A model generated the notes under the pieces. It made no database searches. It was given only the letters and a program-made list of their open reading frames with translations, and was not told the DNA's origin. The translations under genes were made by a program, and so were the position numbers. A stretch of 64,000 nucleotides of DNA from Variovorax sp. TBS-050B (GTDB taxonomy: Bacteria > Pseudomonadota > Gammaproteobacteria > Burkholderiales > Burkholderiaceae_C): NCBI RefSeq assembly GCF_029893635.1, contig NZ_JARXYR010000002.1, forward strand, positions 3,509,001 to 3,573,000, in the 5' to 3' direction. Below are positions 1 to 64,000 of this stretch, piece after piece (the first letter of the stretch is position 1; every line of letters begins with the position of its first letter).

Positions 1-424
1 GCGCGAACCACTTCGGGTTGATGCCCGGAAACTGCACGTTGAGGTAGGCGCCGATGGCGAGCGCGATCGCCGGCGGCGCGAAGACGAACTCCACCAGCGT
101 GGCGAAGCCCGCGACGAAGCCGCCCGTGGGCCCGAAGGCGCGGCGCGCGTACGCGAACGGGCCGCCCGCATGCGGAATGGCGGTCGAAAGCTCGGTGAAG
201 CTGAAGATGAAGGTGGTGTACATCGTAGCCACCAGCACCGTGGCCACGAGGAAGCCGAGCGTGCCCGCCGTGTTCCAGCCGTAGCTCCAACCAAAGTACT
301 CACCGGAGATGACGAGGCCGACCGCGATGCCCCAGAGCTGGAGCGGGCCGAGAACCTTCTTGAGCTGGCCGGTGCCCGCGGGTGGCGCGGCGGACGCGGG
401 CGGTGCGGCTTCGATGGAATGCAT
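1..424 (-). CDS. Ethanolamine permease, N-terminal part (runs off window)
   Basis: Amino acid/polyamine/organocation (APC) transporter of the inner membrane, most like proton-linked ethanolamine permeases. Only about 141 N-terminal residues lie in the window; the gene continues beyond base 1. Read on the minus strand from the ATG at 424, it starts MHSIEAAPP and then shows the family signature GLVISGEYFGWSYGW in the first membrane segment, a second segment (TAGTLGFLVATVLVATMYTT) and the loop motif AIPHAGGPFAYARRAFGP. The match to the ethanolamine branch rests on the GEYFGWSYGW stretch, remembered from that family. No ethanolamine ammonia-lyase gene is visible on this side; its partners, if any, lie off the window. 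Confidence 0.85.
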   Translation of the reverse strand, partial: MHSIEAAPPASAAPPAGTGQLKKVLGPLQLWGIAVGLVISGEYFGWSYGWNTAGTLGFLVATVLVATMYTTFIFSFTELSTAIPHAGGPFAYARRAFGPTGGFVAGFATLVEFVFAPPAIALAIGAYLNVQFPGINPKWFA

Positions 425-527
425 GGGGCTTCCTCTCCGGACGGATGTTGACAGTGCGCCACCGTCAAAGCAAGGCCCGTTCCATCGCTCGCCATAATCG
501 TGGCTTTCCAATCACCCGAGGTGTCCA

Positions 528-953
528 GTGAAGTTTTCCTCTTCTTCGTCGCTCCTGTGTGCCGCGTTTGCATCGCTGTGCGCCGTGTCCGCCGCGTGGG
601 CGCAGTCCGCGCCCGTCACCACGCCGAGCGGCCTGGTCTACCAGTCGCTCAAGGAAGGCAGCGGCGCATCGCCCGCGGCCACCGACGTGGTCAAGGTGCA
701 CTACCGCGGCACCTTCCCCGACAGCGGCAAGGAATTCGACAGCTCCTACAGCCGCGGCGAACCCACCGAGTTCCCGCTCAACGGCGTGATCCCGTGCTGG
801 ACCGAGGGCGTGCAGAAGATGAAGCCGGGCGGCAAGGCCAAGCTGACCTGCCCACCGTCGATCGCCTACGGCTCGCGCGGCGCGGGCGGCGTGATCCCGC
901 CCAACGCGACGCTGAACTTCGAGGTCGAGCTGGTCTCGGTCAAGAAGCGCTGA
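528..953 (+). CDS. FKBP-type peptidyl-prolyl cis-trans isomerase, exported
   Basis: Catalyses proline cis-trans isomerisation during protein folding, probably in the periplasm. The 141-residue product has an N-terminal signal peptide (MKF, serine run, LLCAAFASLCAVSAAWA, cleavage after AWA-Q about residue 25) followed by one FKBP domain from about residue 45 to the end. Visible FKBP hallmarks are VKVHYRGTFPDSGKEFDSS, FPLNGVIPCWTEGVQKM, AYGSRGAGGVIPPNATL and the closing strand FEVELVSV. The start is a GTG at 528; it is chosen because it gives a complete signal peptide. It stands alone, convergent with the SDR gene that ends 17 bp downstream. Confidence 0.9.
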   Translation: MKFSSSSSLLCAAFASLCAVSAAWAQSAPVTTPSGLVYQSLKEGSGASPAATDVVKVHYRGTFPDSGKEFDSSYSRGEPTEFPLNGVIPCWTEGVQKMKPGGKAKLTCPPSIAYGSRGAGGVIPPNATLNFEVELVSVKKR

Positions 954-970
954 CGCGCCCGGCGCGCCCG

Positions 971-1726
971 CTAGATCTGGGCGCCGCCGCCGTCGACGAA
1001 GAGCTCGGTGCCGTTCACGAAGCTGCTGTCGTCGGAGGCCAGGAACAGCACGGCCTTGGCGATCTCGTCGGGCGTGCCGACGCGGCCGAGCGGAATGCCT
1101 TGGGCCTGCGCCTCGATGAAGCCCGCGATCTGCTCCGGGCTGAGGCCGAGCAGCTCGTAGGCCGGCGTGGGCACCACGCCGGGGCTGACCGCGTTGACGC
1201 GGATGCCGGCATCCTTCAGGTCCACCGCCCAGCTGCGCGCGAAGCTGCGCACCGCCGCCTTGCTGGCGCTGTAGACGCTGAAGGCCGGCGTGCCCTTGAT
1301 GCTGGTGATCGATGCATTGAGCACGATCGATGCGCCGCGCGGCATCAGCGGCAGCGCCTTCTGCACGGTGAATAGCAGCCCTCGCACGTTGGTGCCGAAG
1401 ATGCGGTCGAAATGCTCCTCGGTGATCTGCCCGAGCGGCAGCAGGCTGCCGCCGCCGGCATTCGCGAACAGCACGTCGAGGCGGCCTTTCTGTTCCTTGA
1501 TGGTCGCGTAGAGCCGGTCGAGGTCGGCCGGCCTGGACACGTCGCCGAGCACGCCGGTGACGTTGCGGCCGATGGTGTTCACGGCCGCATCGAGCTCGGC
1601 CTGGCGGCGGCCGGTGACGAACACGTGGGCGCCTTCGGCCACGAAGCGCTGCGCGGTGGCGAGGCCGATGCCGCTGGTGCCGCCGGTGACGAGGGCGATC
1701 TTGTCGGCGAGTTTGGGTTGGGACAT
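971..1726 (-). CDS. SDR-family NAD(P)-dependent oxidoreductase
   Basis: Classical short-chain dehydrogenase/reductase, 251 residues. The cofactor-binding motif TGGTSGIG is at residues 14-21, NAGG at 89-92, and the catalytic triad reads Ser139, Tyr152 and Lys156 (YSASK). The C-terminal region has the usual [22 protein letters not shown] and ends FVDGGGA. A longer open frame upstream exists, but the ATG at 1726 is preceded by GAAGGAAGAAGC, a good ribosome site, and gives the standard family length. It is divergent from a LysR gene at 1857, which probably controls it. Substrate unknown; such pairs are usually small detoxification or secondary-alcohol reductases. Confidence 0.9.
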
Positions 1727-1856
1727 GGTTGCTTCTTCCTTCCTTGGGTGGGCTGCGAGGCAGCGTTGACGATGGTCCGGAGTCTGGGCGCCGCCGCCGC
1801 ACGCACCAAGATGCCCCACGGCAGTTGTTTGTTTATGAATCACCAATAATCCGGCG

Positions 1857-2774
1857 ATGGACCAGATCGCCGCCATGCGGGTCTTCGCCCGCGTGGTCGA
1901 GGCCGGCACCTTCACCCGCGCAGCCGATTCGCTGCAGATGCCCAAGCCCACCGTGACCAAACTGGTGCAGCAGCTCGAGACGCACCTGCGCGTGAAGCTG
2001 CTGCAGCGCACGACGCGGCGCGTGACGGTCACGCCCGAGGGCGCGGCGTACTACGAGCGCACGGCCCGCGTGCTCGCGGAGCTCGAAGGCATCGAGTCGG
2101 ACCTCACGAGCGCGCAGGCCCAGCCGCGCGGGCGGCTGCGGGTGGACATCGGCTCCTCGTTCGCCAACACGATCCTGATTCCGCAATTGCCCGCCTTCCA
2201 TGCGCGCTATCCGGAGATCGCGCTCGAGATCGGCGTGAGCGACCGGCCGGTCAACCTGATCGGCGATGCGGTCGATTGCGTGGTGCGCGCCGGCGAGCTC
2301 ACCGACCAGTCGCTGGTGGCGCGCCGCATCGCGACCCTGAATTTCGTGACCTGCGCCACGCCCGCGTACTTCGAGCGCCACGGCATTCCGCGGACGCCGG
2401 CCGATCTCGGCGACGGCGGGCACCGCGTGGTGGGCTACTTCTCGTCGCTGAGCAACAGGCCGGTGCCGCTGCGCTACGCGCGCGGCGAGGAGCGCATCGA
2501 GGTCCACGGCCACGCCGTGGTGGGCGTGAACGAGAGCACCGCGCACCTCACGGCCCTGCTCACCGGCATGGGCGTGGCGCAGACCTTCGACGTGATGGCG
2601 GGGCCGCATCTCGCGAGCGGCGCGCTGGTGGAGGTGCTGCAGGACTGGGCGCCGCAGCCCTATCCGCTGCACGTGGTGTACCCCGCCAACCGGCACCTGA
2701 GCGCCAAGCTGCGGGTGTTCGTCGACTGGGCGGTGGAGCTGTTCGCTCCCTACAACCGGCGCGCGGCGCGCTGA
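1857..2774 (+). CDS. LysR-family transcriptional regulator
   Basis: 305-residue LysR regulator with N-terminal winged helix-turn-helix ([20 protein letters not shown], then [20 protein letters not shown]) and a substrate-binding domain from about residue 90 ([20 protein letters not shown]). It belongs to the large subgroup that controls a divergent oxidoreductase gene, here the SDR at 971-1726. The 130-bp shared intergenic region contains the only AT-rich patch (TTGTTTGTTTATGAATCACCAATAAT, just upstream of 1857), where operator and promoters are likely. The stop codon at 2772-2774 abuts the stop of the convergent opgD gene with no spacer and no visible terminator hairpin. Confidence 0.9.
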
Positions 2775-4373
2775 TCAGCCCGGCTGCAGCTGGTAGAGCC
2801 AGGTCTCGGTCAGCGTCTTGTCGCCGATCTTCAGATAGAGCCGCATGTCGATCGGCTCGGTGCCTTCGGGCGTGAAGTCGAACTGCGCGCGCCAGTGCCC
2901 CGGCACGCCGTTGGGCACGGCCTCGGCGAAGACGTACGAGAATTTGCCGCGCGGCGCCGTGAGCACCAGTTCGGGCTTGACGCCGAAGGGCACCGTGGTC
3001 AGCGGCTGGCCGATGAACTCCACCATGAACTTGCGCACGCCCTGGGGCCGCGGCTGGCCCGGCTGTCCGCCGCGGCCGATGCGCGTGGCCACGCATTGCG
3101 CGAGCGGGGAGGGGAAGGGCTCCTGGTCGGTCCAGTGCAGCCGGTACTGCAGGCTGTAGCTCGTGCCCGCCTTGGCCTCGGCCTTGGGCACCCAGAAGGC
3201 GACGATGTTGTCGTGGATCTCGTCGTCGGTCGGGATCTCGATCAGCTGCACCGAACCCTCGCCCCAGTCGCCGATCGGTTCGATCCAGAGGCTCGGGCGC
3301 TTCTCGTAGTTGACGCCGTCCTGGTAGTGGTCGAAGGCGCGGTCGCGCTGCAGCAGGCCGAAGCCGCGCGGGCGCGTGTCGGCGAAGGCCGAGGCGCGCG
3401 TCTGCGTCGGGTTGTTGAGCGGGCGCCAGATGCGCTCGCCCGCACCGTTCCAGATCGCGAGGCCGTCGGAGTCGTGCACCTCGGGCCGCCAGTCGATGGC
3501 CGTCGGCTTGACGGTCTCCGAATACCAGTACATCGAGGTGAGCGGCACCAGGCCCAGGCGCGAAACGTCGCGGCGCAGGAAGAGGCGCGAGTCGATGTCC
3601 ATGATCACGGCCTTGCCGCGCTGCATCACGAACTTGAAGACGCCGGTGATGCTCGGCCCTTCGAGCAGCGCATAGACGGTCATCGAACTGGTGTTGTCGG
3701 CCGCCGGCGTCTCGAAGTAGAAGCGCGTGAAGTTCGGGAATTCCTCGGGCTTGTCGGGCACCGCCACGTCGAGCGCGATGCCGCGCGCGGAGAGGCCGTA
3801 CTGGTAGAGCTCGCCGATGGCGCGGAAGTACGAGGCGCCGAGGAAGGCCACCCAGTCGTTCTTCTGCCAGTCGAGCTTGGCCTGGTCGCCGAGCCGGCTT
3901 TCCTGCAGCCGGAAGCCCGCGAAGCCCGCGCCCGCGGGGAGCGCGCGCGCCGGGCTGTCGGCGGGCATCGAGAAGTACGAAGGGCTGTAGCGCACCTCGC
4001 GCGCGAAGACGTCGCCGCCGGCGTTCTCGAGCACGTGCATGCGCACCGGCGTCTGGAAGAAGCGGCCGAGGTGGAAGAAGGTGACGGGGAAGGCGCCCGG
4101 GCCGTCGCGGAAGAGGGCATTGGCGGGATCGAACCTGATCCTGCCGTGCGCGTCGTAGTCGATCTTCTCGAGCACCTCGGGCGCGAGCGGCTTGGGACCG
4201 GCATAGGGCTGGCCCGCGAGGCGCTTGGCCTGGGCCACCAGACCGTCGAAGGAGAAGGGCGATGGCTGGCTCAGTTGCAGGCCGTTCGCGGCCAGCGCCT
4301 CTTCGGGCAGTCCAAGGGCGGCGAGTGCGGCGGCGGCACCACCTGCGGCAAGGAAGGATCGGCGATCAAGCAT
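2775..4373 (-). CDS. opgD: Periplasmic glucan biosynthesis protein OpgD, Tat-exported
   Basis: 532-residue member of the OpgG/OpgD family, which shapes osmoregulated periplasmic glucans. The N-terminus MLDRRSFLAAGGAAAALAAL is a twin-arginine signal (RR at 4-5, hydrophobic core, cleavage near ALAANG), typical of OpgD rather than the Sec-exported OpgG. The mature part opens with FSFDGLVAQAKRLAGQPYAG and contains blocks known in the family such as YDAHGRIRFDPANALF, LTSMYWYSE and RPEVHDSDGLAIWNGAGERI. The start at 4373 was chosen over an upstream ATG at 4451 because it begins the Tat signal exactly. No opgG or opgH gene is adjacent. A nested hairpin (4458-4507) lies in the upstream region. Confidence 0.92.
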   Translation of the reverse strand: MLDRRSFLAAGGAAAALAALGLPEEALAANGLQLSQPSPFSFDGLVAQAKRLAGQPYAGPKPLAPEVLEKIDYDAHGRIRFDPANALFRDGPGAFPVTFFHLGRFFQTPVRMHVLENAGGDVFAREVRYSPSYFSMPADSPARALPAGAGFAGFRLQESRLGDQAKLDWQKNDWVAFLGASYFRAIGELYQYGLSARGIALDVAVPDKPEEFPNFTRFYFETPAADNTSSMTVYALLEGPSITGVFKFVMQRGKAVIMDIDSRLFLRRDVSRLGLVPLTSMYWYSETVKPTAIDWRPEVHDSDGLAIWNGAGERIWRPLNNPTQTRASAFADTRPRGFGLLQRDRAFDHYQDGVNYEKRPSLWIEPIGDWGEGSVQLIEIPTDDEIHDNIVAFWVPKAEAKAGTSYSLQYRLHWTDQEPFPSPLAQCVATRIGRGGQPGQPRPQGVRKFMVEFIGQPLTTVPFGVKPELVLTAPRGKFSYVFAEAVPNGVPGHWRAQFDFTPEGTEPIDMRLYLKIGDKTLTETWLYQLQPG

Positions 4374-4457
4374 GTAGGTTTTCTTGAAGGTTGCGGTCTG
4401 GGAGTGAGGAGGAAAACGAAAGCAGCGCACGGAAGCGGAAGCGGGGCGCAAGGCGCT

Positions 4458-4507
4458 GGCCGGGTCATCCTAATGCAGCACGTGGTGGTGCTGCGTCATG
4501 CCCGGCC
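4458..4507. promoter_or_regulatory. Nested inverted repeat upstream of opgD
   Basis: Outer arms GGCCGGG (4458-4464) and CCCGGCC (4501-4507) enclose a second perfect pair, GCAGCAC (4475-4481) and GTGCTGC (4488-4494), with a 6-nt loop. On the minus strand it lies in the probable opgD leader, 85 bp before the start codon. There is no T-run after it, so it is unlikely to be a plain intrinsic terminator for the methyltransferase gene upstream. Role unknown. Confidence 0.45.
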
Positions 4508-4614
4508 GAGCGCAGAGGCGTTGCGGCGAGCATGCCCTGCCTTGCACGGGCGCTGCGTCAGCCAACCTGCGGTTTTGCAGCCGGACAAGCGCCGATCCTG
4601 AAAAATTTGTAGGT

Positions 4615-5457
4615 TTATGTTTCGCGCGCATCCACCGCGCGCAGCGCATAGACCGCATAGAGCGGCACGCCGAACAGCAGCATCGCGAGCGGCGCGACCA
4701 CCGCATACGGCAGGCCGATGCCGTCGAGCACGCGGTGCGTGGATTCGAGCCGCAGCCGCGGATGGGCCTGCGCGAGCTCGGCCGGCCGGCGCACGCCCCA
4801 GAGGAATTCCGCACCCGTGGCGCGCACCGACGGATGCCTGGCCGCATGCCCGACCGCGAGCCAGCAGATGGCGTCGAAAGCCAGCACCGAGCCCGCGGGC
4901 GCGCGCTCTCCGAAGGTCTTGAGCACCGCGCGCACCCGGTCGGGCGCGAGGTACATGAGCACGCCTTCGGTGAACAGAAAGACCGGCGATGCGCGGCGCC
5001 GGCGCGGCAGCGCGAGCTGCTCCCACCAGTCGGCGGCCGTCAGGTCGAGCGCGCGCTCGTCGTGGCGGGGGTCGATGTCGGGGATGAGTTCGCGCCGCAG
5101 GTCGAGCACTTCGGGCAGGTCGGCGTCGGTGAGCCGCGCCCTGCCGTCGTCGAGCCACTGGAAGTAGTGGCTCAGGCCGCAGCCCATGTTGACCACGCGA
5201 CCGCCCGGATGCTGCTGCAGGAATTCCTGCGCGAGGCTGCGAAAGCGCCGCGTGCGATTGAGGATGCCGTAGATCGTCGACCGGTCCTCGGGCAGCGCAT
5301 CGCCGTCGTCGCGGATCCTTTCGAGGATCGAGGCGGCGTAGGCGTCGCGCACGGCGAGCTGCGGAAACAGCGCATCGCCGCTTGCGCGCGCGGCCAGCGG
5401 AATGCGCAAGGTGGAGGGCACCGCCGAAAGGTGCCGCGCGGCCTTGCAGGAAGTCAT
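4615..5457 (-). CDS. Class I SAM-dependent methyltransferase, LCM/TcmP-like
   Basis: 280-residue putative O-methyltransferase of the leucine-carboxyl-methyltransferase/TcmP type. Visible family features are the cofactor loop VVNMGCGLSHYFQWLDD at about residues 87-103, the acidic strand LTDADLPEVLDLRRELI, and the post-I motif PVFLFTEGVLMYL. A hydrophobic stretch close to the C-terminus (VVAPLAMLLFGVPLYAVYAL) could be a membrane anchor. The open frame extends 18 codons upstream, but the ATG at 5457 is favoured because the upstream residues are low-complexity. Substrate not predictable. It is monocistronic, between opgD and mmsA1, all on the minus strand. Confidence 0.8.
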   Translation of the reverse strand: MTSCKAARHLSAVPSTLRIPLAARASGDALFPQLAVRDAYAASILERIRDDGDALPEDRSTIYGILNRTRRFRSLAQEFLQQHPGGRVVNMGCGLSHYFQWLDDGRARLTDADLPEVLDLRRELIPDIDPRHDERALDLTAADWWEQLALPRRRRASPVFLFTEGVLMYLAPDRVRAVLKTFGERAPAGSVLAFDAICWLAVGHAARHPSVRATGAEFLWGVRRPAELAQAHPRLRLESTHRVLDGIGLPYAVVAPLAMLLFGVPLYAVYALRAVDARET

Positions 5458-5557
5458 GGACGGTCGAACAGGGCCATGCACAAGTCTGGGCGCTGCCGCC
5501 GCGGGCGGCAAGTCAGACTTTGGTGTGCGCCGTCCGGCCGGGAACGGGTCCTGCTTC

Positions 5558-7084
5558 TTACTTGGCGGTCGGCATCACGAACTCGGCGCCCTTGGGCGTG
5601 CTCTCGGGCCAGCGCTGCATGATCGACTTCTGCTTGGTGTAGAAGCGCACGCCTTCCTCGCCGTAGGCATGCATGTCGCCGAAGAGCGAACGCTTCCAGC
5701 CGCCGAAGCCGTGCCAGGCCATCGGCACCGGGATCGGCACGTTGATGCCGACCATGCCCACCTGGATGCGGCGGCTGAACTCGCGCGCCACGTTGCCGTC
5801 GCGCGTGAAGCAGCTCACGCCGTTGCCGAACTCGTGGTCGTTGACCAGGTCCACCGCCTCGCCGAAGCTCGCCACGCGCACGCAGGAGAGCACCGGGCCG
5901 AAGATCTCTTCCTTGTAGATGCGCATCTCGGGCGTGACGTGGTCGAACAGCGTGCCGCCCATCCAGAAGCCGTCGCCGCAGCCTTCGCCGGCGCTGCCGG
6001 CGTCGAAGTTGCGGCCATCGACCAGCAGCTTCGCGCCTTCCTTCTCGCCCAGCGCGATGTAGCCCGTGATGCGCTCGTGCGCGGCGCGGGTGACGATCGG
6101 GCCCATCTCGGCCGCGAGGTTCTCGCCGTCGAGCACCTTGAGCGTCTTCGTGCGCTCGATCAGCTTGGGGATGATCTTGTCGGCCACGTCGCCCACGAGC
6201 ACGGCCACGCTGATCGCCATGCAGCGCTCGCCGGCCGAGCCGTAGCCCGCGCCGATCAGCGCGTCGACGGTCTGGTCGATGTCGGCGTCGGGCATCACCA
6301 CCATGTGGTTCTTCGCGCCGCCGAGCGCCTGCACGCGCTTGCCGTGGCGGGCGCCGGTCTCGTAGATGTAGTTGGCGATCGGCGTCGATCCGACGAAGCT
6401 CACGGCCTTGACGTCCGGGTGCTCGAGCAGCGCATCGACCGCGACCTTGTCGCCCTGCACCACGTTGAACACGCCGTCGGGCAGGCCCGCCTCCTTCAGC
6501 AGCTCGGCGATGCGCAGCGAGGGCGTCGGATCGGTCGGGCTGGGCTTGAGCACGAAGGTGTTGCCCGCGGCGATGGCGACCGGGAACATCCACATCGGCA
6601 CCATCACCGGGAAGTTGAAGGGCGTGATGCCCGCGACCACGCCGAGCGGCTGGCGCAGCGTCCAGTTGTCGATGCCGGTCGAGACCTGGTCGGTGAAGTC
6701 GCCCTTGAGCAGCTGCGGGATGCCGCAGGCGAACTCGACGATGTCGATGCCGCGCGAGACCTCGCCCTGCGCGTCGGTGAACACCTTGCCGTGCTCGGCC
6801 GTGATCATGTGCGCGAGCTCGTCCTTGTGCTGGTTCAGCAGTTCGAGGAACTTGAACATCACGCGCGCGCGGCGCAGCGGCGGCGTGTCGGCCCACTTGG
6901 GAAACGCGGCCTGCGCCGCGGCCACGGCCGCGTCGACGTCGGCCGCGGCGGCCAGCGCCACCTGGCCCGTGACCTTGCCGGAGGCCGGGTTGGTGACGTC
7001 CTGCGTGCGGCCGGAGCCGCCTGCGGCATGCTGGCCGCCGATGAAGTGGGCAATCTGCGCGGGCTTCGTGGAAGCGTTGGTCAT
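5558..7084 (-). CDS. mmsA: CoA-acylating methylmalonate-semialdehyde dehydrogenase (copy 1)
   Basis: 508-residue aldehyde dehydrogenase converting (methyl)malonate semialdehyde plus CoA and NAD to propionyl-CoA or acetyl-CoA. The catalytic Cys288 sits in [10 protein letters not shown], Asn157 in ITPFNFP, and the MmsA-specific motifs [20 protein letters not shown] and [20 protein letters not shown] are present, along with the C-terminal [11 protein letters not shown] block. It is a paralogue of the mmsA at 16441 but is not in a valine operon; it stands opposite a LysR gene with a strong palindrome between them (7163-7182). A role with malonate semialdehyde, beta-alanine or inositol catabolism is as likely as valine. 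No partner enzyme is adjacent. Confidence 0.93.
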
Positions 7085-7162
7085 GGTTGTCGCCGATGGA
7101 GGTGTGATCCGTCCAGTCTAGGAAAGCGCCGCCCGCCTGCCTAGGCGCCAGGAATGAACTGT

Positions 7163-7182
7163 TTGTTCGCCATGGTGAACAA
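7163..7182. promoter_or_regulatory. Probable LysR operator between mmsA1 and its regulator
   Basis: Twenty-base near-perfect palindrome: TTGTTC (7163-7168) and GAACAA (7177-7182) flank GCCATGGT, itself almost symmetric; only one base pair of ten breaks the dyad. It contains a T-N11-A type LysR box. It lies within the 105-bp divergent region and inside the codons that an alternative upstream start (7154) of the LysR gene would use, so it argues for the start at 7190. Confidence 0.7.
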
Positions 7183-7189
7183 TGGGGCC

Positions 7190-8134
7190 ATGGATCAGCA
7201 AAAAGCCGAATCGCTCTGGACCCACCTGCACTGGCTCATCGTGCTCGGCCAGCAGGGCAGCTACACCGCCGCCGCCGCGCGCCTGGGCGTGAGCAAGGCG
7301 GCCATGAGCCAGCGCATCGCCGAGCTCGAGCGCGCGGCCGGCGTGCCGCTGGTGCGCCGCACCACGCGCAGCATGCGGCTCACCGAGGCCGGGCAGCAGC
7401 TCGTCGACCAGACGCGCGAGCCCTTCGAGCAGATCGCGCACAGCTTTCTCAAGGCACAGGACCATGCGGGCGAGCCGCGCGGGCTGGTGCGCGTGACGGC
7501 GCCGGTGGCGCTCGGCCGGCAGCAGCTGCTGCCGCGCCTGGCCGACTTCCTGCTCGCGCATCCGGCGATCCGCGTCGAGATGGAGCTCTCGGACCGGCTC
7601 AGCTCGCTCGCGACCGAGGGCTTCGACCTCGCGGTGCGGCATGCGGCCTCGCCGCCCGACACCCACGTGGCCTGGCGGCTGTGCGACACGCGCTCGGTGC
7701 TGGTGGCGAGCCGCGCCTACCTGCGCCGCCGCGGCACGCCGCAGCAGCCCGCGATGCTGGCCGAGCACGACTGCCTGCACTATCCGCGCGGGCAGGAGAC
7801 CAACGTCTGGTCCTTCGAGCGACGCGGCGGCCGCGCGCGCCAGGCCGAGCGCGTGACGGTGCCGATCGCCGGTCCCCTGGCCGCGAACAACAGCGAGGCA
7901 CTGCGCGATGCCGCCCAGGCGGGGCTGGGCATTGCGCTGCTGCCCGACTTCAGCGCGCAGTCGGGCCTGCAGGCCGGCAAGCTGGTCGAGGTGCTGCCCG
8001 ACTGGCAGCCCACCGGCGCCTTCGCCGACCAGATCTACGCGATTCGGCCGTACTCGCTGCACATTCCGCGCGCGGTCGACCTGTTCGTGCGCCACCTGCG
8101 GGAGACGCTCAAGGCGGGCTTTCCGCTGGCCTGA
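7190..8134 (+). CDS. LysR-family regulator, divergent from mmsA1
   Basis: 314-residue LysR regulator if read from ATG 7190 (MDQQKAESLWTHLHWL). Helix-turn-helix: GSYTAAAARLGVSKAAMSQR, followed by IAELERAAGVPLVRRTTRS; effector domain from RGLVRVTAPVALGRQQLLPR onward, with the LAANNSEALRDAAQAGLGIA motif of this class. An ATG at 7154 would add 12 residues, but those codons coincide with the palindromic operator at 7163-7182. Divergence from mmsA1 implies control of that gene and autoregulation through the shared site; the inducer is unknown. Confidence 0.9.
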   Translation: MDQQKAESLWTHLHWLIVLGQQGSYTAAAARLGVSKAAMSQRIAELERAAGVPLVRRTTRSMRLTEAGQQLVDQTREPFEQIAHSFLKAQDHAGEPRGLVRVTAPVALGRQQLLPRLADFLLAHPAIRVEMELSDRLSSLATEGFDLAVRHAASPPDTHVAWRLCDTRSVLVASRAYLRRRGTPQQPAMLAEHDCLHYPRGQETNVWSFERRGGRARQAERVTVPIAGPLAANNSEALRDAAQAGLGIALLPDFSAQSGLQAGKLVEVLPDWQPTGAFADQIYAIRPYSLHIPRAVDLFVRHLRETLKAGFPLA

Positions 8135-8149
8135 GGCGCCGCCGGGCCC

Positions 8150-9067
8150 TCAGTTCGAGGAGGCGAGCAGTTGCTGCACCAGCAGCTGCGCGGCCGGCGA
8201 GAGCGTCTCGCCGGTCCTGGTGGCCATCAGCAGGCGGCGCACGGCCCAGGCGTCCTGCAGCCGTACCACCTTGAGCCCGAGCGCGCTCACCTGTGCCTTG
8301 CAGGCCGCCAGCGGCACCACGCCGATGCCCAGGTTGGCCGCGATCATGTGGCACATGGCGTCGAAGCTGCGCACCTGCACGCGCAGCCGCATCGGAATGC
8401 CGGCCTGCTCAGCCGCGCGCGAGGTGAGCTCGAGCAGCGAGCTGCTGCGGTTGAGCCCCACGAACTCGTGCGCGAGGCAGGTCTTGAAATCGGTACGCCG
8501 GGTGCGCGCGAGCGGATGCTGGCGCGCGCACAGCACCACGAGTTCATCGGTCTGGAACGGCGCCACGTCGAGCCCGTAGGCGGGCGTGTTCTCGGCGAAC
8601 ACGCCCACGTCCGCCAGCCCGTCGACCAGCGCACGCACGATGTCGCCGCTGAGCTGCTCTTCCACTTCGACCCGGATGTCCGGGTGCCGGCCGAGGAACG
8701 CGGCCAGCGTGGCCGGCAGGAACTCGGTCAGCGCCGACATGTTGGCCCAGAGCCGCACATGGCCGCGCACGCCGCTCGAATAGTCGCCGAGCTCGCTGCT
8801 GAACTGCTCGAAGCCCTGGAACAGCCGCATCGCATGCTGCATCGCCACGTGCCCGGCCGGCGTGAGCGCGATCCCCTGCGAACTGCGCTCGAGCAGCTTC
8901 GAGCCGGTGGCGGCCTCGAAATCGGACAGGCGGCGGCTCGCCGCCGAGAGCGCGAGGTGGCAGGCCTCGGCGCCCTTGGTGATGCTGCCCGACTGGGCCA
9001 CGGCGCAGAACAGGCGCAGGGTGACGAAGTCGACGCGGGCGGGGTTGATGGGATGCGGGCGCGGCAT
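8150..9067 (-). CDS. LysR-family regulator, divergent from CaiB/HMG-lyase operon
   Basis: 305-residue LysR regulator with helix-turn-helix around residues 20-60 (LFCAVAQSGSITKGAEACHL then ALSAASRRLSDFE) and an effector domain from GHVRLWANMSALTEFLPATL. The start at 9067 (MPRPHPINPARVDFVTLRLF) fits the usual N-terminal length. It ends 15 bp after the stop of the convergent LysR gene. It faces the operon starting at 9188; two palindromes (9085-9103 and 9105-9120) in the 120-bp gap are probable binding sites, so this is most likely the operon's activator. Confidence 0.9.
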   Translation of the reverse strand: MPRPHPINPARVDFVTLRLFCAVAQSGSITKGAEACHLALSAASRRLSDFEAATGSKLLERSSQGIALTPAGHVAMQHAMRLFQGFEQFSSELGDYSSGVRGHVRLWANMSALTEFLPATLAAFLGRHPDIRVEVEEQLSGDIVRALVDGLADVGVFAENTPAYGLDVAPFQTDELVVLCARQHPLARTRRTDFKTCLAHEFVGLNRSSSLLELTSRAAEQAGIPMRLRVQVRSFDAMCHMIAANLGIGVVPLAACKAQVSALGLKVVRLQDAWAVRRLLMATRTGETLSPAAQLLVQQLLASSN

Positions 9068-9084
9068 GGCGCCATTCTAGGAAG

Positions 9085-9103
9085 CCTTCGCATTCTGCGA
9101 AGG
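9085..9103. promoter_or_regulatory. Probable LysR recognition site (palindrome 1)
   Basis: Perfect dyad CCTTCGCA (9085-9092), spacer TTC, TGCGAAGG (9096-9103). T9088 and A9100 are separated by 11 bases, matching the T-N11-A core of LysR recognition sites. It is 18 bp from the regulator's start codon and about 85 bp from the CaiB start, as expected for the high-affinity site. Confidence 0.7.
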
Positions 9104-9104
9104 G

Positions 9105-9120
9105 GCTCTGCGATCAGAGC
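9105..9120. promoter_or_regulatory. Second palindrome, possible LysR activation site
   Basis: Perfect dyad GCTCTG (9105-9110), spacer CGAT, CAGAGC (9115-9120), centred 18.5 bp from palindrome 1 on the side of the operon promoter. Its sequence differs from palindrome 1, so it may be the lower-affinity activation site or bind another protein. Confidence 0.5.
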
Positions 9121-9187
9121 AATTCCGCTGCGCGCCGTCCGTTCCTAAAGTGCGGGCAACACCCCTACGAAAGCAGAGACACGACCT

Positions 9188-10366
9188 ATGAACGCACTCG
9201 AAGGCCTCAAGGTGCTCGAACTCGGCCAGCTCATCGCCGGCCCCTTCGCCGGCAAGACGCTCGCCGAATTCGGTGCCGACGTGATCAAGGTCGAGCCTGC
9301 GGGCGTCGGCGATCCGCTGCGCAAGTGGCGGCTGCTGCGCGAGGGCACGTCGGTGTGGTGGGAGGTGCAGTCGCGCAACAAGCGCTCGGTCTGCCTCGAC
9401 CTGCGCAGCGCCGAAGGCCAGGCGGCGGTGCGCGCGCTGGCGGCCGAGGCCGACGTGCTGATCGAGAACTTCAAGCCCGGCACGCTCGAAGGCTGGGGCC
9501 TGGGCTGGGAGCAGCTGCACGCGCTCAACCCGCGGCTCATCATGCTGCGCATCTCGGGCTACGGCCAGACCGGGCCGTACCGCGACAAGCCGGGCTTCGG
9601 CGTGCTCGGCGAATCGATGGGCGGGCTGCGCTACCTGAGCGGCGAGCCGGGCCGGGTGCCGGTGCGGGTGGGCGTCTCGCTCGGCGACACGCTGGCCGCG
9701 CTGCACGGCGTGATCGGCGTGCTCACGGCGCTGCACCACCGCACGGCGCACGGCGGGGAGGGGCAGTTCATCGACGTGGCGCTCTACGAATCGGTCTTCA
9801 ACGTGATGGAAAGCCTGCTGCCCGAATACGACGCCTTCGGCGTGGTGCGCGAGCGTGCGGGGAGCGCGCTGCCCGGCATCGCGCCGACCAACGCCTACCG
9901 CTGCAGCGACGGCCACTACGTGCTCGTGGCCGGCAACGGCGACAGCATCTTCCGCCGCCTGATGGGCGCGATCGGGCGCACCGACCTCGCACGCGATCCG
10001 CAGCTGGCGCACAACGACGGCCGCGTGCAGCGGGTGGAAGAGATCGACGCGGCCATCGAGGCCTGGACGCTCGGGCGCAGCCGCGACGAGGTGCTTGCGC
10101 TGCTCGACGCCGCCGGCGTGCCTGTGGGGCGCATCTACACCGTGGCCGACATCGCGGCCGATCCGCAATACCTGGCGCGGCAGATGATCGTGGAAGCCGA
10201 GACGGCCGACGGGGAACGGCTCAAGGTGCCGGGCGTGGTGCCCAAGCTCAGCGCGACGCCGGGGCGCATCGCGCATCCGGCGCCGAGGCTCGGCGAACAC
10301 AACGACGACCTCAGCGGCGCGGGCTGGCCGCGCCGGCGCCATGAAGACTGCAAGGTGGGCGCATGA
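9188..10366 (+). CDS. CaiB/BaiF family (class III) CoA-transferase
   Basis: 392-residue class III CoA-transferase, moving CoA from a donor such as succinyl-CoA to a carboxylic acid. N-terminal signature: LEGLKVLELGQLIAGPFAGK, then LAEFGADVIKVE; the catalytic aspartate is Asp167 in VSLGDTLAALHG. A DVALYESVFNVMESLLPEY block and the C-terminal VPVGRIYTVADIAADPQYLA are also typical. It is the first gene of an operon; its end overlaps the lyase gene by 4 bp (ATGA). Downstream HMG-CoA-lyase-like gene suggests that the acceptor is a dicarboxylic acid such as 3-hydroxy-3-methylglutarate, the reaction that human SUGCT performs; this is inference. Confidence 0.9.
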   Translation: MNALEGLKVLELGQLIAGPFAGKTLAEFGADVIKVEPAGVGDPLRKWRLLREGTSVWWEVQSRNKRSVCLDLRSAEGQAAVRALAAEADVLIENFKPGTLEGWGLGWEQLHALNPRLIMLRISGYGQTGPYRDKPGFGVLGESMGGLRYLSGEPGRVPVRVGVSLGDTLAALHGVIGVLTALHHRTAHGGEGQFIDVALYESVFNVMESLLPEYDAFGVVRERAGSALPGIAPTNAYRCSDGHYVLVAGNGDSIFRRLMGAIGRTDLARDPQLAHNDGRVQRVEEIDAAIEAWTLGRSRDEVLALLDAAGVPVGRIYTVADIAADPQYLARQMIVEAETADGERLKVPGVVPKLSATPGRIAHPAPRLGEHNDDLSGAGWPRRRHEDCKVGA

Positions 10367-11349
10367 GCGGCGGGGCAACCGGCAGGCGCCTCTTCGTCAA
10401 CGAGGTGGCCACGCGCGACGGCTTCCAGATGGAAAGCCGCTTCATTCCCACCGACGACAAGGTCGCGCTCATCGATCGGCTGAGCCTGCTGGGCTATGCC
10501 AGGATCGAGGTGACCTCGTTCACCTCGGCGAAGGCGATTCCCGCGCTGCGCGACGGCGAGGCGGTGATGCAGCGCATCGTGCGCCGCCCGGGCGTGGTCT
10601 ACACCGCGCTGGTGCCGAACCTGCGCGGGGCCGAGCGCGCGCTCGAAAGCCGCGTCGACGAGTTCAACATCGTCATGTCGGTGAGCGAGACCCACAACCT
10701 CGCGAACCTGCGCATGACGCGCGCGCAGTCGTTCGCGCAGCTGGCGGAGGTCATTGCCCTGGCACGACGGGCCGGCGTGCCGGTGAACGTCTCGCTGTCG
10801 TGCGTGTTCGGCTGTCCGATGGAGGGCGAGGTGCCGCTTTCCGGCGTGCTGGCATGGATCGATCGCTTCGCGGCGCTGTCGGTGCAGGGCATCACGCTGT
10901 GCGATACCACGGGCATGGCCTTTCCCACGCAGGTGCGTGCGATCTGCGAGGCGGTGCGCGCGCGCCACCCGGCGCTGCCATGGACCGCGCACTTCCACAA
11001 CACGCGCGGCATGGGGCTCGCGAACGTGGTGGCGGCGGTCGAGGCCGGCATCGCGCGCTTCGACATGTCGCTCGGCGGCATCGGCGGCTGCCCCTACGCG
11101 CCTGGCGCCACGGGCAACGTGGCGACCGAGGACGTGGTCCACATGCTGCAGTGCATGGGGCATGACACCGGCATGGACCTCGACGGCCTGATCGCGGCCG
11201 CCGCCGAGCTCCAGACCCTGGTGCAGCACGAACTGCCGAGCCAGGTCTCGCGCGCCGGGCATCGGCTGGTGCGCCATGCGCCGCCGGCCGATTTCGACGA
11301 CATCGCGGCACGCGCCCATGCGCGTGGCGCCGGGGAGCTGCACGCATGA
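10363..11349 (+). CDS. Hydroxymethylglutaryl-CoA lyase family protein
   Basis: 328-residue TIM-barrel lyase of the HMG-CoA lyase branch (DRE-TIM superfamily). NEVATRDGFQ (13-22) supplies the catalytic Arg18 and metal-binding Asp19; HFHNTRG (210-216) the metal-binding histidines and asparagine; and the flexible active-site loop GGIGGCPYAPGATGNVATED contains Cys243, equivalent to the essential cysteine of HMG-CoA lyase. Expected reaction: HMG-CoA (or a close analogue) to acetyl-CoA plus acetoacetate. Overlaps both neighbours by 4 bp, so it is translationally coupled to the CoA-transferase and the VOC protein. Confidence 0.9.
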   Translation: MSGGATGRRLFVNEVATRDGFQMESRFIPTDDKVALIDRLSLLGYARIEVTSFTSAKAIPALRDGEAVMQRIVRRPGVVYTALVPNLRGAERALESRVDEFNIVMSVSETHNLANLRMTRAQSFAQLAEVIALARRAGVPVNVSLSCVFGCPMEGEVPLSGVLAWIDRFAALSVQGITLCDTTGMAFPTQVRAICEAVRARHPALPWTAHFHNTRGMGLANVVAAVEAGIARFDMSLGGIGGCPYAPGATGNVATEDVVHMLQCMGHDTGMDLDGLIAAAAELQTLVQHELPSQVSRAGHRLVRHAPPADFDDIAARAHARGAGELHA

Positions 11350-11726
11350 TCGACCACCTGGACCACCTCGTGCTCACCACCGCCGACGAGGCGGCCTGCA
11401 CGCGCTTCTACGTCGACGTGCTGGGCATGGCGCTCGAGACCTTCGGCGCCGGCCGCAAGGCTTTTCGCTTCGGCCAGCAGAAGATCAACCTGCATGTGCA
11501 AGGCCACGAGTTCGAGCCCAAGGCGCACCGGCCGACGCCGGGCTCGCTGGACCTGTGCTTCATCGCGCGCGTGCCGCTCGACGATGTGATCGCGCGGCTG
11601 GCGCGGCACGGCGTGCCGATTCTCGAAGGCCCGGTGATGCGCACCGGCGCCGTCTCGCGCATCCGCTCGGTCTATGTGCGCGACCCCGACATGAACCTCA
11701 TCGAGATCTCGGAACCTGCGCCCTGA
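11346..11726 (+). CDS. VOC-family (glyoxalase/dioxygenase-fold) protein
   Basis: 126-residue single-domain vicinal-oxygen-chelate protein. HLDHLVLTTADEAACTRFYV opens the first beta-alpha-beta-beta-beta unit with the metal-ligand His position, and IRSVYVRDPDMNLIEISEP closes the second with the usual glutamate. VOC proteins are isomerases, epimerases, lyases or resistance proteins; here the tight overlap with the lyase gene suggests an accessory step such as epimerisation of the CoA ester or acid, but the sequence does not settle it. Confidence 0.85.
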   Translation: MIDHLDHLVLTTADEAACTRFYVDVLGMALETFGAGRKAFRFGQQKINLHVQGHEFEPKAHRPTPGSLDLCFIARVPLDDVIARLARHGVPILEGPVMRTGAVSRIRSVYVRDPDMNLIEISEPAP

Positions 11727-11776
11727 CGGGGCGGACTGCGGGACGAACGAATCCACGAAAACCGGAGACAGACACC

Positions 11777-12742
11777 ATGACAACCATCCATCGACTCCTC
11801 GCCACCGCGCTCGCGCTGGTGGCCACCGCGGCGGGCGCCGACACCTGGCCGTCCAGACCCATCACCTTCATCGTGCCCACCGCGCCGGCGGGCTCGACCG
11901 ACATCATGGCGCGCATGGTGGCCGATCCGCTGCAGCGCGCGCTGGGCCAGCCGATCGTGGTCGACAACCGGCCCGGCGCCAGCGGCAACATCGGCACCGA
12001 GGCGGTGGCGCGCGCGGCACCCGACGGCTACACGCTGCTGATGCAGTACTCGGGCTACCACGTCGGCAATCCGGCGCTCTTTCCGCAGATCAAATGGAGC
12101 CCGACCAAGGACTTCTTGCCCGTGGCGATGGTGATGCGCGCGCCGCACGTGGTCGCCGTGAGCGGCAAGGTGCCGGCCGGCTCGATGAAGGAACTGATCG
12201 CCTACGGCCGCAAGAAGGAGGGCGGGCTGTTCTATGCCTCGGCGGGCAACGGCTCGATCCAGCACATCGCGGGCGAGCTGCTCGCGCGCCAGTCGAAGCA
12301 GCCGATGACGCACGTGCCCTACAAGGGCTCGGGGCCGGCGATCAACGACCTGATCGCGGGCAACGTCGACATGTTCATCACCACGCCGCCTTCGGTCATC
12401 GGCCACATCGCGAGCGGGCGCATGAAGGCGCTGGCCTATACCGGCAGCAAGCGCCATCCGTCGATGCCCGACGTGCCGACCTCGGCCGAGGCGGGGCTGC
12501 CGGGCTACGAGGTCGAGTCCTGGTTCGCGGTGTTCGCGCCGGCGAAGACGCCGCCCGAGGTGGTGGCGAAGCTCAGTGCCGAGATCCGCAAGATCGTCGA
12601 GAGCGAATCGTTCCGCAGGAAAGTGGACGAGCAGGGCGCCTTCGCGACCTACATGGATTCCGCCGCCCTCGGCAGGTTCGTCGAGCAGGAGCTCGCGAGC
12701 TGGTCGAAGGTGATCCGGGCGGCGGACATCAAGCCGGCCTGA
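11777..12742 (+). CDS. Tripartite tricarboxylate transporter substrate-binding protein (Bug family)
   Basis: 321-residue periplasmic receptor. Signal peptide MTTIHRLLATALALVATAAGA, then the Bug hallmarks WPSRPITFIVPTAPAGSTDI, VVDNRPGASGNIGTEAVARA, APDGYTLLM, THVPYKGSGPAINDLIAGNV and PDVPTSAEAGLPGYE. It lies 50 bp after the VOC gene in the same orientation and is probably co-transcribed, capturing the acid that the CoA-transferase activates. No TctA/TctB membrane genes are near; Bug receptors are often orphans. Start ATG 11777 follows CCGGAGACAGACACC. Confidence 0.92.
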   Translation: MTTIHRLLATALALVATAAGADTWPSRPITFIVPTAPAGSTDIMARMVADPLQRALGQPIVVDNRPGASGNIGTEAVARAAPDGYTLLMQYSGYHVGNPALFPQIKWSPTKDFLPVAMVMRAPHVVAVSGKVPAGSMKELIAYGRKKEGGLFYASAGNGSIQHIAGELLARQSKQPMTHVPYKGSGPAINDLIAGNVDMFITTPPSVIGHIASGRMKALAYTGSKRHPSMPDVPTSAEAGLPGYEVESWFAVFAPAKTPPEVVAKLSAEIRKIVESESFRRKVDEQGAFATYMDSAALGRFVEQELASWSKVIRAADIKPA

Positions 12743-12749
12743 GGCTTGC

Positions 12750-12896
12750 CTAGAGCCGGACCCCGAGCACCGAGAGGATCACGGCGCCGAGAGACAGCGT
12801 GACCGGCAACTGGCGCGCGGCCAGCCCGCGCAGGCGCGCGACGGACAGCTTGGGGGCGAGCAATTGGCTGCGTTCGGAATGAAGAGCGGTGGACAT
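12750..12896 (-). CDS. Small single-span membrane protein, 48 residues
   Basis: Unrecognised. The product MSTALHSERSQLLAPKLSVA continues to a hydrophobic C-terminal segment (QLPVTLSLGAVILSVLGVRL) able to span the membrane once, preceded by a basic stretch (RLRGLAARQ), so the N-terminus is probably cytoplasmic. A strong ribosome site (AAGGAG, then 9 nt to ATG 12896) supports translation from this start rather than from the longer frame at 12995. It sits between the convergent Bug receptor and the PAS-LuxR gene. Confidence 0.6.
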   Translation of the reverse strand: MSTALHSERSQLLAPKLSVARLRGLAARQLPVTLSLGAVILSVLGVRL

Positions 12897-13020
12897 GGCA
12901 AAGACTCCTTGAGAGTGGCTGCGGGCGGGGTGTCCGCATGCATGCCTCCACGATAGGCCTGTGCGCGCAGGCCGGCGCGGGCCTTTCGGCGACACGGCGT
13001 TTCCGTTTCTGCAACGATCG

Positions 13021-13602
13021 TCAGCCGGCGATCAGCTTCTGAACCAGTTCCGCCGTCGTGCCCGCCGCGTACTTGCGCATCAGCCGGGCGCGGTGCAGCT
13101 CGACCGTACGGTGGCTGATGCCCAGCGCCTTGCCGATCTCCTTCGAGGTGAGCCCGCGCATCACCTGCGCCGCGACCTCGCGCTCGCGCGGCGTGAGCTC
13201 GGCCTTGTCGGCGCGGCGCGAGCCCAGGTCCTCGAAGGTCCAGATGCCGGCCTCGTGCGGCGCCTCGCGGTTCAGCGCATGACCGGTGACGTGGCACCAG
13301 AAGGTCTCGCCCGCGATCGCGCCGTGCAGCCCGCCGAGCCGCCGCATCATGCGGTTGTCGGCATAGTGGCCGCTGGCGTTCAGGAACGGCTCCATGCGCT
13401 TGCCGATGCGCTCGAACTCGGCCACGCTGGGGTAGAGGATGCTGAACGAATGCCCCACCAGCGCCGGGGGCGCTGCGCCGAAGATCTCGCACACCCGCAG
13501 GTTGCAGGCCACGATGGTGCGGTTGCGCGACACCACCATGCCGATCGGCGCATGCTCGAAAGCCAGCCGGTAGTCGATCTCGGGCATCGGGCGGTCAGGC
13601 AT
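13021..13602 (-). CDS. PAS-domain LuxR-type transcriptional regulator
   Basis: 193-residue regulator: PAS domain at about residues 8-125 (YRLAFEHAPIGMVVSRNRTI, later FWCHVTGHALNREAPHEAGI) and a C-terminal NarL/LuxR helix-turn-helix (ELTPREREVAAQVMRGLTSK, EIGKALGISHRTVELHRARL). It lacks a receiver domain, so it likely senses a small ligand through PAS. It faces scoA across 93 bp containing a 26-bp perfect inverted repeat (13622-13647), its probable binding site. Context suggests control of ketone-body or short-chain acid use. Confidence 0.88.
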   Translation of the reverse strand: MPDRPMPEIDYRLAFEHAPIGMVVSRNRTIVACNLRVCEIFGAAPPALVGHSFSILYPSVAEFERIGKRMEPFLNASGHYADNRMMRRLGGLHGAIAGETFWCHVTGHALNREAPHEAGIWTFEDLGSRRADKAELTPREREVAAQVMRGLTSKEIGKALGISHRTVELHRARLMRKYAAGTTAELVQKLIAG

Positions 13603-13621
13603 CGGGGGTCACCATTACGAA

Positions 13622-13647
13622 ATACTACGTATGCGGGTACGTAGTAT
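13622..13647. promoter_or_regulatory. 26-bp inverted repeat between PAS-LuxR gene and scoAB
   Basis: Ten-base perfect arms ATACTACGTA (13622-13631) and TACGTAGTAT (13638-13647) around TGCGGG. It is the only AT-rich block in the gap, 20 bp upstream of the regulator's start codon and 48 bp before scoA. The symmetry fits a dimeric LuxR/NarL-type protein; that the adjacent regulator binds here is inference. Confidence 0.75.
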
Positions 13648-13695
13648 CGTTCAGGGCTTCCCCTCCACCCTCCATTCATCCACCAAGGAGTCCGA

Positions 13696-14502
13696 GTGAA
13701 CAAGATTTATCCCTCCGCAGATGCGGCGCTCAAGGGGGTCGTGGCCGACGGGCAGATGCTCGCGGTCGGCGGCTTCGGCCTGTGCGGCATTCCCGAGGCG
13801 CTGATCGAGGCGCTCAAGGACAGCGGCGTGCAGAACCTCACCGTGATCTCGAACAACGCCGGCGTCGACGGCTTCGGCCTCGGCAAGCTGCTCGAGACGC
13901 GGCAGATCAAGAAGATGATCGCGTCCTACGTGGGCGAGAACAAGGAGTTCGAGCGCCAGTACCTCGCGGGCGAACTCGCGCTGGAGTTCACGCCGCAGGG
14001 CACGCTGGCCGAGAAGCTGCGCGCGGGCGGCGCCGGCATTCCGGCCTTCTTCACCAAGACCGGCGTCGGCACGCAGGTCGCCGAAGGCAAGGAACTGCGC
14101 GAGTTCGACGGCGAGACCTACGTGATGGAACGTTCGCTGGTGCCCGACGTGGCCCTGGTGAAGGCCGACGTGGCCGACAAGGCCGGCAACCTGCGCTTCC
14201 GCCTCACGGCACGCAACTTCAACCCGGCCGCCGCCATGGCCGGCAAGGTCTGCATCGTCGAGGTCGAGAAGATCGTCGAGGTCGGCGAGCTCGCGCCCGA
14301 CGACATCCACCTGCCGGGCATCTACGTGCACCGCATCGTGCTCAACGCCAGCCCCGAGAAGCGCATCGAGAAGCGCACCCTGAGCGCCGCCGCGCCCACC
14401 GACCCCGTGGCCGCCAAGGTCGAGGCCCAGGCCGCGATCGCGCAAGCCGCCGCCGGCAGCGAAGTGCCCGCGCCCGTCAAGAACAGCAGCAAAGGAGCCT
14501 GA
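13696..14502 (+). CDS. scoA: 3-oxoacid CoA-transferase subunit A
   Basis: 268-residue alpha subunit of a class I CoA-transferase exchanging CoA between succinyl-CoA and a 3-oxoacid such as acetoacetate. Signature [20 protein letters not shown] near the N-terminus, followed by [20 protein letters not shown] and the [20 protein letters not shown] block. The C-terminal ~30 residues (from about 232) are an alanine-rich extension beyond the usual ~235-residue length. Starts with GTG at 13696 after AAGGAGTCC. Followed after 1 bp by scoB. Confidence 0.93.
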
Positions 14503-14503
14503 C

Positions 14504-15142
14504 ATGCCCTGGACCCAGGACCAGATGGCCGCACGCGCGGCCCAAGAACTCGAAGACGGCTTCTACGTCAACCTCGGCATCGGCATTCCCACGCTGGTGG
14601 CCAACTTCGTCGGCGACAAGGAAGTGTGGCTGCAGAGCGAGAACGGCATGCTCGGCATCGGCCCGTTCCCGACCGAGGACCAGGTCGACGCCGACCTGAT
14701 CAACGCCGGCAAGCAGACCGTCACCACGCTGCCGGGCTCGGCGATCTTCGGCAGCCACGACAGCTTCGCGATGATCCGCGGCGGCAAGATCAACCTCTCG
14801 ATCCTGGGCGCGATGCAGGTCAGCGTGAAGGGCGACCTCGCCAACTGGATGATCCCCGGCAAGATGGTCAAGGGCATGGGCGGCGCCATGGACCTCGTGG
14901 CCGGCGTGAAGCGCGTGATCGTGCTCATGGAGCACGTGGCGCGCAAGAAGGACGGCACCGAGGACCTCAAGATCCTCGAGCAGTGCACGCTGCCGCTGAC
15001 CGGCGTGGGCGTGGTCGACCGCATCATCACCGACCTGGCCGTGATGGACGTGGTGCCCGAGGGCCTGAAGGTGGTGGAGCTCGCGCCCGGCGTGAGCTTC
15101 GATGCGCTGCAGGCGAAGACGGGCGCGAAGCTGATCCAGTAG
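14504..15142 (+). CDS. scoB: 3-oxoacid CoA-transferase subunit B
   Basis: 212-residue beta subunit completing the succinyl-CoA:3-oxoacid CoA-transferase. The catalytic glutamate is Glu46 in the family motif [11 protein letters not shown], which forms the glutamyl-CoA thioester. [15 protein letters not shown] and [19 protein letters not shown] are further signatures. It begins 1 bp after the scoA stop with AAAGGAGCC as ribosome site. In context it could convert the acetoacetate made by the upstream HMG-CoA-lyase-like enzyme to acetoacetyl-CoA. Confidence 0.94.
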
Positions 15143-15238
15143 GCTGTCTCGTGAAGGGACGGCGGTCGACGGCGGGCAGAACCGCTTCTTGCTCTCCAAC
15201 GCCGACCACAAGCAGACGGCCGCTCCCGACTGCAAGAG

Positions 15239-16201
15239 TCAGCGGCGGCCTCCGGTCCCGCGGTGGGTCGGGCGCTGGGCCGAGCCGTCCGCGCCAATCC
15301 CGTTGTCGGCCAGTGGCAGGAGCAACCGGGACCGCTGCGCCTCGGCCGTCTCGCGCAGGAAGTTCCACACCGCCTGCATGCGCGCCAGGTGCTTGGTCTC
15401 GGCGGGCATCGACATCCAGAAGGTGCGCGTGAACTGTGCCTGCCCCGCGAGCACCGGCTTGAGCGTGCGGTCGCCCTCGGCCACGAAGGCCGGCAGCACC
15501 GCGATGCCGGCGCCGGCCGCCACCGCGCGGTGCTGCGCGAGCACGCTGGTGCTGCGCAGCGCGAAGGCGTCGGGGCGGTGCAGTTCGTCGAGGTACTGCA
15601 GCTCCTTGCTGAACAGCAGGTCGTCGACGTAGCTCACGAAGCTGTGGCCGCGCAGGTCGTCGCGGGTGCGGATCGGCTTGTGCGCCGACAGGTACTGCCG
15701 CGATGCGTACAGGCGCAGCGTGTAGTCGGTCAGCTTGCTCACCACCACCGGTCCGCGCGCCGGCCGCTCGAGCGAGATCACGATGTCGGCCTCGCGCCGC
15801 GACAGGTGCACGAGGCGCGGCATCGCGAGCAGGTCGATGGTCAGCTTCGGATGCCCGCGCGCGAACAGCGCGAGCTGCGGCGCCAGCACCATGGTGCCGA
15901 AGCCCTCGGTGGCGCCGATGCGCACCAGCCCCGAGAGGCCTTCCTGCGATGCGGGCGCGGCGCTCTCGACGGTGAGGAAGGCGCTCTCCATCGCCTCCAC
16001 CTGCGGCTGCAGCCGGCGCCCCGCCTCGGTGAGCCGGTGGCCGCCGGCCTCGCGCGAGAAGAGCGGCGCGCCGACTTCCTTCTCGAGCGCCTGGATGCGC
16101 CGCGCCACCGTGGTGTGGTCGACCATGAGCCGCCGCGCGGCGCTCATCAGCGTGCCGGAGCGCGCCAGTTCGAGGAAGTAGCGGAGGTTGTCCCAGTCCA
16201 T
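15239..16201 (-). CDS. LysR-family regulator of the valine/isobutyrate operon
   Basis: 320-residue LysR regulator. Helix-turn-helix GTLMSAARRLMVDHTTVARR, then IQALEKEVGAPLFSREAGG; effector domain from SGLVRIGATEGFGTMVLAPQ. The frame stays open for 64 codons upstream, but those lie in the palindromic repeat at 16236-16339, and ATG 16201 (MDWDNLRYFLELARSG) starts at the conserved LysR position. Divergent from mmsA2 and very likely its regulator through the inverted repeat at 16374-16404. Confidence 0.9.
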   Translation of the reverse strand: MDWDNLRYFLELARSGTLMSAARRLMVDHTTVARRIQALEKEVGAPLFSREAGGHRLTEAGRRLQPQVEAMESAFLTVESAAPASQEGLSGLVRIGATEGFGTMVLAPQLALFARGHPKLTIDLLAMPRLVHLSRREADIVISLERPARGPVVVSKLTDYTLRLYASRQYLSAHKPIRTRDDLRGHSFVSYVDDLLFSKELQYLDELHRPDAFALRSTSVLAQHRAVAAGAGIAVLPAFVAEGDRTLKPVLAGQAQFTRTFWMSMPAETKHLARMQAVWNFLRETAEAQRSRLLLPLADNGIGADGSAQRPTHRGTGGRR

Positions 16202-16235
16202 GGAGGTCTTTTCGAGGCCGATGAAGGCGGGCAGC

Positions 16236-16339
16236 CGAACGCAGAGGACGCGAAGGTTTCGCAGAAGTCGCAGAAGGAATCCAGAAAATGATTTCTCTTT
16301 TCTGCGCCTTTCGCGAAACCTTCGCGTCTTCTGCGTTCG
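16236..16339 (+). repeat. Palindromic intergenic repeat, copy 1
   Basis: Left arm CGAACGCAGAGGACGCGAAG at 16236 onward and right arm ending CTTCGCGTCTTCTGCGTTCG at 16339 are nearly complementary over about 42 bases each, around a T/A-rich loop (16278-16295). Flanks GGGCAG before and CCCCGCATTC after are shared with the other copies. Located between the LysR gene and mmsA2. Confidence 0.85.
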
Positions 16340-16373
16340 CTCCCCGCATTCTGCATTTTTGCAAAACCCAAGC

Positions 16374-16404
16374 GCAGATTTGTCTATTGTCATCGCAAAT
16401 CTGC
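16374..16404. promoter_or_regulatory. Inverted repeat upstream of mmsA2, probable LysR operator
   Basis: Perfect 9-bp arms GCAGATTTG (16374-16382) and CAAATCTGC (16396-16404) with a 13-bp AT-rich spacer, 36 bp before the mmsA2 start. It lies where the divergent promoters must be, so it is a likely site for the LysR regulator encoded at 15239-16201. Confidence 0.65.
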
Positions 16405-16440
16405 AAAGCTAGGATGCCCTGATTCACAGGAGACAAACCC

Positions 16441-17964
16441 ATGGACGCCACCACCACCACGCCCACCCAGGTCGCCACCGTCAAGCTCTTGATCGGCGGC
16501 AAGTTCGTCGAATCGACCACCACCGAGTGGCGCGACATCGTCAACCCGGCCACGCAGCAGGTGCTGGCGCGCGTGCCCTTCGCGACGCAGGCCGAACTCG
16601 ATGCGGCCGTGGCCTCGGCCAAGGACGCCTTCAAGACCTGGCGCAAGACGCCGATCGGCGCACGGGCGCGCATCTTCCTCAAGTACCAGCAGCTCATCCG
16701 CGAGAACATGGCCGAGCTGGCCGCGATCCTCACTGCCGAGCAGGGCAAGACGCTGCCCGACGCCGAGGGCGACGTGTTCCGCGGCCTCGAGGTGGTCGAG
16801 CATGCCTCGAACATCGGCAACCTGCAGCTCGGCGAACTCGCGAACAACGTGGCCAACGGCGTCGACACCTACACGCTGCTGCAGCCGCTCGGCGTGTGCG
16901 CAGGCATCACGCCGTTCAACTTCCCCGCCATGATTCCGCTGTGGATGTTCCCGATGGCCATCGTCACCGGCAACACCTTCGTGCTCAAGCCTTCCGAGCA
17001 GGACCCGATGGTCACGATGCGGCTCGCCGAACTCGCGCTCGAAGCCGGCATTCCGCCCGGCGTGCTCAACGTGGTGCACGGCGGCGAGGCGGTGGTCAAC
17101 GGCATCTGCGACCACCCGGACATCAAGGCGATCAGCTTCGTCGGCTCGACCAAGGTCGGCACGCACGTCTACAACCGCGCCACGCTCGCGGGCAAGCGCG
17201 TGCAATGCATGATGGGCGCGAAGAACCACGCGATCGTGATGCCCGACGCCAACAAGGAGCAGACGCTCAACGCGCTCGCGGGCGCGAGCTTCGGCGCCGC
17301 GGGCCAGCGCTGCATGGCGGTGTCGGTCGCGGTGCTGGTGGGCGAGGCGCGCCAATGGGTGCCCGAGCTGATCGAGAAGGCCAAGACGCTCAAGGTCGGC
17401 GCCGGCACCGAGAAGGGCGTGGACGTGGGGCCGCTGGTGTCGTGCGCGGCCTACGAGCGCGTCACGGGCCTGATCGAACGCGGCCTCGCCGACGGCGCGA
17501 AGCTCGAGCTCGACGGCCGCAAGCCCACCGTGCCCGGCTTCGAGAAGGGCAACTTCGTCGGGCCGACGATCTTCACCGGCGTCAAGCCCGGCATGACGAT
17601 CTACGACCAGGAAATCTTCGGACCGGTGCTGTGCGTGGCCGAGGCCGAGACCCTCGACGACGCCATCGCGCTGATCAACAGCAACCCCAACGGCAACGGC
17701 ACCGCGATCTTCACGCAGTCGGGCGCTGCGGCGCGCCGCTTCCAGGAGGACATCGACGTGGGCCAGGTCGGCATCAACGTGCCGATCCCGGTTCCGGTGC
17801 CGATGTTCTCCTTCACCGGCTCGCGCGCCTCCAAGCTCGGCGACCTCGGCCCCTACGGCAAGCAGGTGGTGCTGTTCTATACCCAGACCAAGACGGTCAC
17901 CGCGCGCTGGTTCGACGACAGCACCGTCTCGCACGGCGTGAACACGACAATCAGCCTCAAGTAA
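16441..17964 (+). CDS. mmsA: CoA-acylating methylmalonate-semialdehyde dehydrogenase (copy 2, valine operon)
   Basis: 507-residue paralogue of the enzyme at 5558-7084. Catalytic Cys291 in [12 protein letters not shown], Asn160 in ITPFNFPAM, and the MmsA ending [20 protein letters not shown]. In valine breakdown it takes methylmalonate semialdehyde to propionyl-CoA. It is first of four genes (acyl-CoA dehydrogenase, 3-hydroxyisobutyryl-CoA hydrolase, mmsB) that together cover isobutyryl-CoA to propionyl-CoA. The gap to the next gene contains repeat copy 2. Start ATG 16441 after CACAGGAGACAAACCC, a good ribosome site. Confidence 0.95.
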
Positions 17965-17980
17965 GACCCAACACCAAAGC

Positions 17981-18091
17981 CGAACGCAGAGTTCGCGAAG
18001 GTTCCGCAGAAGTCGCGAAGAGAAAACCAAAAAAATCCTTTTCTGGTTCTCTTTCGCGCCCTTCGCGAAACCTTCGCGTCCTCTGCGTCCG
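17981..18091 (+). repeat. Palindromic intergenic repeat, copy 2
   Basis: Begins CGAACGCAGAGTTCGCGAAG at 17981 and ends with CTTCGCGTCCTCTGCGTCCG at 18091, complementary arms around an A-rich loop. Followed by TTCCCGCATTC as in the other copies. It fills the gap between mmsA2 and the acyl-CoA dehydrogenase gene, leaving 26 bp to the next start codon. Confidence 0.85.
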
Positions 18092-18117
18092 GTTCCCGCA
18101 TTCAGGCATCCCAAACG

Positions 18118-19272
18118 ATGGACTTTGAACTGACCGAAGAGCAACGCGCCTTCGCCGACTCGGCGCGCGATTTCGCGCAAGCCGAGTTCGCGCCGCATGC
18201 CGCGCGATGGGACGCCGAGGCGATCTTTCCGAAGGAAGCGATCGCCAAGGCCGGCGAGCTCGGCTTCTGCGGCCTCTACGCGCCCGAGCGCATCGGCGGC
18301 CTCGGCCTGCCGCGGCTCGATGCGGCGCTGGTGTTCGAGGAGATGGCCGCGGTCGATCCCTCGACCACCGCCTTCATCACGATCCACAACATGGCGACCT
18401 GGATGCTCGGCACCTGGGCCACCGACGCGGTCGCGGCGCAATGGGGCGAAGACCTGACCAGCGGCCGCAAGCTGGCCTCGTACTGCCTCACCGAGCCCGG
18501 CGCCGGCTCGGACGCGGGCTCGCTCAAGACGCGGGCCGAGCTGCAGGGCGGCGAGTACGTGATCAACGGCGGCAAGGCCTTCATCTCTGGCGCGGGCGCG
18601 ACCGACGTGCTGGTGCTGATGGCGCGCACCGGCGGCGGCGGCGCGGGCGGCATCTCGGCCTTCGCGGTGCCGGCCGACGCGCCGGGCATCGGCTACGGCA
18701 AGAAGGAGCACAAGATGGGCTGGAACAGCCAGCCCACGCGCACCATCAGCTTCGACAACGTGCGCATTCCGGCCGAGAACCTGCTCGGCGCCGAAGGCGA
18801 GGGCTTCCGCATCGCGATGAAAGGGCTCGACGGCGGGCGCATCAACATCGCGACCTGCTCGGTCGGCGCCGCACAGGGCGCGCTCGACGCCGCGCGCCGC
18901 TACCTGCATGAGCGCCAGCAGTTCGGCAAGCCGCTCGCGAGCTTCCAGGCGCTGCAGTTCAAGCTCGCCGACATGGCGACCGAACTCGTCGCCGCGCGCC
19001 AGATGGTGCGGCTTGCCGCGAGCAAGCTCGATGCCGGCCATGCCGACGCCAGCACCTACTGCGCGATGGCCAAGCGCTTCGCGACCGATGCCGGCTTCAA
19101 CGTCTGCAACGAGGCGCTGCAACTGCACGGCGGCTACGGCTACCTGGCCGAGTTTCCGCTCGAGCGCTTGGTGCGCGATGCCCGCGTGCACCAGATCCTC
19201 GAAGGCACCAACGAGATCATGCGCGTGATCGTTGCGCGAAAATTGCTGGAGGGGGACAGCGATATCCGCTGA
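18118..19272 (+). CDS. Acyl-CoA dehydrogenase, probable isobutyryl-CoA dehydrogenase
   Basis: 384-residue FAD flavoenzyme. N-terminal helices (FELTEEQRAFADSARDFAQA), the FAD/substrate motif YCLTEPGAGSDAGSLKTRAE, HKMGWNSQPTRTISFDNVRI, and the C-terminal LHGGYGYLAEFPLERLVRDA followed by HQILEGTNEIMR, where Glu362 is the expected catalytic base. The neighbours mmsA2, 3-hydroxyisobutyryl-CoA hydrolase and mmsB indicate isobutyryl-CoA to methacrylyl-CoA; a broader short/branched-chain role cannot be excluded. A separate methacrylyl-CoA hydratase gene is not in the cluster. Flanked on both sides by copies of the palindromic repeat. Confidence 0.92.
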   Translation: MDFELTEEQRAFADSARDFAQAEFAPHAARWDAEAIFPKEAIAKAGELGFCGLYAPERIGGLGLPRLDAALVFEEMAAVDPSTTAFITIHNMATWMLGTWATDAVAAQWGEDLTSGRKLASYCLTEPGAGSDAGSLKTRAELQGGEYVINGGKAFISGAGATDVLVLMARTGGGGAGGISAFAVPADAPGIGYGKKEHKMGWNSQPTRTISFDNVRIPAENLLGAEGEGFRIAMKGLDGGRINIATCSVGAAQGALDAARRYLHERQQFGKPLASFQALQFKLADMATELVAARQMVRLAASKLDAGHADASTYCAMAKRFATDAGFNVCNEALQLHGGYGYLAEFPLERLVRDARVHQILEGTNEIMRVIVARKLLEGDSDIR

Positions 19273-19290
19273 AGCCCGAAAGCGGACAGC

Positions 19291-19400
19291 CGTACGCGAA
19301 GGGCGCGAAGGTTTCGCGAAGGTCGCAAAAGAAATACAGAATCGTTTTTCTTTGGATCTCTTTCGCGCTCTTCGCGAAACCTTCGCGTCCTCTGCGTCCT
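19291..19400 (+). repeat. Palindromic intergenic repeat, copy 3
   Basis: CGTACGCGAAGGGCGCGAAG at 19291 onward to CTTCGCGTCCTCTGCGTCC at 19399, with a T-rich loop and the shared upstream flank GCGGACAGC. This is the most diverged copy (CGTACGCGAA for CGAACGCAGA). Between the dehydrogenase and hydrolase genes, 26 bp before the next start. Confidence 0.85.
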
Positions 19401-19425
19401 GCCTCCGTATTCAAGCAACCTCATC

Positions 19426-20544
19426 ATGACCGACACCGCAGTAGTTCTCTTCGACGAAATCAAGACCGCCGGCGGCCGGCGCTTTGCGACCGCCACCCTC
19501 AACGCACCCGCTTCGCTCAATGCGCTGTCGGTCGACATGGTGCGCCTGCTCACGCCCAGGCTGCGCGAATGGGCGGCCGATCCCGGCATCGTCGGCGTGC
19601 TGCTGCAGGCGGCCGGCGAGAAGGCCTTCTGCGCGGGCGGCGACCTGCGCCAGCTTTACCAGACGCTGCTGGAATGCGGCCCGGCGCGCAACACCTATGC
19701 CGAGGACTTTTTCCGCGAGGAGTACGAACTCGACCACCTGATCCACACCTTCCCCAAGCCCTTCCTCTGCTGGGGCCACGGCATCGTGATGGGCGGCGGC
19801 GTCGGGCTGATGTCGGGCTGCTCGCACCGCGTGGTCACGGCCGAGAGCCGCATTGCCATGCCCGAGATCGCCATCGGCCTCTACCCCGACGTGGGCGGCA
19901 GCTGGTTCCTGCGCCGCACGCCCGGGCGCACCGGCCTGTTCCTGGCGCTCACCGCGGCCAACCTCAATGCCGCCGATGCGATCTTCTGCGGCCTGGCCGA
20001 CGTGCTCGTGCCGCAGGCGCGCAAGGGCGCGGTGATCGAGGCGATCGCCGCCGCTCCATGGGCCGGCGAGGCCAAGGCCGACCGCGCCACGCTGTCGCGC
20101 ATCCTTGCCAACGCGGGCGAGGGCGCCGGGATGCCGGCTTCGAAGGTGCGCGAGCACTACGACACCATCAACGCGCTGATGGCCGGCGACGACCTGCTCG
20201 ACATCGCCAAGCGCCTGCGCGCGCTGCAGAGCGAGGACCCCTGGCTGCAGACCGCGGCCAAGACCTTCATGAAGGGCGCGCCGAGCTCGGCCGCGCTGAG
20301 CTTCGAACTCTGGCAGCGCGTGCCGCGCATGTCCCTGGCCGAGGTGTTCCGGCTCGAGTACTGGGCCTCGCTCGGCTTCTGCGCCCACAAGGACTTCGCC
20401 GAGGGCATCCGCGCAGTGCTGATCGACAAGGACCGCAATCCCAAGTGGTCGCCCGCGAGCATCGAGGAGATCACGCCCGAATTCATCGAAGACCATCTGC
20501 GTCCGCGCGGCGAGATGCCGGTGGAGCTGGCGAGGCTGACCTAA
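19426..20544 (+). CDS. 3-hydroxyisobutyryl-CoA hydrolase (enoyl-CoA hydratase/isomerase family)
   Basis: 372-residue crotonase-fold protein. The CoA-binding and oxyanion motif CAGGDLRQLYQTL, GGGVGLMSGCSHRVVT, and especially MPEIAIGLYPDVGGSWFLRR carry the Glu and Asp pair characteristic of HIBYL-CoA hydrolases. The C-terminal domain (SLGFCAHKDFAEGIRAVLID, KDRNPKW) and length near 370 also separate it from ~260-residue hydratases. It would release 3-hydroxyisobutyrate for oxidation by the downstream mmsB product. Start ATG 19426 lies just after repeat copy 3. Confidence 0.9.
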   Translation: MTDTAVVLFDEIKTAGGRRFATATLNAPASLNALSVDMVRLLTPRLREWAADPGIVGVLLQAAGEKAFCAGGDLRQLYQTLLECGPARNTYAEDFFREEYELDHLIHTFPKPFLCWGHGIVMGGGVGLMSGCSHRVVTAESRIAMPEIAIGLYPDVGGSWFLRRTPGRTGLFLALTAANLNAADAIFCGLADVLVPQARKGAVIEAIAAAPWAGEAKADRATLSRILANAGEGAGMPASKVREHYDTINALMAGDDLLDIAKRLRALQSEDPWLQTAAKTFMKGAPSSAALSFELWQRVPRMSLAEVFRLEYWASLGFCAHKDFAEGIRAVLIDKDRNPKWSPASIEEITPEFIEDHLRPRGEMPVELARLT

Positions 20545-20554
20545 GCCGGACAGC

Positions 20555-20656
20555 CGAACGCAGAAGTCGCGAAAGTTGCGCAGAGATCGCAGAAGAAAAG
20601 AAAGCTTTCTGGTTCCCTTTCGCGACTTCTGCGAAACCTTCGCGTCCTCTGCGTTC
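20555..20656 (+). repeat. Palindromic intergenic repeat, copy 4
   Basis: CGAACGCAGAAGTCGCGAAA at 20555 onward to CCTTCGCGTCCTCTGCGTTC ending at 20656, followed by TGCCCCGCATTC; preceded by CCGGACAGC. Complementary arms around AAAGAAAGCTTTCTGG, a second small hairpin. It lies between the hydrolase gene and mmsB and creates the apparent in-frame upstream extension of mmsB. Confidence 0.85.
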
Positions 20657-20692
20657 TGCCCCGCATTCCTGCCCCTTATTTGGAGACAACAC

Positions 20693-21586
20693 ATGAAGAT
20701 CGCATTCATCGGACTCGGCAACATGGGCGGCCCTATGGCCATGAACCTGCGCAAGGCCGGCCACGCGCTCAGCGCTTTCGACCTCTCTGCCGATGCCTGC
20801 GGCAAGTACGCGGCCGAAGGCCTGCCGATCGCCAGGTCGGCGGCCGATGCGGTGGCGGGCGCCGAGGTCGTGATCAGCATGTTGCCGGCCAGCGCGCACG
20901 TCGAGGGCCTGTTCCTCGGCAGCGCCGGGCGGCCCGGGCTGCTCGAGAGCATCCAGCCCGGCACGCTCGTGATCGACAGCAGCACCATCGCCGCCGCCAC
21001 CTCGCAGAAGGTGGCTGCCGCCGCGGCGGCCAAGGGCATCGCGATGATCGATGCGCCGGTCTCGGGCGGCACCGGCGGCGCGATCGCGGGCACGCTGACC
21101 TTCATGGTCGGCGGCGAGGCCAAGGACCTCGAGCGCGCGCGCCCGGTGCTCGAGAAGATGGGCGCCAACATCTTCCATGCCGGCGCCGCGGGTGCGGGGC
21201 AGACCGCGAAGATCTGCAACAACATGCTGCTCGGCATCCTGATGATCGGCACCGCCGAGGCGCTCGCGCTCGGCGTGGCCAACGGGCTCGATCCCAAGGT
21301 GCTGTCCGAGATCATGCGCCGCAGTTCCGGCGGCAACTGGGCGCTCGAAAAATACAACCCGATGCCGGGCGTGATGGAGACCGCGCCCGCGTCGAAGAAC
21401 TACGCCGGCGGCTTCGGCACCGACCTGATGCTCAAGGACCTGGGCCTCGCGCAGGAGAACGCGACGGCCGTGCGCGCCGCCACGCCGCTCGGCGGCCTCG
21501 CGCGCAGCCTGTACGCGGCGCACAGCCTCGCGGGGCATGGCGCGCTGGATTTTTCGAGCGTGCTGAAGCTGGTGCAGAAGGCCTGA
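20693..21586 (+). CDS. mmsB: 3-hydroxyisobutyrate dehydrogenase
   Basis: 297-residue beta-hydroxyacid dehydrogenase oxidising 3-hydroxyisobutyrate to methylmalonate semialdehyde with NAD. Dinucleotide motif FIGLGNMGGPMAMNLRKAGH at residues 5-24, substrate-binding DAPVSGGTGGAIAGTLTFMV, and the catalytic-lysine motif GAGQTAKICNNMLLGI. Its product is the substrate of mmsA2, closing the pathway. ATG 20693 follows TTTGGAGACAACAC; an upstream in-frame ATG at 20576 lies inside repeat copy 4 and is rejected. A terminator follows at 21609. Confidence 0.95.
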   Translation: MKIAFIGLGNMGGPMAMNLRKAGHALSAFDLSADACGKYAAEGLPIARSAADAVAGAEVVISMLPASAHVEGLFLGSAGRPGLLESIQPGTLVIDSSTIAAATSQKVAAAAAAKGIAMIDAPVSGGTGGAIAGTLTFMVGGEAKDLERARPVLEKMGANIFHAGAAGAGQTAKICNNMLLGILMIGTAEALALGVANGLDPKVLSEIMRRSSGGNWALEKYNPMPGVMETAPASKNYAGGFGTDLMLKDLGLAQENATAVRAATPLGGLARSLYAAHSLAGHGALDFSSVLKLVQKA

Positions 21587-21608
21587 GGCGTTTCAGGCAG
21601 CCCGGATG

Positions 21609-21636
21609 CAGCGGCCTCCGTGCCGCTGTTTTCTTT
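21609..21636 (+). terminator. Intrinsic terminator of the valine/isobutyrate operon
   Basis: Stem CAGCGGC (21609-21615) and GCCGCTG (21622-21628), 6-nt loop, then TTTTCTTT. It is 22 bp after the mmsB stop codon and on the correct strand. Confidence 0.85.
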
Positions 21637-21701
21637 GGTGCGCCGTCTTCCCGGCCTTCTCCAAATCTTCGGCGCCCGGCGCGCCTTCGCCGACGCGGCG
21701 G

Positions 21702-22142
21702 TCAGACCGCCGCAAGGAAGGCGTCGGCGTCGCCGCTTTCGCTCTTCCAGTCGGCAAAGACGCCGACCAGGCTGCATTGGGTGCAGCGGCAGCCGATGTA
21801 GAGCCAGCGCACGTCGTTGCTGTCGGCGTAGAGCGCCACGCCCGACAGCAGCTCGAACGCCTCTTCGCCGCAGACGCACGAATGGGCCCCGAACTCGGCT
21901 TCGTCGGCGTAGTCGGCGCTGTCGCCCATCAGGTGCACGTGGCCGCAGGCCGTGCAGATGCGCCGTGCCGCGCCCGCTTCCTCGTCGCTTTCGAGGCTGA
22001 ACACGTGGTGGCCACAGGCGCAGGCCGAAGCGGCGAAACGCGTGGCCGGGTAGGCGTTGGACTTGCTGTAGCGCTCGACCTCGGTCCGGATGTCTTCCGG
22101 TCCGTCGCCATACCGGTAGCGGCCTTTCTTTCTCAGGGGCAT
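21702..22142 (-). CDS. Conserved-looking hypothetical protein with zinc-ribbon-like cysteine pairs
   Basis: 146 residues, function not recognised. Four cysteine knuckles are visible: CACGHH, CTACGHV, CVCGEE and CRCTQC, in two pairs, which suggests one or two structural zinc sites; the N-terminus is basic (MPLRKKGRYRYGDG) and the rest acidic (SLESDEEAG, DSADYADEAEFGAH). No membrane or signal segment, so probably cytoplasmic. Ribosome site AGGAAGAACCTC precedes ATG 22142. It converges with the valine operon and is separate from the metR gene downstream, both on the minus strand. Confidence 0.75.
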   Translation of the reverse strand: MPLRKKGRYRYGDGPEDIRTEVERYSKSNAYPATRFAASACACGHHVFSLESDEEAGAARRICTACGHVHLMGDSADYADEAEFGAHSCVCGEEAFELLSGVALYADSNDVRWLYIGCRCTQCSLVGVFADWKSESGDADAFLAAV

Positions 22143-22200
22143 GAGGTTCTTCCTGTTTGGGGTGGAGGGCTGGGATTGCGAGGATTCTGCCGCGCCTGCG

Positions 22201-23127
22201 CTACAGCAGCTCGATCCCCGGCAGGCTCTTGAAGCAGCTCTCGCGCGTGATGCGCACGAAGTCCGCGAGCCAGGGCTGCGCCGACGTGCGTTCGGCGCAG
22301 GCCATGTAGAGCCGGCCGGTCAGGCCCTTGCGGCCCACTCGGCGCGCGGTCACGTAGCCGCGGTCGAGGTAGTTCTGCACTGCCCATAGCGGCAGCGTCG
22401 CGATGCCGCGGCCGCTGGCGACCAGCTGCAGCATCGCCACGGTGAGTTCGGTGGTGCGCCGGTGCGCGGGTTCGATGCCGGCGGGGGCGAGCACCTGGCG
22501 CACGATGTCGAGCATCTCGTCGGGCACCGGATAGGTGATCAGCGTCTGGCCGGCGAAGTGCCGCGCAGTGAGGTGCGTCTTCGCCGCGAGGGGATGCTCG
22601 TTCGCGACCAGCGCCATGATCTCGAAGCGGAACAGCGCGTGGTAGTCCACGCTTTCGTCGGGGTCGGCTTCGGACACGATCGCCACCTCGGCGCGGTTCT
22701 GCATCACCAGCGCGATCGGGTCGGGATGGAAGCCCGAGACGATGTCGAGCTCGATCTCGGGCCAGCGCTGGCGAAAGGCATCCATCGCAGGCATCAGCCA
22801 GTCGAAGCAGGTGTGGCACTCGACCACGATGCGCAGTTGCCCGCTGCGCCCCAGCGCCAGCCGCGCGACGTCGCGCTCCGCCTCCTCGACCAGCGGCAGC
22901 GCCGCATCGGCGAGCTGCAGCAGCCGCAGGCCGGTGGTGCTGAACTGCGGTGGCACCGACTTGCGCTCGAAGAGCTGCGCGCCATAGCGGTCCTCCAGCA
23001 GCTTGACCTGGTGCGACAGCGCCGACTGCGTGAGATTGAGCAATTGCGCCGCGCGCACCAGGCTGCCGGTGTCGCGCAGCGCGACCAGCGTGCGCAGGTG
23101 CCGTATTTCGAGGATGGACTGGAACAT
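22201..23127 (-). CDS. metR: LysR-family methionine regulator MetR
   Basis: 308-residue activator of methionine biosynthesis that responds to homocysteine in well-studied relatives. Begins MFQSILEIRHLRTLVALRDT with helix-turn-helix GSLVRAAQLLNLTQSALSHQ and the QLFERKSVPPQFSTTG linker; effector domain contains VVECHTCFDWLMPAMDAFRQ, which matches the MetR subfamily. It is divergent from metE, the classical arrangement, and a TGAA-N5-TTCA site (23127-23139) overlaps its own start codon, implying autorepression and metE activation. Confidence 0.95.
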   Translation of the reverse strand: MFQSILEIRHLRTLVALRDTGSLVRAAQLLNLTQSALSHQVKLLEDRYGAQLFERKSVPPQFSTTGLRLLQLADAALPLVEEAERDVARLALGRSGQLRIVVECHTCFDWLMPAMDAFRQRWPEIELDIVSGFHPDPIALVMQNRAEVAIVSEADPDESVDYHALFRFEIMALVANEHPLAAKTHLTARHFAGQTLITYPVPDEMLDIVRQVLAPAGIEPAHRRTTELTVAMLQLVASGRGIATLPLWAVQNYLDRGYVTARRVGRKGLTGRLYMACAERTSAQPWLADFVRITRESCFKSLPGIELL

Positions 23128-23139
23128 GAATGGAATTCA
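23127..23139. promoter_or_regulatory. MetR binding site
   Basis: TGAATGGAATTCA (23127-23139) is an exact TGAA-N5-TTCA MetR consensus. Its first base is the last base of the metR start codon complement, so bound MetR should block its own translation-initiation region while lying 90 bp upstream of metE. Confidence 0.85.
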
Positions 23140-23228
23140 AGCGAACGGGCAAAAGGTTTCGTTTGAATCATACGCGCCGAAGCCCGACCATTGCGGATTC
23201 TCAAAGACACAGCGACCGGACCACCGCA

Positions 23229-25565
23229 ATGACCACCCGCATTCACACCCTCGGCTTTCCGCGCATGGGCGCCCACCGGGAACTGAAGTTCGCCCTCGAA
23301 AAACACTGGCGCGGCGAGACCGACCGCGCCGCGCTCGAAGCCGTCGGCGAAGCGCTGCGCGAGCGCCACTGGCAGGCCCAGCGCGATGCGGGCCTCGACC
23401 ATGTGACGGTCGGCGACTTCGCCTTCTACGACCATGTGGCCAACCACATCCAGCTGCTCGGCTGCGAGCCCGCGCGCTTCGGCTTCGGCGGCGACGAGCC
23501 CGAACTCGCGCGCTACTTCAAGATGGCGCGCGGCGTGGAAAGCGAGGCCGGCCATGCGCACGGCGAAGGCTGCAGCTACGCGGCCGGCGGCACCTTCGCG
23601 CTCGAGATGACCAAGTGGTTCGACACCAACTACCACTACCTCGTGCCGGAGTTCGACGCGGCCACGGATTTCAAGCTGTCCTCGACGCGGCTCTTCGACG
23701 AGGTGGCGCAGGCGCAGCAGGCCGGGCATGCGGTCAAGGCCGTGCTGCTCGGGCCGTTGAGCTTCCTGTACCTCGGCAAGGAGAAGGCGGCGGGCTTCGA
23801 CCGCTTCTCGCTGCTCGATGCGCTGCTCCCGGTCTACGAAGAGGTGCTGAACCGCCTGAAGCAGCAGGGCGTGGAATGGGTGCAGATCGACGAACCGATC
23901 CTCGGCCTCGACCTGCCCGACGCCTGGCGCAATGCCTTCGAGCGCGCCTACTGGCAACTCGCGCGCAGCGCGCCGAAGCTGCTGCTCGCGACCTACTTCT
24001 CGCCGCTGGCCGAGAACCTGCGCCTCGCGTGCCAGCTGCCGGTGGCGGGGCTGCACGTGGATGCGGTGCGCGCGCCGCAGGAGCTGACCGGCGTCGCCGA
24101 CTGGCTGCCGGCGCACAAGGTGCTCTCCATCGGCATCGTCGACGGCCGCAACATCTGGCGCACCGACCCGGATGCGGCGCTCGCCGCGCTGCGGCCGGTG
24201 GTCGAGAAGCGCCGCAGCGAACTCTGGCTCGCGCCTTCGTGCTCGCTGCTGCACGTGCCGTTCAGCCTCGCGGCCGAGAACCGGCTCGATGCCGAACTCA
24301 AGTCCTGGCTCGCTTTCGCGGTCGAGAAGCTGGGCGAACTGCGCATGCTGCGCGCGGTGCTCGACGGCCATGAAGACACGGTGGCCGGCGAGCTCCGCGA
24401 AGCGCGCGCTGCGGCCGCCGCACGGCGCGGCAGCCCGCGCGTGCACCGCGCCGAGGTGGCGCTGCGGCTGGCACGCAGCGTGGCCGGCGACGACCGGCGC
24501 GCCTCCGCCTTCGCGGAGCGCCAGCGGGTGCAGCGAGCGCGCTTTGCGTTCCCGGCGCTGCCGACCACCACCATCGGCTCCTTTCCGCAGACCGCGCAGA
24601 TCCGCGCCGCGCGCGCCGCGTTCAGGCGCGGCGAGCTCGACGCGGCCGGCTACCGCGAGAAGATGCGCGCCGAGATCGCGCTCGCCGTGCGCAAGCAGGA
24701 AGAACTCGGCATCGACGTGCTGGTGCACGGCGAGGCCGAGCGCAACGACATGGTCGAGTACTTCGGCGAGCAGCTCGACGGCTTCGCGTTCACGGCCAAC
24801 GGCTGGGTGCAGTCGTACGGCTCGCGCTGCGTGAAGCCGCCGGTCATCTTCGGCGACGTCGCGCGGCCCGCGGCGATGACGGTCGAATGGACCGCCTATG
24901 CGCAGAGCCTCACCACGCGGCCGATGAAGGGCATGCTGACCGGCCCGGTGACCATCCTGCAATGGTCCTTCGTGCGCGACGACCAGCCGCGCAGCGTCAC
25001 CTGCGAGCAGATCGCCTGGGCGATCCGCGACGAGGTGGTGGACCTCGAAGGCGCCGGCATCGGCATCATCCAGATCGACGAGCCCGCGATCCGCGAAGGC
25101 CTGCCGCTGCGGCGTGCCGGCTGGCCCGCCTACCTGGCGTGGGCCACGCGCGCGTTTCGCATCAGCGCCGCGGGCGTGCGCGACGAGACGCAGATCCACA
25201 CCCACATGTGCTATTCGGAGTTCAACGACATCCTGCCCGAGATCGCCGCGATGGATGCCGACGTGATCACCATCGAGACCAGCCGCTCCGACATGGAACT
25301 GCTGCGCGGTTTCGGCGGGGCGCAGGGTTTCCGCTATCCCAACGAGATCGGCCCGGGCGTCTACGACATCCATTCGCCGCGCGTGCCTTCGGTCGACGAG
25401 ATCGTGCGCCTGATGCGCAAGGCCGCCGGCGTGGTGCCGCTCGAGAACCTGTGGATCAACCCCGATTGCGGCCTCAAGACCCGCGGCTGGCCCGAGACCG
25501 AGGCGGCCCTCTCGAACATGGTGGCGGCGGCCAGGCTGCTGCGCAGCGAAATCGCGGCGGCCTGA
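23229..25565 (+). CDS. metE: Cobalamin-independent methionine synthase
   Basis: 778-residue 5-methyltetrahydropteroyltriglutamate-homocysteine methyltransferase, cytoplasmic, final step of methionine synthesis. Two barrel domains: N-terminal ([20 protein letters not shown]) and C-terminal catalytic ([20 protein letters not shown]). The zinc ligands are in [13 protein letters not shown] and [11 protein letters not shown]; substrate motif [14 protein letters not shown] is intact. The frame is open 33 codons upstream but ATG 23229 gives the conserved N-terminus. Regulated by the divergent metR product. Confidence 0.97.
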
Positions 25566-25607
25566 GGCGGAAGAAGACGGCCATGCAGGCGCGCCAATAA
25601 TGGCGCC

Positions 25608-26465
25608 ATGCATTCCGCTTCCCCGAGACCTTTCTTCGCCGCGCTGCTGCTGGCGGCGTTCGCACTGCTGGCACCCGCCGTCGCCAGCGCCCAGGACCGC
25701 GCGCAGGCGCTCATGCAGTTCGAAGGCGTGCAGGCGCGCTACCAGGCCGCGTACACGCCGGGCGCGGTGTCGCGCGAGGCCCGGCAACTGCTGGAGCCGC
25801 CGGACCAGGCCATCGCCGACAAGGCGCTCGCGGCACTCGACGCCGCCGCCTCGCGCGCCTTCGACGTCAAGGACTCCGTGGCCGCGATCCGGCAGGAGGT
25901 GGCCGCGGCCGGCAAGGGCGCCGCGGCACCGGGCGCGCCGGTGCTGGAGGCGGTGGCGCGGTTCGCGCAGCTGCGCGCCGACTACGCCGCGATGGACGAT
26001 GCCGCCAAGGTGGCGTTCTTCAACCGCGAGCGTGCGAAGCCGGCCGACGCGCCGCGCACCGAACTGCTCGAACGCATGGCCGTGGCCGAGCTGCGCGAGG
26101 TCGACTTCTCGAGCCAGCTGCTGCTGAGCGCGGTCGTCAAGCAGCTGGCGCGCGGCAATGCGGGCCAGTACACCGCGCTGCCGGACCACATGCTCGACAT
26201 GGCGCTCGACACGCTGTGGTCGCGCGGCGTCACCTCGCCGCGTCCGCGCAACCTGCTCACGGTGGCGCGAGAGTTCGAGCGCCAGGTCACGCAGGCGCTG
26301 CTCGCGGCGCTGTCCGATGCCGACGTCGCAGCGCTGCTCGCGTGGCGCAGCGACCCGCAGGCCGCGGCCGAGCGCGAGGCGCTGGTCGGGGCCTACCGCG
26401 CCGAGGTCAAGGCGAGCGGCGCGGTGGCGATACGGACGCTGGTGCGCGCCTGGCCGCGTTCCTGA
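25608..26465 (+). CDS. Hypothetical exported alpha-helical protein
   Basis: 285 residues, family not recognised. Signal peptide: SASPRPFFAALLLAAFALLA then PAVASAQ, cleavage about residue 29. The mature part is helix-rich and Ala/Arg-rich, without cysteines or obvious catalytic motifs, so a soluble periplasmic protein is likely. It starts 42 bp after metE, with a weak ribosome site, and could be read through from it. Its last 59 bases overlap, tail to tail, with the regulator gene on the other strand. Confidence 0.75.
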   Translation: MHSASPRPFFAALLLAAFALLAPAVASAQDRAQALMQFEGVQARYQAAYTPGAVSREARQLLEPPDQAIADKALAALDAAASRAFDVKDSVAAIRQEVAAAGKGAAAPGAPVLEAVARFAQLRADYAAMDDAAKVAFFNRERAKPADAPRTELLERMAVAELREVDFSSQLLLSAVVKQLARGNAGQYTALPDHMLDMALDTLWSRGVTSPRPRNLLTVAREFERQVTQALLAALSDADVAALLAWRSDPQAAAEREALVGAYRAEVKASGAVAIRTLVRAWPRS

Positions 26466-27912
26466 GCGCGGCGGCGGTGCGCTCGGGCGCGGCCGCGTAG
26501 GGCATGAACCGGCTCAGGTTCTCGTCCACCTCCAGCGGGCGGCCGACGAAGGGAAAGGCGCGCTGCGGGCAGGCTTCGCGCTCGCAGACCTTGCAGCCCG
26601 CGCCGATGGGCGTCGGCACCTCGGGGTCGCGCAGGTCCAGCCCCTTCGAGTAGACCAGCCGCGTCGCGTGGCTGATGTCGCAGCCCAGGCCGATCGAGAA
26701 GGTCTTGTTCGGCGAGCCGTAGCCGCGAAAGCCGTGCGACACCGTGCGCGCGATCCAGAGGTAGGCGCGGCCGTCGGGCATGCGCGCGAGCTGCGTGAGC
26801 ACGCGGCCCGGCTGCCCGAAGGCTTCGTACACGTTCCACAGCGGGCAGGTGCCGCCGGTCTTCGAGAAATGGAAGTGCGTGGCCGACTGGCGCTTCGAGA
26901 TGTTGCCCGCGCGGTCGACGCGCACGAGGAAGAAGGGCACGCCGCGCGCCTGCGGCCGCTGCAGCGAGCTGAGCCGGTGGCAGATGGTCTCGAAGCCCAC
27001 GCCGAAGCGCCGCGCGAGCTGGTCGATGTCGTAGCGCAGCTGCTCGGCGGCCGCCAGGAAGAGGCCGTAGGGCAGCAGCAGCGCGGCCGCGAAGTAGTTC
27101 GCCAGGCCGATGCGCGCGAGCGAGCGCGCGGTGTCGCTCGACAGCGGCGCGGCGGCGACCAGGCGGTCGATGGTGCCGCCCGCTTCGAGGAAGGCGAGCT
27201 GCGTGGCGAGCTGGAACGCATGCTGGCCCGGTTCCAGGTAGCGCGAGAGCCGCAGCACGCGCGTGGCCGGGTCGTAGCGGCGCTGGGCGCCGCCCGCATC
27301 GTCGTCGTCGGCCGGCACCACGCGCACGCCGTGCGCATCGAGCAGCCGCTGCGCCAGGCGGTCGCCGGGGCTGCCTTCGCGCAGCTTCCATTGCGCGCTG
27401 AAGGCTTCGGCCGCGTCGTCGAGCGGCGCGATGTGGTTCTGGTGCGCGAAGAAGAAGTCGCGCACTTCCTCGAACGGCATCGGCCGCGCCTGCGGCAGCC
27501 GCGCGAGATCGCCGCGTCCGTCGCCGAGCTGGGCCGCGAGCGCTTCGAGCCGCTCCGTCGCATCGCGGTGCCGCTGGTGCAGCGCCACGAGCGCGCGCCC
27601 CACGGCGGGCATCTGCGTTGCCACTTCGCGCAGTTCGGCCAGCGCCACGGGTTCGCCGCCGGGGTTGTCCGCCAGCGCCTCGCGCAGCCCCGCGAGCAGC
27701 CGCGCCTCCTCGTCCTCGGAGAAGGCCTGGATGTCCACGCCGAGCGTGGCATGCAGCCGCAGCAGCACCGGCACCGTGAGCGGCCGCTGGTTCTGCTCGA
27801 TCTGGTTCAGGTAGCTCGGCGACAGCCCGAGCTGCTGCGCCAGCGCGGCCTGGCTCATGCCGCGTTCCTCGCGCAGGCTGCGCAGCCGCACGCCCATGAA
27901 GGTCTTCTTCAT
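26407..27912 (-). CDS. XRE-family short-chain acyl regulator (ScfR/PccR/RamB-like)
   Basis: 501-residue regulator. N-terminal XRE helix-turn-helix (RLRSLREERGMSQAALAQQL, LSPSYLNQIEQNQRPLTVPV), central ImmA/IrrE-like region, and a C-terminal domain with HFHFSKTGGTCPLWNVYEAF and a cysteine cluster GCKVCEREACPQRAFPF. Where IrrE proteins carry HExxH this one reads QLATQLAFLE, so no protease activity is expected. Start ATG 27912 (MKKTFMGVRLRSLREERG) follows GAAAGGACC; a frame extension to 27987 is rejected. Divergent from thioesterase-prpC-prpD, so it probably senses propionyl-CoA or methylcitrate and binds the TTCGCAA boxes between them. Confidence 0.88.
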   Translation of the reverse strand: MKKTFMGVRLRSLREERGMSQAALAQQLGLSPSYLNQIEQNQRPLTVPVLLRLHATLGVDIQAFSEDEEARLLAGLREALADNPGGEPVALAELREVATQMPAVGRALVALHQRHRDATERLEALAAQLGDGRGDLARLPQARPMPFEEVRDFFFAHQNHIAPLDDAAEAFSAQWKLREGSPGDRLAQRLLDAHGVRVVPADDDDAGGAQRRYDPATRVLRLSRYLEPGQHAFQLATQLAFLEAGGTIDRLVAAAPLSSDTARSLARIGLANYFAAALLLPYGLFLAAAEQLRYDIDQLARRFGVGFETICHRLSSLQRPQARGVPFFLVRVDRAGNISKRQSATHFHFSKTGGTCPLWNVYEAFGQPGRVLTQLARMPDGRAYLWIARTVSHGFRGYGSPNKTFSIGLGCDISHATRLVYSKGLDLRDPEVPTPIGAGCKVCEREACPQRAFPFVGRPLEVDENLSRFMPYAAAPERTAAALRNAARRAPASVSPPRRSP

Positions 27913-27937
27913 CGCCGGTCCTTTCGCGCCCTGGGGA

Positions 27938-28029
27938 TTCGCAAGATTCGCAAGATCAAGGCCGGCTCCTTCGCAATCATTCGCCAATTCAGTTCTTCAT
28001 TATGGGCACGATGTTGCGTAGATTGCGAA
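27938..28029. promoter_or_regulatory. Cluster of TTCGCAA boxes between regulator and thioesterase-prpC-prpD
   Basis: Perfect tandem repeat of TTCGCAAGA at 27938-27946 and 27947-27955; TTCGCAA at 27970-27976 and TTCGCCAA at 27980-27987; then, in opposite orientation, TTGCG at 28014-28018 and TTGCGAA at 28023-28029. Related PccR/RamB regulators are known to bind TTTGCAAA-like half sites, so these are the likely operators of the divergent genes. Confidence 0.65.
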
Positions 28030-28031
28030 GC

Positions 28032-28445
28032 ATGCAAGACACGCGCGGCACGGTCCGCCTGATCGAGGTGGTGTTCCCGGAACACACCAACCACTACGGC
28101 ACGCTGTTCGGCGGCCAGGCGCTGCAGCTGCTGTCGAAGGCGGCCTTCCTCGGCGGGCGCGATTTCGTGCGCGGCGACGTGGTGATGGCGCGCTGCGGCG
28201 AAGTGCTGTTCCATGCGCCGGTGCGGCTCGGCAGCACGCTGGTGCTCGACACGCAGGTCTCGCGCATCGGCCGCAGCTCGCTCACGGTGCGCGTGGCCGG
28301 CAGCGTGCAGGACGTCGCCACGCACACGCTCGCGCGCGTGCTCGACGCCGAATTCGAGATGGTGGCGGTGGACGCCGCCGGACGGCCGGTGCGCCTCGAC
28401 GGCGTGCCGCGCCATGGCAACGCAACAACCGAGGAGACCGCATGA
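28032..28445 (+). CDS. Hotdog-fold acyl-CoA thioesterase
   Basis: 137-residue YciA/acyl-CoA hydrolase-type hotdog protein. N-terminal [20 protein letters not shown] carries the N-x-x-G-x-x-x-G-G motif and the catalytic acidic residue region, followed by [20 protein letters not shown] and a helix-ending [20 protein letters not shown] 28032 is preferred over 28002 because it begins at the family N-terminus and leaves the inverted TTGCGAA boxes untranslated. Its stop overlaps the prpC start (ATGA), so the two are coupled; it may relieve toxic propionyl-CoA or recycle CoA. Confidence 0.88.
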
Positions 28446-29599
28446 CGGAGACGACCCAGGCCCCGGGCTTCAGGCCCAAGAAATCCGTCGCGCTCTCGGG
28501 CGTGGCGGCGGGCAACACCGCGCTGTGCACCGTGGGGCGCACCGGCAACGACCTGCACTACCGCGGCTACGACATCCTCGACATCGCCGACGTCTGCGAG
28601 TTCGAGGAGATCGCGCACCTGCTGGTGCACGGCAAGCTGCCGAGCGCGTCCGAACTGCGCGCCTACAAGGGCCGGCTCCGGTCGCTGCGCGGCCTGCCGG
28701 CGAGCGTGAAGGAAGCGCTCGAGCGCCTGCCCGCGGGCGCGCATCCGATGGACGTGATGCGCACCGGCGTCTCCGCGCTCGGCTGCGTGCTGCCCGAGAA
28801 GGACGACCATTCGCTGCCCGGTGCGCGCGACATCGCCGACCGGCTGCTGGCCTCGCTCGGCTCGATGCTGCTCTACTGGTACCACTGGTCCACGCAGGGG
28901 CGCCGCATCGAGGTCGAGACCGACGACGACTCGATCGGCGCGCACTTCCTGCACCTGCTGCACGGCCGGGCGCCCTCGGCGAGCTGGGCGCGCGCGATGC
29001 ACACCTCGCTGAACCTCTATGCGGAGCACGAGTTCAATGCCTCGACCTTCACCGCGCGCGTGGTGGCGGGCACCGGCTCTGACGTGTACTCGGCGATCAC
29101 CGGCGCCATCGGCGCGCTGCGCGGCCCCAAGCACGGCGGCGCCAACGAGGTGGCCTTCGAAATCCAGAAGCGCTACGACGCGCCCGACCAGGCCGAGGCC
29201 GACATCCGCCGCCGCGTGGCCGCGGGCGAGGTGGTGATCGGCTTCGGCCACCCGGTCTACACCGTCTCGGACCCGCGCAACGCGGTCATCAAGCGCGTCG
29301 CGCGGCAGCTCTCCGAGGAAGCCGGCTCCATGCGCATGTACGACATCGCCGAGCGGCTCGAGCGCGTGATGTGGGACGCGAAGAGGATGTTCCCCAACCT
29401 CGACTGGTTCAGCGCCGTGAGCTACCACATGCTCGGCGTGCCGACGGCGATGTTCACGCCGCTCTTCGTGATCGCGCGCACCAGCGGCTGGGCCGCGCAC
29501 ATCATCGAGCAGCGGCAGGACAACAAGATCATCCGCCCCAGCGCCAACTACACCGGGCCCGAGGACCTGGTCTTCGTGCCGCTGGCCGACCGCCTCTGA
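28442..29599 (+). CDS. prpC: 2-methylcitrate synthase
   Basis: 385-residue citrate-synthase-fold enzyme condensing propionyl-CoA and oxaloacetate. The N-terminus [20 protein letters not shown] is the PrpC version rather than that of citrate synthase, with [20 protein letters not shown], the histidine motif [11 protein letters not shown] and the active-site [18 protein letters not shown]. The short length (385 against ~430) also points to PrpC. With prpD it disposes of propionyl-CoA made by the valine operon. prpB is not in the window. Confidence 0.95.
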
Positions 29600-29644
29600 C
29601 CGACCCCTTTCCTCCAGCCACCGCATCGAAAAGAAGAACCGACC

Positions 29645-31099
29645 ATGTCCGCTGCCATCCAGAACGTCCGCCCCGAACCCGACCAGGTCCTCGTCGACAT
29701 CGTCGACTACGTGCTCGGCCACGAACGCATCGCGAGCCCGCTCGCCTTCGAGACCGCCCGCCACTGCCTGATCGACACGCTGGGCTGCGGCCTGGAGGCG
29801 CTCGAGTACCCGGCCTGCACCAAGCTGCTCGGGCCGGTGGTTCCGGGCACGGTGGTGCCGCACGGCGCGAAGGTGCCCGGCACGCCGTACCAGCTCGATC
29901 CGGTGCAGGCGGCCTTCAACATCGGCACGATGATCCGCTGGCTCGATTTCAACGACACCTGGCTCGCGGCCGAGTGGGGCCATCCGAGCGACAACCTGGG
30001 CGGCATCCTCGCCGTGGCCGACTGGCTGAGCCGCAACGCGGTGGCGGACGGGCGCCCGCCGCTCGTGATGCGCGACGTGCTCACCGCGATGATCCAGGCG
30101 CACGAGATCCAGGGCTGCCTCGCGCTCGAGAACTCGTTCAACAAGGTCGGGCTCGACCACGTGGTGCTGGTGAAGGTGGCGTCCACCGCGGTGGTGGCGC
30201 GGCTGCTCGGGCTCTCGCGCGACGAGATCGTCAATGCGGTGTCGCTGGCCTGGGTCGACGGCCAGAGCCTGCGCACCTACCGCCATGCGCCCAACACCGG
30301 CAGCCGCAAGAGCTGGGCCGCGGGCGACGCCACCAGCCGCGCGGTGCGCCTGGCGCTGATCGCGAAGACCGGCGAGATGGGCTACCCGGGCGTGCTCACC
30401 GCCAGGACCTGGGGCTTCTACGACGTGCTGTTCAAGGGAGAGCCTTTCCGCTTCCAGCGCCCGTACGGCAGCTACGTGATGGAGAACGTGCTGTTCAAGA
30501 TCAGCTTCCCGGCCGAGTTCCACAGCCAGACCGCGGTCGAGGCCGCGATGGCGCTGCATGCGCAGCTGCGGGCGGCGGGCAGGGCGGTCGAGGACATCGC
30601 GCGCGTGACCATCCGCACGCACGAGGCCTGCATCCGCATCATCGACAAGAAGGGCCCGCTCGCGAACCCGGCCGACCGCGACCACTGCATCCAGTACATG
30701 GTGGCGGTGCCGCTGATCTTTGGCCGGCTGACGGCGGCCGACTACGAGGACGAGCTGGCGCGCGACCCGCGCATCGATGCGCTGCGCGAGCGCATCGTCT
30801 GCGTTGAGGAGCCGCGCTACACCGCCGACTACCACGACCCCGACAAGCGCAGCATCGCCAACGCGCTCACCGTCGAGTTCAAGGACGGCAGCCGGCTCGC
30901 GGAAGTGGCGGTCGAGTACCCGATCGGCCACAGGCGGCGACGGGCCGAGGGCATTCCGCTGCTCGAAGCCAAGTTCCGCACCAACCTCGCGCGCCGCTTC
31001 GCGCCCAAGCAGCAGCAGGTGATCCTCGACGTGTCGCTCGATCCCGCGCGGCTCGACGCGATGCCGGTGCATGCGTACGTCGATCTCTACGCCGCCTGA
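29645..31099 (+). CDS. prpD: 2-methylcitrate dehydratase (PrpD)
   Basis: 484-residue MmgE/PrpD-family enzyme, iron-independent, dehydrating 2-methylcitrate to 2-methylaconitate. Recognisable blocks: [60 protein letters not shown], and the [20 protein letters not shown] stretch. Starts 45 bp after prpC after AAGAAGAACCGACC. The presence of prpD rather than acnD/prpF implies the direct route to cis-2-methylaconitate. Confidence 0.95.
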
Positions 31100-31262
31100 C
31101 CCCGGCGCAGCCGGGAATTGGCTGGCATGCGACATGCATGGCGGGATTGCGCGATACTCGCCGCCCGCCGGCGCAATGCCGTGCGCGCAAGGGGTCAAAA
31201 GCCCGGCGAGATGTTCACTTTCGACTGCTCGCCAGAAAGTTCCTCGTTATTGTTTCAGTTTC

Positions 31263-31299
31263 ATGAACACTGCAGTTCATTTTGGCTAGGGTTTTCCCT
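31263..31299. promoter_or_regulatory. Two palindromes upstream of the small secreted protein gene
   Basis: ATGAAC (31263-31268) and GTTCAT (31275-31280) form one dyad around ACTGCA; AGGG (31288-31291) and CCCT (31296-31299) another around TTTT. The surrounding 31215-31320 segment is markedly AT-richer than the genome and must hold the promoter of the gene at 31355. Binding proteins unknown. Confidence 0.45.
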
Positions 31300-31354
31300 T
31301 GAATCGTGGTGCAAACTTCAGGTCATCCAAAGCCCGATCAAGAAGGAACCTGAA

Positions 31355-31696
31355 ATGAAGACCTCGAACATCCTCGCCGCCGCCGCTCTTTCCCTGCTCG
31401 CCGCCGCTGGCGCCCATGCGGAAACCTACGAGGGCGTGCAGCCCCTGACCGCCGGCTACAGCCGCGCCGACGTGGCGCCCCAGGCCGTGGCCGCAGCCCG
31501 TGCCGGTGATGCCTACGGCGAAGCCGCCTCGGCCGCCGTCGCACCGGTGCTCGCCAGCTCGACCGACCGCGCCACCGTGCGCAACGAAGCCGTGGCCGCT
31601 GCCCACGCACCCGGCCAGAACCTCCGCCGCGAAGCCTTCGCCGGCAGCGTGATCCCCGAGCAGGCACGCAGCTTCACGCGCCAGGCCGGCCTGTAA
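31355..31696 (+). CDS. Small alanine-rich exported protein, 113 residues
   Basis: Function not recognised. A clear signal peptide (MKTSNILAAAALSLLAAAGA, HA, cleavage before ETYEGVQPL about residue 23) leads into an Ala/Arg-rich sequence with two similar units, VAPQAVAAARAGDAYGEAAS and ATVRNEAVAAAHAPGQNLRR. No cysteines. ATG 31355 follows AAGAAGGAACCTGAA. It is monocistronic: own AT-rich promoter region, and a very strong terminator downstream at 31759. Such proteins occur in several copies in Comamonadaceae, with undefined role. Confidence 0.82.
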   Translation: MKTSNILAAAALSLLAAAGAHAETYEGVQPLTAGYSRADVAPQAVAAARAGDAYGEAASAAVAPVLASSTDRATVRNEAVAAAHAPGQNLRREAFAGSVIPEQARSFTRQAGL

Positions 31697-31758
31697 TCCG
31701 CAGGCAGCCGGTTGGAACGCCGGCGGCCTTCGCGGCCGGCGTGTCATACCCTCCATGA

Positions 31759-31804
31759 AGCCAGAGCCGGACGGTGCGAAAGCGCCGCCCGGCTCTGGCT
31801 TTTT
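31759..31804 (+). terminator. Strong intrinsic terminator
   Basis: Perfect 12-bp stem AGCCAGAGCCGG (31759-31770) and CCGGCTCTGGCT (31789-31800), within which a second stem CGGTGC/GCGCCG closes on a GAAA tetraloop, followed by TTTTT. It ends the gene at 31355-31696 and insulates the DUF3348 operon. Confidence 0.92.
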
Positions 31805-31906
31805 GGCGCGTCCGCGCGGCGTTACCGGTGGTTTCCTCGCGCAGGCGCGATGCCGGGCTTCCGGGGAGGGGCCGGTGTAGACTGCCGGGTTTTTCGTTCA
31901 GGCGGT

Positions 31907-32638
31907 ATGGCGCAAGTTTCACAGCGCACAGGTTTCAGCCACTCGGCGCTCGTTCGCTTGCTCCAGGGCCTCGCCGGCACCGAGCTTCGCGCGCCCCGGC
32001 AGGCCTCCGCGGACCAGTTGAGCCAATGGTTCGGCTGGACCGACGCCATCTCGCTGTCGGCAGCGCTCGACGGCAATGCCGCCGCGCCCGCCGGCGGGCG
32101 GCTGCGACCGGCCGAGGCCGAAGCGCGCGAATGCCTGCGGGTGCGCAGCGCGCTCGCCAAAGCCATCGCCGAGGACGGCGCCTGGCAGGGCGGCAAGGAA
32201 GCCCCGGCCGCGGTGGCGGATTTCGCGCCCTACCGCCGGCGCTACCTCGCCCAGCAACAGGCGCTCGATGCCGCGGTGGGTTCGCTGCGCGGCCGGCTGC
32301 GCGCGGTGCTCGCGGGCCGGTCGCCCGCGATGGCGCGGCTCGCGGCGGTGGACGTGGTGATGGAGCAGGTGCTCGCGGCGCGCGAACGCAGCTTCCTCGC
32401 GTCCGTGCCCGGCATGCTCGAAAAGCATTTCGGCCGTCTGCGGACGGCCGGGGCGGAGGCGCCCGGCGACGCCGGGGAGGGCGGGGAGGCTGGGGAAGGC
32501 GGCCAGTCCGGCGCCTGGCTCGAGGTCTTCCACGGGGATATCCGGAACGTGCTGCTCGCCGAACTGGACTTTCGATTTCAACCGGTCGAGGGGCTGCTCG
32601 AAGCCCTTCGCATGAGGCCACCAGGGTGCCATGAATAG
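31907..32638 (+). CDS. DUF3348 family protein, first gene of a MotAB-like operon
   Basis: 243 residues, cytoplasmic (no signal or membrane segment). The N-terminal RTGFSHSALVRLLQGLAGTE and the C-terminal FHGDIRNVLLAELDFRFQPV, EGLLEALRM blocks are those I associate with DUF3348; between them are helical segments (PYRRRYLAQQQALDAAVGSL) and a Gly/Glu-rich linker near residue 185-205. Function unknown. ATG 31907 is chosen because the 65 upstream in-frame codons run through the terminator region. It overlaps the DUF802 gene by 8 bp, indicating coupled translation with the membrane channel subunit. Confidence 0.8.
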   Translation: MAQVSQRTGFSHSALVRLLQGLAGTELRAPRQASADQLSQWFGWTDAISLSAALDGNAAAPAGGRLRPAEAEARECLRVRSALAKAIAEDGAWQGGKEAPAAVADFAPYRRRYLAQQQALDAAVGSLRGRLRAVLAGRSPAMARLAAVDVVMEQVLAARERSFLASVPGMLEKHFGRLRTAGAEAPGDAGEGGEAGEGGQSGAWLEVFHGDIRNVLLAELDFRFQPVEGLLEALRMRPPGCHE

Positions 32639-34727
32639 ATTTCTTCACTACGCTGTTTTCGCCGCCGGCCTGGCCGTGGTGGGCTGGGTCGGCGCCGGAT
32701 ACGCCGGTTCGCACCCGCTCGCCTTCGCCGTCACCGTGCTCGTGGGCGCGTTCTACGTCGTCGGCGCGTTCGAACTGCACCGCTTCCGGCAGGCGACCGC
32801 CACGCTCTCGCGCGCAGTGGACGACCTCGCCGCCGCGCCCGCCGACCTCGCAGGCTGGCTCGGCGGCCTGCATCCGTCGCTGCGCAACGCGGTGCGCCTG
32901 CGCATCGAAGGAGAGCGCGTCGGCCTGCCGGCGCCGGTCCTCGCACCGTACCTGGCGGGCCTGCTGGTGCTCCTCGGCATGCTGGGCACCTTCATGGGGA
33001 TGGTGGTCACGCTCAACGGCACCGGCCTGGCGCTCGACAGCGCGGCCGACCTGGCATCGATCCGCGCCTCGCTGTCCGCGCCGGTGAAGGGCCTGGGGCT
33101 GGCGTTCGGCACCTCGGTGGCGGGCGTGGCGGCTTCCGCGGCGCTGGGCCTGGCCTCGGCGCTGTGCCGGCGCGAGCGGCTGCAGGCCGGGCAGATGCTC
33201 GACAGCCGCATCGCCACCACGCTGCGCAGCTACTCGCGTGCGCACCAGCGCGAGGCCTCGTTCCAGCTGCTCGAGCAGCAGGCGCGGCTGATGCCGCAGC
33301 TGGTCGAACAGATGCAGGCCCTGATGACCGCGCTGGAGCGGCAGGGGCAGGCGCTCGGCGAACGCCTCGTCGCGGGGCAGTCGCAGTTCCACAGCCAGGC
33401 CGAAGCGGCGTATGCCGGGCTGGCCTCCTCGGTCGACGCATCCCTCAAGCACAGCCTGACCGAAAGCGCGCGCATCGCGGGCGCCACGATCCAGCCGGTG
33501 GTGGAGGCCACCATGGCCGGCATCGCGCGCGAGACCGCCGCCCTGCACGACACCGTCGCGCGCACCGTGCAGCAGCAGCTCGACGGCCTGTCGAGCCGCT
33601 TCGAAGCCGCGACCGCGGGCGTGGCCGAGACCTGGAAGGGCGCCCTGGCCGAGCACCGCGGCAGCTCGCAGGCGCTGGCCTCGGACCTGCGCAGCACGCA
33701 CGAACGCTTTGCCGACACCTTCGCGCAGCGCTCGGCCGCGCTGGTGGAGCAGGTCTCGGCGCGCCTCGGCCAGGCCTCGGAAGAAGTGTCCGGCACCTGG
33801 CACCGCGCGCTCGCCGAGCAGCAGCGCGCGAGCGAGCAGCTGTCGGCCGAAGCGAAGCAGTCGCTGGCCGCCGCCGCCGCCCATGCCGAGGCCCAGGCCG
33901 CGGCGCTGCTGCGCAGCGTGGGCGAGGCGCAGGCCGATCTGCAGGCGCGCATCGCATCGCGCGACGAGGAGCGGCTCGCGGCCTGGACGGCGGCGCTGTC
34001 CGCCACCGCCGCATCGCTCGAACAGCAGTGGCAGCAGGCCGGCGCGCAGGCCGAGCTGCGCCAGCAGCAGCTCTTCGAAACCCTCGCCGAAAGCGCGCGC
34101 GGCATGTCGGCGCAGGCCGAGGACCATGCGAAGACCACCGTGGCCGAGATCGCCAAGCTGCTGCAGGCCGCCGCCGAGGCGCCGCGCGTCGCGGCCGAGG
34201 TGGTGGCGGAACTGCGCCAGAAGCTCTCCGACAGCATGGCGCGCGACAACGCCATGCTCGAGGAGCGCAGCCGCCTGATGGAAACCCTGGGCACGCTGCT
34301 CGATGCGGTCAACCATGCCTCCACCGAGCAGCGCTCCGCGGTCGACGCGCTGGTCGGCGCCTCGGCCGACGTGCTCGAGCGCGTCGGCAGCCGCTTCACC
34401 GAGAAGGTCGAGGCCCAGACCGGCCGCATGGCCGAGGTGGCGGCGCAGATCACCGGCAGCGCGGTCGAGGTCGCGAGCCTGGGCGAGGCCTTCGGCCATG
34501 CGGTGCAGCTGTTCAGCGAATCGAACGACAAGCTGGTGGCGCACCTGCAGCGCGTCGAAGGCGCGCTCGGCAAGTCGATCGCGCGCAGCGACGAGCAGCT
34601 GGCCTACTACGTGGCGCAGGCGCGCGAAGTCATCGACCTGAGCATCATGTCGCAGAAGCAGATCGTCGAAGACCTGCAGCAGATCGCCGGCCGGCAGGCG
34701 GCGGTGGCGGTGGCCGGCGAGGCATGA
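32631..34727 (+). CDS. DUF802 protein: MotA/TolQ/ExbB-like channel subunit with long helical tail
   Basis: 698-residue inner-membrane protein. Four hydrophobic segments: about 6-26, 29-48, 103-128 and 153-178. Segment 3 carries LLGMLGTFMGMVVTLNG (114-130), the G-x-L-G-T-x-x-G signature of TolQ/ExbB/MotA; segment 4 carries GLAFGTSVAGVAASAALGLA with Thr161 in the place of the conserved pore threonine. Residues ~185-698 form one continuous Ala/Gln/Glu-rich helical region, probably a coiled coil several hundred residues long. The start overlaps DUF3348 and the stop overlaps the MotB-like gene by 4 bp. Layout matches Zorya ZorA (channel plus long cytoplasmic tail), but sequence kinship is inference. 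Confidence 0.82.
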   Translation: MNRFLHYAVFAAGLAVVGWVGAGYAGSHPLAFAVTVLVGAFYVVGAFELHRFRQATATLSRAVDDLAAAPADLAGWLGGLHPSLRNAVRLRIEGERVGLPAPVLAPYLAGLLVLLGMLGTFMGMVVTLNGTGLALDSAADLASIRASLSAPVKGLGLAFGTSVAGVAASAALGLASALCRRERLQAGQMLDSRIATTLRSYSRAHQREASFQLLEQQARLMPQLVEQMQALMTALERQGQALGERLVAGQSQFHSQAEAAYAGLASSVDASLKHSLTESARIAGATIQPVVEATMAGIARETAALHDTVARTVQQQLDGLSSRFEAATAGVAETWKGALAEHRGSSQALASDLRSTHERFADTFAQRSAALVEQVSARLGQASEEVSGTWHRALAEQQRASEQLSAEAKQSLAAAAAHAEAQAAALLRSVGEAQADLQARIASRDEERLAAWTAALSATAASLEQQWQQAGAQAELRQQQLFETLAESARGMSAQAEDHAKTTVAEIAKLLQAAAEAPRVAAEVVAELRQKLSDSMARDNAMLEERSRLMETLGTLLDAVNHASTEQRSAVDALVGASADVLERVGSRFTEKVEAQTGRMAEVAAQITGSAVEVASLGEAFGHAVQLFSESNDKLVAHLQRVEGALGKSIARSDEQLAYYVAQAREVIDLSIMSQKQIVEDLQQIAGRQAAVAVAGEA

Positions 34728-35413
34728 CGATGCGCGACGAGATCGACATCGACGCGGGCGCGGATTCGGGCGTGCCGGTCTGGGCGGTCTTCGGCGACCT
34801 GATGTCGGGGCTGGTCGGCGCCTTCGTGCTGATCCTGGTCGGCGCGCTCGGCATGCAGCTCGACCTGGCCGCGAAGCTGCAGGCCGAGGTGCAGCAGCGC
34901 CAGGCCGAGACCCAGCGCCGCGAGGCGCTCGAGAAAGCACTGGCCGGTCCGCTGGCCGCGGGCCGCGTCACGCTCCACAACGGCCGCATCGGCATCAGCG
35001 GCAGCGTGCTGTTCGCCTTCAATTCCGCCGAGCTGCAGCCCGAGGGCCGGCAGGTGCTCCGCAGCCTGGCCGGGCCGGTGGCCGCCTACCTGCGCGGGCG
35101 CGACGAGGTGCTGATGGTCAGCGGCTTCACGGACGACCGCCAGATGCGGCCCTCGCGCGACGGCAACCGGCCGTTCGCCGACAACTGGGAGCTCTCGGCC
35201 CAGCGGGCGCTGACCGTGACGCGCGCGTTGATCGAGGAGGGCGTGCCGTCGGGCTCGGTGTTCGCCGCGGCCTTCGGCGCCGAGCAGCCGGTGGCGTCCA
35301 ACGCCGATGCCGAGGGCCGGGCCCGCAACCGCCGCGTGGAGATGGCGCCCACGCCGCGCCAGTCCAACAACCCGGCCGCCGTTCCCGATGCCGGCACCCG
35401 GCCCCGTGGATAA
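34724..35413 (+). CDS. OmpA/MotB-like peptidoglycan-binding stator partner
   Basis: 229 residues: a short cytoplasmic N-terminus, one membrane helix (VWAVFGDLMSGLVGAFVLIL, then VGALGM; about residues 19-44) with Asp25 in the MotB-type position F-x-D-L-M, a coiled linker (AKLQAEVQQRQAETQRREAL), and a C-terminal OmpA-like domain (SVLFAFNSAELQPEGRQVL to NWELSAQRALTVTRALIEEG and ARNRRVEM) for peptidoglycan binding. This is the expected partner of the upstream MotA-like subunit in a proton- or sodium-driven complex. ATG 34724 overlaps the DUF802 stop; ATG 34730 is an alternative. Confidence 0.88.
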   Translation: MTMRDEIDIDAGADSGVPVWAVFGDLMSGLVGAFVLILVGALGMQLDLAAKLQAEVQQRQAETQRREALEKALAGPLAAGRVTLHNGRIGISGSVLFAFNSAELQPEGRQVLRSLAGPVAAYLRGRDEVLMVSGFTDDRQMRPSRDGNRPFADNWELSAQRALTVTRALIEEGVPSGSVFAAAFGAEQPVASNADAEGRARNRRVEMAPTPRQSNNPAAVPDAGTRPRG

Positions 35414-36062
35414 CGACGGCAGCCCCGCCTTCGATGCGGCGGCCACGCTCGACGCCTGGCGCGCGCGCGGCCAGCACCGGGTCGACCCGGTGCGCTTCCG
35501 CTTCCTCGAAGCGATGGCGCGGCGCGCGGCCGGCCACGGCGGCGCGGCGCGGCAGCTGCTCGACCGGCGGCTCGCGGCGCTGATCGAGGCCTATGGCCGC
35601 GCGATCGAGGACCGCGCCGCGGCACAGTCCGCCGCGCCCGGTGCCGGCGCGCAGGACGGCCGCTCCGAAGGGCTGGCGGCACTGCTCGCCCACATCGCGC
35701 GCCATGCGCCCGCGCCTGCGGCGCAGCCGGCGGCGGGAACCACGCTCCGCGCGGCGCCCGCAGCCGAACTCAAGGCCGTGCGCCTCTTCAAGAGCACCTG
35801 GTCGCGGCTGAGCGCCGACCGGCGGCTCACGCAGTCGCTCGCCAAGGTGCCCGAGAACGCGGGGCCGCTGAACTCGCACCACCTCGTGCACCGCGCGCTG
35901 GTGCTGATGCACGAACTCTCGCCCGAGTACCTGAACCGCTTCATGTCGCACGTCGATGCGCTGCTGTGGCTGGAGCAGATGCAGGGCGGCGGCGGCACCA
36001 CGCCCGCCGCGCCGAACCCGCCGCGCGCCGAGGGCGCGCAGAAGAAGCGCGCGAAGTCCTAG
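35388..36062 (+). CDS. DUF2894 family protein, last gene of the MotAB-like operon
   Basis: 224 residues, soluble. The conserved C-terminal core, ELKAVRLFKSTWSRLSADRR, LTQSLAKVPENAGPLNSHHL, VHRALVLMHELSPEYLNRFM, matches what I recall as DUF2894; an N-terminal helical part (DAWRARGQHRVDPVRFRFLE) and a lysine-rich tail (AEGAQKKRAKS) flank it. Function unknown. Start uncertain: ATG 35388 overlaps the MotB-like gene by 26 bp; GTG 35406 would overlap by 8. Ends 13 bp before the convergent cbpM gene. Confidence 0.8.
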   Translation: MPAPGPVDNDGSPAFDAAATLDAWRARGQHRVDPVRFRFLEAMARRAAGHGGAARQLLDRRLAALIEAYGRAIEDRAAAQSAAPGAGAQDGRSEGLAALLAHIARHAPAPAAQPAAGTTLRAAPAAELKAVRLFKSTWSRLSADRRLTQSLAKVPENAGPLNSHHLVHRALVLMHELSPEYLNRFMSHVDALLWLEQMQGGGGTTPAAPNPPRAEGAQKKRAKS

Positions 36063-36074
36063 CAGCGACGGCTG

Positions 36075-36383
36075 CTAGCGCAGCCCGTGCGCATGCAGCG
36101 TCGCCTTGAGCCGCCGCACCTCGTGCTGCAGGTCGAGGATCAGCGCCGCGGCATCGAGGCCCACGCCGAAGTCGCGCTCGAGCCGCCGCGCTTCGAGCGC
36201 GCAGCGCAGGTCGGCGCCCGAGAAGCGCCATTGCTCGGGCGGCTCGGTGGCGGCGATCTGCACGATGCCCACCTCGACGAGCTGCACCACCCATTCGGTG
36301 TCGGCGCCGCAGGCATGCGCGAGCTCGCTCGCGGCGAGCGGATGCGAGGTGCCCACGGCCGTGGTCACGGAAACTGTCGCCAT
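36075..36383 (-). CDS. cbpM: Chaperone modulator CbpM
   Basis: 102-residue inhibitor and partner of the DnaJ-like protein CbpA. It has a MerR-like fold: LAASELAHACGADTEWVVQL at the helix-turn-helix position, WRFSGADLRCALEARRLERD, and a C-terminal helix LDAAALILDLQHEVRRLKAT. Identification is strengthened by its position 2 bp downstream of cbpA on the same strand, the conserved arrangement. Confidence 0.9.
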   Translation of the reverse strand: MATVSVTTAVGTSHPLAASELAHACGADTEWVVQLVEVGIVQIAATEPPEQWRFSGADLRCALEARRLERDFGVGLDAAALILDLQHEVRRLKATLHAHGLR

Positions 36384-36385
36384 GC

Positions 36386-37348
36386 TCAGACTCCCAGGTG
36401 CTGGCGCGGGTTGAACGAAGCGGCGGCCTGCGCGAGCTGCTCGTAGGCGCGGCGCGCGGCCTCGGTGTCGGCCGGCGGCAGCGCGATCTCGAGCAGCAGG
36501 TACAGGTCGCCGGGCTGCCTGCCGCCGAGGCCGCGGCCCTTGAGCCGCAGCTTCAGGCCGCTGCGCGCATTGCGCGGCACCGTCACCTCGACCGCGCCGC
36601 CGGCGGGCACCGGCACCTTCACCTGCGCGCCGAGCGCGGCTTCGGTGGGCGTGACCGGCAGCGTCATGTAGAGGTCGCGCTGCTCGACGCGGTAGAGCGC
36701 ATGCGGCGCGATGCGCACCTCCAGGTACAGGTCGCCGGCCGGCTCGCCGCCATGGCCCGGCATGCCCTGGCCCGCGAGGCGGATGAACTGCCCCGGATGC
36801 ATGCCGGGCGGAATCTTGACGCTGAGGGTGCGCGTCTCGAAGGACGGACGGCCCTGGGCGTCGAGCTTCTGCGAACGCAGCGTGATCTCGCGTTCGGCGC
36901 CGTTGATCGCGTCTTCGAGCGCGATCTCGATCGCCGCGTGGTGGTCCTCGCCGCGCGCGCGGTGGTTGCGCCGGGCCGCGCCGCGGCGCTCGGCCTCGCC
37001 GAACAGCGAGGAGAAGAACTCGCTGAAGTCGGCGTGGTCGGCCGGCCCCTGGTTCGGGCCGCGGTGGAACTCGAAGCCGGTGTCCCAGCCCGGCGGCGGC
37101 TGGAAGTCGCGCTCGGCATGGCCGCCGCGCGCGACGCGGTCGGCCAGCGCGTCGTAGGCGGCGCGCTTCTCCTTGTCGCGCAGCACGTCGTAGGCTTCGT
37201 TGATGTCGCGCATGCGCGTCTCGGCGTCGGCTTCCTTGCTGACGTCGGGGTGGTACTTGCGCGCGAGCTTGCGGTAGGCCTTGCGCACCTCGTCTTCCGA
37301 CGCGGTGCGTTCGAGCCCGAGGGCGCTGTAGTAGTCCTTGAATTCCAT
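36386..37348 (-). CDS. cbpA: DnaJ-class curved-DNA-binding co-chaperone CbpA
   Basis: 320-residue J-domain protein. Residues 1-65 are the J domain with HPD at 33-35 (RKLARKYHPDVSKEADA); a G/F-rich linker follows, then two beta-sandwich substrate domains (TRTLSVKIPPGMHPGQFIRL, GDLYLEVRIAPHALYRVEQR). It lacks the cysteine-rich zinc domain, as in CbpA rather than DnaJ. It stimulates DnaK and can bind curved DNA in E. coli. First gene of the cbpA-cbpM pair. Confidence 0.93.
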   Translation of the reverse strand: MEFKDYYSALGLERTASEDEVRKAYRKLARKYHPDVSKEADAETRMRDINEAYDVLRDKEKRAAYDALADRVARGGHAERDFQPPPGWDTGFEFHRGPNQGPADHADFSEFFSSLFGEAERRGAARRNHRARGEDHHAAIEIALEDAINGAEREITLRSQKLDAQGRPSFETRTLSVKIPPGMHPGQFIRLAGQGMPGHGGEPAGDLYLEVRIAPHALYRVEQRDLYMTLPVTPTEAALGAQVKVPVPAGGAVEVTVPRNARSGLKLRLKGRGLGGRQPGDLYLLLEIALPPADTEAARRAYEQLAQAAASFNPRQHLGV

Positions 37349-37403
37349 GGCTGGCTGGCTGAGGGTGTGTGGGTCGATGCCGGACGGCGCACAGCCCAGG
37401 TCG

Positions 37404-38054
37404 TCAGGCCAGGGCCGAATCCCCGTCGGCCTGCCGCAGGAGCGGCGTTACCGCCCATGTGGGGCCGCTCCTGAAAAAACGCAATGGCTGCGCATTGCCA
37501 AGCAGCCCGAGGTCGACCGGCACGCCGAGCAGCGCCGCCAGCGCATACAGCGTGCCGCCATGCGCCACCACCAGCACCGGCCCGGGCTCGGCCAGCGCCG
37601 CCGCCAGGCCGCGCCGCTTGCGCGCCACGAACTGCGCGAGCGTCTCGCCGCCCTCGGGTTCGCAGGCCCAGTCGATCTGGGCCGAGGAGGTGCCGATCAG
37701 CGCGCCGAAGTTGCGCTCGCGCAGCGCCTCGTGCGGCGTGGGCACGAGCCGCAGCGCGGTGGCCACCGTCTGCGCGGTGTCGTGTGCGCGGCGCGCATCG
37801 CTGCAGACGATGGTGCGGATCGGCTCGCCCGCGAGCAGCTGCGCGGCGCGCGCCGCCTGCTGCAGGCCGAGTTCGCTCAGCGGCTCGTCCACCGCCTGGA
37901 AGATGCGCTGCGCGTTGCGGCCGGTCTGGCCGTGGCGCAGGAAGTAGAAGTGGTCGCAGTCCGGCGCCAGCGGTTGCGCGGCGGCGAGGCGGATCAGTTC
38001 GTCGAGCCCGGGGGGCGCGGCGTGCGCAACGTGGGAGGAGGCCTGTGCCTGCAT
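37404..38054 (-). CDS. Histidine phosphatase family protein
   Basis: 216-residue phosphoglycerate-mutase-like phosphatase. FLRHGQTGRNAQRIFQ contains the phospho-accepting histidine, LRERNFGALIG the catalytic acid region, and VLVVAHGGTLYALAALLG the second active-site histidine. Substrate not predictable; relatives dephosphorylate sugar phosphates, cobalamin intermediates or broad substrates. It precedes a GST gene on the same strand 16 bp upstream. Confidence 0.88.
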   Translation of the reverse strand: MQAQASSHVAHAAPPGLDELIRLAAAQPLAPDCDHFYFLRHGQTGRNAQRIFQAVDEPLSELGLQQAARAAQLLAGEPIRTIVCSDARRAHDTAQTVATALRLVPTPHEALRERNFGALIGTSSAQIDWACEPEGGETLAQFVARKRRGLAAALAEPGPVLVVAHGGTLYALAALLGVPVDLGLLGNAQPLRFFRSGPTWAVTPLLRQADGDSALA

Positions 38055-38070
38055 CGGTGGTGCGCCGCGC

Positions 38071-38652
38071 TCAGCCGAAGCGCATGCCCTTCGGGCGGGC
38101 CTGCAGGCGGTCGATGTAGGCGTCGATCTTGGGCCGGTTGGAACGGCCGCCGAAGGCGCGGTGCCAGATGAACATCGAGCCGATCATCACGTCGGCCGCG
38201 GTGAACTGCGCGCCGAAGAGGTACGGGCCGTAGCCCAGTTCGCGCTCGACCGCGTCCTTGGCCCGCTCGAAGTCGGTCCAGCCGCGTGCGCTGTTGTTGC
38301 TGCGCAGGCCGAGCAGGCTGTCGCCCATCGCGGGTTCGAGCTGCGCGGTCGAATAGACCATCAGCGACAGGTAGCGCCCGCGCTCGGGCGAGCCCGGGGA
38401 GGGCGCGAGCCTCGCCTGCGGAAACTTCTCGGCCACGTACATGCAGATCGCCGCGTTCTCGAACACGCGCGTGCGGCCGTCGACCAGTGCGGGCAGCTTG
38501 CCGGCGGGATTGATCTTCAGGTAGTCGGGCTTCTTGTGCGCCTTCTCGCGGATCAGCGTGGGCACGATCTCGTAGTCCACGCCGGCTTCGTCGAGCATCC
38601 ATTTGGCGACCTGCGCGCGGCTCTGCGGATCGAAGTACAGCTTCATGGTCAT
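38071..38652 (-). CDS. Glutathione S-transferase
   Basis: 193-residue cytosolic GST. Thioredoxin-like N-domain MKLYFDPQSRAQVAKWMLDE with the glutathione-binding NPAGKLPALVDG and ENAAICMYVAEKFP; all-helical C-domain with GYGPYLFGAQFTAADVMIGS, the N-capping box of GSTs. The catalytic Ser/Cys position near residue 10-12 reads PQSRAQV. ATG 38652 (MTM) and 38646 are both possible; AGGAAAGAAACC precedes the first. Confidence 0.9.
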   Translation of the reverse strand: MTMKLYFDPQSRAQVAKWMLDEAGVDYEIVPTLIREKAHKKPDYLKINPAGKLPALVDGRTRVFENAAICMYVAEKFPQARLAPSPGSPERGRYLSLMVYSTAQLEPAMGDSLLGLRSNNSARGWTDFERAKDAVERELGYGPYLFGAQFTAADVMIGSMFIWHRAFGGRSNRPKIDAYIDRLQARPKGMRFG

Positions 38653-38675
38653 CGCGGTTTCTTTCCTGCTTTTCT

Positions 38676-39314
38676 TCAGAACTTGGGAATGCGAAGGGTC
38701 TTGCTGATCATCAGCGTGCCCGACAGCGCGAACAGCAGCGACAGCGGATGCAGCTGCCACGGCCCGAGCACCCAGGCGCCGCCCCAGACCGCGTCGCCGA
38801 TGCGGCCCTGCGAGGCGGCCCAGGCCAGCACGCCGACCAGCACCACGCTGGTGGGAATGGGCGTGCCCTCGAAGTACTTGACCTTGTCGGCGCCGGCCGA
38901 GAGCGCCTCGGCCGTCACGTTGTAGCGCGCGAGCCGGCTCACGCCGCAGCCGACGAAGTAGATCAGCAGCACGCAGTCCCAGCCGCCGTCGAGGCCCGCC
39001 GCGAAGCCGAGCGCAGCGGGCGCCACGCCGAAGGAGATCACGTCGGCCAGCGAATCGAGCTCGCGGCCGAGGGCGGAGTGCGTCTGGCGCCAGCGTGCGA
39101 TGCGGCCGTCGAACACGTCGAAGATGAAGGCCGCGGGCGCGAGCGCGGCGGCCCAGTAGAACTGCGAGAGCGACCGGCTCGCCATGAAGGCCATCGCGAG
39201 GAAGACCGCGCCCACGCCGCATGCCGCGTTGCCGAGCGTGAAGACGTCGGCCAGGTGGAAGCCGCGGATCATCGAGAAATGCCTGCGGACCGGCGCGGCG
39301 GAAGGTGTGGTCAT
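38676..39314 (-). CDS. pssA: CDP-diacylglycerol-serine O-phosphatidyltransferase
   Basis: 212-residue integral membrane CDP-alcohol phosphatidyltransferase making phosphatidylserine. The signature D-G-x2-A-R-x8-G-x3-D-x3-D is intact: DGRIARWRQTHSALGRELDS LAD. N-terminal FHLADVFTLGNAACGVGAVF and several hydrophobic helices fit subclass II PssA; VGCGVSRLARYNVT is also typical. The Rv start ATG 39314 is standard length. Phosphatidylglycerophosphate synthases share the motif but lack this N-terminus. Confidence 0.88.
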   Translation of the reverse strand: MTTPSAAPVRRHFSMIRGFHLADVFTLGNAACGVGAVFLAMAFMASRSLSQFYWAAALAPAAFIFDVFDGRIARWRQTHSALGRELDSLADVISFGVAPAALGFAAGLDGGWDCVLLIYFVGCGVSRLARYNVTAEALSAGADKVKYFEGTPIPTSVVLVGVLAWAASQGRIGDAVWGGAWVLGPWQLHPLSLLFALSGTLMISKTLRIPKF

Positions 39315-39445
39315 GGGGGGCTCCGGAGTCGGCGAATGCCGAACCTTAACGCAAGCGGCAGGGCTTGCCTGTAGTCGCCATCCGACTCCGGGCGGGCGCC
39401 GCGGCGCGCACCGGCGGGTTACAGGCGATACACCCGGGACGCCCT

Positions 39446-39473
39446 CGCGCCGGCTGGCGCTGGAGCCGGCGCG
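39446..39473. other. GC-rich hairpin between pssA and bla
   Basis: Perfect 9-bp arms CGCGCCGGC (39446-39454) and GCCGGCGCG (39465-39473), 10-nt loop, no T-run. It lies 55 bp upstream of the beta-lactamase start, in a 214-bp divergent gap where no clear promoter is visible. Confidence 0.4.
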
Positions 39474-39528
39474 GGGGCGCTCCTACGATGCCGCTCGTTC
39501 CCTCCACTCGCATCGAAAGCAAGCGCCC

Positions 39529-40422
39529 ATGACCTCCTTCTCCACCCACCGCCGCACCTTCCTGCTCGCCGCCTCCGCCGTGCCGCTCGCGAGCGCCTGC
39601 ACCGCATGGTCCGCGAAGCTGCCGGGCAGCGGCTCGGCCGAGGCCGAACTGGCCGCACTCGAAAGCGCGGCCGGCGCCCGGCTCGGCGTGGCCGCCCTCG
39701 ACACCGGCAGCGGCGCGCGCGTGAACCACCGCGCCGCCGAGCGCTTCCCGATGTGCAGCACCTTCAAGACCGTGCTGGCCGCGGCCATCCTCGCGCGCAG
39801 TGCCCGCGAGAACGGCCTGCTGGAGCGCCATGTGCGCTATGCCCGCGGCGACCTGCAGCCCAACTCGCCGATCACCGGCAGGCATCTCGACCAGGGCATG
39901 AGCGTGGCCGCGCTCTGCGCCGCGACCATCCAGTACAGCGACAACGCCGCCGCCAACCTGCTGATGAAGATCCTCGGCGGACCGTCGGCGGTGACGGCCT
40001 ATGCGCGTTCGATCGGCGACGGCACCTTCAGGCTCGATCGCTGGGAGACCGAGCTCAACACCGCGATCCCCGGCGATCCGCGCGACACCACCACGCCCGA
40101 GGCGATGGCCGCGACGGTGCAGCGGCTGGTGCTCGGCGACGCGCTCGGCAGCGCGCAGCGCGGGCAGCTGCAGGAATGGCTGCTCGGCAACACCACGAGC
40201 GCCACGCGCATGCGCGCGGGCGTGCCCGCGGGCTGGAAGGTGGGCGACAAGACCGGTGGCGGCGACTACGGCACCAACAACGACGCCGGCGTGCTCTGGC
40301 CGCCCGCGGGGGCGCCCCTGGTGGTGGCCGTGTACCTGACCTTTCCGGCCAAGGACGCGCCGTACCGCAACGACGTCGTCGCCGCGGCCGTGCGCATCGC
40401 GGTCGGTGCGCTGCGCGGTTGA
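39529..40422 (+). CDS. Class A beta-lactamase, probably Tat-exported
   Basis: 297-residue serine beta-lactamase. All active-site motifs are present: Ser77-x-x-Lys80 in MCSTFK (the S70/K73 pair), SDN at 137-139, Glu173 and Asn177 in WETELN (the E166/N170 pair), and KTG at 241-243 followed by GGDYGTNNDAG. A cysteine precedes the nucleophile (the position of C69), as in several carbapenem- or cephalosporin-active enzymes, so spectrum deserves testing. The N-terminus has HRRTFLLAASAVPLASA, a twin-arginine-type signal. No ampR-like regulator is adjacent; chromosomal neighbours suggest an intrinsic gene. Confidence 0.93.
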   Translation: MTSFSTHRRTFLLAASAVPLASACTAWSAKLPGSGSAEAELAALESAAGARLGVAALDTGSGARVNHRAAERFPMCSTFKTVLAAAILARSARENGLLERHVRYARGDLQPNSPITGRHLDQGMSVAALCAATIQYSDNAAANLLMKILGGPSAVTAYARSIGDGTFRLDRWETELNTAIPGDPRDTTTPEAMAATVQRLVLGDALGSAQRGQLQEWLLGNTTSATRMRAGVPAGWKVGDKTGGGDYGTNNDAGVLWPPAGAPLVVAVYLTFPAKDAPYRNDVVAAAVRIAVGALRG

Positions 40423-40455
40423 GCTCCGGCCTTCCGCGCGCGGGCCGCGCTCAGC

Positions 40456-41757
40456 TCACTCCTCGCTGGTCCATTCCACCTGCACGCCCAGGCTGCGCAG
40501 GTTCTCGACGAAGCGCGGATGGGCGCGGCGGATCGGCGTGGCATTGCGGATCTCGGAGCGGCCCTCGATGCTGGCCGCCACCATGAAGAGCGCGATCGCC
40601 ACGCGGATGATGTAGGGGCTCTCGACCACCGCGGGCGTCAGCGGGCTGCCGCCGAAGGTGATGAGCCGGTGCGGATCGGACGAGAACACGTGCGCGCCGA
40701 ACTTCGACAGCTCGCCGGTCCAGCCGAGTGCGCCGTCGTACACCTTGTTCCAGAACATCGCATTGCCCTGGGCGCGCACGCCCAGCGCGATGAAGATCGG
40801 CAGCAGGTCGACCGGAAAGTAGGGCCAGGGCGCCGCCTCCACCTTGGTGAGCACGTTGCTCGTGAACGGCGTCTGCACCTTCAGCGGTCCCGTGGAGGTG
40901 GCGCGCGACCAGCCGTCCTCGTGCGTGACCGTGACGCCGAACTTGGCGAAGGTGCGGTCAATCAGCGGAAAGTTGGCCGGCGCGCTGTTGCGCACCACCA
41001 CGTCGCCGCCGGTGATCGCGCCGAGCGCGAGGAAGGTGGTGATCTCGTGGAAGTCCTCGTCGAAGCGGAACTCGCCGCCGCCGAGTGCGCTCCCGCCATG
41101 CACCGTGAGGCGCGAGGTGCCGATGCCTTCGATGCGCACGCCCAGCATCGTCATGAAGCGGCAGAACTCCTGCACGTGCGGTTCGGACGCGGCATTGGTG
41201 AGCGTGGAGACGCCCTCGGCCGCGGCCGCGCAGAGCACGAAGTTCTCGGTGGTGGTCACCGAGGCGTAGTCGAGCCAGTGCTCCGTCGGCGTGAGCCGCG
41301 CGCCGCGGCGCACCAGCAGCGAGCCGCTCGCACGCTCCACCTCGCCGCCGAAGCGCCGGAACACGTCGACGTGCGGATCGATCTCGCGCACGCCCAGCGT
41401 GCAGCCCTTGACGTTGTCCTCGAGCCGCGCGATGCCGAAGCGCGCGAGCAGCGGCGGCACCAGCATGATGGAGGAGCGCATCTCCTCGGGCAGCCGGTCG
41501 CGCGCGGCGTCGAAGGCCGTGTCGCGGTGGTGCAGTTCGAGGGTGCCGGTGGCATGGTCCATGCGCGCCTCGCTGCCGAGGCTGCGGAAGATGTCGAGGA
41601 TCTTGCGCACGTCGGTGATGTCGGGCACGCCGTGCAGGCGCAGCGGCTCGCGCGTGAGCAGCGTGGCGCACAGCACCGGCAGCACGGCATTCTTGTTGGC
41701 GGAGGGCGTGATGCGGCCCCGGAGCGGCGTACCGCCGTGCACGATCAGGTTGGACAT
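40456..41757 (-). CDS. MurA-like UDP-N-acetylglucosamine 1-carboxyvinyltransferase
   Basis: 433-residue enolpyruvyl transferase. LRGRITPSANKNAVLPVLCA matches the MurA N-terminus with the catalytic Lys-Asn pair, and KGCTLGVREIDPHVDVFRRF supplies the cysteine that is alkylated by fosfomycin in MurA (Cys115). DFHEITTFLALGAITGGDVV and VESPYIIRVAIALFMVAASI are conserved barrel segments. The divergence from textbook MurA (REIDPHVD for RPVDxH) and the isolated location suggest a MurA paralogue with altered substrate, though a sole MurA cannot be excluded. It follows an XRE gene 16 bp upstream. Confidence 0.8.
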   Translation of the reverse strand: MSNLIVHGGTPLRGRITPSANKNAVLPVLCATLLTREPLRLHGVPDITDVRKILDIFRSLGSEARMDHATGTLELHHRDTAFDAARDRLPEEMRSSIMLVPPLLARFGIARLEDNVKGCTLGVREIDPHVDVFRRFGGEVERASGSLLVRRGARLTPTEHWLDYASVTTTENFVLCAAAAEGVSTLTNAASEPHVQEFCRFMTMLGVRIEGIGTSRLTVHGGSALGGGEFRFDEDFHEITTFLALGAITGGDVVVRNSAPANFPLIDRTFAKFGVTVTHEDGWSRATSTGPLKVQTPFTSNVLTKVEAAPWPYFPVDLLPIFIALGVRAQGNAMFWNKVYDGALGWTGELSKFGAHVFSSDPHRLITFGGSPLTPAVVESPYIIRVAIALFMVAASIEGRSEIRNATPIRRAHPRFVENLRSLGVQVEWTSEE

Positions 41758-41772
41758 GGCAGGCGGGTGGTC

Positions 41773-42213
41773 TTAAGCGGCTTCGAGCTGCTGCTCCGCC
41801 TCGCGACGGCTCAGGCCGCGTACCGAGGCCAGGCATTCGAGCTGGGCTTTGCGCGGGCGCGCCTTGCCCTGTTCCCACTTGTAGATGGTCTGGCCGGTCA
41901 CGCCCACCAGCTTGCCGTAGGCGGCCGCGGAGAGGCCGAGCTTCTCGCGGTGCGAGGCCAGGCGCGTGGCGCTGAAGCGCCGTGCCGGTGCGGCATCGGC
42001 ACCTTCGCCGTCCGCATCCTCGGCCTGCGTGCGCGCGGTGCCCTTGCCGGCACGGCGCAGTTCCTTCTCGAGCTTGTCGACCTGCCGACGCAGCGCGGCG
42101 ATCGAGGCACGGTGCAGCGTGGACGCTTTTCGCAGTGTCTCGATTTCCGAGCGGACTTCCTTGCGGGCCACACGGGAGATCTCTGCTTTCAGGATGGATG
42201 CGATATTTGGCAT
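41773..42213 (-). CDS. XRE-type regulator with N-terminal coiled coil
   Basis: 146 residues. The N-terminal half is a charged coiled coil (KEVRSEIETLRKASTLHRAS, IAALRRQVDKLEKELRRAGK) and the C-terminal half a helix-turn-helix of XRE type (HREKLGLSAAAYGKLVGVTG, QTIYKWEQGKARPRKAQLEC). The start ATG 42213 (MPNIASILKAEISRVARKEV) is preferred to 42243 because a palindrome, ATGTGC-N7-GCACAT (42212-42230), covers it and would otherwise be coding. It probably represses itself and may govern the murA-like gene 16 bp downstream. Confidence 0.8.
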   Translation of the reverse strand: MPNIASILKAEISRVARKEVRSEIETLRKASTLHRASIAALRRQVDKLEKELRRAGKGTARTQAEDADGEGADAAPARRFSATRLASHREKLGLSAAAYGKLVGVTGQTIYKWEQGKARPRKAQLECLASVRGLSRREAEQQLEAA

Positions 42214-42230
42214 GTGCGCATTTTGCACAT
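42212..42230. promoter_or_regulatory. Palindrome over the XRE gene start
   Basis: ATGTGC (42212-42217), spacer GCATTTT, GCACAT (42225-42230): perfect 6-bp arms overlapping the start codon of the XRE gene. The position fits an autorepression operator. Confidence 0.55.
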
Positions 42231-42307
42231 TCGCGGGATGCATCTAATTTTTACCAGATGTGGCAAGCGCGGCCACCGCCGCTAGGCGCTGCCGGCCGCC
42301 GCCGCAC

Positions 42308-42928
42308 TCAGAGCACGAACCAGCCCACGGCGATGAAATGGCTCGTGGTGCCGCCGAGCACGAACAGATGCCAGGTGCCGTGCGCATGACGGAAGCCGCG
42401 GCTGTTTCTATAGAAGACCGTGCCCACGCTGTAGAGCACGCCGCCCGCCAGCAGCCAGGCCAGCCCGCCGCCGTCGAGCCGCGCGGCCAGCGGCGCGGCG
42501 GCCAGCACGCCGAGCCATCCCATGCCGAGGTAGAGCGCCAGCGGCGGCTTCGAGGCCGCGCCCTCCGGCTGCCGCAGTTCGCGCGCAATGCCGAAGAGCG
42601 CGGCGCCCCAGGCGAGGCTCAGCAGCAGCCAGCCCCACGGACCTTGGAGCGTGACCAGCGCGAACGGCGTGTAGGTGCCCGCGATCAGCAGGTAGATGGC
42701 GCAGTGGTCGGCGCGCTCCCAGAAGCGCTTGCGCTGCCCGCGCGTGCTGTGGAACAGCGTCGACGCGGCATAGAGCGCCACCGCGGAGAGCGAGAACACC
42801 GCCGCGCCCGCGATGCGCGCGGCATCGCCCGTGGGCAGGGTCTTGGCGAGCAGCAGCGCCGTGGCCGCCAGCGCGAGCAGCAGGCCCAGCAGATGGCTGT
42901 ATCCGTTGAGCCGTTCGCCGGGGTACAT
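42308..42928 (-). CDS. Hemolysin III/TrhA (PAQR-like) membrane protein
   Basis: 206 residues with seven hydrophobic segments. The HlyIII/PAQR metal-site motifs are visible: ALYAASTLFHS, ERADHCAIYLLIAGTYTPFA and the C-terminal RHAHGTWHLFVLGG with two histidines. Bacterial TrhA members affect membrane lipid balance; the old hemolysin name is not evidence of toxin activity. Monocistronic, minus strand. Confidence 0.9.
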   Translation of the reverse strand: MYPGERLNGYSHLLGLLLALAATALLLAKTLPTGDAARIAGAAVFSLSAVALYAASTLFHSTRGQRKRFWERADHCAIYLLIAGTYTPFALVTLQGPWGWLLLSLAWGAALFGIARELRQPEGAASKPPLALYLGMGWLGVLAAAPLAARLDGGGLAWLLAGGVLYSVGTVFYRNSRGFRHAHGTWHLFVLGGTTSHFIAVGWFVL

Positions 42929-43021
42929 CGGGCTTGCGCAGTCCTCGTGGTGAATGGCTGGATGGCCGGGTGGTGAAGCCTGCGCATGCTAGGCAGCGCG
43001 CATGACCGCGCAGTGACGCAG

Positions 43022-43381
43022 CTAGCGGCTGCCGCCGAAGGAATTGACGTGCACTTCGACCAGGTCGACGAACTCCGGCAGCTCGAGCAGGAACTCGGGA
43101 TCGCGCGCGAGCGGCGCCACGCGCCGCGGATCGCCGCCGTTCGCGTGCATCGCCTGCATGTCCTCGATCGAGCGCCAGTACGAAACCGTCCTGAACTCGG
43201 CATGCTCGCCGTTGAGCTTGCGGAAGTACTGCACGCCCAGGCATTGCGGCTTCTTCGCGATCTCCTGAATGCCGTGCTCGAAGCTGTAGCGCAGGTATTC
43301 GTCGGCGCGCGCGATCGGCGTGCGGCCTTGCCAGATGCGCCCGACGAGCGGCGTGGCGAGCAGTTTGCATTCGACGGCCAT
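43022..43381 (-). CDS. Small dimeric alpha/beta-barrel (ABM-like) protein
   Basis: 119 residues, cytoplasmic. YFRKLNGEHAEFRTVSYWRS IEDMQAMH resembles the strand-helix of antibiotic-biosynthesis-monooxygenase-type ferredoxin-like barrels, followed by GGDPRRVAPLARDPEFLLEL. No substrate or cofactor residues can be assigned. An upstream AAAGGAGCAACCCCC gives a good ribosome site for ATG 43381. Confidence 0.6.
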   Translation of the reverse strand: MAVECKLLATPLVGRIWQGRTPIARADEYLRYSFEHGIQEIAKKPQCLGVQYFRKLNGEHAEFRTVSYWRSIEDMQAMHANGGDPRRVAPLARDPEFLLELPEFVDLVEVHVNSFGGSR

Positions 43382-43510
43382 GGGGGTTGCTCCTTTGCGT
43401 GGGGATGGAGAGAGAGAGGCCGCCGCAGATTCGCGCCGCGCCGACGGCCGCGGCGTAGGAATGCGTCGCCTCCGCCTGCAAGTGCGCGGCAGCGCGGCCG
43501 GGCGAGGGGC

Positions 43511-44932
43511 TCAGCGGGGGAAGGCGTCCTGCAGCCCGTGCGCGATCTCGGCCACCAGCGCCTCGCGCTGCGGCATGGGGCGCCAGAAGGCGCGCGTCGC
43601 GCTGCCCGTCGCTTCCCACTCGGGGTGGCTGCGCGCGGGGCGTGCCGCGCGCACGGCGGCGGCGGCGGCGCGGGCCGGTGCGTCCTCGGCGGCGGCCGCT
43701 TCGGCGGTCTCGATGCGCGTGGTGGCGGCATGCCCGCGCTGTTCGAGCGCGCGCGTGAGCTCGAGCTGCCATGCGACCAGCGCGAACAGCACGCCGTCCT
43801 CGGCCGTGAGCTCGTGCAGGTCGCGCAGCCGGTTGGCGAGCTTGCGGCCGAGCGGGCCCCAGCCCTGCGAGACCGCACCGCCGATCGCGCCCCCCATCGC
43901 CGCGCCCGCGCCGAGCGAGATGCCGGCCAGCGCGAGATCGGCCACCACGCCCACCGCCGCGCCGATCACCGCGCCCTTGCCGAGCCGCAGCCCGGCTTCC
44001 TTCATCGCCTCGGGGCTGAAGAAGTCGAGCGACCAGCGGCCCTCGACCAGCGGCAGCGGCGCCTCGCCCGCATCGTCCTGCCGGAAGCCGAACAGCGCGA
44101 GCAGGTCGTCGGTGCAGCGCTGCGCCTTGTCGAAGACGTCCTTGCGCAGCGCCGCGACGATCGCCTGCCGGCGCGCGGCATCGGCGAAAGTCTCGGCGGG
44201 CACGGTGCGGCGCAGCGCGGCGGCATCGACCAGCAGCTGCGCGATCCGCGTGCAGGCCGCGCCGCGGCGCGCCTCGGCCTCGGTCGCGAGCGCCTCCACC
44301 ACGCCGCGCAGCAATTCGCGCCGGTCGCGCAGCAGCGTGGCGAGGTCGGTGTACAGCTCGCGCTCCGCGCCCACGAAGGGCGCCGCGGCATCGAAGCGCA
44401 CCTGCACGTGCAGCCCGTAGGCCGAGAGCAGCTCCTTCCATGCCGGCTCGCGGCTCGCGGCGTCGCGCACGAAGTTGAGCACCGGCAGCACCGGCCGTCC
44501 GCAGGCATTGAGCAGTTCGATCTCGTCGCGGAACTTCGGCAGCACCGGCTCGCGCACGTCGATGACCAGAAAGGCCGCATCGATCTCGAGCATGGTGCGC
44601 AGCACCTTCGCCTCCTGCTCGAACACGCCGTGGGCCTCGGGCCCCTGCAGGAACCGGCGGATGCGCTCGGGCGGCGTGGTGGCCGGGGCGCCCAGGCCCG
44701 CGAGGTGCTCGCGCAGCGCGACCGCATCCTCCAGGCCCGGCGTGTCGAAGAAGCGGACCACCGGCCGGCCGTCCACGTCGAGGTCGACCGATTCGACGTG
44801 GCGCGTGGTGCCCGGCCGCTGCGAGACCTCGCCGAAGGCCGCGCGCCGCGTGAGCGTGCGCAGCAGCGAGGTCTTGCCCGCGTTGGTGTGGCCGACCACG
44901 GCGATGCGGATGGCGTCCCGCTGAGCGTTCAT
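43511..44932 (-). CDS. Dynamin/Era-like GTPase with DUF3482 domain
   Basis: 473 residues. N-terminal GTPase: P-loop GHTNAGKTSLL (14-24), switch RPGTTRH, G3 DTPGLED, and NFVRD in place of NKxD. The rest matches DUF3482: a helical region (ELYTDLATLLRDRRELLRGV), then a glycine-zipper hydrophobic hairpin (GAVIGAAVGVVADLALAGIS, LGAGAAMGGAIGGAVSQGWG) that could insert in or lie on the membrane, and an amphipathic Ala-rich tail. Start ATG 44932 overlaps the DUF2868 stop by 4 bp, so the GTPase is translationally coupled to that membrane protein and they probably form one complex of unknown function. Confidence 0.85.
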   Translation of the reverse strand: MNAQRDAIRIAVVGHTNAGKTSLLRTLTRRAAFGEVSQRPGTTRHVESVDLDVDGRPVVRFFDTPGLEDAVALREHLAGLGAPATTPPERIRRFLQGPEAHGVFEQEAKVLRTMLEIDAAFLVIDVREPVLPKFRDEIELLNACGRPVLPVLNFVRDAASREPAWKELLSAYGLHVQVRFDAAAPFVGAERELYTDLATLLRDRRELLRGVVEALATEAEARRGAACTRIAQLLVDAAALRRTVPAETFADAARRQAIVAALRKDVFDKAQRCTDDLLALFGFRQDDAGEAPLPLVEGRWSLDFFSPEAMKEAGLRLGKGAVIGAAVGVVADLALAGISLGAGAAMGGAIGGAVSQGWGPLGRKLANRLRDLHELTAEDGVLFALVAWQLELTRALEQRGHAATTRIETAEAAAAEDAPARAAAAAVRAARPARSHPEWEATGSATRAFWRPMPQREALVAEIAHGLQDAFPR

Positions 44933-46323
44933 GCAGTCGCGCCCTGCAGGGCGTCCTCCAGGCGCTGCGCGGCCGTCACGCGCGGCGCGAGGCCGGTGTC
45001 GCGCAGCCAGTCGGTCCAGCGCTGCGCCGGCCCGGCGCCGGCCAGCCAGAGCCGGCATTCGCCGCTGTGCGCCAGCAGTTCGCGCACGAAGCGTTCGGTG
45101 CCGCGGTCGGGGCTCGATGCGGCATGGCAGACCAGCAGCACGCTGCGCGGATGCGCCTGCGCGAGCAGGTCGAGCAGCGCGCGGCGCGCGGAGGCGCTGC
45201 CGTCGATCCGCCGCACCTCGGCCGCGGCAGGCAGGCCCGCCGGCGGCCAGGGCAGGTCGGGCGGCAGCTCGAAGCCGACCACGACGAGCCCGTCGCGCAG
45301 CGCCGCGGGCGCGAGGCCGGGCGGCAGGTCGGCGGGCGTGCGGCCCGGGTCCGCGTCGACGATCGCCGGCGGCGCGAGCGCGGCGAAGCGGTCGGCCAGC
45401 CGCCGGTAGTAGGGCGCCTGCCAGTCCGGCTGCAGCGCGCCGCGGCGGCGGCGCCACACGAGCGCGCTCCAGAGCACCAGCGCGAGGCGCGGCAGCAGGC
45501 CGTAGACCACGATGCAGCCCGTGAGCCACAGCGCCCAGCTGCGCTGGCCCGCCGCGCCCGGCGCGGGCGCCAGCACGGTGGCCGCATCGGGCACCGGAAA
45601 GCCGAGCTGCGCCGGCGCCCAGCCCAGCAGCTGCACCGCACGCACGAAGAAGGCCGGGTCGAGGATGGTCGTTTCCCAGCTCAGCGTGTAGCTGCGGAAC
45701 GCGAGCGCGAACAGCATCGCCGCGAGCACCACCGCGAAGGAGAGCGCCCAGATGCCGTGGCTCACGAGCCCGAAGGCCCAGGGCAGCAGCCGCGCGCGCG
45801 TGAGCAGCCCCGTGGCCGCGCGCAGCAGCAGCGGGGCCTGCCCGCGCTTTCCGCCGGCCACGCGCGCGGTCAGCGAGAGCCAGATCCAGCCGAGCGAGGC
45901 GCCATTGAAGGCACCCGGCAGCCACAGTCCGGCCAGCCACAGCAGCAGCGTGATCGCATGCAGCCCGAGCAGGCTCACCAGCGCGACGATGACGTTGATG
46001 TGCCGCTCGCCGCCGCCCACCACGTTGCCGGCCAGCCCGAGCCCGGCCGCGACGATCAGCGCCACCAGCCCGAGCAGAATCCAGGGCGCCCACTGGTGCG
46101 CACGGGCGAGTTCGGCCGCGAGGCCGATGCGTTCGCCGAGCGCGAGCGCACGGGCCGTGATCTGCGCACGGTGGTCGGTGGTGGTGCTGCTGCTGTTGCC
46201 GCGGAAGAGGGCGGTGCGCATGGCCTGCGCATCGTCGAGCGGACCGGGCTGCTCGGCCCAGCGGATCGCTTCGGTGACGACCGCATCGGAAAGGGCTGGT
46301 TCGCGCCGCGCGTTCTTGATCAA
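44929..46323 (-). CDS. DUF2868 integral membrane protein, partner of the DUF3482 GTPase
   Basis: 464 residues with about four to six membrane helices in the first 300 residues (APWILLGLVALIVAAGLGLA, VIVALVSLLGLHAITLLLWL, IWALSFAVVLAAMLFALAFR, ALWLTGCIVVYGLLPRLALV) and a soluble C-terminal domain with a Rossmann-like start (DGLVVVGFELPPDLPW, RRALLDLLAQAHPRSVLLVC). Starts with TTG at 46323 after GAAGGGACCC; no nearby ATG preserves the conserved N-terminus. Function unknown; tight overlap with the GTPase gene is the main clue. Confidence 0.8.
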   Translation of the reverse strand: MIKNARREPALSDAVVTEAIRWAEQPGPLDDAQAMRTALFRGNSSSTTTDHRAQITARALALGERIGLAAELARAHQWAPWILLGLVALIVAAGLGLAGNVVGGGERHINVIVALVSLLGLHAITLLLWLAGLWLPGAFNGASLGWIWLSLTARVAGGKRGQAPLLLRAATGLLTRARLLPWAFGLVSHGIWALSFAVVLAAMLFALAFRSYTLSWETTILDPAFFVRAVQLLGWAPAQLGFPVPDAATVLAPAPGAAGQRSWALWLTGCIVVYGLLPRLALVLWSALVWRRRRGALQPDWQAPYYRRLADRFAALAPPAIVDADPGRTPADLPPGLAPAALRDGLVVVGFELPPDLPWPPAGLPAAAEVRRIDGSASARRALLDLLAQAHPRSVLLVCHAASSPDRGTERFVRELLAHSGECRLWLAGAGPAQRWTDWLRDTGLAPRVTAAQRLEDALQGATA

Positions 46324-46402
46324 CAGGGTCCCTTCGCTTCAGGCCCCGCCATTGCCGGGGCCGCGCGAATTATGCCCGCGGCCCTGCGGTGCGCGGTGCA
46401 TT

Positions 46403-46440
46403 CCCAAGCGAAACGGGGCCGCGCGCGAACGCGGCCCCGT
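46403..46440 (-). terminator. Intrinsic terminator after the 24-residue peptide gene
   Basis: On the minus strand: perfect 11-bp stem ACGGGGCCGCG/CGCGGCCCCGT (46413-46440), 6-nt loop, followed by TTTCGCTT, a moderate T-run. It lies 34 bp below the stop codon of the small gene at 46474-46548 and before the DUF2868 gene. Confidence 0.75.
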
Positions 46441-46473
46441 GGCAGTTGGCGCGAGTCGAGAGCGCGTGCGGTC

Positions 46474-46548
46474 TTAGCGAAGGCCGAAGAACGAAAGCAC
46501 GGCGACGACCACGACAACCAGACCGACGATGTAGATGATGGAATTCAC
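46474..46548 (-). CDS. 24-residue single-span membrane peptide
   Basis: GTG-started minigene encoding MNSIIYIVGLVVVVVAVLSF FGLR: almost entirely one hydrophobic helix ending in Arg. The evidence for expression is an excellent ribosome site (AGGAG, 8 nt before GTG 46548) and a dedicated terminator 34 bp after the TAA stop (46474-46476). No homologue is claimed; similar one-helix peptides are often stress-induced membrane-complex modulators. Confidence 0.65.
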   Translation of the reverse strand: MNSIIYIVGLVVVVVAVLSFFGLR

Positions 46549-46696
46549 GCGAGGACTCCTCGTTGTTGACGACAGCTTCAGCATCGCGCCGGGGGTGGGC
46601 CGGGGCTGTCGGCAAGAGGCGGCCCGTGCTGTAGGACTCGCGAAGAGCCGGCCGCCCGCATCCGCGCCGGCCTGCCCGGGATCAGGGGGGTCCTGG

Positions 46697-48562
<1,866 letters not shown>

Positions 48563-48633
48563 CAAGGCGGGCGATCTCCTGGCGAAGCTGCGACTCTAGC
48601 CGGCGCCGCATGTCCTTGCACCGTAAAGGTGCG

Positions 48634-49539
48634 TTAGGCCGCAGCGGCCGGCGGGCCGCCGAGCCGCTCGCCCAGGAAGTCGATGAAGCTGCGCAGCTTG
48701 GGCGCCATGTACTGCCGGCTGGTGTAGACCGCGAACAGCGTGACCGGGTGCGGCGCATGGTCGGGCAGCAACCGCACCAGCCGGCCGGCGGCCAGGTCCT
48801 CGTCGATCAGCCATTCGGGCAGGAAGGCGATGCCCATGTCCGCGCGCACCGCATGCAGCGTGAGCGTGGTGTCGTCCGAGCGCATCACCGGCGTCAGCCG
48901 CAGCGCGAACATGCGCCCGCCCGGCCCCTTGAGCGCCAGGTTGTCGAGGTTGACGTAGCTCGGCACGATGGCGCCGAGCCGCGCCACGTCGGCCGGCAGC
49001 GCCGGGCTGCCGCCCATGCGGCGCAGCAGCGCGGGCGTGGCCGCGAGATGGAAGGGCACGCGGCACAGCGGCCGCGCGATCAGCGCCGGCGAGGGCTCCT
49101 GCGTGGCGCGCAGCGCCAGGTCGTAGCCGTCGGCCGCGAGATCGACCTTGCGGTTCTCCAGGTGGATGTCGACCAGCACCTCGGGAAAGCGCGCGCGGTA
49201 GTCGGCCAGCACGCGCGCGAAGCGCGGCGTGGCGCACCACACGGGCGCGCTCACTTTGAGCTGGCCGCGCGGCGCCTCGCTCTTCTGGCCGATGGCGGCC
49301 TCGGCGGCGTCGAGCAGGTCGAGCGCGCGGCGGCTCTGTTCGTACCAGGCGGTGCCGGCCTCGGTCAGGCTCAGGTGGCGGCTCGACCGGTGCAGAAGCC
49401 GTGCGCCGAGCGACTTCTCGAGCTGCGCCACATGCTTGCTCGCCATCGGCGGCGACATCGACAGGCGCCCGGCCGCGGCCGCGAAGCTGCCCGCTTCGAC
49501 GACTTCGCGGAACACGCGCAGGCTGGTCAGGCGGTCCAT
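48634..49539 (-). CDS. LysR-family regulator, divergent from DOPA-dioxygenase-like gene
   Basis: 301-residue LysR regulator. Helix-turn-helix GSFAAAAGRLSMSPPMASKH, then VAQLEKSLGARLLHRSSRHL; effector domain from RGQLKVSAPVWCATPRFARV. ATG 49539 (MDRLTSLRVFREVVEAG) is the standard N-terminus; the frame is open to 49596 but those codons run through the operator region. Paired boxes at 49547-49561 and 49588-49602 in the shared gap are its likely sites; the usual target of such regulators is the divergent gene, here the ygiD-like one. Confidence 0.9.
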   Translation of the reverse strand: MDRLTSLRVFREVVEAGSFAAAAGRLSMSPPMASKHVAQLEKSLGARLLHRSSRHLSLTEAGTAWYEQSRRALDLLDAAEAAIGQKSEAPRGQLKVSAPVWCATPRFARVLADYRARFPEVLVDIHLENRKVDLAADGYDLALRATQEPSPALIARPLCRVPFHLAATPALLRRMGGSPALPADVARLGAIVPSYVNLDNLALKGPGGRMFALRLTPVMRSDDTTLTLHAVRADMGIAFLPEWLIDEDLAAGRLVRLLPDHAPHPVTLFAVYTSRQYMAPKLRSFIDFLGERLGGPPAAAA

Positions 49540-49546
49540 GGCGAGA

Positions 49547-49602
49547 TTTCCTGTGAAGAAACGAATCGATGCATCGTAGCCTGTCGATTTCTTCAAGGGA
49601 AA
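49547..49602. promoter_or_regulatory. Paired inverted LysR-type boxes
   Basis: TTTCCTGTGAAGAAA (49547-49561) and TTTCTTCAAGGGAAA (49588-49602) are inverted copies matching at 13 of 15 positions, each also with TTTC...GAAA symmetry, centres 41 bp apart. A perfect decamer palindrome CGATGCATCG (49567-49576) lies between them. They fill the 102-bp gap between the LysR and dioxygenase genes. Confidence 0.65.
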
Positions 49603-49641
49603 TGTCTACAGTGGCTGCAACGCCCGAAGGAGCCTCACGAC

Positions 49642-50475
49642 ATGACCCCCGACCACGCCACCACCCCGCGCCTGCCCACCTATTTCATCTCCCATGGCGG
49701 CGGCCCCTGGCCCTGGATGAAGAAGGAGATGGGCGGCGCCTACGACCGGCTCGCGGCCGCGCTCGCCGACATGCCGCGCCAGATCGGCCGCACGCCCGCG
49801 GCCATCCTCATGGTCTCGGCGCACTGGGAGGCGCCGGTCTTCATGGTGCAGGGCCATCCGCAGCCGCCGATGGTCTACGACTACGGCGGCTTTCCGGCCC
49901 ACACCTACCAGGTGCGCTACGACGCGCCCGGTTCGCCTGCACTGGCACAGCGCGTGGCCGCGCTGATCGAGGCGGCCGGGCTGCCCGCGGCCATCGACCC
50001 CGAACGCGGCTTCGACCACGGCATGTTCTCGCCCATGGCCGCGATCTATCCCGACGCGCGCGTGCCGGTGGTGCAGCTGTCGCTCCGGCGCGGGCTCGAT
50101 CCGGCCGAGCATCTTGCGCTCGGCCGCGCGATCGCGCCGCTGCGCGACGAGAACGTGCTCATCGTCGGCAGCGGGCTGAGCTATCACAACCTGCGCAACT
50201 TCGGCCCGCAGGCGCACGAGGTCTCCAAGGCCTTCGGCGACTGGCTCGACCACACGGCCGTGCAGTCGGCGCCGGCCGAGCGCGTGCAGCGGCTCGCCGA
50301 CTGGGCGGCGGCACCCTCGGCGCGCATGGCGCATCCGCGCGAGGAGCACCTGATCCCGCTGATGGTGGCGGTGGGCGCGGCCGAGCAGGAACGCGGCGAG
50401 CGGGTCTACCACGAGGAGGCCTTCATGGGCGGCCTGGTGGTGTCGAGCTACCGCTTCGGCGCCGCCGCGGCCTGA
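49642..50475 (+). CDS. ygiD: Extradiol-type DOPA dioxygenase (YgiD/LigB-like)
   Basis: 277-residue class III extradiol ring-cleavage dioxygenase of the 4,5-DOPA dioxygenase group. Metal-ligand histidines are expected in YFISHGGGPWPWMKKEMGG and FDHGMFSPMAAIYP, with AILMVSAHWEAPVFMVQGHP and ARMAHPREEHLIPLMVAVGA completing the site. Probably cleaves small catechols; relatives of E. coli YgiD have broad activity. Start ATG 49642 follows CGAAGGAGCCTCACGAC. Followed after 23 bp by an alpha/beta hydrolase that could act in the same transcript on a ring-cleavage or ester substrate. Confidence 0.9.
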   Translation: MTPDHATTPRLPTYFISHGGGPWPWMKKEMGGAYDRLAAALADMPRQIGRTPAAILMVSAHWEAPVFMVQGHPQPPMVYDYGGFPAHTYQVRYDAPGSPALAQRVAALIEAAGLPAAIDPERGFDHGMFSPMAAIYPDARVPVVQLSLRRGLDPAEHLALGRAIAPLRDENVLIVGSGLSYHNLRNFGPQAHEVSKAFGDWLDHTAVQSAPAERVQRLADWAAAPSARMAHPREEHLIPLMVAVGAAEQERGERVYHEEAFMGGLVVSSYRFGAAAA

Positions 50476-50498
50476 GCGCCTGCGGGCAGAATCGGGCG

Positions 50499-51386
50499 AT
50501 GGCTTCCTTCATTCCCGATTCCACCGCCGAAGCCCGCGCCGCTCGCGCCGCCATCGACCGCATCGCCGCACTCGGCACCCGCCACGACGTGGAACATGCG
50601 GGCGTGCGCGTCTGCTGGCGCCGCTTCGGCCCCGCGAGCGGCAGCGGCGCCGCGACGCCGCTGGTGCTGCTGCACGGCGGCCACGGCAGCTGGATGCACT
50701 GGCTGCGCAACGTCGAGGCGCTCTCGGCCGAGCGCACGCTGTGGCTGCCCGACATGCCCGGCTTCCATGATTCCGACGCACCGCCGGCCGCCGCGCCGGG
50801 CGGCGATCCGCTCGGTCCGCTGCTCGATGCGCTCGGCGGCTCGCTCGACCGGCTGATCGGTGCCGGCACGCCCATCGACCTCGGCGGCTTCTCGTTCGGC
50901 GGCCTCACGGCCGCGCGCTTCGCGGTGCGGCGCGGCGCGATCCGGCGCCTGCTGCTCGTGGGCAGCGGCGGCCACGGCACGCTCCGGCGCATGTCGGCGC
51001 AGATGATCAACTGGCGCGCCGCGCCCGACCGTGCGGAAGAACGCGCGGCGCTGCTGCACAACCTGGCCGCGCTGATGCTGCACGACAGGGCCGCGATCGA
51101 CCCGGTGGCCTTCGAGATCCACGACATCGCCTGCCACGGCACGCGCTTTCGCAGCAAGGAGGTGTCGCAGGCGGGCGGGCTGCAGGCGGCGCTCGACACG
51201 CTCGGCGGGCCGCAGCTGCTGCTCTGGGGCGCGTACGACGTGACCGCCGATCCGCGCCCGCTCGTCGCGTCGCTGGTCGCGGGGCGGCCGGAGCGCGAAG
51301 GCGTGGTGATCGACGGCGCAGGGCATTGGGCGCAATACGAGCGCGCCGAGGAATTCAACCGCCGCGTGCTGCGTTTCCTCGGCTGA
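50499..51386 (+). CDS. Alpha/beta hydrolase
   Basis: 295 residues. LVLLHGGHGSWMHWLRNVEA holds the oxyanion motif HGG; nucleophile elbow GGFSFGG about residue 130; general acid region LWGAYDVTADPR; and the last catalytic histidine in VVIDGAGHWAQYERAEEFNR. The N-terminal ~50 residues form an extra helical cap (AEARAARAAIDRIAALGTRH). Substrate unknown; position after the DOPA-dioxygenase-like gene suggests meta-cleavage product or ester hydrolysis. Convergent with the Bug receptor, 3 bp between stop codons. Confidence 0.85.
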   Translation: MASFIPDSTAEARAARAAIDRIAALGTRHDVEHAGVRVCWRRFGPASGSGAATPLVLLHGGHGSWMHWLRNVEALSAERTLWLPDMPGFHDSDAPPAAAPGGDPLGPLLDALGGSLDRLIGAGTPIDLGGFSFGGLTAARFAVRRGAIRRLLLVGSGGHGTLRRMSAQMINWRAAPDRAEERAALLHNLAALMLHDRAAIDPVAFEIHDIACHGTRFRSKEVSQAGGLQAALDTLGGPQLLLWGAYDVTADPRPLVASLVAGRPEREGVVIDGAGHWAQYERAEEFNRRVLRFLG

Positions 51387-51389
51387 GTC

Positions 51390-52379
51390 TCACTGCTTCG
51401 CGAGCCCGAGCTTGCGGATCGTCGCGCCCCACTGGTCGTAGGTGGCGCGCGTGAGCTCGGCCAGCTGCTGCGGCGTCGACGATTCGGCCTCGTAGGCGCC
51501 CTGGCGGAAGAAGTCGCGCGTCGCCGGCATCGCGAGCACCTGCGCGAGCGCGGCGTTGAGCCTGGCGACCACCTGCGGCGGCATGCGCGCCGGGCCGTAG
51601 AAGCCGAGCCAGCTCGCCATGTCGACGCCGCTCACGCCCTGTTCGCCCATCGTGGGCACCTCGGGCAGCATGGCGCTGCGCTTCGGCGCCGCCACCGCGA
51701 GCATGCGCACGCGGCCGGTGGCGCTGTTCTGGATCGCGTTGGGCGCCGCGTCGAAGTAGAACTGCACGCGGCCCGCGAGAAAGTCCTTCGCCGCGTCGGC
51801 GCCGCCCTTGTAGGGCACGTGCACGACGTCGAGCCCGGCCTGCTGCGCGAAGGCCTCGCCGTAGATGTGCGAGGAGGTGCCGGTGCCGAAGGAGGCGTAC
51901 GCCGCCTTGCCCGGGTTGGCCTTGATCCAGGCCACGAGCTCCTGCACGTTGCGCGCCGGCACGCTCGCATGCACCGTGAGCACGAGCGGACCGCGCGCGC
52001 CGAGCGAGATCGGCGTCAGGTCCTTGAACGGGTCGTAGCGCACCTGGGCGAGCGTCTGCGGGTTCTGCGCCACCACCGAGGAGGGCGCGTACATCAGCGT
52101 GTAGCCGTCGGGCGCGGCGCGGATCACTTCCTCGGTCGCGAGGATGAAGCTCGCGCCGGGTCGGTTCTCCACGATCACCGGCGTGCCCAGCACCTCGCCG
52201 AGCCTGCCGGCGACGAAGCGCGCCTGCGCGTCCGAGGCGCCGCCCGCCGCGAGGCCGAGCACGATGCGGACCGTGCGGCCCTTGTCGGGAAAGGGCGCGT
52301 CGGCCGCGCGCGCGGCGAAAGGCAGCAGCGCGAGCGCGGCCGCGAGCCGGCGGCGGCGGAGGTCGGTGGTGCCGTTCAT
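51390..52379 (-). CDS. Bug-family tripartite tricarboxylate receptor (tandem copy 2)
   Basis: 329-residue periplasmic solute receptor. Signal peptide with an Arg-rich n-region (LRRRRLAAALALLPFAARAA), then TVRIVLGLAAGGASDAQARF, ENRPGASFILATEEVIRAAP, VVHVPYKGGADAAKDFLAGR and PARMPPQVVARLNAALAQVL. Very similar to the gene just upstream, including the final GLAKQ, so the pair is a tandem duplication. Overlaps it by 4 bp (ATGA). Divergent from the FAD oxidoreductase operon, suggesting uptake of that pathway's substrate. Confidence 0.92.
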   Translation of the reverse strand: MNGTTDLRRRRLAAALALLPFAARAADAPFPDKGRTVRIVLGLAAGGASDAQARFVAGRLGEVLGTPVIVENRPGASFILATEEVIRAAPDGYTLMYAPSSVVAQNPQTLAQVRYDPFKDLTPISLGARGPLVLTVHASVPARNVQELVAWIKANPGKAAYASFGTGTSSHIYGEAFAQQAGLDVVHVPYKGGADAAKDFLAGRVQFYFDAAPNAIQNSATGRVRMLAVAAPKRSAMLPEVPTMGEQGVSGVDMASWLGFYGPARMPPQVVARLNAALAQVLAMPATRDFFRQGAYEAESSTPQQLAELTRATYDQWGATIRKLGLAKQ

Positions 52380-53371
52380 TGCTTGGCCAGCCCCACCTGC
52401 TGCACCATCGCGCCCCAGCGCTCGTAGGTGGTGCGCGTGACGCCGGCGAATTCCTCGGGCGTGGAACCGCCGGCCTCGTAGCCGCCGTTGCGGTAGAACT
52501 CCTGCACCTGCGGCATCGCCAGCACCTTGGCGAGCGCGCCGTTGAGCGTGGCGACCACCTGCGGCGGCATGCGCGCCGGCCCGTAGAAGCCGAGCCAGCT
52601 CGGCAGGTCGAGGCCGGCATAGCCCTGCTCGGCGAAGGTCGGCACGTTCGGCAGCGCCGCGATCCGCGCGTTGGCCGCGACAGCGAGGATCCTGACCTTG
52701 CCGGTGCCCGAGGTGATGACCGCCGACGAGGCCGAGTCGAACATGTACTGCACGCGCCCGCCGATCAGGTCCTTGGCCGCGTCGGAGCCGCCCTTGTAGG
52801 GAATGTGGACCGCGTCGATGCCGGTCTTCTTGACGAAGGCCTCGCCGTAGATGTGCGACGAAGTGCCCGCGCCGAAGGAGGCATAGCTCACCTGCCCGGG
52901 ACGCGACTTCACGTAGGCCACCAGCTCCTTCACGTTCGCGGCCGGCACGGTAGTGCTGACCGAGAGCACCAGCGGCCCGCGCCCGCCCATCGAGATGGGC
53001 GTGAAGTCCTTGAACGGGTCGTAGGGCACCTGGGCGAAGGTGTGCGGGTTCTGCGCCATGGTGGAAGAGGGCGCATAGAGCAGCGTGTAGCCGTCGGGCA
53101 GGGCGCGCGCCACTTCGCCCGCGGCGAGCATGGTGCTCGCGCCCGGCCGGTTGTCGACGATCACGCTGGTGCCCAGCAGCTCGCCGAGTTTCTGCGCCAC
53201 GATGCGCGCCTGCGCGTCGGTGCCGCCGCCGGCCGTGAAGCCCACGACGATGCGGATCGGCTTGCCGCGCGCCGGAAAGTCCTGCGCCAGCGCCAGCGGC
53301 GCCAGTCCCAGCCAGGCTGCGGCACCCAGCGCCGCGCCGAAGGCACGGCGCGTGCCCCGTAGTCGTTTCAT
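52376..53371 (-). CDS. Bug-family tripartite tricarboxylate receptor (tandem copy 1)
   Basis: 331-residue receptor. Signal MKRLRGTRRAFGAALGAAAW with possible Tat character (RRAF), cleavage after ALAQ; mature part PIRIVVGFTAGGGTDAQARI, VDNRPGASTMLAAGEVARAL, AVHIPYKGGSDAAKDLIGGR, PNVPTFAEQGYAGLDLPSWL. About two-thirds of residues appear identical to the downstream copy by eye. Start ATG 53371 follows GGAGACAAAG; a frame extension to 53449 is AT-rich and unlike the signal. Shares the AT-rich region 53372-53525 with the divergent FAD oxidoreductase gene. Confidence 0.92.
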   Translation of the reverse strand: MKRLRGTRRAFGAALGAAAWLGLAPLALAQDFPARGKPIRIVVGFTAGGGTDAQARIVAQKLGELLGTSVIVDNRPGASTMLAAGEVARALPDGYTLLYAPSSTMAQNPHTFAQVPYDPFKDFTPISMGGRGPLVLSVSTTVPAANVKELVAYVKSRPGQVSYASFGAGTSSHIYGEAFVKKTGIDAVHIPYKGGSDAAKDLIGGRVQYMFDSASSAVITSGTGKVRILAVAANARIAALPNVPTFAEQGYAGLDLPSWLGFYGPARMPPQVVATLNGALAKVLAMPQVQEFYRNGGYEAGGSTPEEFAGVTRTTYERWGAMVQQVGLAKQ

Positions 53372-53525
53372 CTTTGTCTCCGTTGGAATGCGGCGCGTAT
53401 ATTGATCTTCAAAATCACAAAACGCCATATCAGCTAGGGAATACCCCAAAGTTCATCGTATTTGCTTTGACAAAATGGAAAGTGAAATCAAAATACAACG
53501 AAACACCGGAACTCAACGCCCTCCC
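53372..53525. promoter_or_regulatory. AT-rich divergent control region
   Basis: About 150 bp with much lower GC than anything nearby, between the tandem receptor genes and the FAD oxidoreductase gene. It contains a TTGACA (53467-53472) that could be a -35 box on the plus strand, with only weak -10 candidates, and loose dyads TGAT-N7-ATCA (53403-53417) and TTTGA...TCAAA. It is the obvious site for IclR control, but no convincing operator stands out. Confidence 0.45.
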
Positions 53526-54977
53526 ATGAAAACAGTCGTCCGCACCGACGAGCGCATCCTCTCCTCCGACATCTTCGACCGCGACAGCCGCGTCAAGCGG
53601 CCCGACCACGGCCAGTGGGCGGAGCCCGGCAAGACGATTCCCGTCTACCACCGCTGCGGCGTGCTGGTGGTGGGCGGCGGGCCCTCGGGCACGGCCGCGG
53701 CCGCGGCCGCCGCGCGGGCGGGCGCCGACGTGGCGCTGCTCGAGCGCTACAACCACCTGGGCGGCCTCTCGACCGGCGGCCTCGTGATCTGGATCGACCG
53801 CATGACCGACTGGGAAGGCCAGCTCGTGATCCGCGGCTTCGCCGAGGAACTGTTCGACCGGCTGCCGGCCGAGGCGATCGCCGGCCCGGCGCGCGAGGAC
53901 TGGGGCTCGCAGGATGCCGCCAAGGCCGCGCACTGGTCGCAGCGCACCGCGGCCTACCACGGCGTGGTCACCTGGTCGCCCACCGTCGACCCCGAGCGGC
54001 TCAAGCTGCTGTCGCAGGAGATCGTGCTCGAGCGCAAGGTCAAGCTGATCTACCACTCGTGGGCCGCGATCCCCATCGTGGAGGACGGCGTGGTCAAGGG
54101 CGTGGTGTTCGAGAGCAAGGAAGGCCGCATGGCGATCATGGCCGACGTGGTGGTCGACGCCACCGGCGACGGCGACCTGTTCGCGCGCGCCGGCGCCGCC
54201 TATGTCAACGACATCGAGGAGGCCGACGTGCACCACTGCATGAACACCTCCTGGCTCTTCGGCGGCGTGGACATGAACCGCTGGATCGAGTTCAAGGCCG
54301 GCCAGCCCGAGGCCTTCAGCGCCTTCATGGCCGAGGGGCGCGCGCAGTGCGGGCTGTTCGAGCGGCCCTTCGTCTCGTGGCGCAACGACGTGGCGCTGTT
54401 CATGGGGCCGCGCCAGTCGGGCTACTCGGCGCTCGACGTGGACGACCTGACGGCGGTGGAGGTGCGCTCGCACCGCGCCATGGCCGCGCACCTCGACTAC
54501 TTCCGCGCCCATGCGCCCGGCTTCGAGAACGCCTACCTGATGCTCAGCGCGCCGCAGATCGGCGTGCGCCATGCGCGCCGCCTCACCGGCGTGGGCGCGG
54601 TGCTGCGCAGCCAGTGGCCCGACGGCGTGGCGCTGGCCGACGAGATCGGCGTCACGCCCGCGGTGTCGCCCAAGTTCCCGAACATCTCCATTCCCTACGG
54701 CGCGCTGGTGCCGCAGCAGCTCGACGGCCTGCTGGCCTGCGGCCGCCACATCTCGTGCGACCGCAACTCGCACGGCTTCATGCGCGAGATCCCGCAGTGC
54801 TGGATCACCGGCCAGGCCGGGGGCGTGGCGGCGGCGCTGGCTTCGCAGGGCGGCATCCAGCCGCGCTTGGTGGACGTGGGCGCGCTGCAGTCGGCGCTGC
54901 TCGCGCAGGGCGTGTACCTGCGCGCGTGTGCGGGGCAGGGCGCCGCCGCGCCGGCCGCGGCCGAAGCGGGTGCCTGA
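53526..54977 (+). CDS. FAD-dependent oxidoreductase (PF12831-like)
   Basis: 483-residue flavoprotein. Dinucleotide-binding motif CGVLVVGGGPSGTAAAAAAA about residues 44-63, followed by ADVALLERYNHLGGLSTGGL; later VVDATGDGDLFARAGAAYVN and GLLACGRHISCDRNSHGFMR, where the second FAD contact lies. This layout is the FAD_oxidored type used on hydroxy acids and related substrates. ATG 53526 (MKTVVRTDERILSSDIFDRD) chosen over 53475, which lies in the AT-rich control region. First gene of the pathway operon with IclR, aconitase X and IlvD-like genes. Confidence 0.88.
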   Translation: MKTVVRTDERILSSDIFDRDSRVKRPDHGQWAEPGKTIPVYHRCGVLVVGGGPSGTAAAAAAARAGADVALLERYNHLGGLSTGGLVIWIDRMTDWEGQLVIRGFAEELFDRLPAEAIAGPAREDWGSQDAAKAAHWSQRTAAYHGVVTWSPTVDPERLKLLSQEIVLERKVKLIYHSWAAIPIVEDGVVKGVVFESKEGRMAIMADVVVDATGDGDLFARAGAAYVNDIEEADVHHCMNTSWLFGGVDMNRWIEFKAGQPEAFSAFMAEGRAQCGLFERPFVSWRNDVALFMGPRQSGYSALDVDDLTAVEVRSHRAMAAHLDYFRAHAPGFENAYLMLSAPQIGVRHARRLTGVGAVLRSQWPDGVALADEIGVTPAVSPKFPNISIPYGALVPQQLDGLLACGRHISCDRNSHGFMREIPQCWITGQAGGVAAALASQGGIQPRLVDVGALQSALLAQGVYLRACAGQGAAAPAAAEAGA

Positions 54978-55018
54978 GCCTCCTCTACATTGCATGGTCC
55001 TTGCCAACGGGTTCCGCC

Positions 55019-55864
55019 ATGTCCACTGAAAGAAACGACGCTCCCCTGTCCACTTCCGAAGGCGCCGCCGACGCGCGCGCCGACCGCTCCGACACCGTGA
55101 GCGCGCTCGAGCGCGGCATCTCGGTGCTGCGCTGCTTCAGCGAGGAGCGGCCGGTGCTGGGGCATGCCGACATCGCGCGCATGACCGGCATTCCGCGCCC
55201 CACGGTCAACCGGCTGGTCGCCACGCTGCTCTCGCTGGGCATGCTCAAGCCGGCGCAGGCGGCCGACCGCTTCATGCTCGGGCCGGGCGTGGTCTCGCTG
55301 TCGCGCGTGTTCCTCGGCAGCCTCGACGTGCGCGCGGCCGCGCGGCCCAGCATGCAGATGCTGGCCGAGGAGCTCGGCGCCTCGGTCTACCTGGCCGTGC
55401 GCGACGGCATGGAGATGGTGCTGATCGAGGCCTGCCGGCCGCGCTCCTCGATGCTGTCGGCGCGGCTCGACGTGGGCTCGCGCACGCCGCTGCCCAATTC
55501 GGCGCTCGGCCGCGCGTATCTCTCGGCGCTGCCCGAGGTCGAGCGCACGCAGCTGGTCGATTCGCTGCGCCTCTTGCGCGGCCCCGAGTGGGACGGCATC
55601 GCCGTGCCGATGAACCGCGCCATTGCCGAGGCGAAGCGGCTCGGCTACTGCCTCTCGCTCGGCGAATTCCACCGCGAGATCAATTCGGTCTCGGTGCCGC
55701 TCGTCGGCCCCGACGGCGAAGTGATGGCGCTCAACGGCGGCGGCGCGGCCTTCGTCTTCACCGAGGAGCGCCTGCGCAACGAACTCGCGCCGCGGCTGCA
55801 CGACATCGCGCTCGGCATCGCGCGCGACATCGGCGGGCACGTGCCCACGCCCACCTCGGGCTAG
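55019..55864 (+). CDS. IclR-family transcriptional regulator
   Basis: 281 residues. N-terminal winged helix (SALERGISVLRCFSEERPVL, then IARMTGIPRPTVNRLVATLL) and C-terminal effector domain (ARPSMQMLAEELGASVYLAV, RTPLPNSALGRAYLSALPEV, LSLGEFHREINSVSVPLVGP). Lies between the FAD oxidoreductase and aconitase X genes on the same strand, 41 bp and 55 bp gaps, so it is probably the local regulator responding to the pathway substrate. Confidence 0.92.
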   Translation: MSTERNDAPLSTSEGAADARADRSDTVSALERGISVLRCFSEERPVLGHADIARMTGIPRPTVNRLVATLLSLGMLKPAQAADRFMLGPGVVSLSRVFLGSLDVRAAARPSMQMLAEELGASVYLAVRDGMEMVLIEACRPRSSMLSARLDVGSRTPLPNSALGRAYLSALPEVERTQLVDSLRLLRGPEWDGIAVPMNRAIAEAKRLGYCLSLGEFHREINSVSVPLVGPDGEVMALNGGGAAFVFTEERLRNELAPRLHDIALGIARDIGGHVPTPTSG

Positions 55865-55919
55865 CGGCCGCGCGCATCCCCACGACCCGCCAAGAAAAAA
55901 GAAAGAGAGACAACAGGCC

Positions 55920-57215
55920 ATGCACCTGAGCGACGAAGAAAAAGCCATGCACGACGGCCGCGACGGCCCGGCCGTGCAGAAGGCGATGGACCTGCTGCTG
56001 CGCTACGGCGAGGCGCTCGGCGCCGAGCGGCTGGTCGAGACGCGCAACGTCTGCGCCTCCATCACCTCGACCACGCCGTTCCAGCGCGACTTCGCGCTCG
56101 CCAAGGGCGGCGGCATGGACGCGGTGTTCTCCGAATTCAGCCTCGACAGCGCGGAGACGGTGGAGATCCCGAAGTTCAAGGTCTTCACCAGCCACCTGCA
56201 GCTGGGCTTCGACCCGGGCCAGCCCGAGCGCATGGGCGTGAGCGAGGAGATCGTGCAGTTCTACGAGCGCAGCGAGCGCCATGCGGCCGGCCTCGGCGCG
56301 CAGATCATGAACACCTGCACGCCCTACCAGGTCGGCAACATCCCGACGCGCGGCGAGCACTGCGCGTGGATGGAATCGTCGGCGGTGGTGTACTGCAATT
56401 CGGTGCTGGGCGCGCGCACCAACACCGAAGGCCGCGAGAGCACCGGCGCGGCCATGCTCACCGGCCGCATTCCGTACTGGGGCTACCACCTCGACGAGAA
56501 CCGCCACGGCACGCACGTGGTCGAGCTCGAGGTGGAGGTCGAGTCGGTGCAGGACTGGGGGCTGCTCGGCTACTTCATCGGCGAGCGGGTGCAGGAGCGC
56601 GTGCCGGTGGTGCATGCGCGCCGCGGCATCGGCCGGGTGCCCAACCTGCCGCGGCTCAAGCACTTCGGCGCCGCGGCCTCGTCCTCGGGCGGCGTGGAGA
56701 TGTACCACGTCGTCGGCGTCACGCCCGAGGCGCTGACGCTCGAGCAGGCGCTCGGCGGGCGCCGGCCCGTCGAGGTGCTGCGCTACGGCGCGGCCGAGCG
56801 CCGCGCCACCTACGAGAAGATCAACGCCACCGCGAAGGAGGCCGAGGTCCAGTACGTGATGCTCGGCTGCCCGCACTACACCATCGAGCAGATCTGGGAG
56901 GCCGCGCAGCTGATCGAAGGCCGCAAGGTGCATGACGGCTGCGAACTCTGGATCTTCACGCCGCGCGCGATCAAGTCGCTGGCCGACCGCAACGGCTACA
57001 CCAGGATCATCGAAGACGCGGGCGGCATCCTCATGACCGACAGCTGCTCGGCCATGAGCCGCGCCGTGCCCAAGGGCACCAAGACCGTCGCGCTCGATTC
57101 GGCGAAGCAGGCGCACTACCTGCCGGCGATCCTGGGCGTGCAGGCCTGGTTCGGCAGCACGGCGGAGTGCATCGATGCGGCGTGCACGGGGCGGTGGAAC
57201 GGAGGCCTGCAATGA
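55920..57215 (+). CDS. Aconitase X large (catalytic) subunit
   Basis: 431-residue DUF521-type aconitase X subunit. Expected iron-sulfur cysteines are in MNTCTPYQVGNIP, VMLGCPHYTIEQIWEAAQLI and TDSCSAMSRAVPKGTKTVAL; VYCNSVLGARTNTEGRESTG is a strongly conserved block. Characterised relatives dehydrate cis-3-hydroxy-L-proline or mevalonate 5-phosphate; the substrate here is unknown. The matching small subunit is a separate gene after a 121-bp gap that holds a GC-rich repeat. Start ATG 55920, an ATG eight codons later is possible. Confidence 0.9.
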   Translation: MHLSDEEKAMHDGRDGPAVQKAMDLLLRYGEALGAERLVETRNVCASITSTTPFQRDFALAKGGGMDAVFSEFSLDSAETVEIPKFKVFTSHLQLGFDPGQPERMGVSEEIVQFYERSERHAAGLGAQIMNTCTPYQVGNIPTRGEHCAWMESSAVVYCNSVLGARTNTEGRESTGAAMLTGRIPYWGYHLDENRHGTHVVELEVEVESVQDWGLLGYFIGERVQERVPVVHARRGIGRVPNLPRLKHFGAAASSSGGVEMYHVVGVTPEALTLEQALGGRRPVEVLRYGAAERRATYEKINATAKEAEVQYVMLGCPHYTIEQIWEAAQLIEGRKVHDGCELWIFTPRAIKSLADRNGYTRIIEDAGGILMTDSCSAMSRAVPKGTKTVALDSAKQAHYLPAILGVQAWFGSTAECIDAACTGRWNGGLQ

Positions 57216-57230
57216 ACCCCCGGCATTTCT

Positions 57231-57327
57231 CCCTCCCCCTCTGGGGGAGGGCAGGGGTGGGGGCAAGCGGCGCATCCATCGAACGCCCTGCCTGCCCCCA
57301 TCCCAACCTTCCCCCAGCGGGGGAAGG
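57231..57327 (+). repeat. GC-rich palindromic element in the acnX large/small subunit gap
   Basis: Left hairpin CCCTCCCCC-TCT-GGGGGAGGG (57231-57251) and right hairpin CCTTCCCCC-AGC-GGGGGAAGG (57307-57327), each a perfect 9-bp stem, with partly complementary G- and C-rich segments between. The right stem sequesters AAGG of the ribosome site AAGGAG (57324-57329) of the small-subunit gene. It looks like a dispersed intergenic repeat inserted in the operon. Confidence 0.75.
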
Positions 57328-57336
57328 AGCCAAGCC

Positions 57337-57789
57337 ATGACCCAGATCGAGATCCCTCTCGTCATCCACGGCCGCAAGGTCGTCGGCGGCGTCGCCGAAG
57401 GCGAGGCGCTGGTCACGCGCGACCGCATCTCGGGTTGGGGCGGCATCGATCCGCGCACCGGCACGGTCATCGAGACGCGGCATGCGCTGCGCGGCCAGAG
57501 CTTCGCGGGCAAGGTGCTGGTGTTCCCGGGCGCCAAGGGATCGTCGGGCTGGTCGGCCATGTTCCACATGACGCGGCTCATGAACGTCGCGCCCGCCGCA
57601 TTCCTGTTCAACGAGATGACGACCAAGATGGCGCTCGGCGCAGTGGTCACGCATGCACCCGCGATGACCGATTTCGAACGCGACCCGCTCGAATGCATCG
57701 CCACCGGCGACTGGGTGCGCGTGGACGCCGACCGCGGCGTGATCGAGATCACGAAGAAAAAGAACGACACACCCGGAGACCGTCCATGA
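57337..57789 (+). CDS. Aconitase X small (swivelling) subunit
   Basis: 150-residue DUF126-type subunit: LVIHGRKVVGGVAEGEALVT, RDRISGWGGIDPRTGTVIET, SFAGKVLVFPGAKGSSGWSA and the active-site-like stretch RLMNVAPAAFLFNEMTTKMA. The PGAKGSS motif carries the conserved serine of this domain. Starts ATG 57337, 7 nt after AAGGAG, which is partly hidden in a hairpin. Overlaps the dehydratase gene by 4 bp. Confidence 0.92.
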   Translation: MTQIEIPLVIHGRKVVGGVAEGEALVTRDRISGWGGIDPRTGTVIETRHALRGQSFAGKVLVFPGAKGSSGWSAMFHMTRLMNVAPAAFLFNEMTTKMALGAVVTHAPAMTDFERDPLECIATGDWVRVDADRGVIEITKKKNDTPGDRP

Positions 57790-59474
57790 CCACCCGCCCC
57801 CTGCGCAGCAACTTCCCGCGCGGCTCCTACCTCTGGTCGGTGCGCAACGCCCACTGGCGCGCGCTCGGCATTCCGGAGGAGGACTGCGAGAAGCCCAAGA
57901 TCGCCATCGTCAACAGTTCCTCCGAACTGGCCGCGTGCTTCAGCCACCTCGACCGCGTGGCGGCCGAGATCAAGACCGCGATCCGCGCTGCGGGCGGCGT
58001 GCCCTTCGAGATCCGCACGGCGGCGCCGAGCGACTTCATCACCGGCGCGGGCGCGCGCGGCGCCTACATGCTCGGCGCGCGCGACCTCGTCACCAACGAC
58101 ATCGAGGTGGCGGTCGAGGGCGCGCAGCTCGACGGCATGGTCTGCCTCACTTCCTGCGACAAGACCGTGCCGGGCCAGCTCATGGCGGCCGCGCGGCTCA
58201 ACATCCCGACGCTGCTCGTGCCCTGCGGCTACCAGCCCAGCGGCGAGTACCGCGGCCGGCACATGGACATCGAGGAAGTGTTCATCGGCGCCATGCATGC
58301 CGTCACCGGCCACCTGCCGGTGGACGAACTCGTGGGCATGAGCCGCGAGGCGATCCGCGGCCCCGGCGTGTGCTCGGGCCTGGGCACGGCCAACTCGATG
58401 CACATCGTCTGCGAGGCGCTCGGCATGGCGCTGCCGGGCAGCGCGCCCGTGGCCGCGCTCAGCGACAAGATGATGGCCGACGTGCGCGCCGCCGGCGCGC
58501 GCATCGTGCAGATGGTGTGGGACGACCTCAAGCCGCGCGACATCCTCTCGCCCGGCGCCTTCGCCAACGCGGTGCGCGCGGTGCTCGCGATCGGCGCCTC
58601 GCTCAACACCGCCAAGCATCTGCAGGCGGTGGCGACCGAGGGCGAATGCGGCGTCGACGTGTACGGTCTGTTCGAGCGCCTCGGCCCCGAAACGCCGGTG
58701 CTCGCGGGCGTGCGGCCGATCGGCGAGCACAGCGTCGAGCAGTTCGAGGCCGCGGGCGGCGCCCGCGCGCTCATGAAGCAGCTGGCGCCGCTGCTCGACA
58801 CCGGCGCACGCACCGTCACCGGCGGCACCGTGGCGGACAACCTGCGCGACGCGGCCGTGGCCGATGCCGAGGTGATCCGCCCGATCGACCGCCCGGTCGC
58901 GCCGCTGCCCGCGATCGTGCTGCTGCGCGGCAACCTCGCGCCCGAGTCGGGGCTGGTCAAGGCCGGCATCGCGCCGCGCAAGGTGCGCCGCTTCACCGGG
59001 CCGGCGGTGTGCTTCTGGACCTCCGACGCCGCCATCGCGGCATTGAAGAAGGGCGAGATCGTGCCGGGTCAGGTGGTGGTGATGCGCGGTGCCGGCGCCT
59101 GCGGCGGCCCGGCCATGGGCGGCGGCGCCTCGCGCGTGGTGTTCGCGGTCGATGGCGCGGGGCTCGGCGACCAGGTGGCGATCCTGACCGACGGCCATCT
59201 CTCGGGCCTGGTCTGCAAGGGGCTGGTGGTGGCCGAGGTCTCGCCCGAGGCCGCGCTCGGCGGGCCGCTGGGGCTGGTGCGCGACGGCGACGTGATCACC
59301 ATCGACCTCGACGCACGGCGCCTCGACGTCGCCCTGAGCGACGCCGAGCTGCAGGCCCGCCGCGCCGACTGGCAGGCGCCGCCGCCCGCCTTCGACACCG
59401 GCTGGCTGCAGCAGTACCGGCGCAACGTGAGCCCGCTCTCCAAGGGCGCGGTGCTCGTGCGCACCGACCCCTAG
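57786..59474 (+). CDS. IlvD/Edd-family dehydratase
   Basis: 562-residue iron-sulfur dehydratase of the dihydroxyacid/sugar-acid group. Cluster and signature motifs: VCLTSCDKTVPGQLMAA, RGPGVCSGLGTANSMHIVCE, RGAGACGGPAMGGG and the second signature as LTDGHLSGL, where most relatives have TDGRFSG; the Arg-to-His change may mark a different substrate. Start ATG 57786 overlaps the AcnX small subunit. Two unlike dehydratases in one operon suggest successive dehydrations of a polyhydroxy acid. Not the biosynthetic ilvD by context. Confidence 0.9.
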   Translation: MTTRPLRSNFPRGSYLWSVRNAHWRALGIPEEDCEKPKIAIVNSSSELAACFSHLDRVAAEIKTAIRAAGGVPFEIRTAAPSDFITGAGARGAYMLGARDLVTNDIEVAVEGAQLDGMVCLTSCDKTVPGQLMAAARLNIPTLLVPCGYQPSGEYRGRHMDIEEVFIGAMHAVTGHLPVDELVGMSREAIRGPGVCSGLGTANSMHIVCEALGMALPGSAPVAALSDKMMADVRAAGARIVQMVWDDLKPRDILSPGAFANAVRAVLAIGASLNTAKHLQAVATEGECGVDVYGLFERLGPETPVLAGVRPIGEHSVEQFEAAGGARALMKQLAPLLDTGARTVTGGTVADNLRDAAVADAEVIRPIDRPVAPLPAIVLLRGNLAPESGLVKAGIAPRKVRRFTGPAVCFWTSDAAIAALKKGEIVPGQVVVMRGAGACGGPAMGGGASRVVFAVDGAGLGDQVAILTDGHLSGLVCKGLVVAEVSPEAALGGPLGLVRDGDVITIDLDARRLDVALSDAELQARRADWQAPPPAFDTGWLQQYRRNVSPLSKGAVLVRTDP

Positions 59475-59587
59475 GCCTTTCTTCACCCCGGCTCCCGCAA
59501 CCGGCTGCGCCTGCGCGCGCCCGGTGGCGCAGCCCTGCGCGCGTTCCGAGTTTTTCAACCAGAGAAGAAGCAGGAGACAAGACCACC

Positions 59588-60715
59588 ATGAAGCGACTTT
59601 TGACCATGTGTTCGGCCCTCGGGCTGGCCGGCGGCGCGGCGCACGCCCAGTCGAGCGTGACCGTGTTCGGCGTGATGGACGTGGGCGTGCAGTACACCTC
59701 CAGCGGGGGCGGCGGCTCGGTCAAGGCGCTGTCGAACGGCGGCCTCTCGACCAGCCGCATCGGCTTTCGCGGCACCGAGGACCTCGGCGGCGGCCTGCGC
59801 GCGGGCTTCTGGCTCGAGGCCAGCCTGAACCCCGACACCGGCGGCGGCCGGCCGAGCAACAGCAACAACCAGGCGAACGGCGGCGGGCCCGCGGGGCCGA
59901 TCACCTTCGACCGCATGTCCTTCGTGAGCCTCTCGCACCAGAAGTTCGGCGAACTGCGCCTGGGCCGCGACTTCATTCCCACGCACTACAACAGCATCTA
60001 CTTCGATCCCTTCAACGCCAACGGCGTGGCGCGCGCGGGCAACCTCACCTTCGCAGGGGCGGGCACCGGGCCGCTGCCCACCGCCATCACCGGCAGCAAC
60101 ACCGTGAGCTACTGGCTGCCGGCCGGCCTCGGCGGGGTCTACGGCATGGCGATGATCGGCACCGGCGAGAACGACTCCACCGCACCCAACCGCGACGACG
60201 GCAACTTCGCGGGCGCGCGCATCGGCTTTGCCGCGGGGGCCTTCGACATCGCCGCGGCCGTGACGCGCACGCACTTCGACGCCACCGCCGCCATCGGCAA
60301 CTACACCCACGCCAACATCGGTGCGAGCTGGGACGCGGGCTTCGCGAAGTTCTTCGCGCTCTACAACAAGGTGACGGTGAAGCTCGCGGCCGGCACGGTG
60401 CGCAAGAACACCGCCGAGATCGGCGCCCACATCCCGGCCTTCGAGGTCGGCCGCATCCGCCTGAGCTACGCCTACCTCGACGACCGCAGCGACGAGAGCC
60501 TGCGCAACGCCAACGGCCTGCCGCGGCATCGCGACGACGCGCGCCAGTTCGGCATCGGCTACGTGCACAACCTCTCGAAGCGCACCGCGCTCTACGGCAC
60601 CTACGCGCGGCTCATGAACAGCGGCCAGGCGCGCTACGTGGTCAGCGGCGGCGTGGCGCCCGCGGGCGGGCGGCGCTCGTCGGGCTGGGAGCTGGGCGTG
60701 CGCCACCTGTTCTGA
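59588..60715 (+). CDS. Gram-negative porin (Omp32-like)
   Basis: 375-residue trimeric-porin-type outer-membrane protein. Signal peptide MKRLLTMCSALGLAGGAAHA, then QSSVTVFGVMDVGVQYTSSG, SRIGFRGTEDLGGGLRAGFW, FVSLSHQKFGELRLGRDFIP, and the C-terminal strand WELGVRHLF ending in Phe for BAM recognition. Shorter than general porins and placed between the dehydratase and Bug-receptor genes, so it is likely the outer-membrane route for the same substrate. ATG 59588 follows AGGAGACAAGACCACC. Confidence 0.93.
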   Translation: MKRLLTMCSALGLAGGAAHAQSSVTVFGVMDVGVQYTSSGGGGSVKALSNGGLSTSRIGFRGTEDLGGGLRAGFWLEASLNPDTGGGRPSNSNNQANGGGPAGPITFDRMSFVSLSHQKFGELRLGRDFIPTHYNSIYFDPFNANGVARAGNLTFAGAGTGPLPTAITGSNTVSYWLPAGLGGVYGMAMIGTGENDSTAPNRDDGNFAGARIGFAAGAFDIAAAVTRTHFDATAAIGNYTHANIGASWDAGFAKFFALYNKVTVKLAAGTVRKNTAEIGAHIPAFEVGRIRLSYAYLDDRSDESLRNANGLPRHRDDARQFGIGYVHNLSKRTALYGTYARLMNSGQARYVVSGGVAPAGGRRSSGWELGVRHLF

Positions 60716-60728
60716 AAGGAGCGACACC

Positions 60729-61694
60729 ATGCAACGCAGACACCTGAACCTCGCGGCGCTCGCGGCCGCCACCTTGCCCGGCGCCGCCGCCTGGGGCGCG
60801 GCCGGCGGCTACCCCGACAAGCCGCTGCGCCTGATCGTCGGCTTCGCGCCCGGCGGCGGCGCCGACGCGCTCACGCGCATCATTGCCGAAGGGCTCTCCA
60901 AGCAGCTCGGCCAGCAGGTGATCGTGGAGAACCGCCCGGGCGCCGACGGCGTGCTCGCGGCGCAGGCCACCTCGTCGGCCAGGCCCGACGGCTACACGCT
61001 GCTGATGGGCACCAACACCGCGATGGTGGCCGCGCCCACGCTCCGGCCCACGCCGCCCTACGATCCGTTCAAGGCCTTCACGCCGATCAGCTCGGCCGGG
61101 CAGTTCTCGATGTTCCTCGTGGTGCCCGCGAGCCTGCCCGCGAAGAGCGTGAACGAACTGCTCGCGCTCGTCGCCGCGAAGCCCGGCGCCTACAACTCGG
61201 CCTCGAGCAACAGCGCCTCCGAGCTCGCGATGCTGCAGCTGCTGGGCGAGCGCAAGGTGGTCAATGCGCGCTACAAGGGCGACATGCAGGCCATGACCGA
61301 CCTGCTCGGCGGCCAGATCCACATGATGTTCACCACCGGCACGCTGGCGCCGGGCTTCGTGAAGGAAGGGCGCATCCGCGCGCTGGTCACGCTGCTGCCG
61401 CAGCGCAGCGCCTTGCTGCCCGAGGTGCCCACGGGCGGCGAGCTGGGCCTCGGCAAGCTCACGATCACGCCCTGGGCCGGCTTCTTCGGCCCGCCGGGGC
61501 TGCCGCAGGCCATCACCGAGCGGCTCTCGCAGGAACTGCAGAACACCTTGAAGCGGCCCGAGGTGCATGCCCAACTGGTGCAGCAGGGCTTCGAGGGCTA
61601 CGGCATGAGCCCCGCGAAGTTCGCCGAGTTCTTCCGCACGCAGTACGAGGCCTTCGGCGCCACCGTGCGGCAGCACAACGTCAAGTTCGAGTAG
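60729..61694 (+). CDS. Bug-family tripartite tricarboxylate receptor
   Basis: 321-residue periplasmic receptor, third of the cluster. Signal MQRRHLNLAALAAATLPGAA; mature motifs PLRLIVGFAPGGGADALTRI, VENRPGADGVLAAQATSSAR, PDGYTLLMGTNTAM, VVNARYKGDMQAMTDLLGGQ. It is less similar to the 51390/52376 pair (YKGDMQ for YKGG) and 13 bp after the porin, so co-transcribed. Presence of separate receptors at both ends suggests related but distinct substrates. Confidence 0.92.
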   Translation: MQRRHLNLAALAAATLPGAAAWGAAGGYPDKPLRLIVGFAPGGGADALTRIIAEGLSKQLGQQVIVENRPGADGVLAAQATSSARPDGYTLLMGTNTAMVAAPTLRPTPPYDPFKAFTPISSAGQFSMFLVVPASLPAKSVNELLALVAAKPGAYNSASSNSASELAMLQLLGERKVVNARYKGDMQAMTDLLGGQIHMMFTTGTLAPGFVKEGRIRALVTLLPQRSALLPEVPTGGELGLGKLTITPWAGFFGPPGLPQAITERLSQELQNTLKRPEVHAQLVQQGFEGYGMSPAKFAEFFRTQYEAFGATVRQHNVKFE

Positions 61695-61707
61695 CGCGGG
61701 GCGGCCT

Positions 61708-62680
61708 TCAGCGTTCGATCGAGGCCGCGTTGCTGCGCCAGAACGCCGCGTCGGGGATCGGCCCCGCGCCCGCGGCGGCGTTGTCGGCCATGTGCTCGGC
61801 CCGGCTCGTGCCCGGGATCACGCAGGTCACGGCCGGATGGCTCAGCACGAACTTCAGCAGCACCTGCGCCCAGCTCGTGCAGCCGATCTCGGCGGCCCAG
61901 GCCGGCAGCGGCCGGTCGCGCAGCCGGCGCAGCAGCCCGCCGCCGCCGAAGGGCATGTTGACGATCACCGCCACGCCGAGATCGGCCGCGAGCGGCAGCA
62001 GCCGGTGCTCGGCGTCGCGCGCATCGAGCGAGTAGTTGATCTGCAGGAAGTCGAGCTGCTTCTCCGCGCGCAGCACCGCCTCGACCTCGCCGTAGGCCGA
62101 GGCCGTGTAGTGCGTGATGCCGATGTAGCGGATGCGGCCCTTCTTCTTCCAGGCGCGCAGGGTCGCAAGCTGGGTCTTCCAGTCGACCAGGTTGTGCACC
62201 TGCATCAGGTCGATGCGGTCGGTGCGCAGCCGCGCGAACGACTGCTCCATCTGCGCGATGCCGGCCTGCCGCCCCGTGGTCCAGACCTTGGTGGCGAGGA
62301 AGGCCCGCTCGCGCAGCCTTGCCGCGGCCAGCAGCTCGCCGGTGGTCTCCTCGGAGCGGCCGTACATCGGCGAACTGTCGATCACCTTGCCGCCGGCGGC
62401 GAAGAGGGCGTCGAGCACGCCCGGCAGGCGCTTGTATTCCTCGCTACCGGGGCGGCGGTCGAAGCCGATCCAGGTGCCGCAGCCGATCACGGGCAGGGTC
62501 TTCCTGGGTGGAGGGGATGGGGCGGGTGTTCATCGGAGTGGCGGGTGGCTGTTGCTGCGCCACGGCGTTCACCGCCGCCGCCATCGGCAGTGCCGCGGCG
62601 AGCCGCAGGAAGTTGGCGCGGTTCATGGGCACGCCGGCAGGCGGCGCTGGCGGCAGGGCGGGCGGAATGAAGCGCTTCAT
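61708..62680 (-). pseudogene. Aldo/keto reductase, interrupted by a one-base frameshift
   Basis: Read from ATG 62680 (MKRFIPPALPPAPPAGVPMN, then a signal-like RANFLRLAAALPMAAAVNAV), the frame runs to ...PIPSTQE and then goes out of phase; the rest of a normal reductase continues in another frame from LPVIGCGTWIGFD to the stop at 61708. One extra base in the G-run at 62496-62498 (CCC on the coding strand) explains it; removal gives TQEDLPVIGCG. The remaining catalytic features are intact: DSSPMYGRSEE (Tyr), LATKVW (Lys), DLMQVHNLVDW (His) and VTCVIPGTSRAEHM for NADP. A GTG at 62490 could give a truncated protein without the export signal. Sequencing error must be excluded. Confidence 0.75.
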
Positions 62681-62748
62681 GGGAAGGGGTCTCCATGGGT
62701 CCGGGCGGGAAGCCGCGGCAACGATAGCACCGGAGCGGATCCGCGTCG

Positions 62749-64000
62749 CTACAGCAGCCCCTTGGCCGACGCCTTCAGCGTGGCGGCCGCGCGCGTCGAG
62801 CAGCCGAGCTTGCGGAACACGCGCTCGACATGCGTGCGCACCGTGCTCGGGCTGACGCCGAGCGCACGCGCGACCTGCTTCGTGTTGTCGCCCTGGCTGA
62901 TGCAGCGCAGAACCTCCAGTTCGCGCTGCGAGAGCTGCAGGTCGTCCGGTGCGGGCGGGACGACGGGCTTCGATGGCGTGCCTGGCATGGCGCAGGCGAG
63001 CAGTGCGGTGACCACCTCGCGGTCGAAGCGGCCGGCCGCCACGTCCGCGTGCAGGCGATCGAGCGATTCCGCTTCCGTCAGCTCGGGCCGCCAGGGGCGG
63101 CGGGTGCGGTGCGAGACCCATTGCTCGGCCGCCGCCACGATCTGCCCTTCGAGTGGCATCGACATGCCCGAGCGACCGCGGAAGTAGCCCGAGCCGTCGC
63201 GCCGCTCGAACGCGAACGATGCGATTTCCGCCTCGGCCGCGAGACCGTCGATCTGCCCCGCCGCGCGCGAGGTCCAGTACGGCACCAGCCGCAGACGCTC
63301 CATCGACGCGGCCGGCAGCGGCTCGGGCGCGTTCCAGATCGCGTTGGGCACCGCGGCGCGGCCGATGCCGTGGATCAGGCCCGCCCGGTAGGTGCGCCGG
63401 CACAGCCCTTCGTCCATGCCGAGCCGCGCGCCGCAGTCGCGCGCCAGCCGGGCCACGCGCCGCGAGTACCCCGTCATCCAGGGCAGCTTGAGGTCGCTCA
63501 CGTCGCCCACGAGTTCGAGCCCGATGCGGCCCAGCATCGAGGCCGGCGGGTCGATGCCGTCGGCCCATGGCGCGACCGGGGCATCGAGCCGTTCCATCCA
63601 TGCCCTGGCGTGCGGCGCGCAGGCATCGACGAGAAAGGCGGGGTAAAGGCTGTCGGCGCGTCCCTTCGTCAGCGCGAGGGCCTCGTCGATGCCGTAGAGC
63701 CGGCCGAAGATCTCGAGATCGCTCGCCAGCGCCACCACATAGGTCGCGAGCGGCACCTCATCGCCCTGCAGCAGGCCCGGCACGCCGCTGCCGTCGTAGG
63801 CCTCGAAGACCGTGCGCAGCGCCGCTTCGGTGTCGGAGCGCAGGCCGAGCATGTGCGCGATGTCGCCCGCGATCTCGCAATGGATTTGGGCCATGGCCAG
63901 CACCGGCGCGGGGACCGGCGCCTGCTGCGGCTGGCGCATGCGCGGCTGCGGCGATGCCAGCAGCGCGCGCCGGCCCAGCACGTCGTCCTCGAGGAAATCC
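62749..64000 (-). CDS. HD-domain/LuxR-type regulator (runs off window)
   Basis: At least 417 residues; the frame is open to base 64000, so the true start lies outside. The C-terminus is a LuxR helix-turn-helix (QLSQRELEVLRCISQGDNTK, QVARALGVSPSTVRTHVERV). Upstream are two HD/HD-GYP-like units: EAYDGSGVPG with HCEIAGDIAHML, and GLIHGIGRAAVPN with FERRDGSGYFRG. The first-HD histidine-aspartate pair is altered (HG for HD), so phosphodiesterase activity is doubtful and the domain may only bind nucleotide. It lies upstream of the frameshifted reductase gene on the same strand. Confidence 0.82.
   Translation of the reverse strand, partial: DFLEDDVLGRRALLASPQPRMRQPQQAPVPAPVLAMAQIHCEIAGDIAHMLGLRSDTEAALRTVFEAYDGSGVPGLLQGDEVPLATYVVALASDLEIFGRLYGIDEALALTKGRADSLYPAFLVDACAPHARAWMERLDAPVAPWADGIDPPASMLGRIGLELVGDVSDLKLPWMTGYSRRVARLARDCGARLGMDEGLCRRTYRAGLIHGIGRAAVPNAIWNAPEPLPAASMERLRLVPYWTSRAAGQIDGLAAEAEIASFAFERRDGSGYFRGRSGMSMPLEGQIVAAAEQWVSHRTRRPWRPELTEAESLDRLHADVAAGRFDREVVTALLACAMPGTPSKPVVPPAPDDLQLSQRELEVLRCISQGDNTKQVARALGVSPSTVRTHVERVFRKLGCSTRAAATLKASAKGLL

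Follow-up and report, generated by a model that had tools for sequence, protein, structure and literature searches.

Zorya systems of types I and II depend on peptidoglycan binding, on the tail and on ion flow, all of which are required, and their motor hands over to DNA-acting proteins. A third type, published in 2021, is defined as ZorAB together with a DUF3348 protein and a DUF2894 protein; the type III system of Stenotrophomonas nitritireducens DSM 12575 is reported there to have protected E. coli and lowered phage plating. Type III was cited again in 2025. A study of phage infection in B. cenocepacia K56-2 reports that the leading one or two type III genes changed in transcription, which speaks for a role in defence. 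Against it, in the same passage the authors leave Zorya III off their list of transcriptionally active systems. The two accessory proteins go by opposite names: the 2021 paper calls DUF3348 ZorF and DUF2894 ZorG, whereas PADLOC-DB 2.0 has ZorG3 for DUF3348 and ZorF3 for DUF2894.

A four-gene operon with Zorya type III profiles

We analysed a window of 64,000 nucleotides from Variovorax sp. TBS-050B, in which reading frames for DUF3348, ZorA, ZorB and DUF2894 follow each other, real and intact, at 31907-36062 on the forward strand (Table 1), where an earlier note on this DNA had placed four genes. The frames overlap by 8 bp (DUF3348/ZorA), 4 bp (ZorA/ZorB) and 26 bp (ZorB/DUF2894). These are the overlaps given in that note, except that its lower figure of 18 bp for the last pair fits no in-frame ATG, GTG or TTG; an alternative GTG start of DUF2894 at 35406 would reduce the overlap with ZorB to 8 bp. 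All four proteins match the type III Zorya profiles of PADLOC, with E-values between 4e-78 and 0, and the match of the operon is not due to chance, since every component has an E-value of 4e-78 or lower. The DUF3348 and DUF2894 genes (PF11828, PF11445) flank ZorAB in overlapping frames, as in the type III definition. The operon had been called uncharacterised, a description that no longer holds: this gene set is already known, and was named and phage-tested in 2021. The claim of a discovery falls with it.

Because the four profiles match, and because the published definition and the phage assay of a homologue fit, we regard the operon as very probably an anti-phage system of Zorya type III, complete, carried on the chromosome and powered by a ZorAB motor. 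Among 80 loci retrieved with the ZorB protein, the gene order is kept wherever the contig reaches; DUF3348 is present in 73, with the 7 misses at contig ends, and DUF2894 in 79, with the single miss also at a contig end. Upstream of DUF3348 lies a motif whose form and place suggest a promoter. It recurs with small differences in 18 of 18 genomes compared by eye and, with up to two mismatches allowed, matches once in the whole genome of 5.5 Mb, against no match for a reversed-pattern control.

Table 1. Positions of the operon's features in the window.
Feature	Position	Strand	Evidence or remark
Promoter-like motif TGTAGACTGC-N2-GGTTTTTC	31876..31895	+	11 bp before DUF3348 start codon
DUF3348 protein, 243 aa	31907..32638	+	PF11828 2e-79; PADLOC PDLC00658 7.5e-86
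ZorA (type III), 698 aa	32631..34727	+	PADLOC ZorA3 E=0, 1124 bits
ZorA membrane core, residues 108-182, GMLGTFMGM and T161	32952..33176	+	Aligned to ZorA 146-218 of 8VVN
Cytoplasmic tail of ZorA; hydrophobic residues recur with a hendecad period (near 11/3) and not with 7/2	33177..34724	+	Spectrum
Two DUF802 repeats, residues 320-372 and ~375-427, spacing 55 residues	33588..33911	+	PF05650
ZorB (type III), 229 aa	34724..35413	+	PADLOC ZorB3 PDLC00651 4e-110
DUF2894 protein, 224 aa, predicted helical	35388..36062	+	PF11445 3e-59; PADLOC PDLC00652 4e-78

The motor pair

ZorA has four hydrophobic segments (residues 4-22, 29-47, 108-126 and 157-175), the motif GMLGTFMGM starting at residue 116 and a threonine at 161, all as described in the earlier note. 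When a profile of 35 sequences of its core, which covers segments 3 and 4, was compared with the PDB, the sole significant match was chain C of 8VVN, a solved type I ZorA (E=1.8e-7). Counted on the alignment, T120 falls on T158 and T161 on T197 of 8VVN; among the 35 sequences T120 is invariant and T161 is kept in at least 90%. In ZorB, D25 stands within FGDLM, directly N-terminal to the best membrane segment (26-44, the single membrane helix); in the profile alignment to 8VVN (E=2.8e-5) it falls on ZorB D24, a critical residue there. The F-x-D-L-M motif occurs in 79 of 79 relatives, and an OmpA/peptidoglycan-type domain covers residues 96-203 (PF00691, 4e-20). The membrane aspartate and OmpA domain thus agree with what had been read from the letters, and the proposal of a MotAB/ZorAB-type ion-motor pair with a long cytoplasmic tail is upheld, because the ZorA core and the ZorB N-terminus match 8VVN with pore threonines and aspartate aligned. 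Pfam yields no MotA/ExbB domain in ZorA even at E <= 10, and the NCBIfam ZorA models stay below their own cut-offs (best 22.9 bits versus 100); set against the PADLOC matches (PDLC00650/00649 at E=0 and above 1000 bits), these weak results count against the Zorya reading.

The two proteins might instead be a stator pair, flagellar or of the Tol or Ton kind, accompanied by two accessory genes and with no relation to Zorya. Single-sequence searches with the periplasmic domain of ZorB do return solved MotB/OmpA domains as best matches, and its N-terminus shows a weak alignment to PomB (E 0.08-0.6), but this N-terminus matches the 8VVN complex best, and the ZorA core profile matches the type I complex while its list, taken to E <= 10, contains no chain of MotA, TolQ or ExbB. 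An ordinary channel subunit would be closest to those proteins and lack the long tail. Together with the four type III profiles, these observations refute a stator pair at the profile level and leave it a negligible probability.

About 516 residues follow the ZorA core. In residues 241-698 the periodicity power is 11.2 at 3.67 against 0.5 at 3.5, the maximum of 200 shuffles being 7.8. The spectrum averaged over 73 ZorA tails peaks at 3.66, and the strongest peak lies at 3.64-3.67 in 50 of these tails and at 3.56-3.61 in the other 23. The tail had been described as otherwise the hallmark of ZorA; by the score of its ZorA3 model, the protein itself is ZorA. Its former label, DUF802 channel, is rejected: Pfam DUF802 comprises 53 positions and matches two stretches, both repeats of the tail and outside the membrane core.

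Distribution, sites and mobility

In a sample of 101 Variovorax genomes, one per species, DUF3348 is found in 98 and ZorB exceeds the cut-off in 96; our sole control, HsdR, is found in 47. There is one copy per genome, and the frames are open in all 41 genomes examined. None of the 11 neighbours in the window, including beta-lactamase-like and small secreted-protein genes, has a PADLOC match at E <= 0.001. Near-universality in the genus and the 11 PADLOC-negative neighbours make the operon unlike a typical accessory defence system, which argues against the defence reading. They would fit a resident Variovorax envelope motor, working in cell-wall integrity or trafficking, with defence as a mere side effect and the name Zorya III a label given to a core machine by homology. 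The single copy with open frames fits it too, as do the absence of DUF3348 matches from 50,697 phage records and the scarcity of ZorB on plasmids (27 of 72,556 records, all of at least 366 kb).

Other observations speak against such a resident machine. Beyond the genus the system is patchy: it turns up in 87 of a family sample of 299 and in 8 of a class sample of 369. The cassette is bare, consisting of the promoter-like motif and the four genes, and occupies roughly 11 to 21 different sites across 41 genomes; its tree is at odds with the species tree in a topology test, which rested on 1000 RELL replicates, flagged by the program as a low number. The divergence of DUF3348 and DUF2894 greatly outpaces that of RpoB (means 0.38 and 0.43 versus 0.03), and, according to the 2021 paper, a homologous system cut phage plating in E. 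coli. We therefore consider a purely resident motor unlikely and retain the anti-phage system as the preferred reading. No account of near-universality of Zorya III in any genus was found in the open-licence literature; this near-universality, the sites, the tree and the coupling between DUF2894 and the tail are among what the present analysis adds. With its one-copy, site-shifting pattern, Variovorax is a natural setting in which to ask whether a defence system could travel and yet be near-essential.

Partner proteins, mechanism and relation to known systems

The interest that is left lies in how type III stops phage with two helical proteins in which no DNA-acting domain was found. The AlphaFold2 monomer of DUF3348 has eight helices and no strand (pLDDT 82.9, pTM 0.80), and the predicted model of DUF2894 is poor overall (pLDDT 77.6, pTM 0.43). 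PADLOC, Pfam and the predicted structures revealed no nuclease-type domain in either protein, a result compatible with the earlier view that they are not nucleases, though short of proof. PDB fold searches with both gave no significant match and so support no particular activity. DUF2894 is basic (pI 10.75; median of relatives 9.84, range 5.42-11.75, n=72). Among 15 pairs it has the largest partial distance correlation, with the ZorA tail (0.49, subsample range 0.37-0.61, n=63), against 0.17 with the channel. Because it is basic and co-varies most with the tail, we propose DUF2894 as the partner that the tail recruits; the correlation may also reflect rates shared by cytoplasmic parts, and contact with the tail is our inference.

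By homology, ZorA and ZorB would form a MotAB-like ion-driven motor in the inner membrane, five copies of ZorA surrounding two of ZorB. Through its OmpA-type domain, ZorB may sense or grip peptidoglycan disturbed by phage entry, upon which ions would move past D25 and the threonines of ZorA, and the ZorA subunits, hendecad tail included, would turn or change state. These steps of sensing, ion flow and rotation are carried over from the published model of types I and II. In place of ZorC/D or ZorE, the type III tail would recruit DUF2894 and DUF3348, the first as a docking partner that targets incoming DNA or the membrane where the phage enters, the second as an adaptor or regulator. The hendecad period of the tail and the basic, tail-correlated character of DUF2894 are among the grounds for this model, whose effector step has about even odds. 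Going further, and quite tentatively, Zorya III might be a nuclease-free, one-copy cassette, indispensable to the genus and exchanged or moved among sites, its effector being basic, helical DUF2894, which, docked on the rotating tail, would bind incoming DNA or membrane at the entry site and not cut it.

At the effector step alone, the motor could be the weapon itself: ZorAB would leak ions, with DUF3348 and DUF2894 gating the channel, and depolarisation would stop the cells with no action on phage DNA. Such an abortive leak agrees with the lack of a detected nuclease-type domain in either partner, with the proposal of the 2021 authors that ZorF and ZorG regulate ZorAB, and with the correlations of DUF3348, which are slightly higher for the channel head (0.31) than for the tail (0.27). 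It sits badly with the transfer from motor to DNA-acting proteins in types I and II, and with the stronger coupling of DUF2894 to the tail than to the channel. We find it conceivable, if doubtful, and prefer the docking role of DUF2894.

The general architecture of an ion motor is common to this locus and MotAB/PomAB, TolQR and ExbBD, and the OmpA-type domain is related to that of MotB. The channel subunit here carries a tail of about 500 residues and is accompanied by accessory genes, and its profile match leads to ZorA. With type I (8VVN, from Shewanella) the ZorA core, the pore threonine and the ZorB aspartate can be aligned; the 8QYD entries we take to be type I. The peptidoglycan-type domain and the long tail are shared with types I and II (8VVI, from Sulfuricurvum, being type II). 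The models ZorA1/ZorA2 and ZorB1/ZorB2 of these types are matched more weakly, and models of ZorC, ZorD or ZorE appear neither among the PADLOC matches (E <= 10) of the four proteins nor among those (E <= 0.001) of the 11 neighbour proteins. With Zorya type III as published in 2021 (PADLOC; S. nitritireducens DSM 12575) no tested feature differs, and all four components are present in the published arrangement.

Identity as Zorya type III

The four overlapping genes of the operon lie in a 5.5 Mb host genome of two contigs, and the named loci that match best are from Variovorax. Re-reading of the open reading frames and hydrophobic segments bore out the starts, stops, motifs and residues given in the earlier note, and its gene overlaps held except for one overlap length. 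Its use of DUF802 to name the channel was mistaken: in Pfam, DUF802 is a repeat within the ZorA tail. The note had regarded the locus as an uncharacterised motor operon; the observation is sound, but the system is already known. All four proteins are Zorya type III by the profiles of PADLOC, a library of defence systems: DUF3348 (7.5e-86), ZorA (ZorA3, E=0, 1124 bits), ZorB (ZorB3, 4e-110) and DUF2894 (4e-78). Pfam gave no MotA/ExbB domain in ZorA at E <= 10, none of the NCBIfam ZorA models reached its own cut-off, and ZorB, among its best 25 NCBIfam matches, passed only PRK09040, a model named hypothetical protein.

The PADLOC paper (PMC8565338) describes 6,401 ZorAB-type pairs with flanking DUF3348 (ZorF) and DUF2894 (ZorG) genes, names them Zorya type III, and reports that the S. 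nitritireducens system in E. coli reduced the plating of at least one phage. The introduction of a 2025 cryo-EM paper (PMC11890865) gives the same definition again. PADLOC-DB 2.0 uses the opposite labels, DUF2894 being ZorF3 and DUF3348 ZorG3, and in the text of PMC8565338 the core pair is called 'zorBC'. PMC11953036 mentions a Variovorax strain that carries Zorya III according to PADLOC. For B. cenocepacia K56-2, an excerpt of PMC12584637 reports that the first one or two Zorya III genes shift transcriptionally during infection (direction not stated), and its list of transcriptionally active systems in this strain does not include Zorya III. The interest left lies in the unexplained effector pair, DUF2894 and DUF3348, and in a cassette that is near-universal yet unsettled in site within one genus.

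Features of the operon and its surroundings (window positions unless a genome is named)
Feature	Position	Strand	Remarks
Four overlapping genes	31907-36062	+	DUF3348, 698-residue long-tailed membrane protein, OmpA-domain protein, DUF2894
Promoter-like motif	31876-31895	+	11 bp ahead of DUF3348 start codon
ZorA tail	33351-34550 (part: residues 241-640)		
cbpM-tag interval	36063-36074		fetched loci L290-L309 elsewhere in the genus
Small alanine-rich ORF	31355-31696	+	signal-like N-terminus; no Pfam match at 1e-3
Beta-lactamase family gene	39529-40422	+	PF13354 (3e-43), PF00144 (6e-34); near pssA, murA
DUF3348 with internal stop	G055:C112:31532-32140		genome G055, contig C112
Tag-family gene away from cbpM	G000:C2:4043734-4044246		genome G000, contig C2

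Distribution, sites and inheritance

DUF3348 was found in 98 of the 101 genomes of our genus survey (one per species) and in 85 of the 87 of good quality; HsdR of type I restriction, the sole control, was found in 47/101. ZorB exceeded its cut-off in 96/101, the genomes below it being G068, G071 and G077, which also lack DUF3348, and the fragmented assemblies G054 and G076. One of the 98 genomes has an internal stop in DUF3348, which no other listed match in the genus shows, and in three genomes two partial matches add up to one copy. Outside the genus DUF3348 is sparser: counting the window's genome in each sample, it occurs in 87/299 genomes and 46/141 genera of the family and in 8/369 genomes of the class. 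DUF3348 had no match in 50,697 phage records, and the 27 of 72,556 plasmid records with ZorB are each at least 366 kb long. No PADLOC match was obtained among the 11 neighbour genes in the window.

We compared 20-kb neighbourhoods in the window and in 40 well-assembled genomes, drawn from the 97 further DUF3348-bearing genomes of the genus. The four genes had open frames in 41/41. At 1.2 kb of shared DNA, the flanks formed 19 groups upstream and 20 downstream; thresholds of 500-2000 bp and four counting schemes gave 11 to 21, and the loosest setting (300 bp, swapped sides allowed) gave 6. As a control, the same kind of single-linkage analysis put the flanks of a core gene, CbpA, in one cluster in 29 or 30 of 31 cases. 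In the window the operon is flanked by cbpM and the small alanine-rich ORF near prpD, and cbpMA lacks the adjoining operon in all 20 fetched cbpA regions of genomes with other neighbourhoods. Among these 20, tag lies within 0.7 kb after cbpM in 5 (16 bp in genome G049) and 1.9-5.5 kb from it in 10; the fetched stretch of the other 5 showed no tag. In 3 of the 11 window-site genomes, cbpM and tag are separated by the operon plus about 1.4 kb.

Across the genus the cbpM-tag interval varies in content: the window's group has the Zor operon there, one genome has 16 bp, and others have different small genes or several kb (MerR-like, peptidase-like and NUDIX-like by eye). In 8 of the 11 window-site genomes, including the window's, tag was not found beside cbpM in the fetched stretch, and each of these 8 carries a tag-family gene at another place. 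The alanine-rich ORF is near cbpM in 16/20 other-site genomes and 11/11 of the window's group.

By eye, the promoter-like motif directly before DUF3348 is common to the 18 genomes compared, which show no obvious similarity above it or past the DUF2894 stop, so what travels seems to be a bare cassette. In the window's genome the motif has a single occurrence.

Zor and rpoB protein distances correlate at 0.66 in 40 genomes (0/1000 permutations as high), and at 0.56 without the two most divergent ones. In a subset of 30 genomes, where rpoB and gyrB correlate at 0.93, the values for Zor are 0.61 with rpoB and 0.62 with gyrB (0.42 and 0.48 once the two most divergent are removed). The species tree is rejected by the Zor alignment, with a difference of 641 log units, and the two trees have 10/27 groupings in common; among 13 Zor groupings with good support, 7 also appear, with support, in the species tree and 2 contradict supported species groupings. 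Faster protein evolution might distort the Zor tree, a less supported explanation, since the site changes taken together with the tree argue for exchange. These sequence comparisons thus better support a history in which close relatives inherit the operon and deeper branches would have exchanged it.

Partner proteins and the effector step

AlphaFold2, given alignments of 46 (DUF3348) and 49 (DUF2894) sequences, predicts eight helices without strands for DUF3348 (pLDDT 82.9, pTM 0.80) and seven helices of uncertain packing for DUF2894 (pLDDT 77.6, pTM 0.43). Pfam yields no further significant domain in either. DUF2894 is basic, with a pI of 10.75 (median 9.84 and range 5.42-11.75 in 72 relatives), and DUF3348 is near neutral. 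We computed partial correlations of pairwise distances over 63 sequence sets, all four proteins having at least 170 residues each. The highest joined DUF2894 to the ZorA tail (0.49; 0.37 to 0.61 in 60% subsamples), followed by DUF3348 and the ZorA head (0.31). DUF2894 and DUF3348, the two fastest-evolving proteins, reach only 0.27, hence the coupling of DUF2894 to the tail is not due to speed alone. That DUF2894 may dock on the tail is a lead, no more.

If the published ZorAB scheme carries over, ZorB would grip disturbed peptidoglycan, ions would then flow through the motor, and ZorA with its tail would respond, an effector being recruited. For type III, we give about even chances, granted the system, that the tail recruits DUF2894 with DUF3348 as adaptor. 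A gated ion leak as the effector step seems unlikely, and recruitment of DUF2894 is favoured over it.

The motor and its solved relatives

ZorA varies from 595 to 962 residues within Zorya III (73 sequences, loci L069-L148) and its first 240 residues fit in 254 alignment columns (35 of the 73), so the variable part is the tail. The hydrophobic period of the window's tail is near 3.67, the hendecad and not the heptad value; among 73 tails, 50 have their strongest period at 3.64-3.67 and 23 at 3.56-3.61. Along the window's tail, the period is 3.58 in the middle (residues 441-640) versus 3.68 before it (241-440).

A profile of the ZorA head (35 sequences) had a single significant match in the PDB, ZorA of the type I complex 8VVN (E=1.8e-7; next 0.4), with residues 108-182 aligned to 146-218 and T120 and T161 to T158 and T197. 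The ZorB N-terminus profile (31 sequences) matched 8VVN chain B at 2.8e-5, PomB chains coming next (0.08 to 0.6), and D25 falls on D24, a residue described as critical in PMC11890865. F-x-D-L-M is present in 79/79 relatives, and the OmpA domain of ZorB is nearest to solved MotB-type domains. The published motor model is built on these features, and assembly, ion flow and rotation would, by homology, follow it here.
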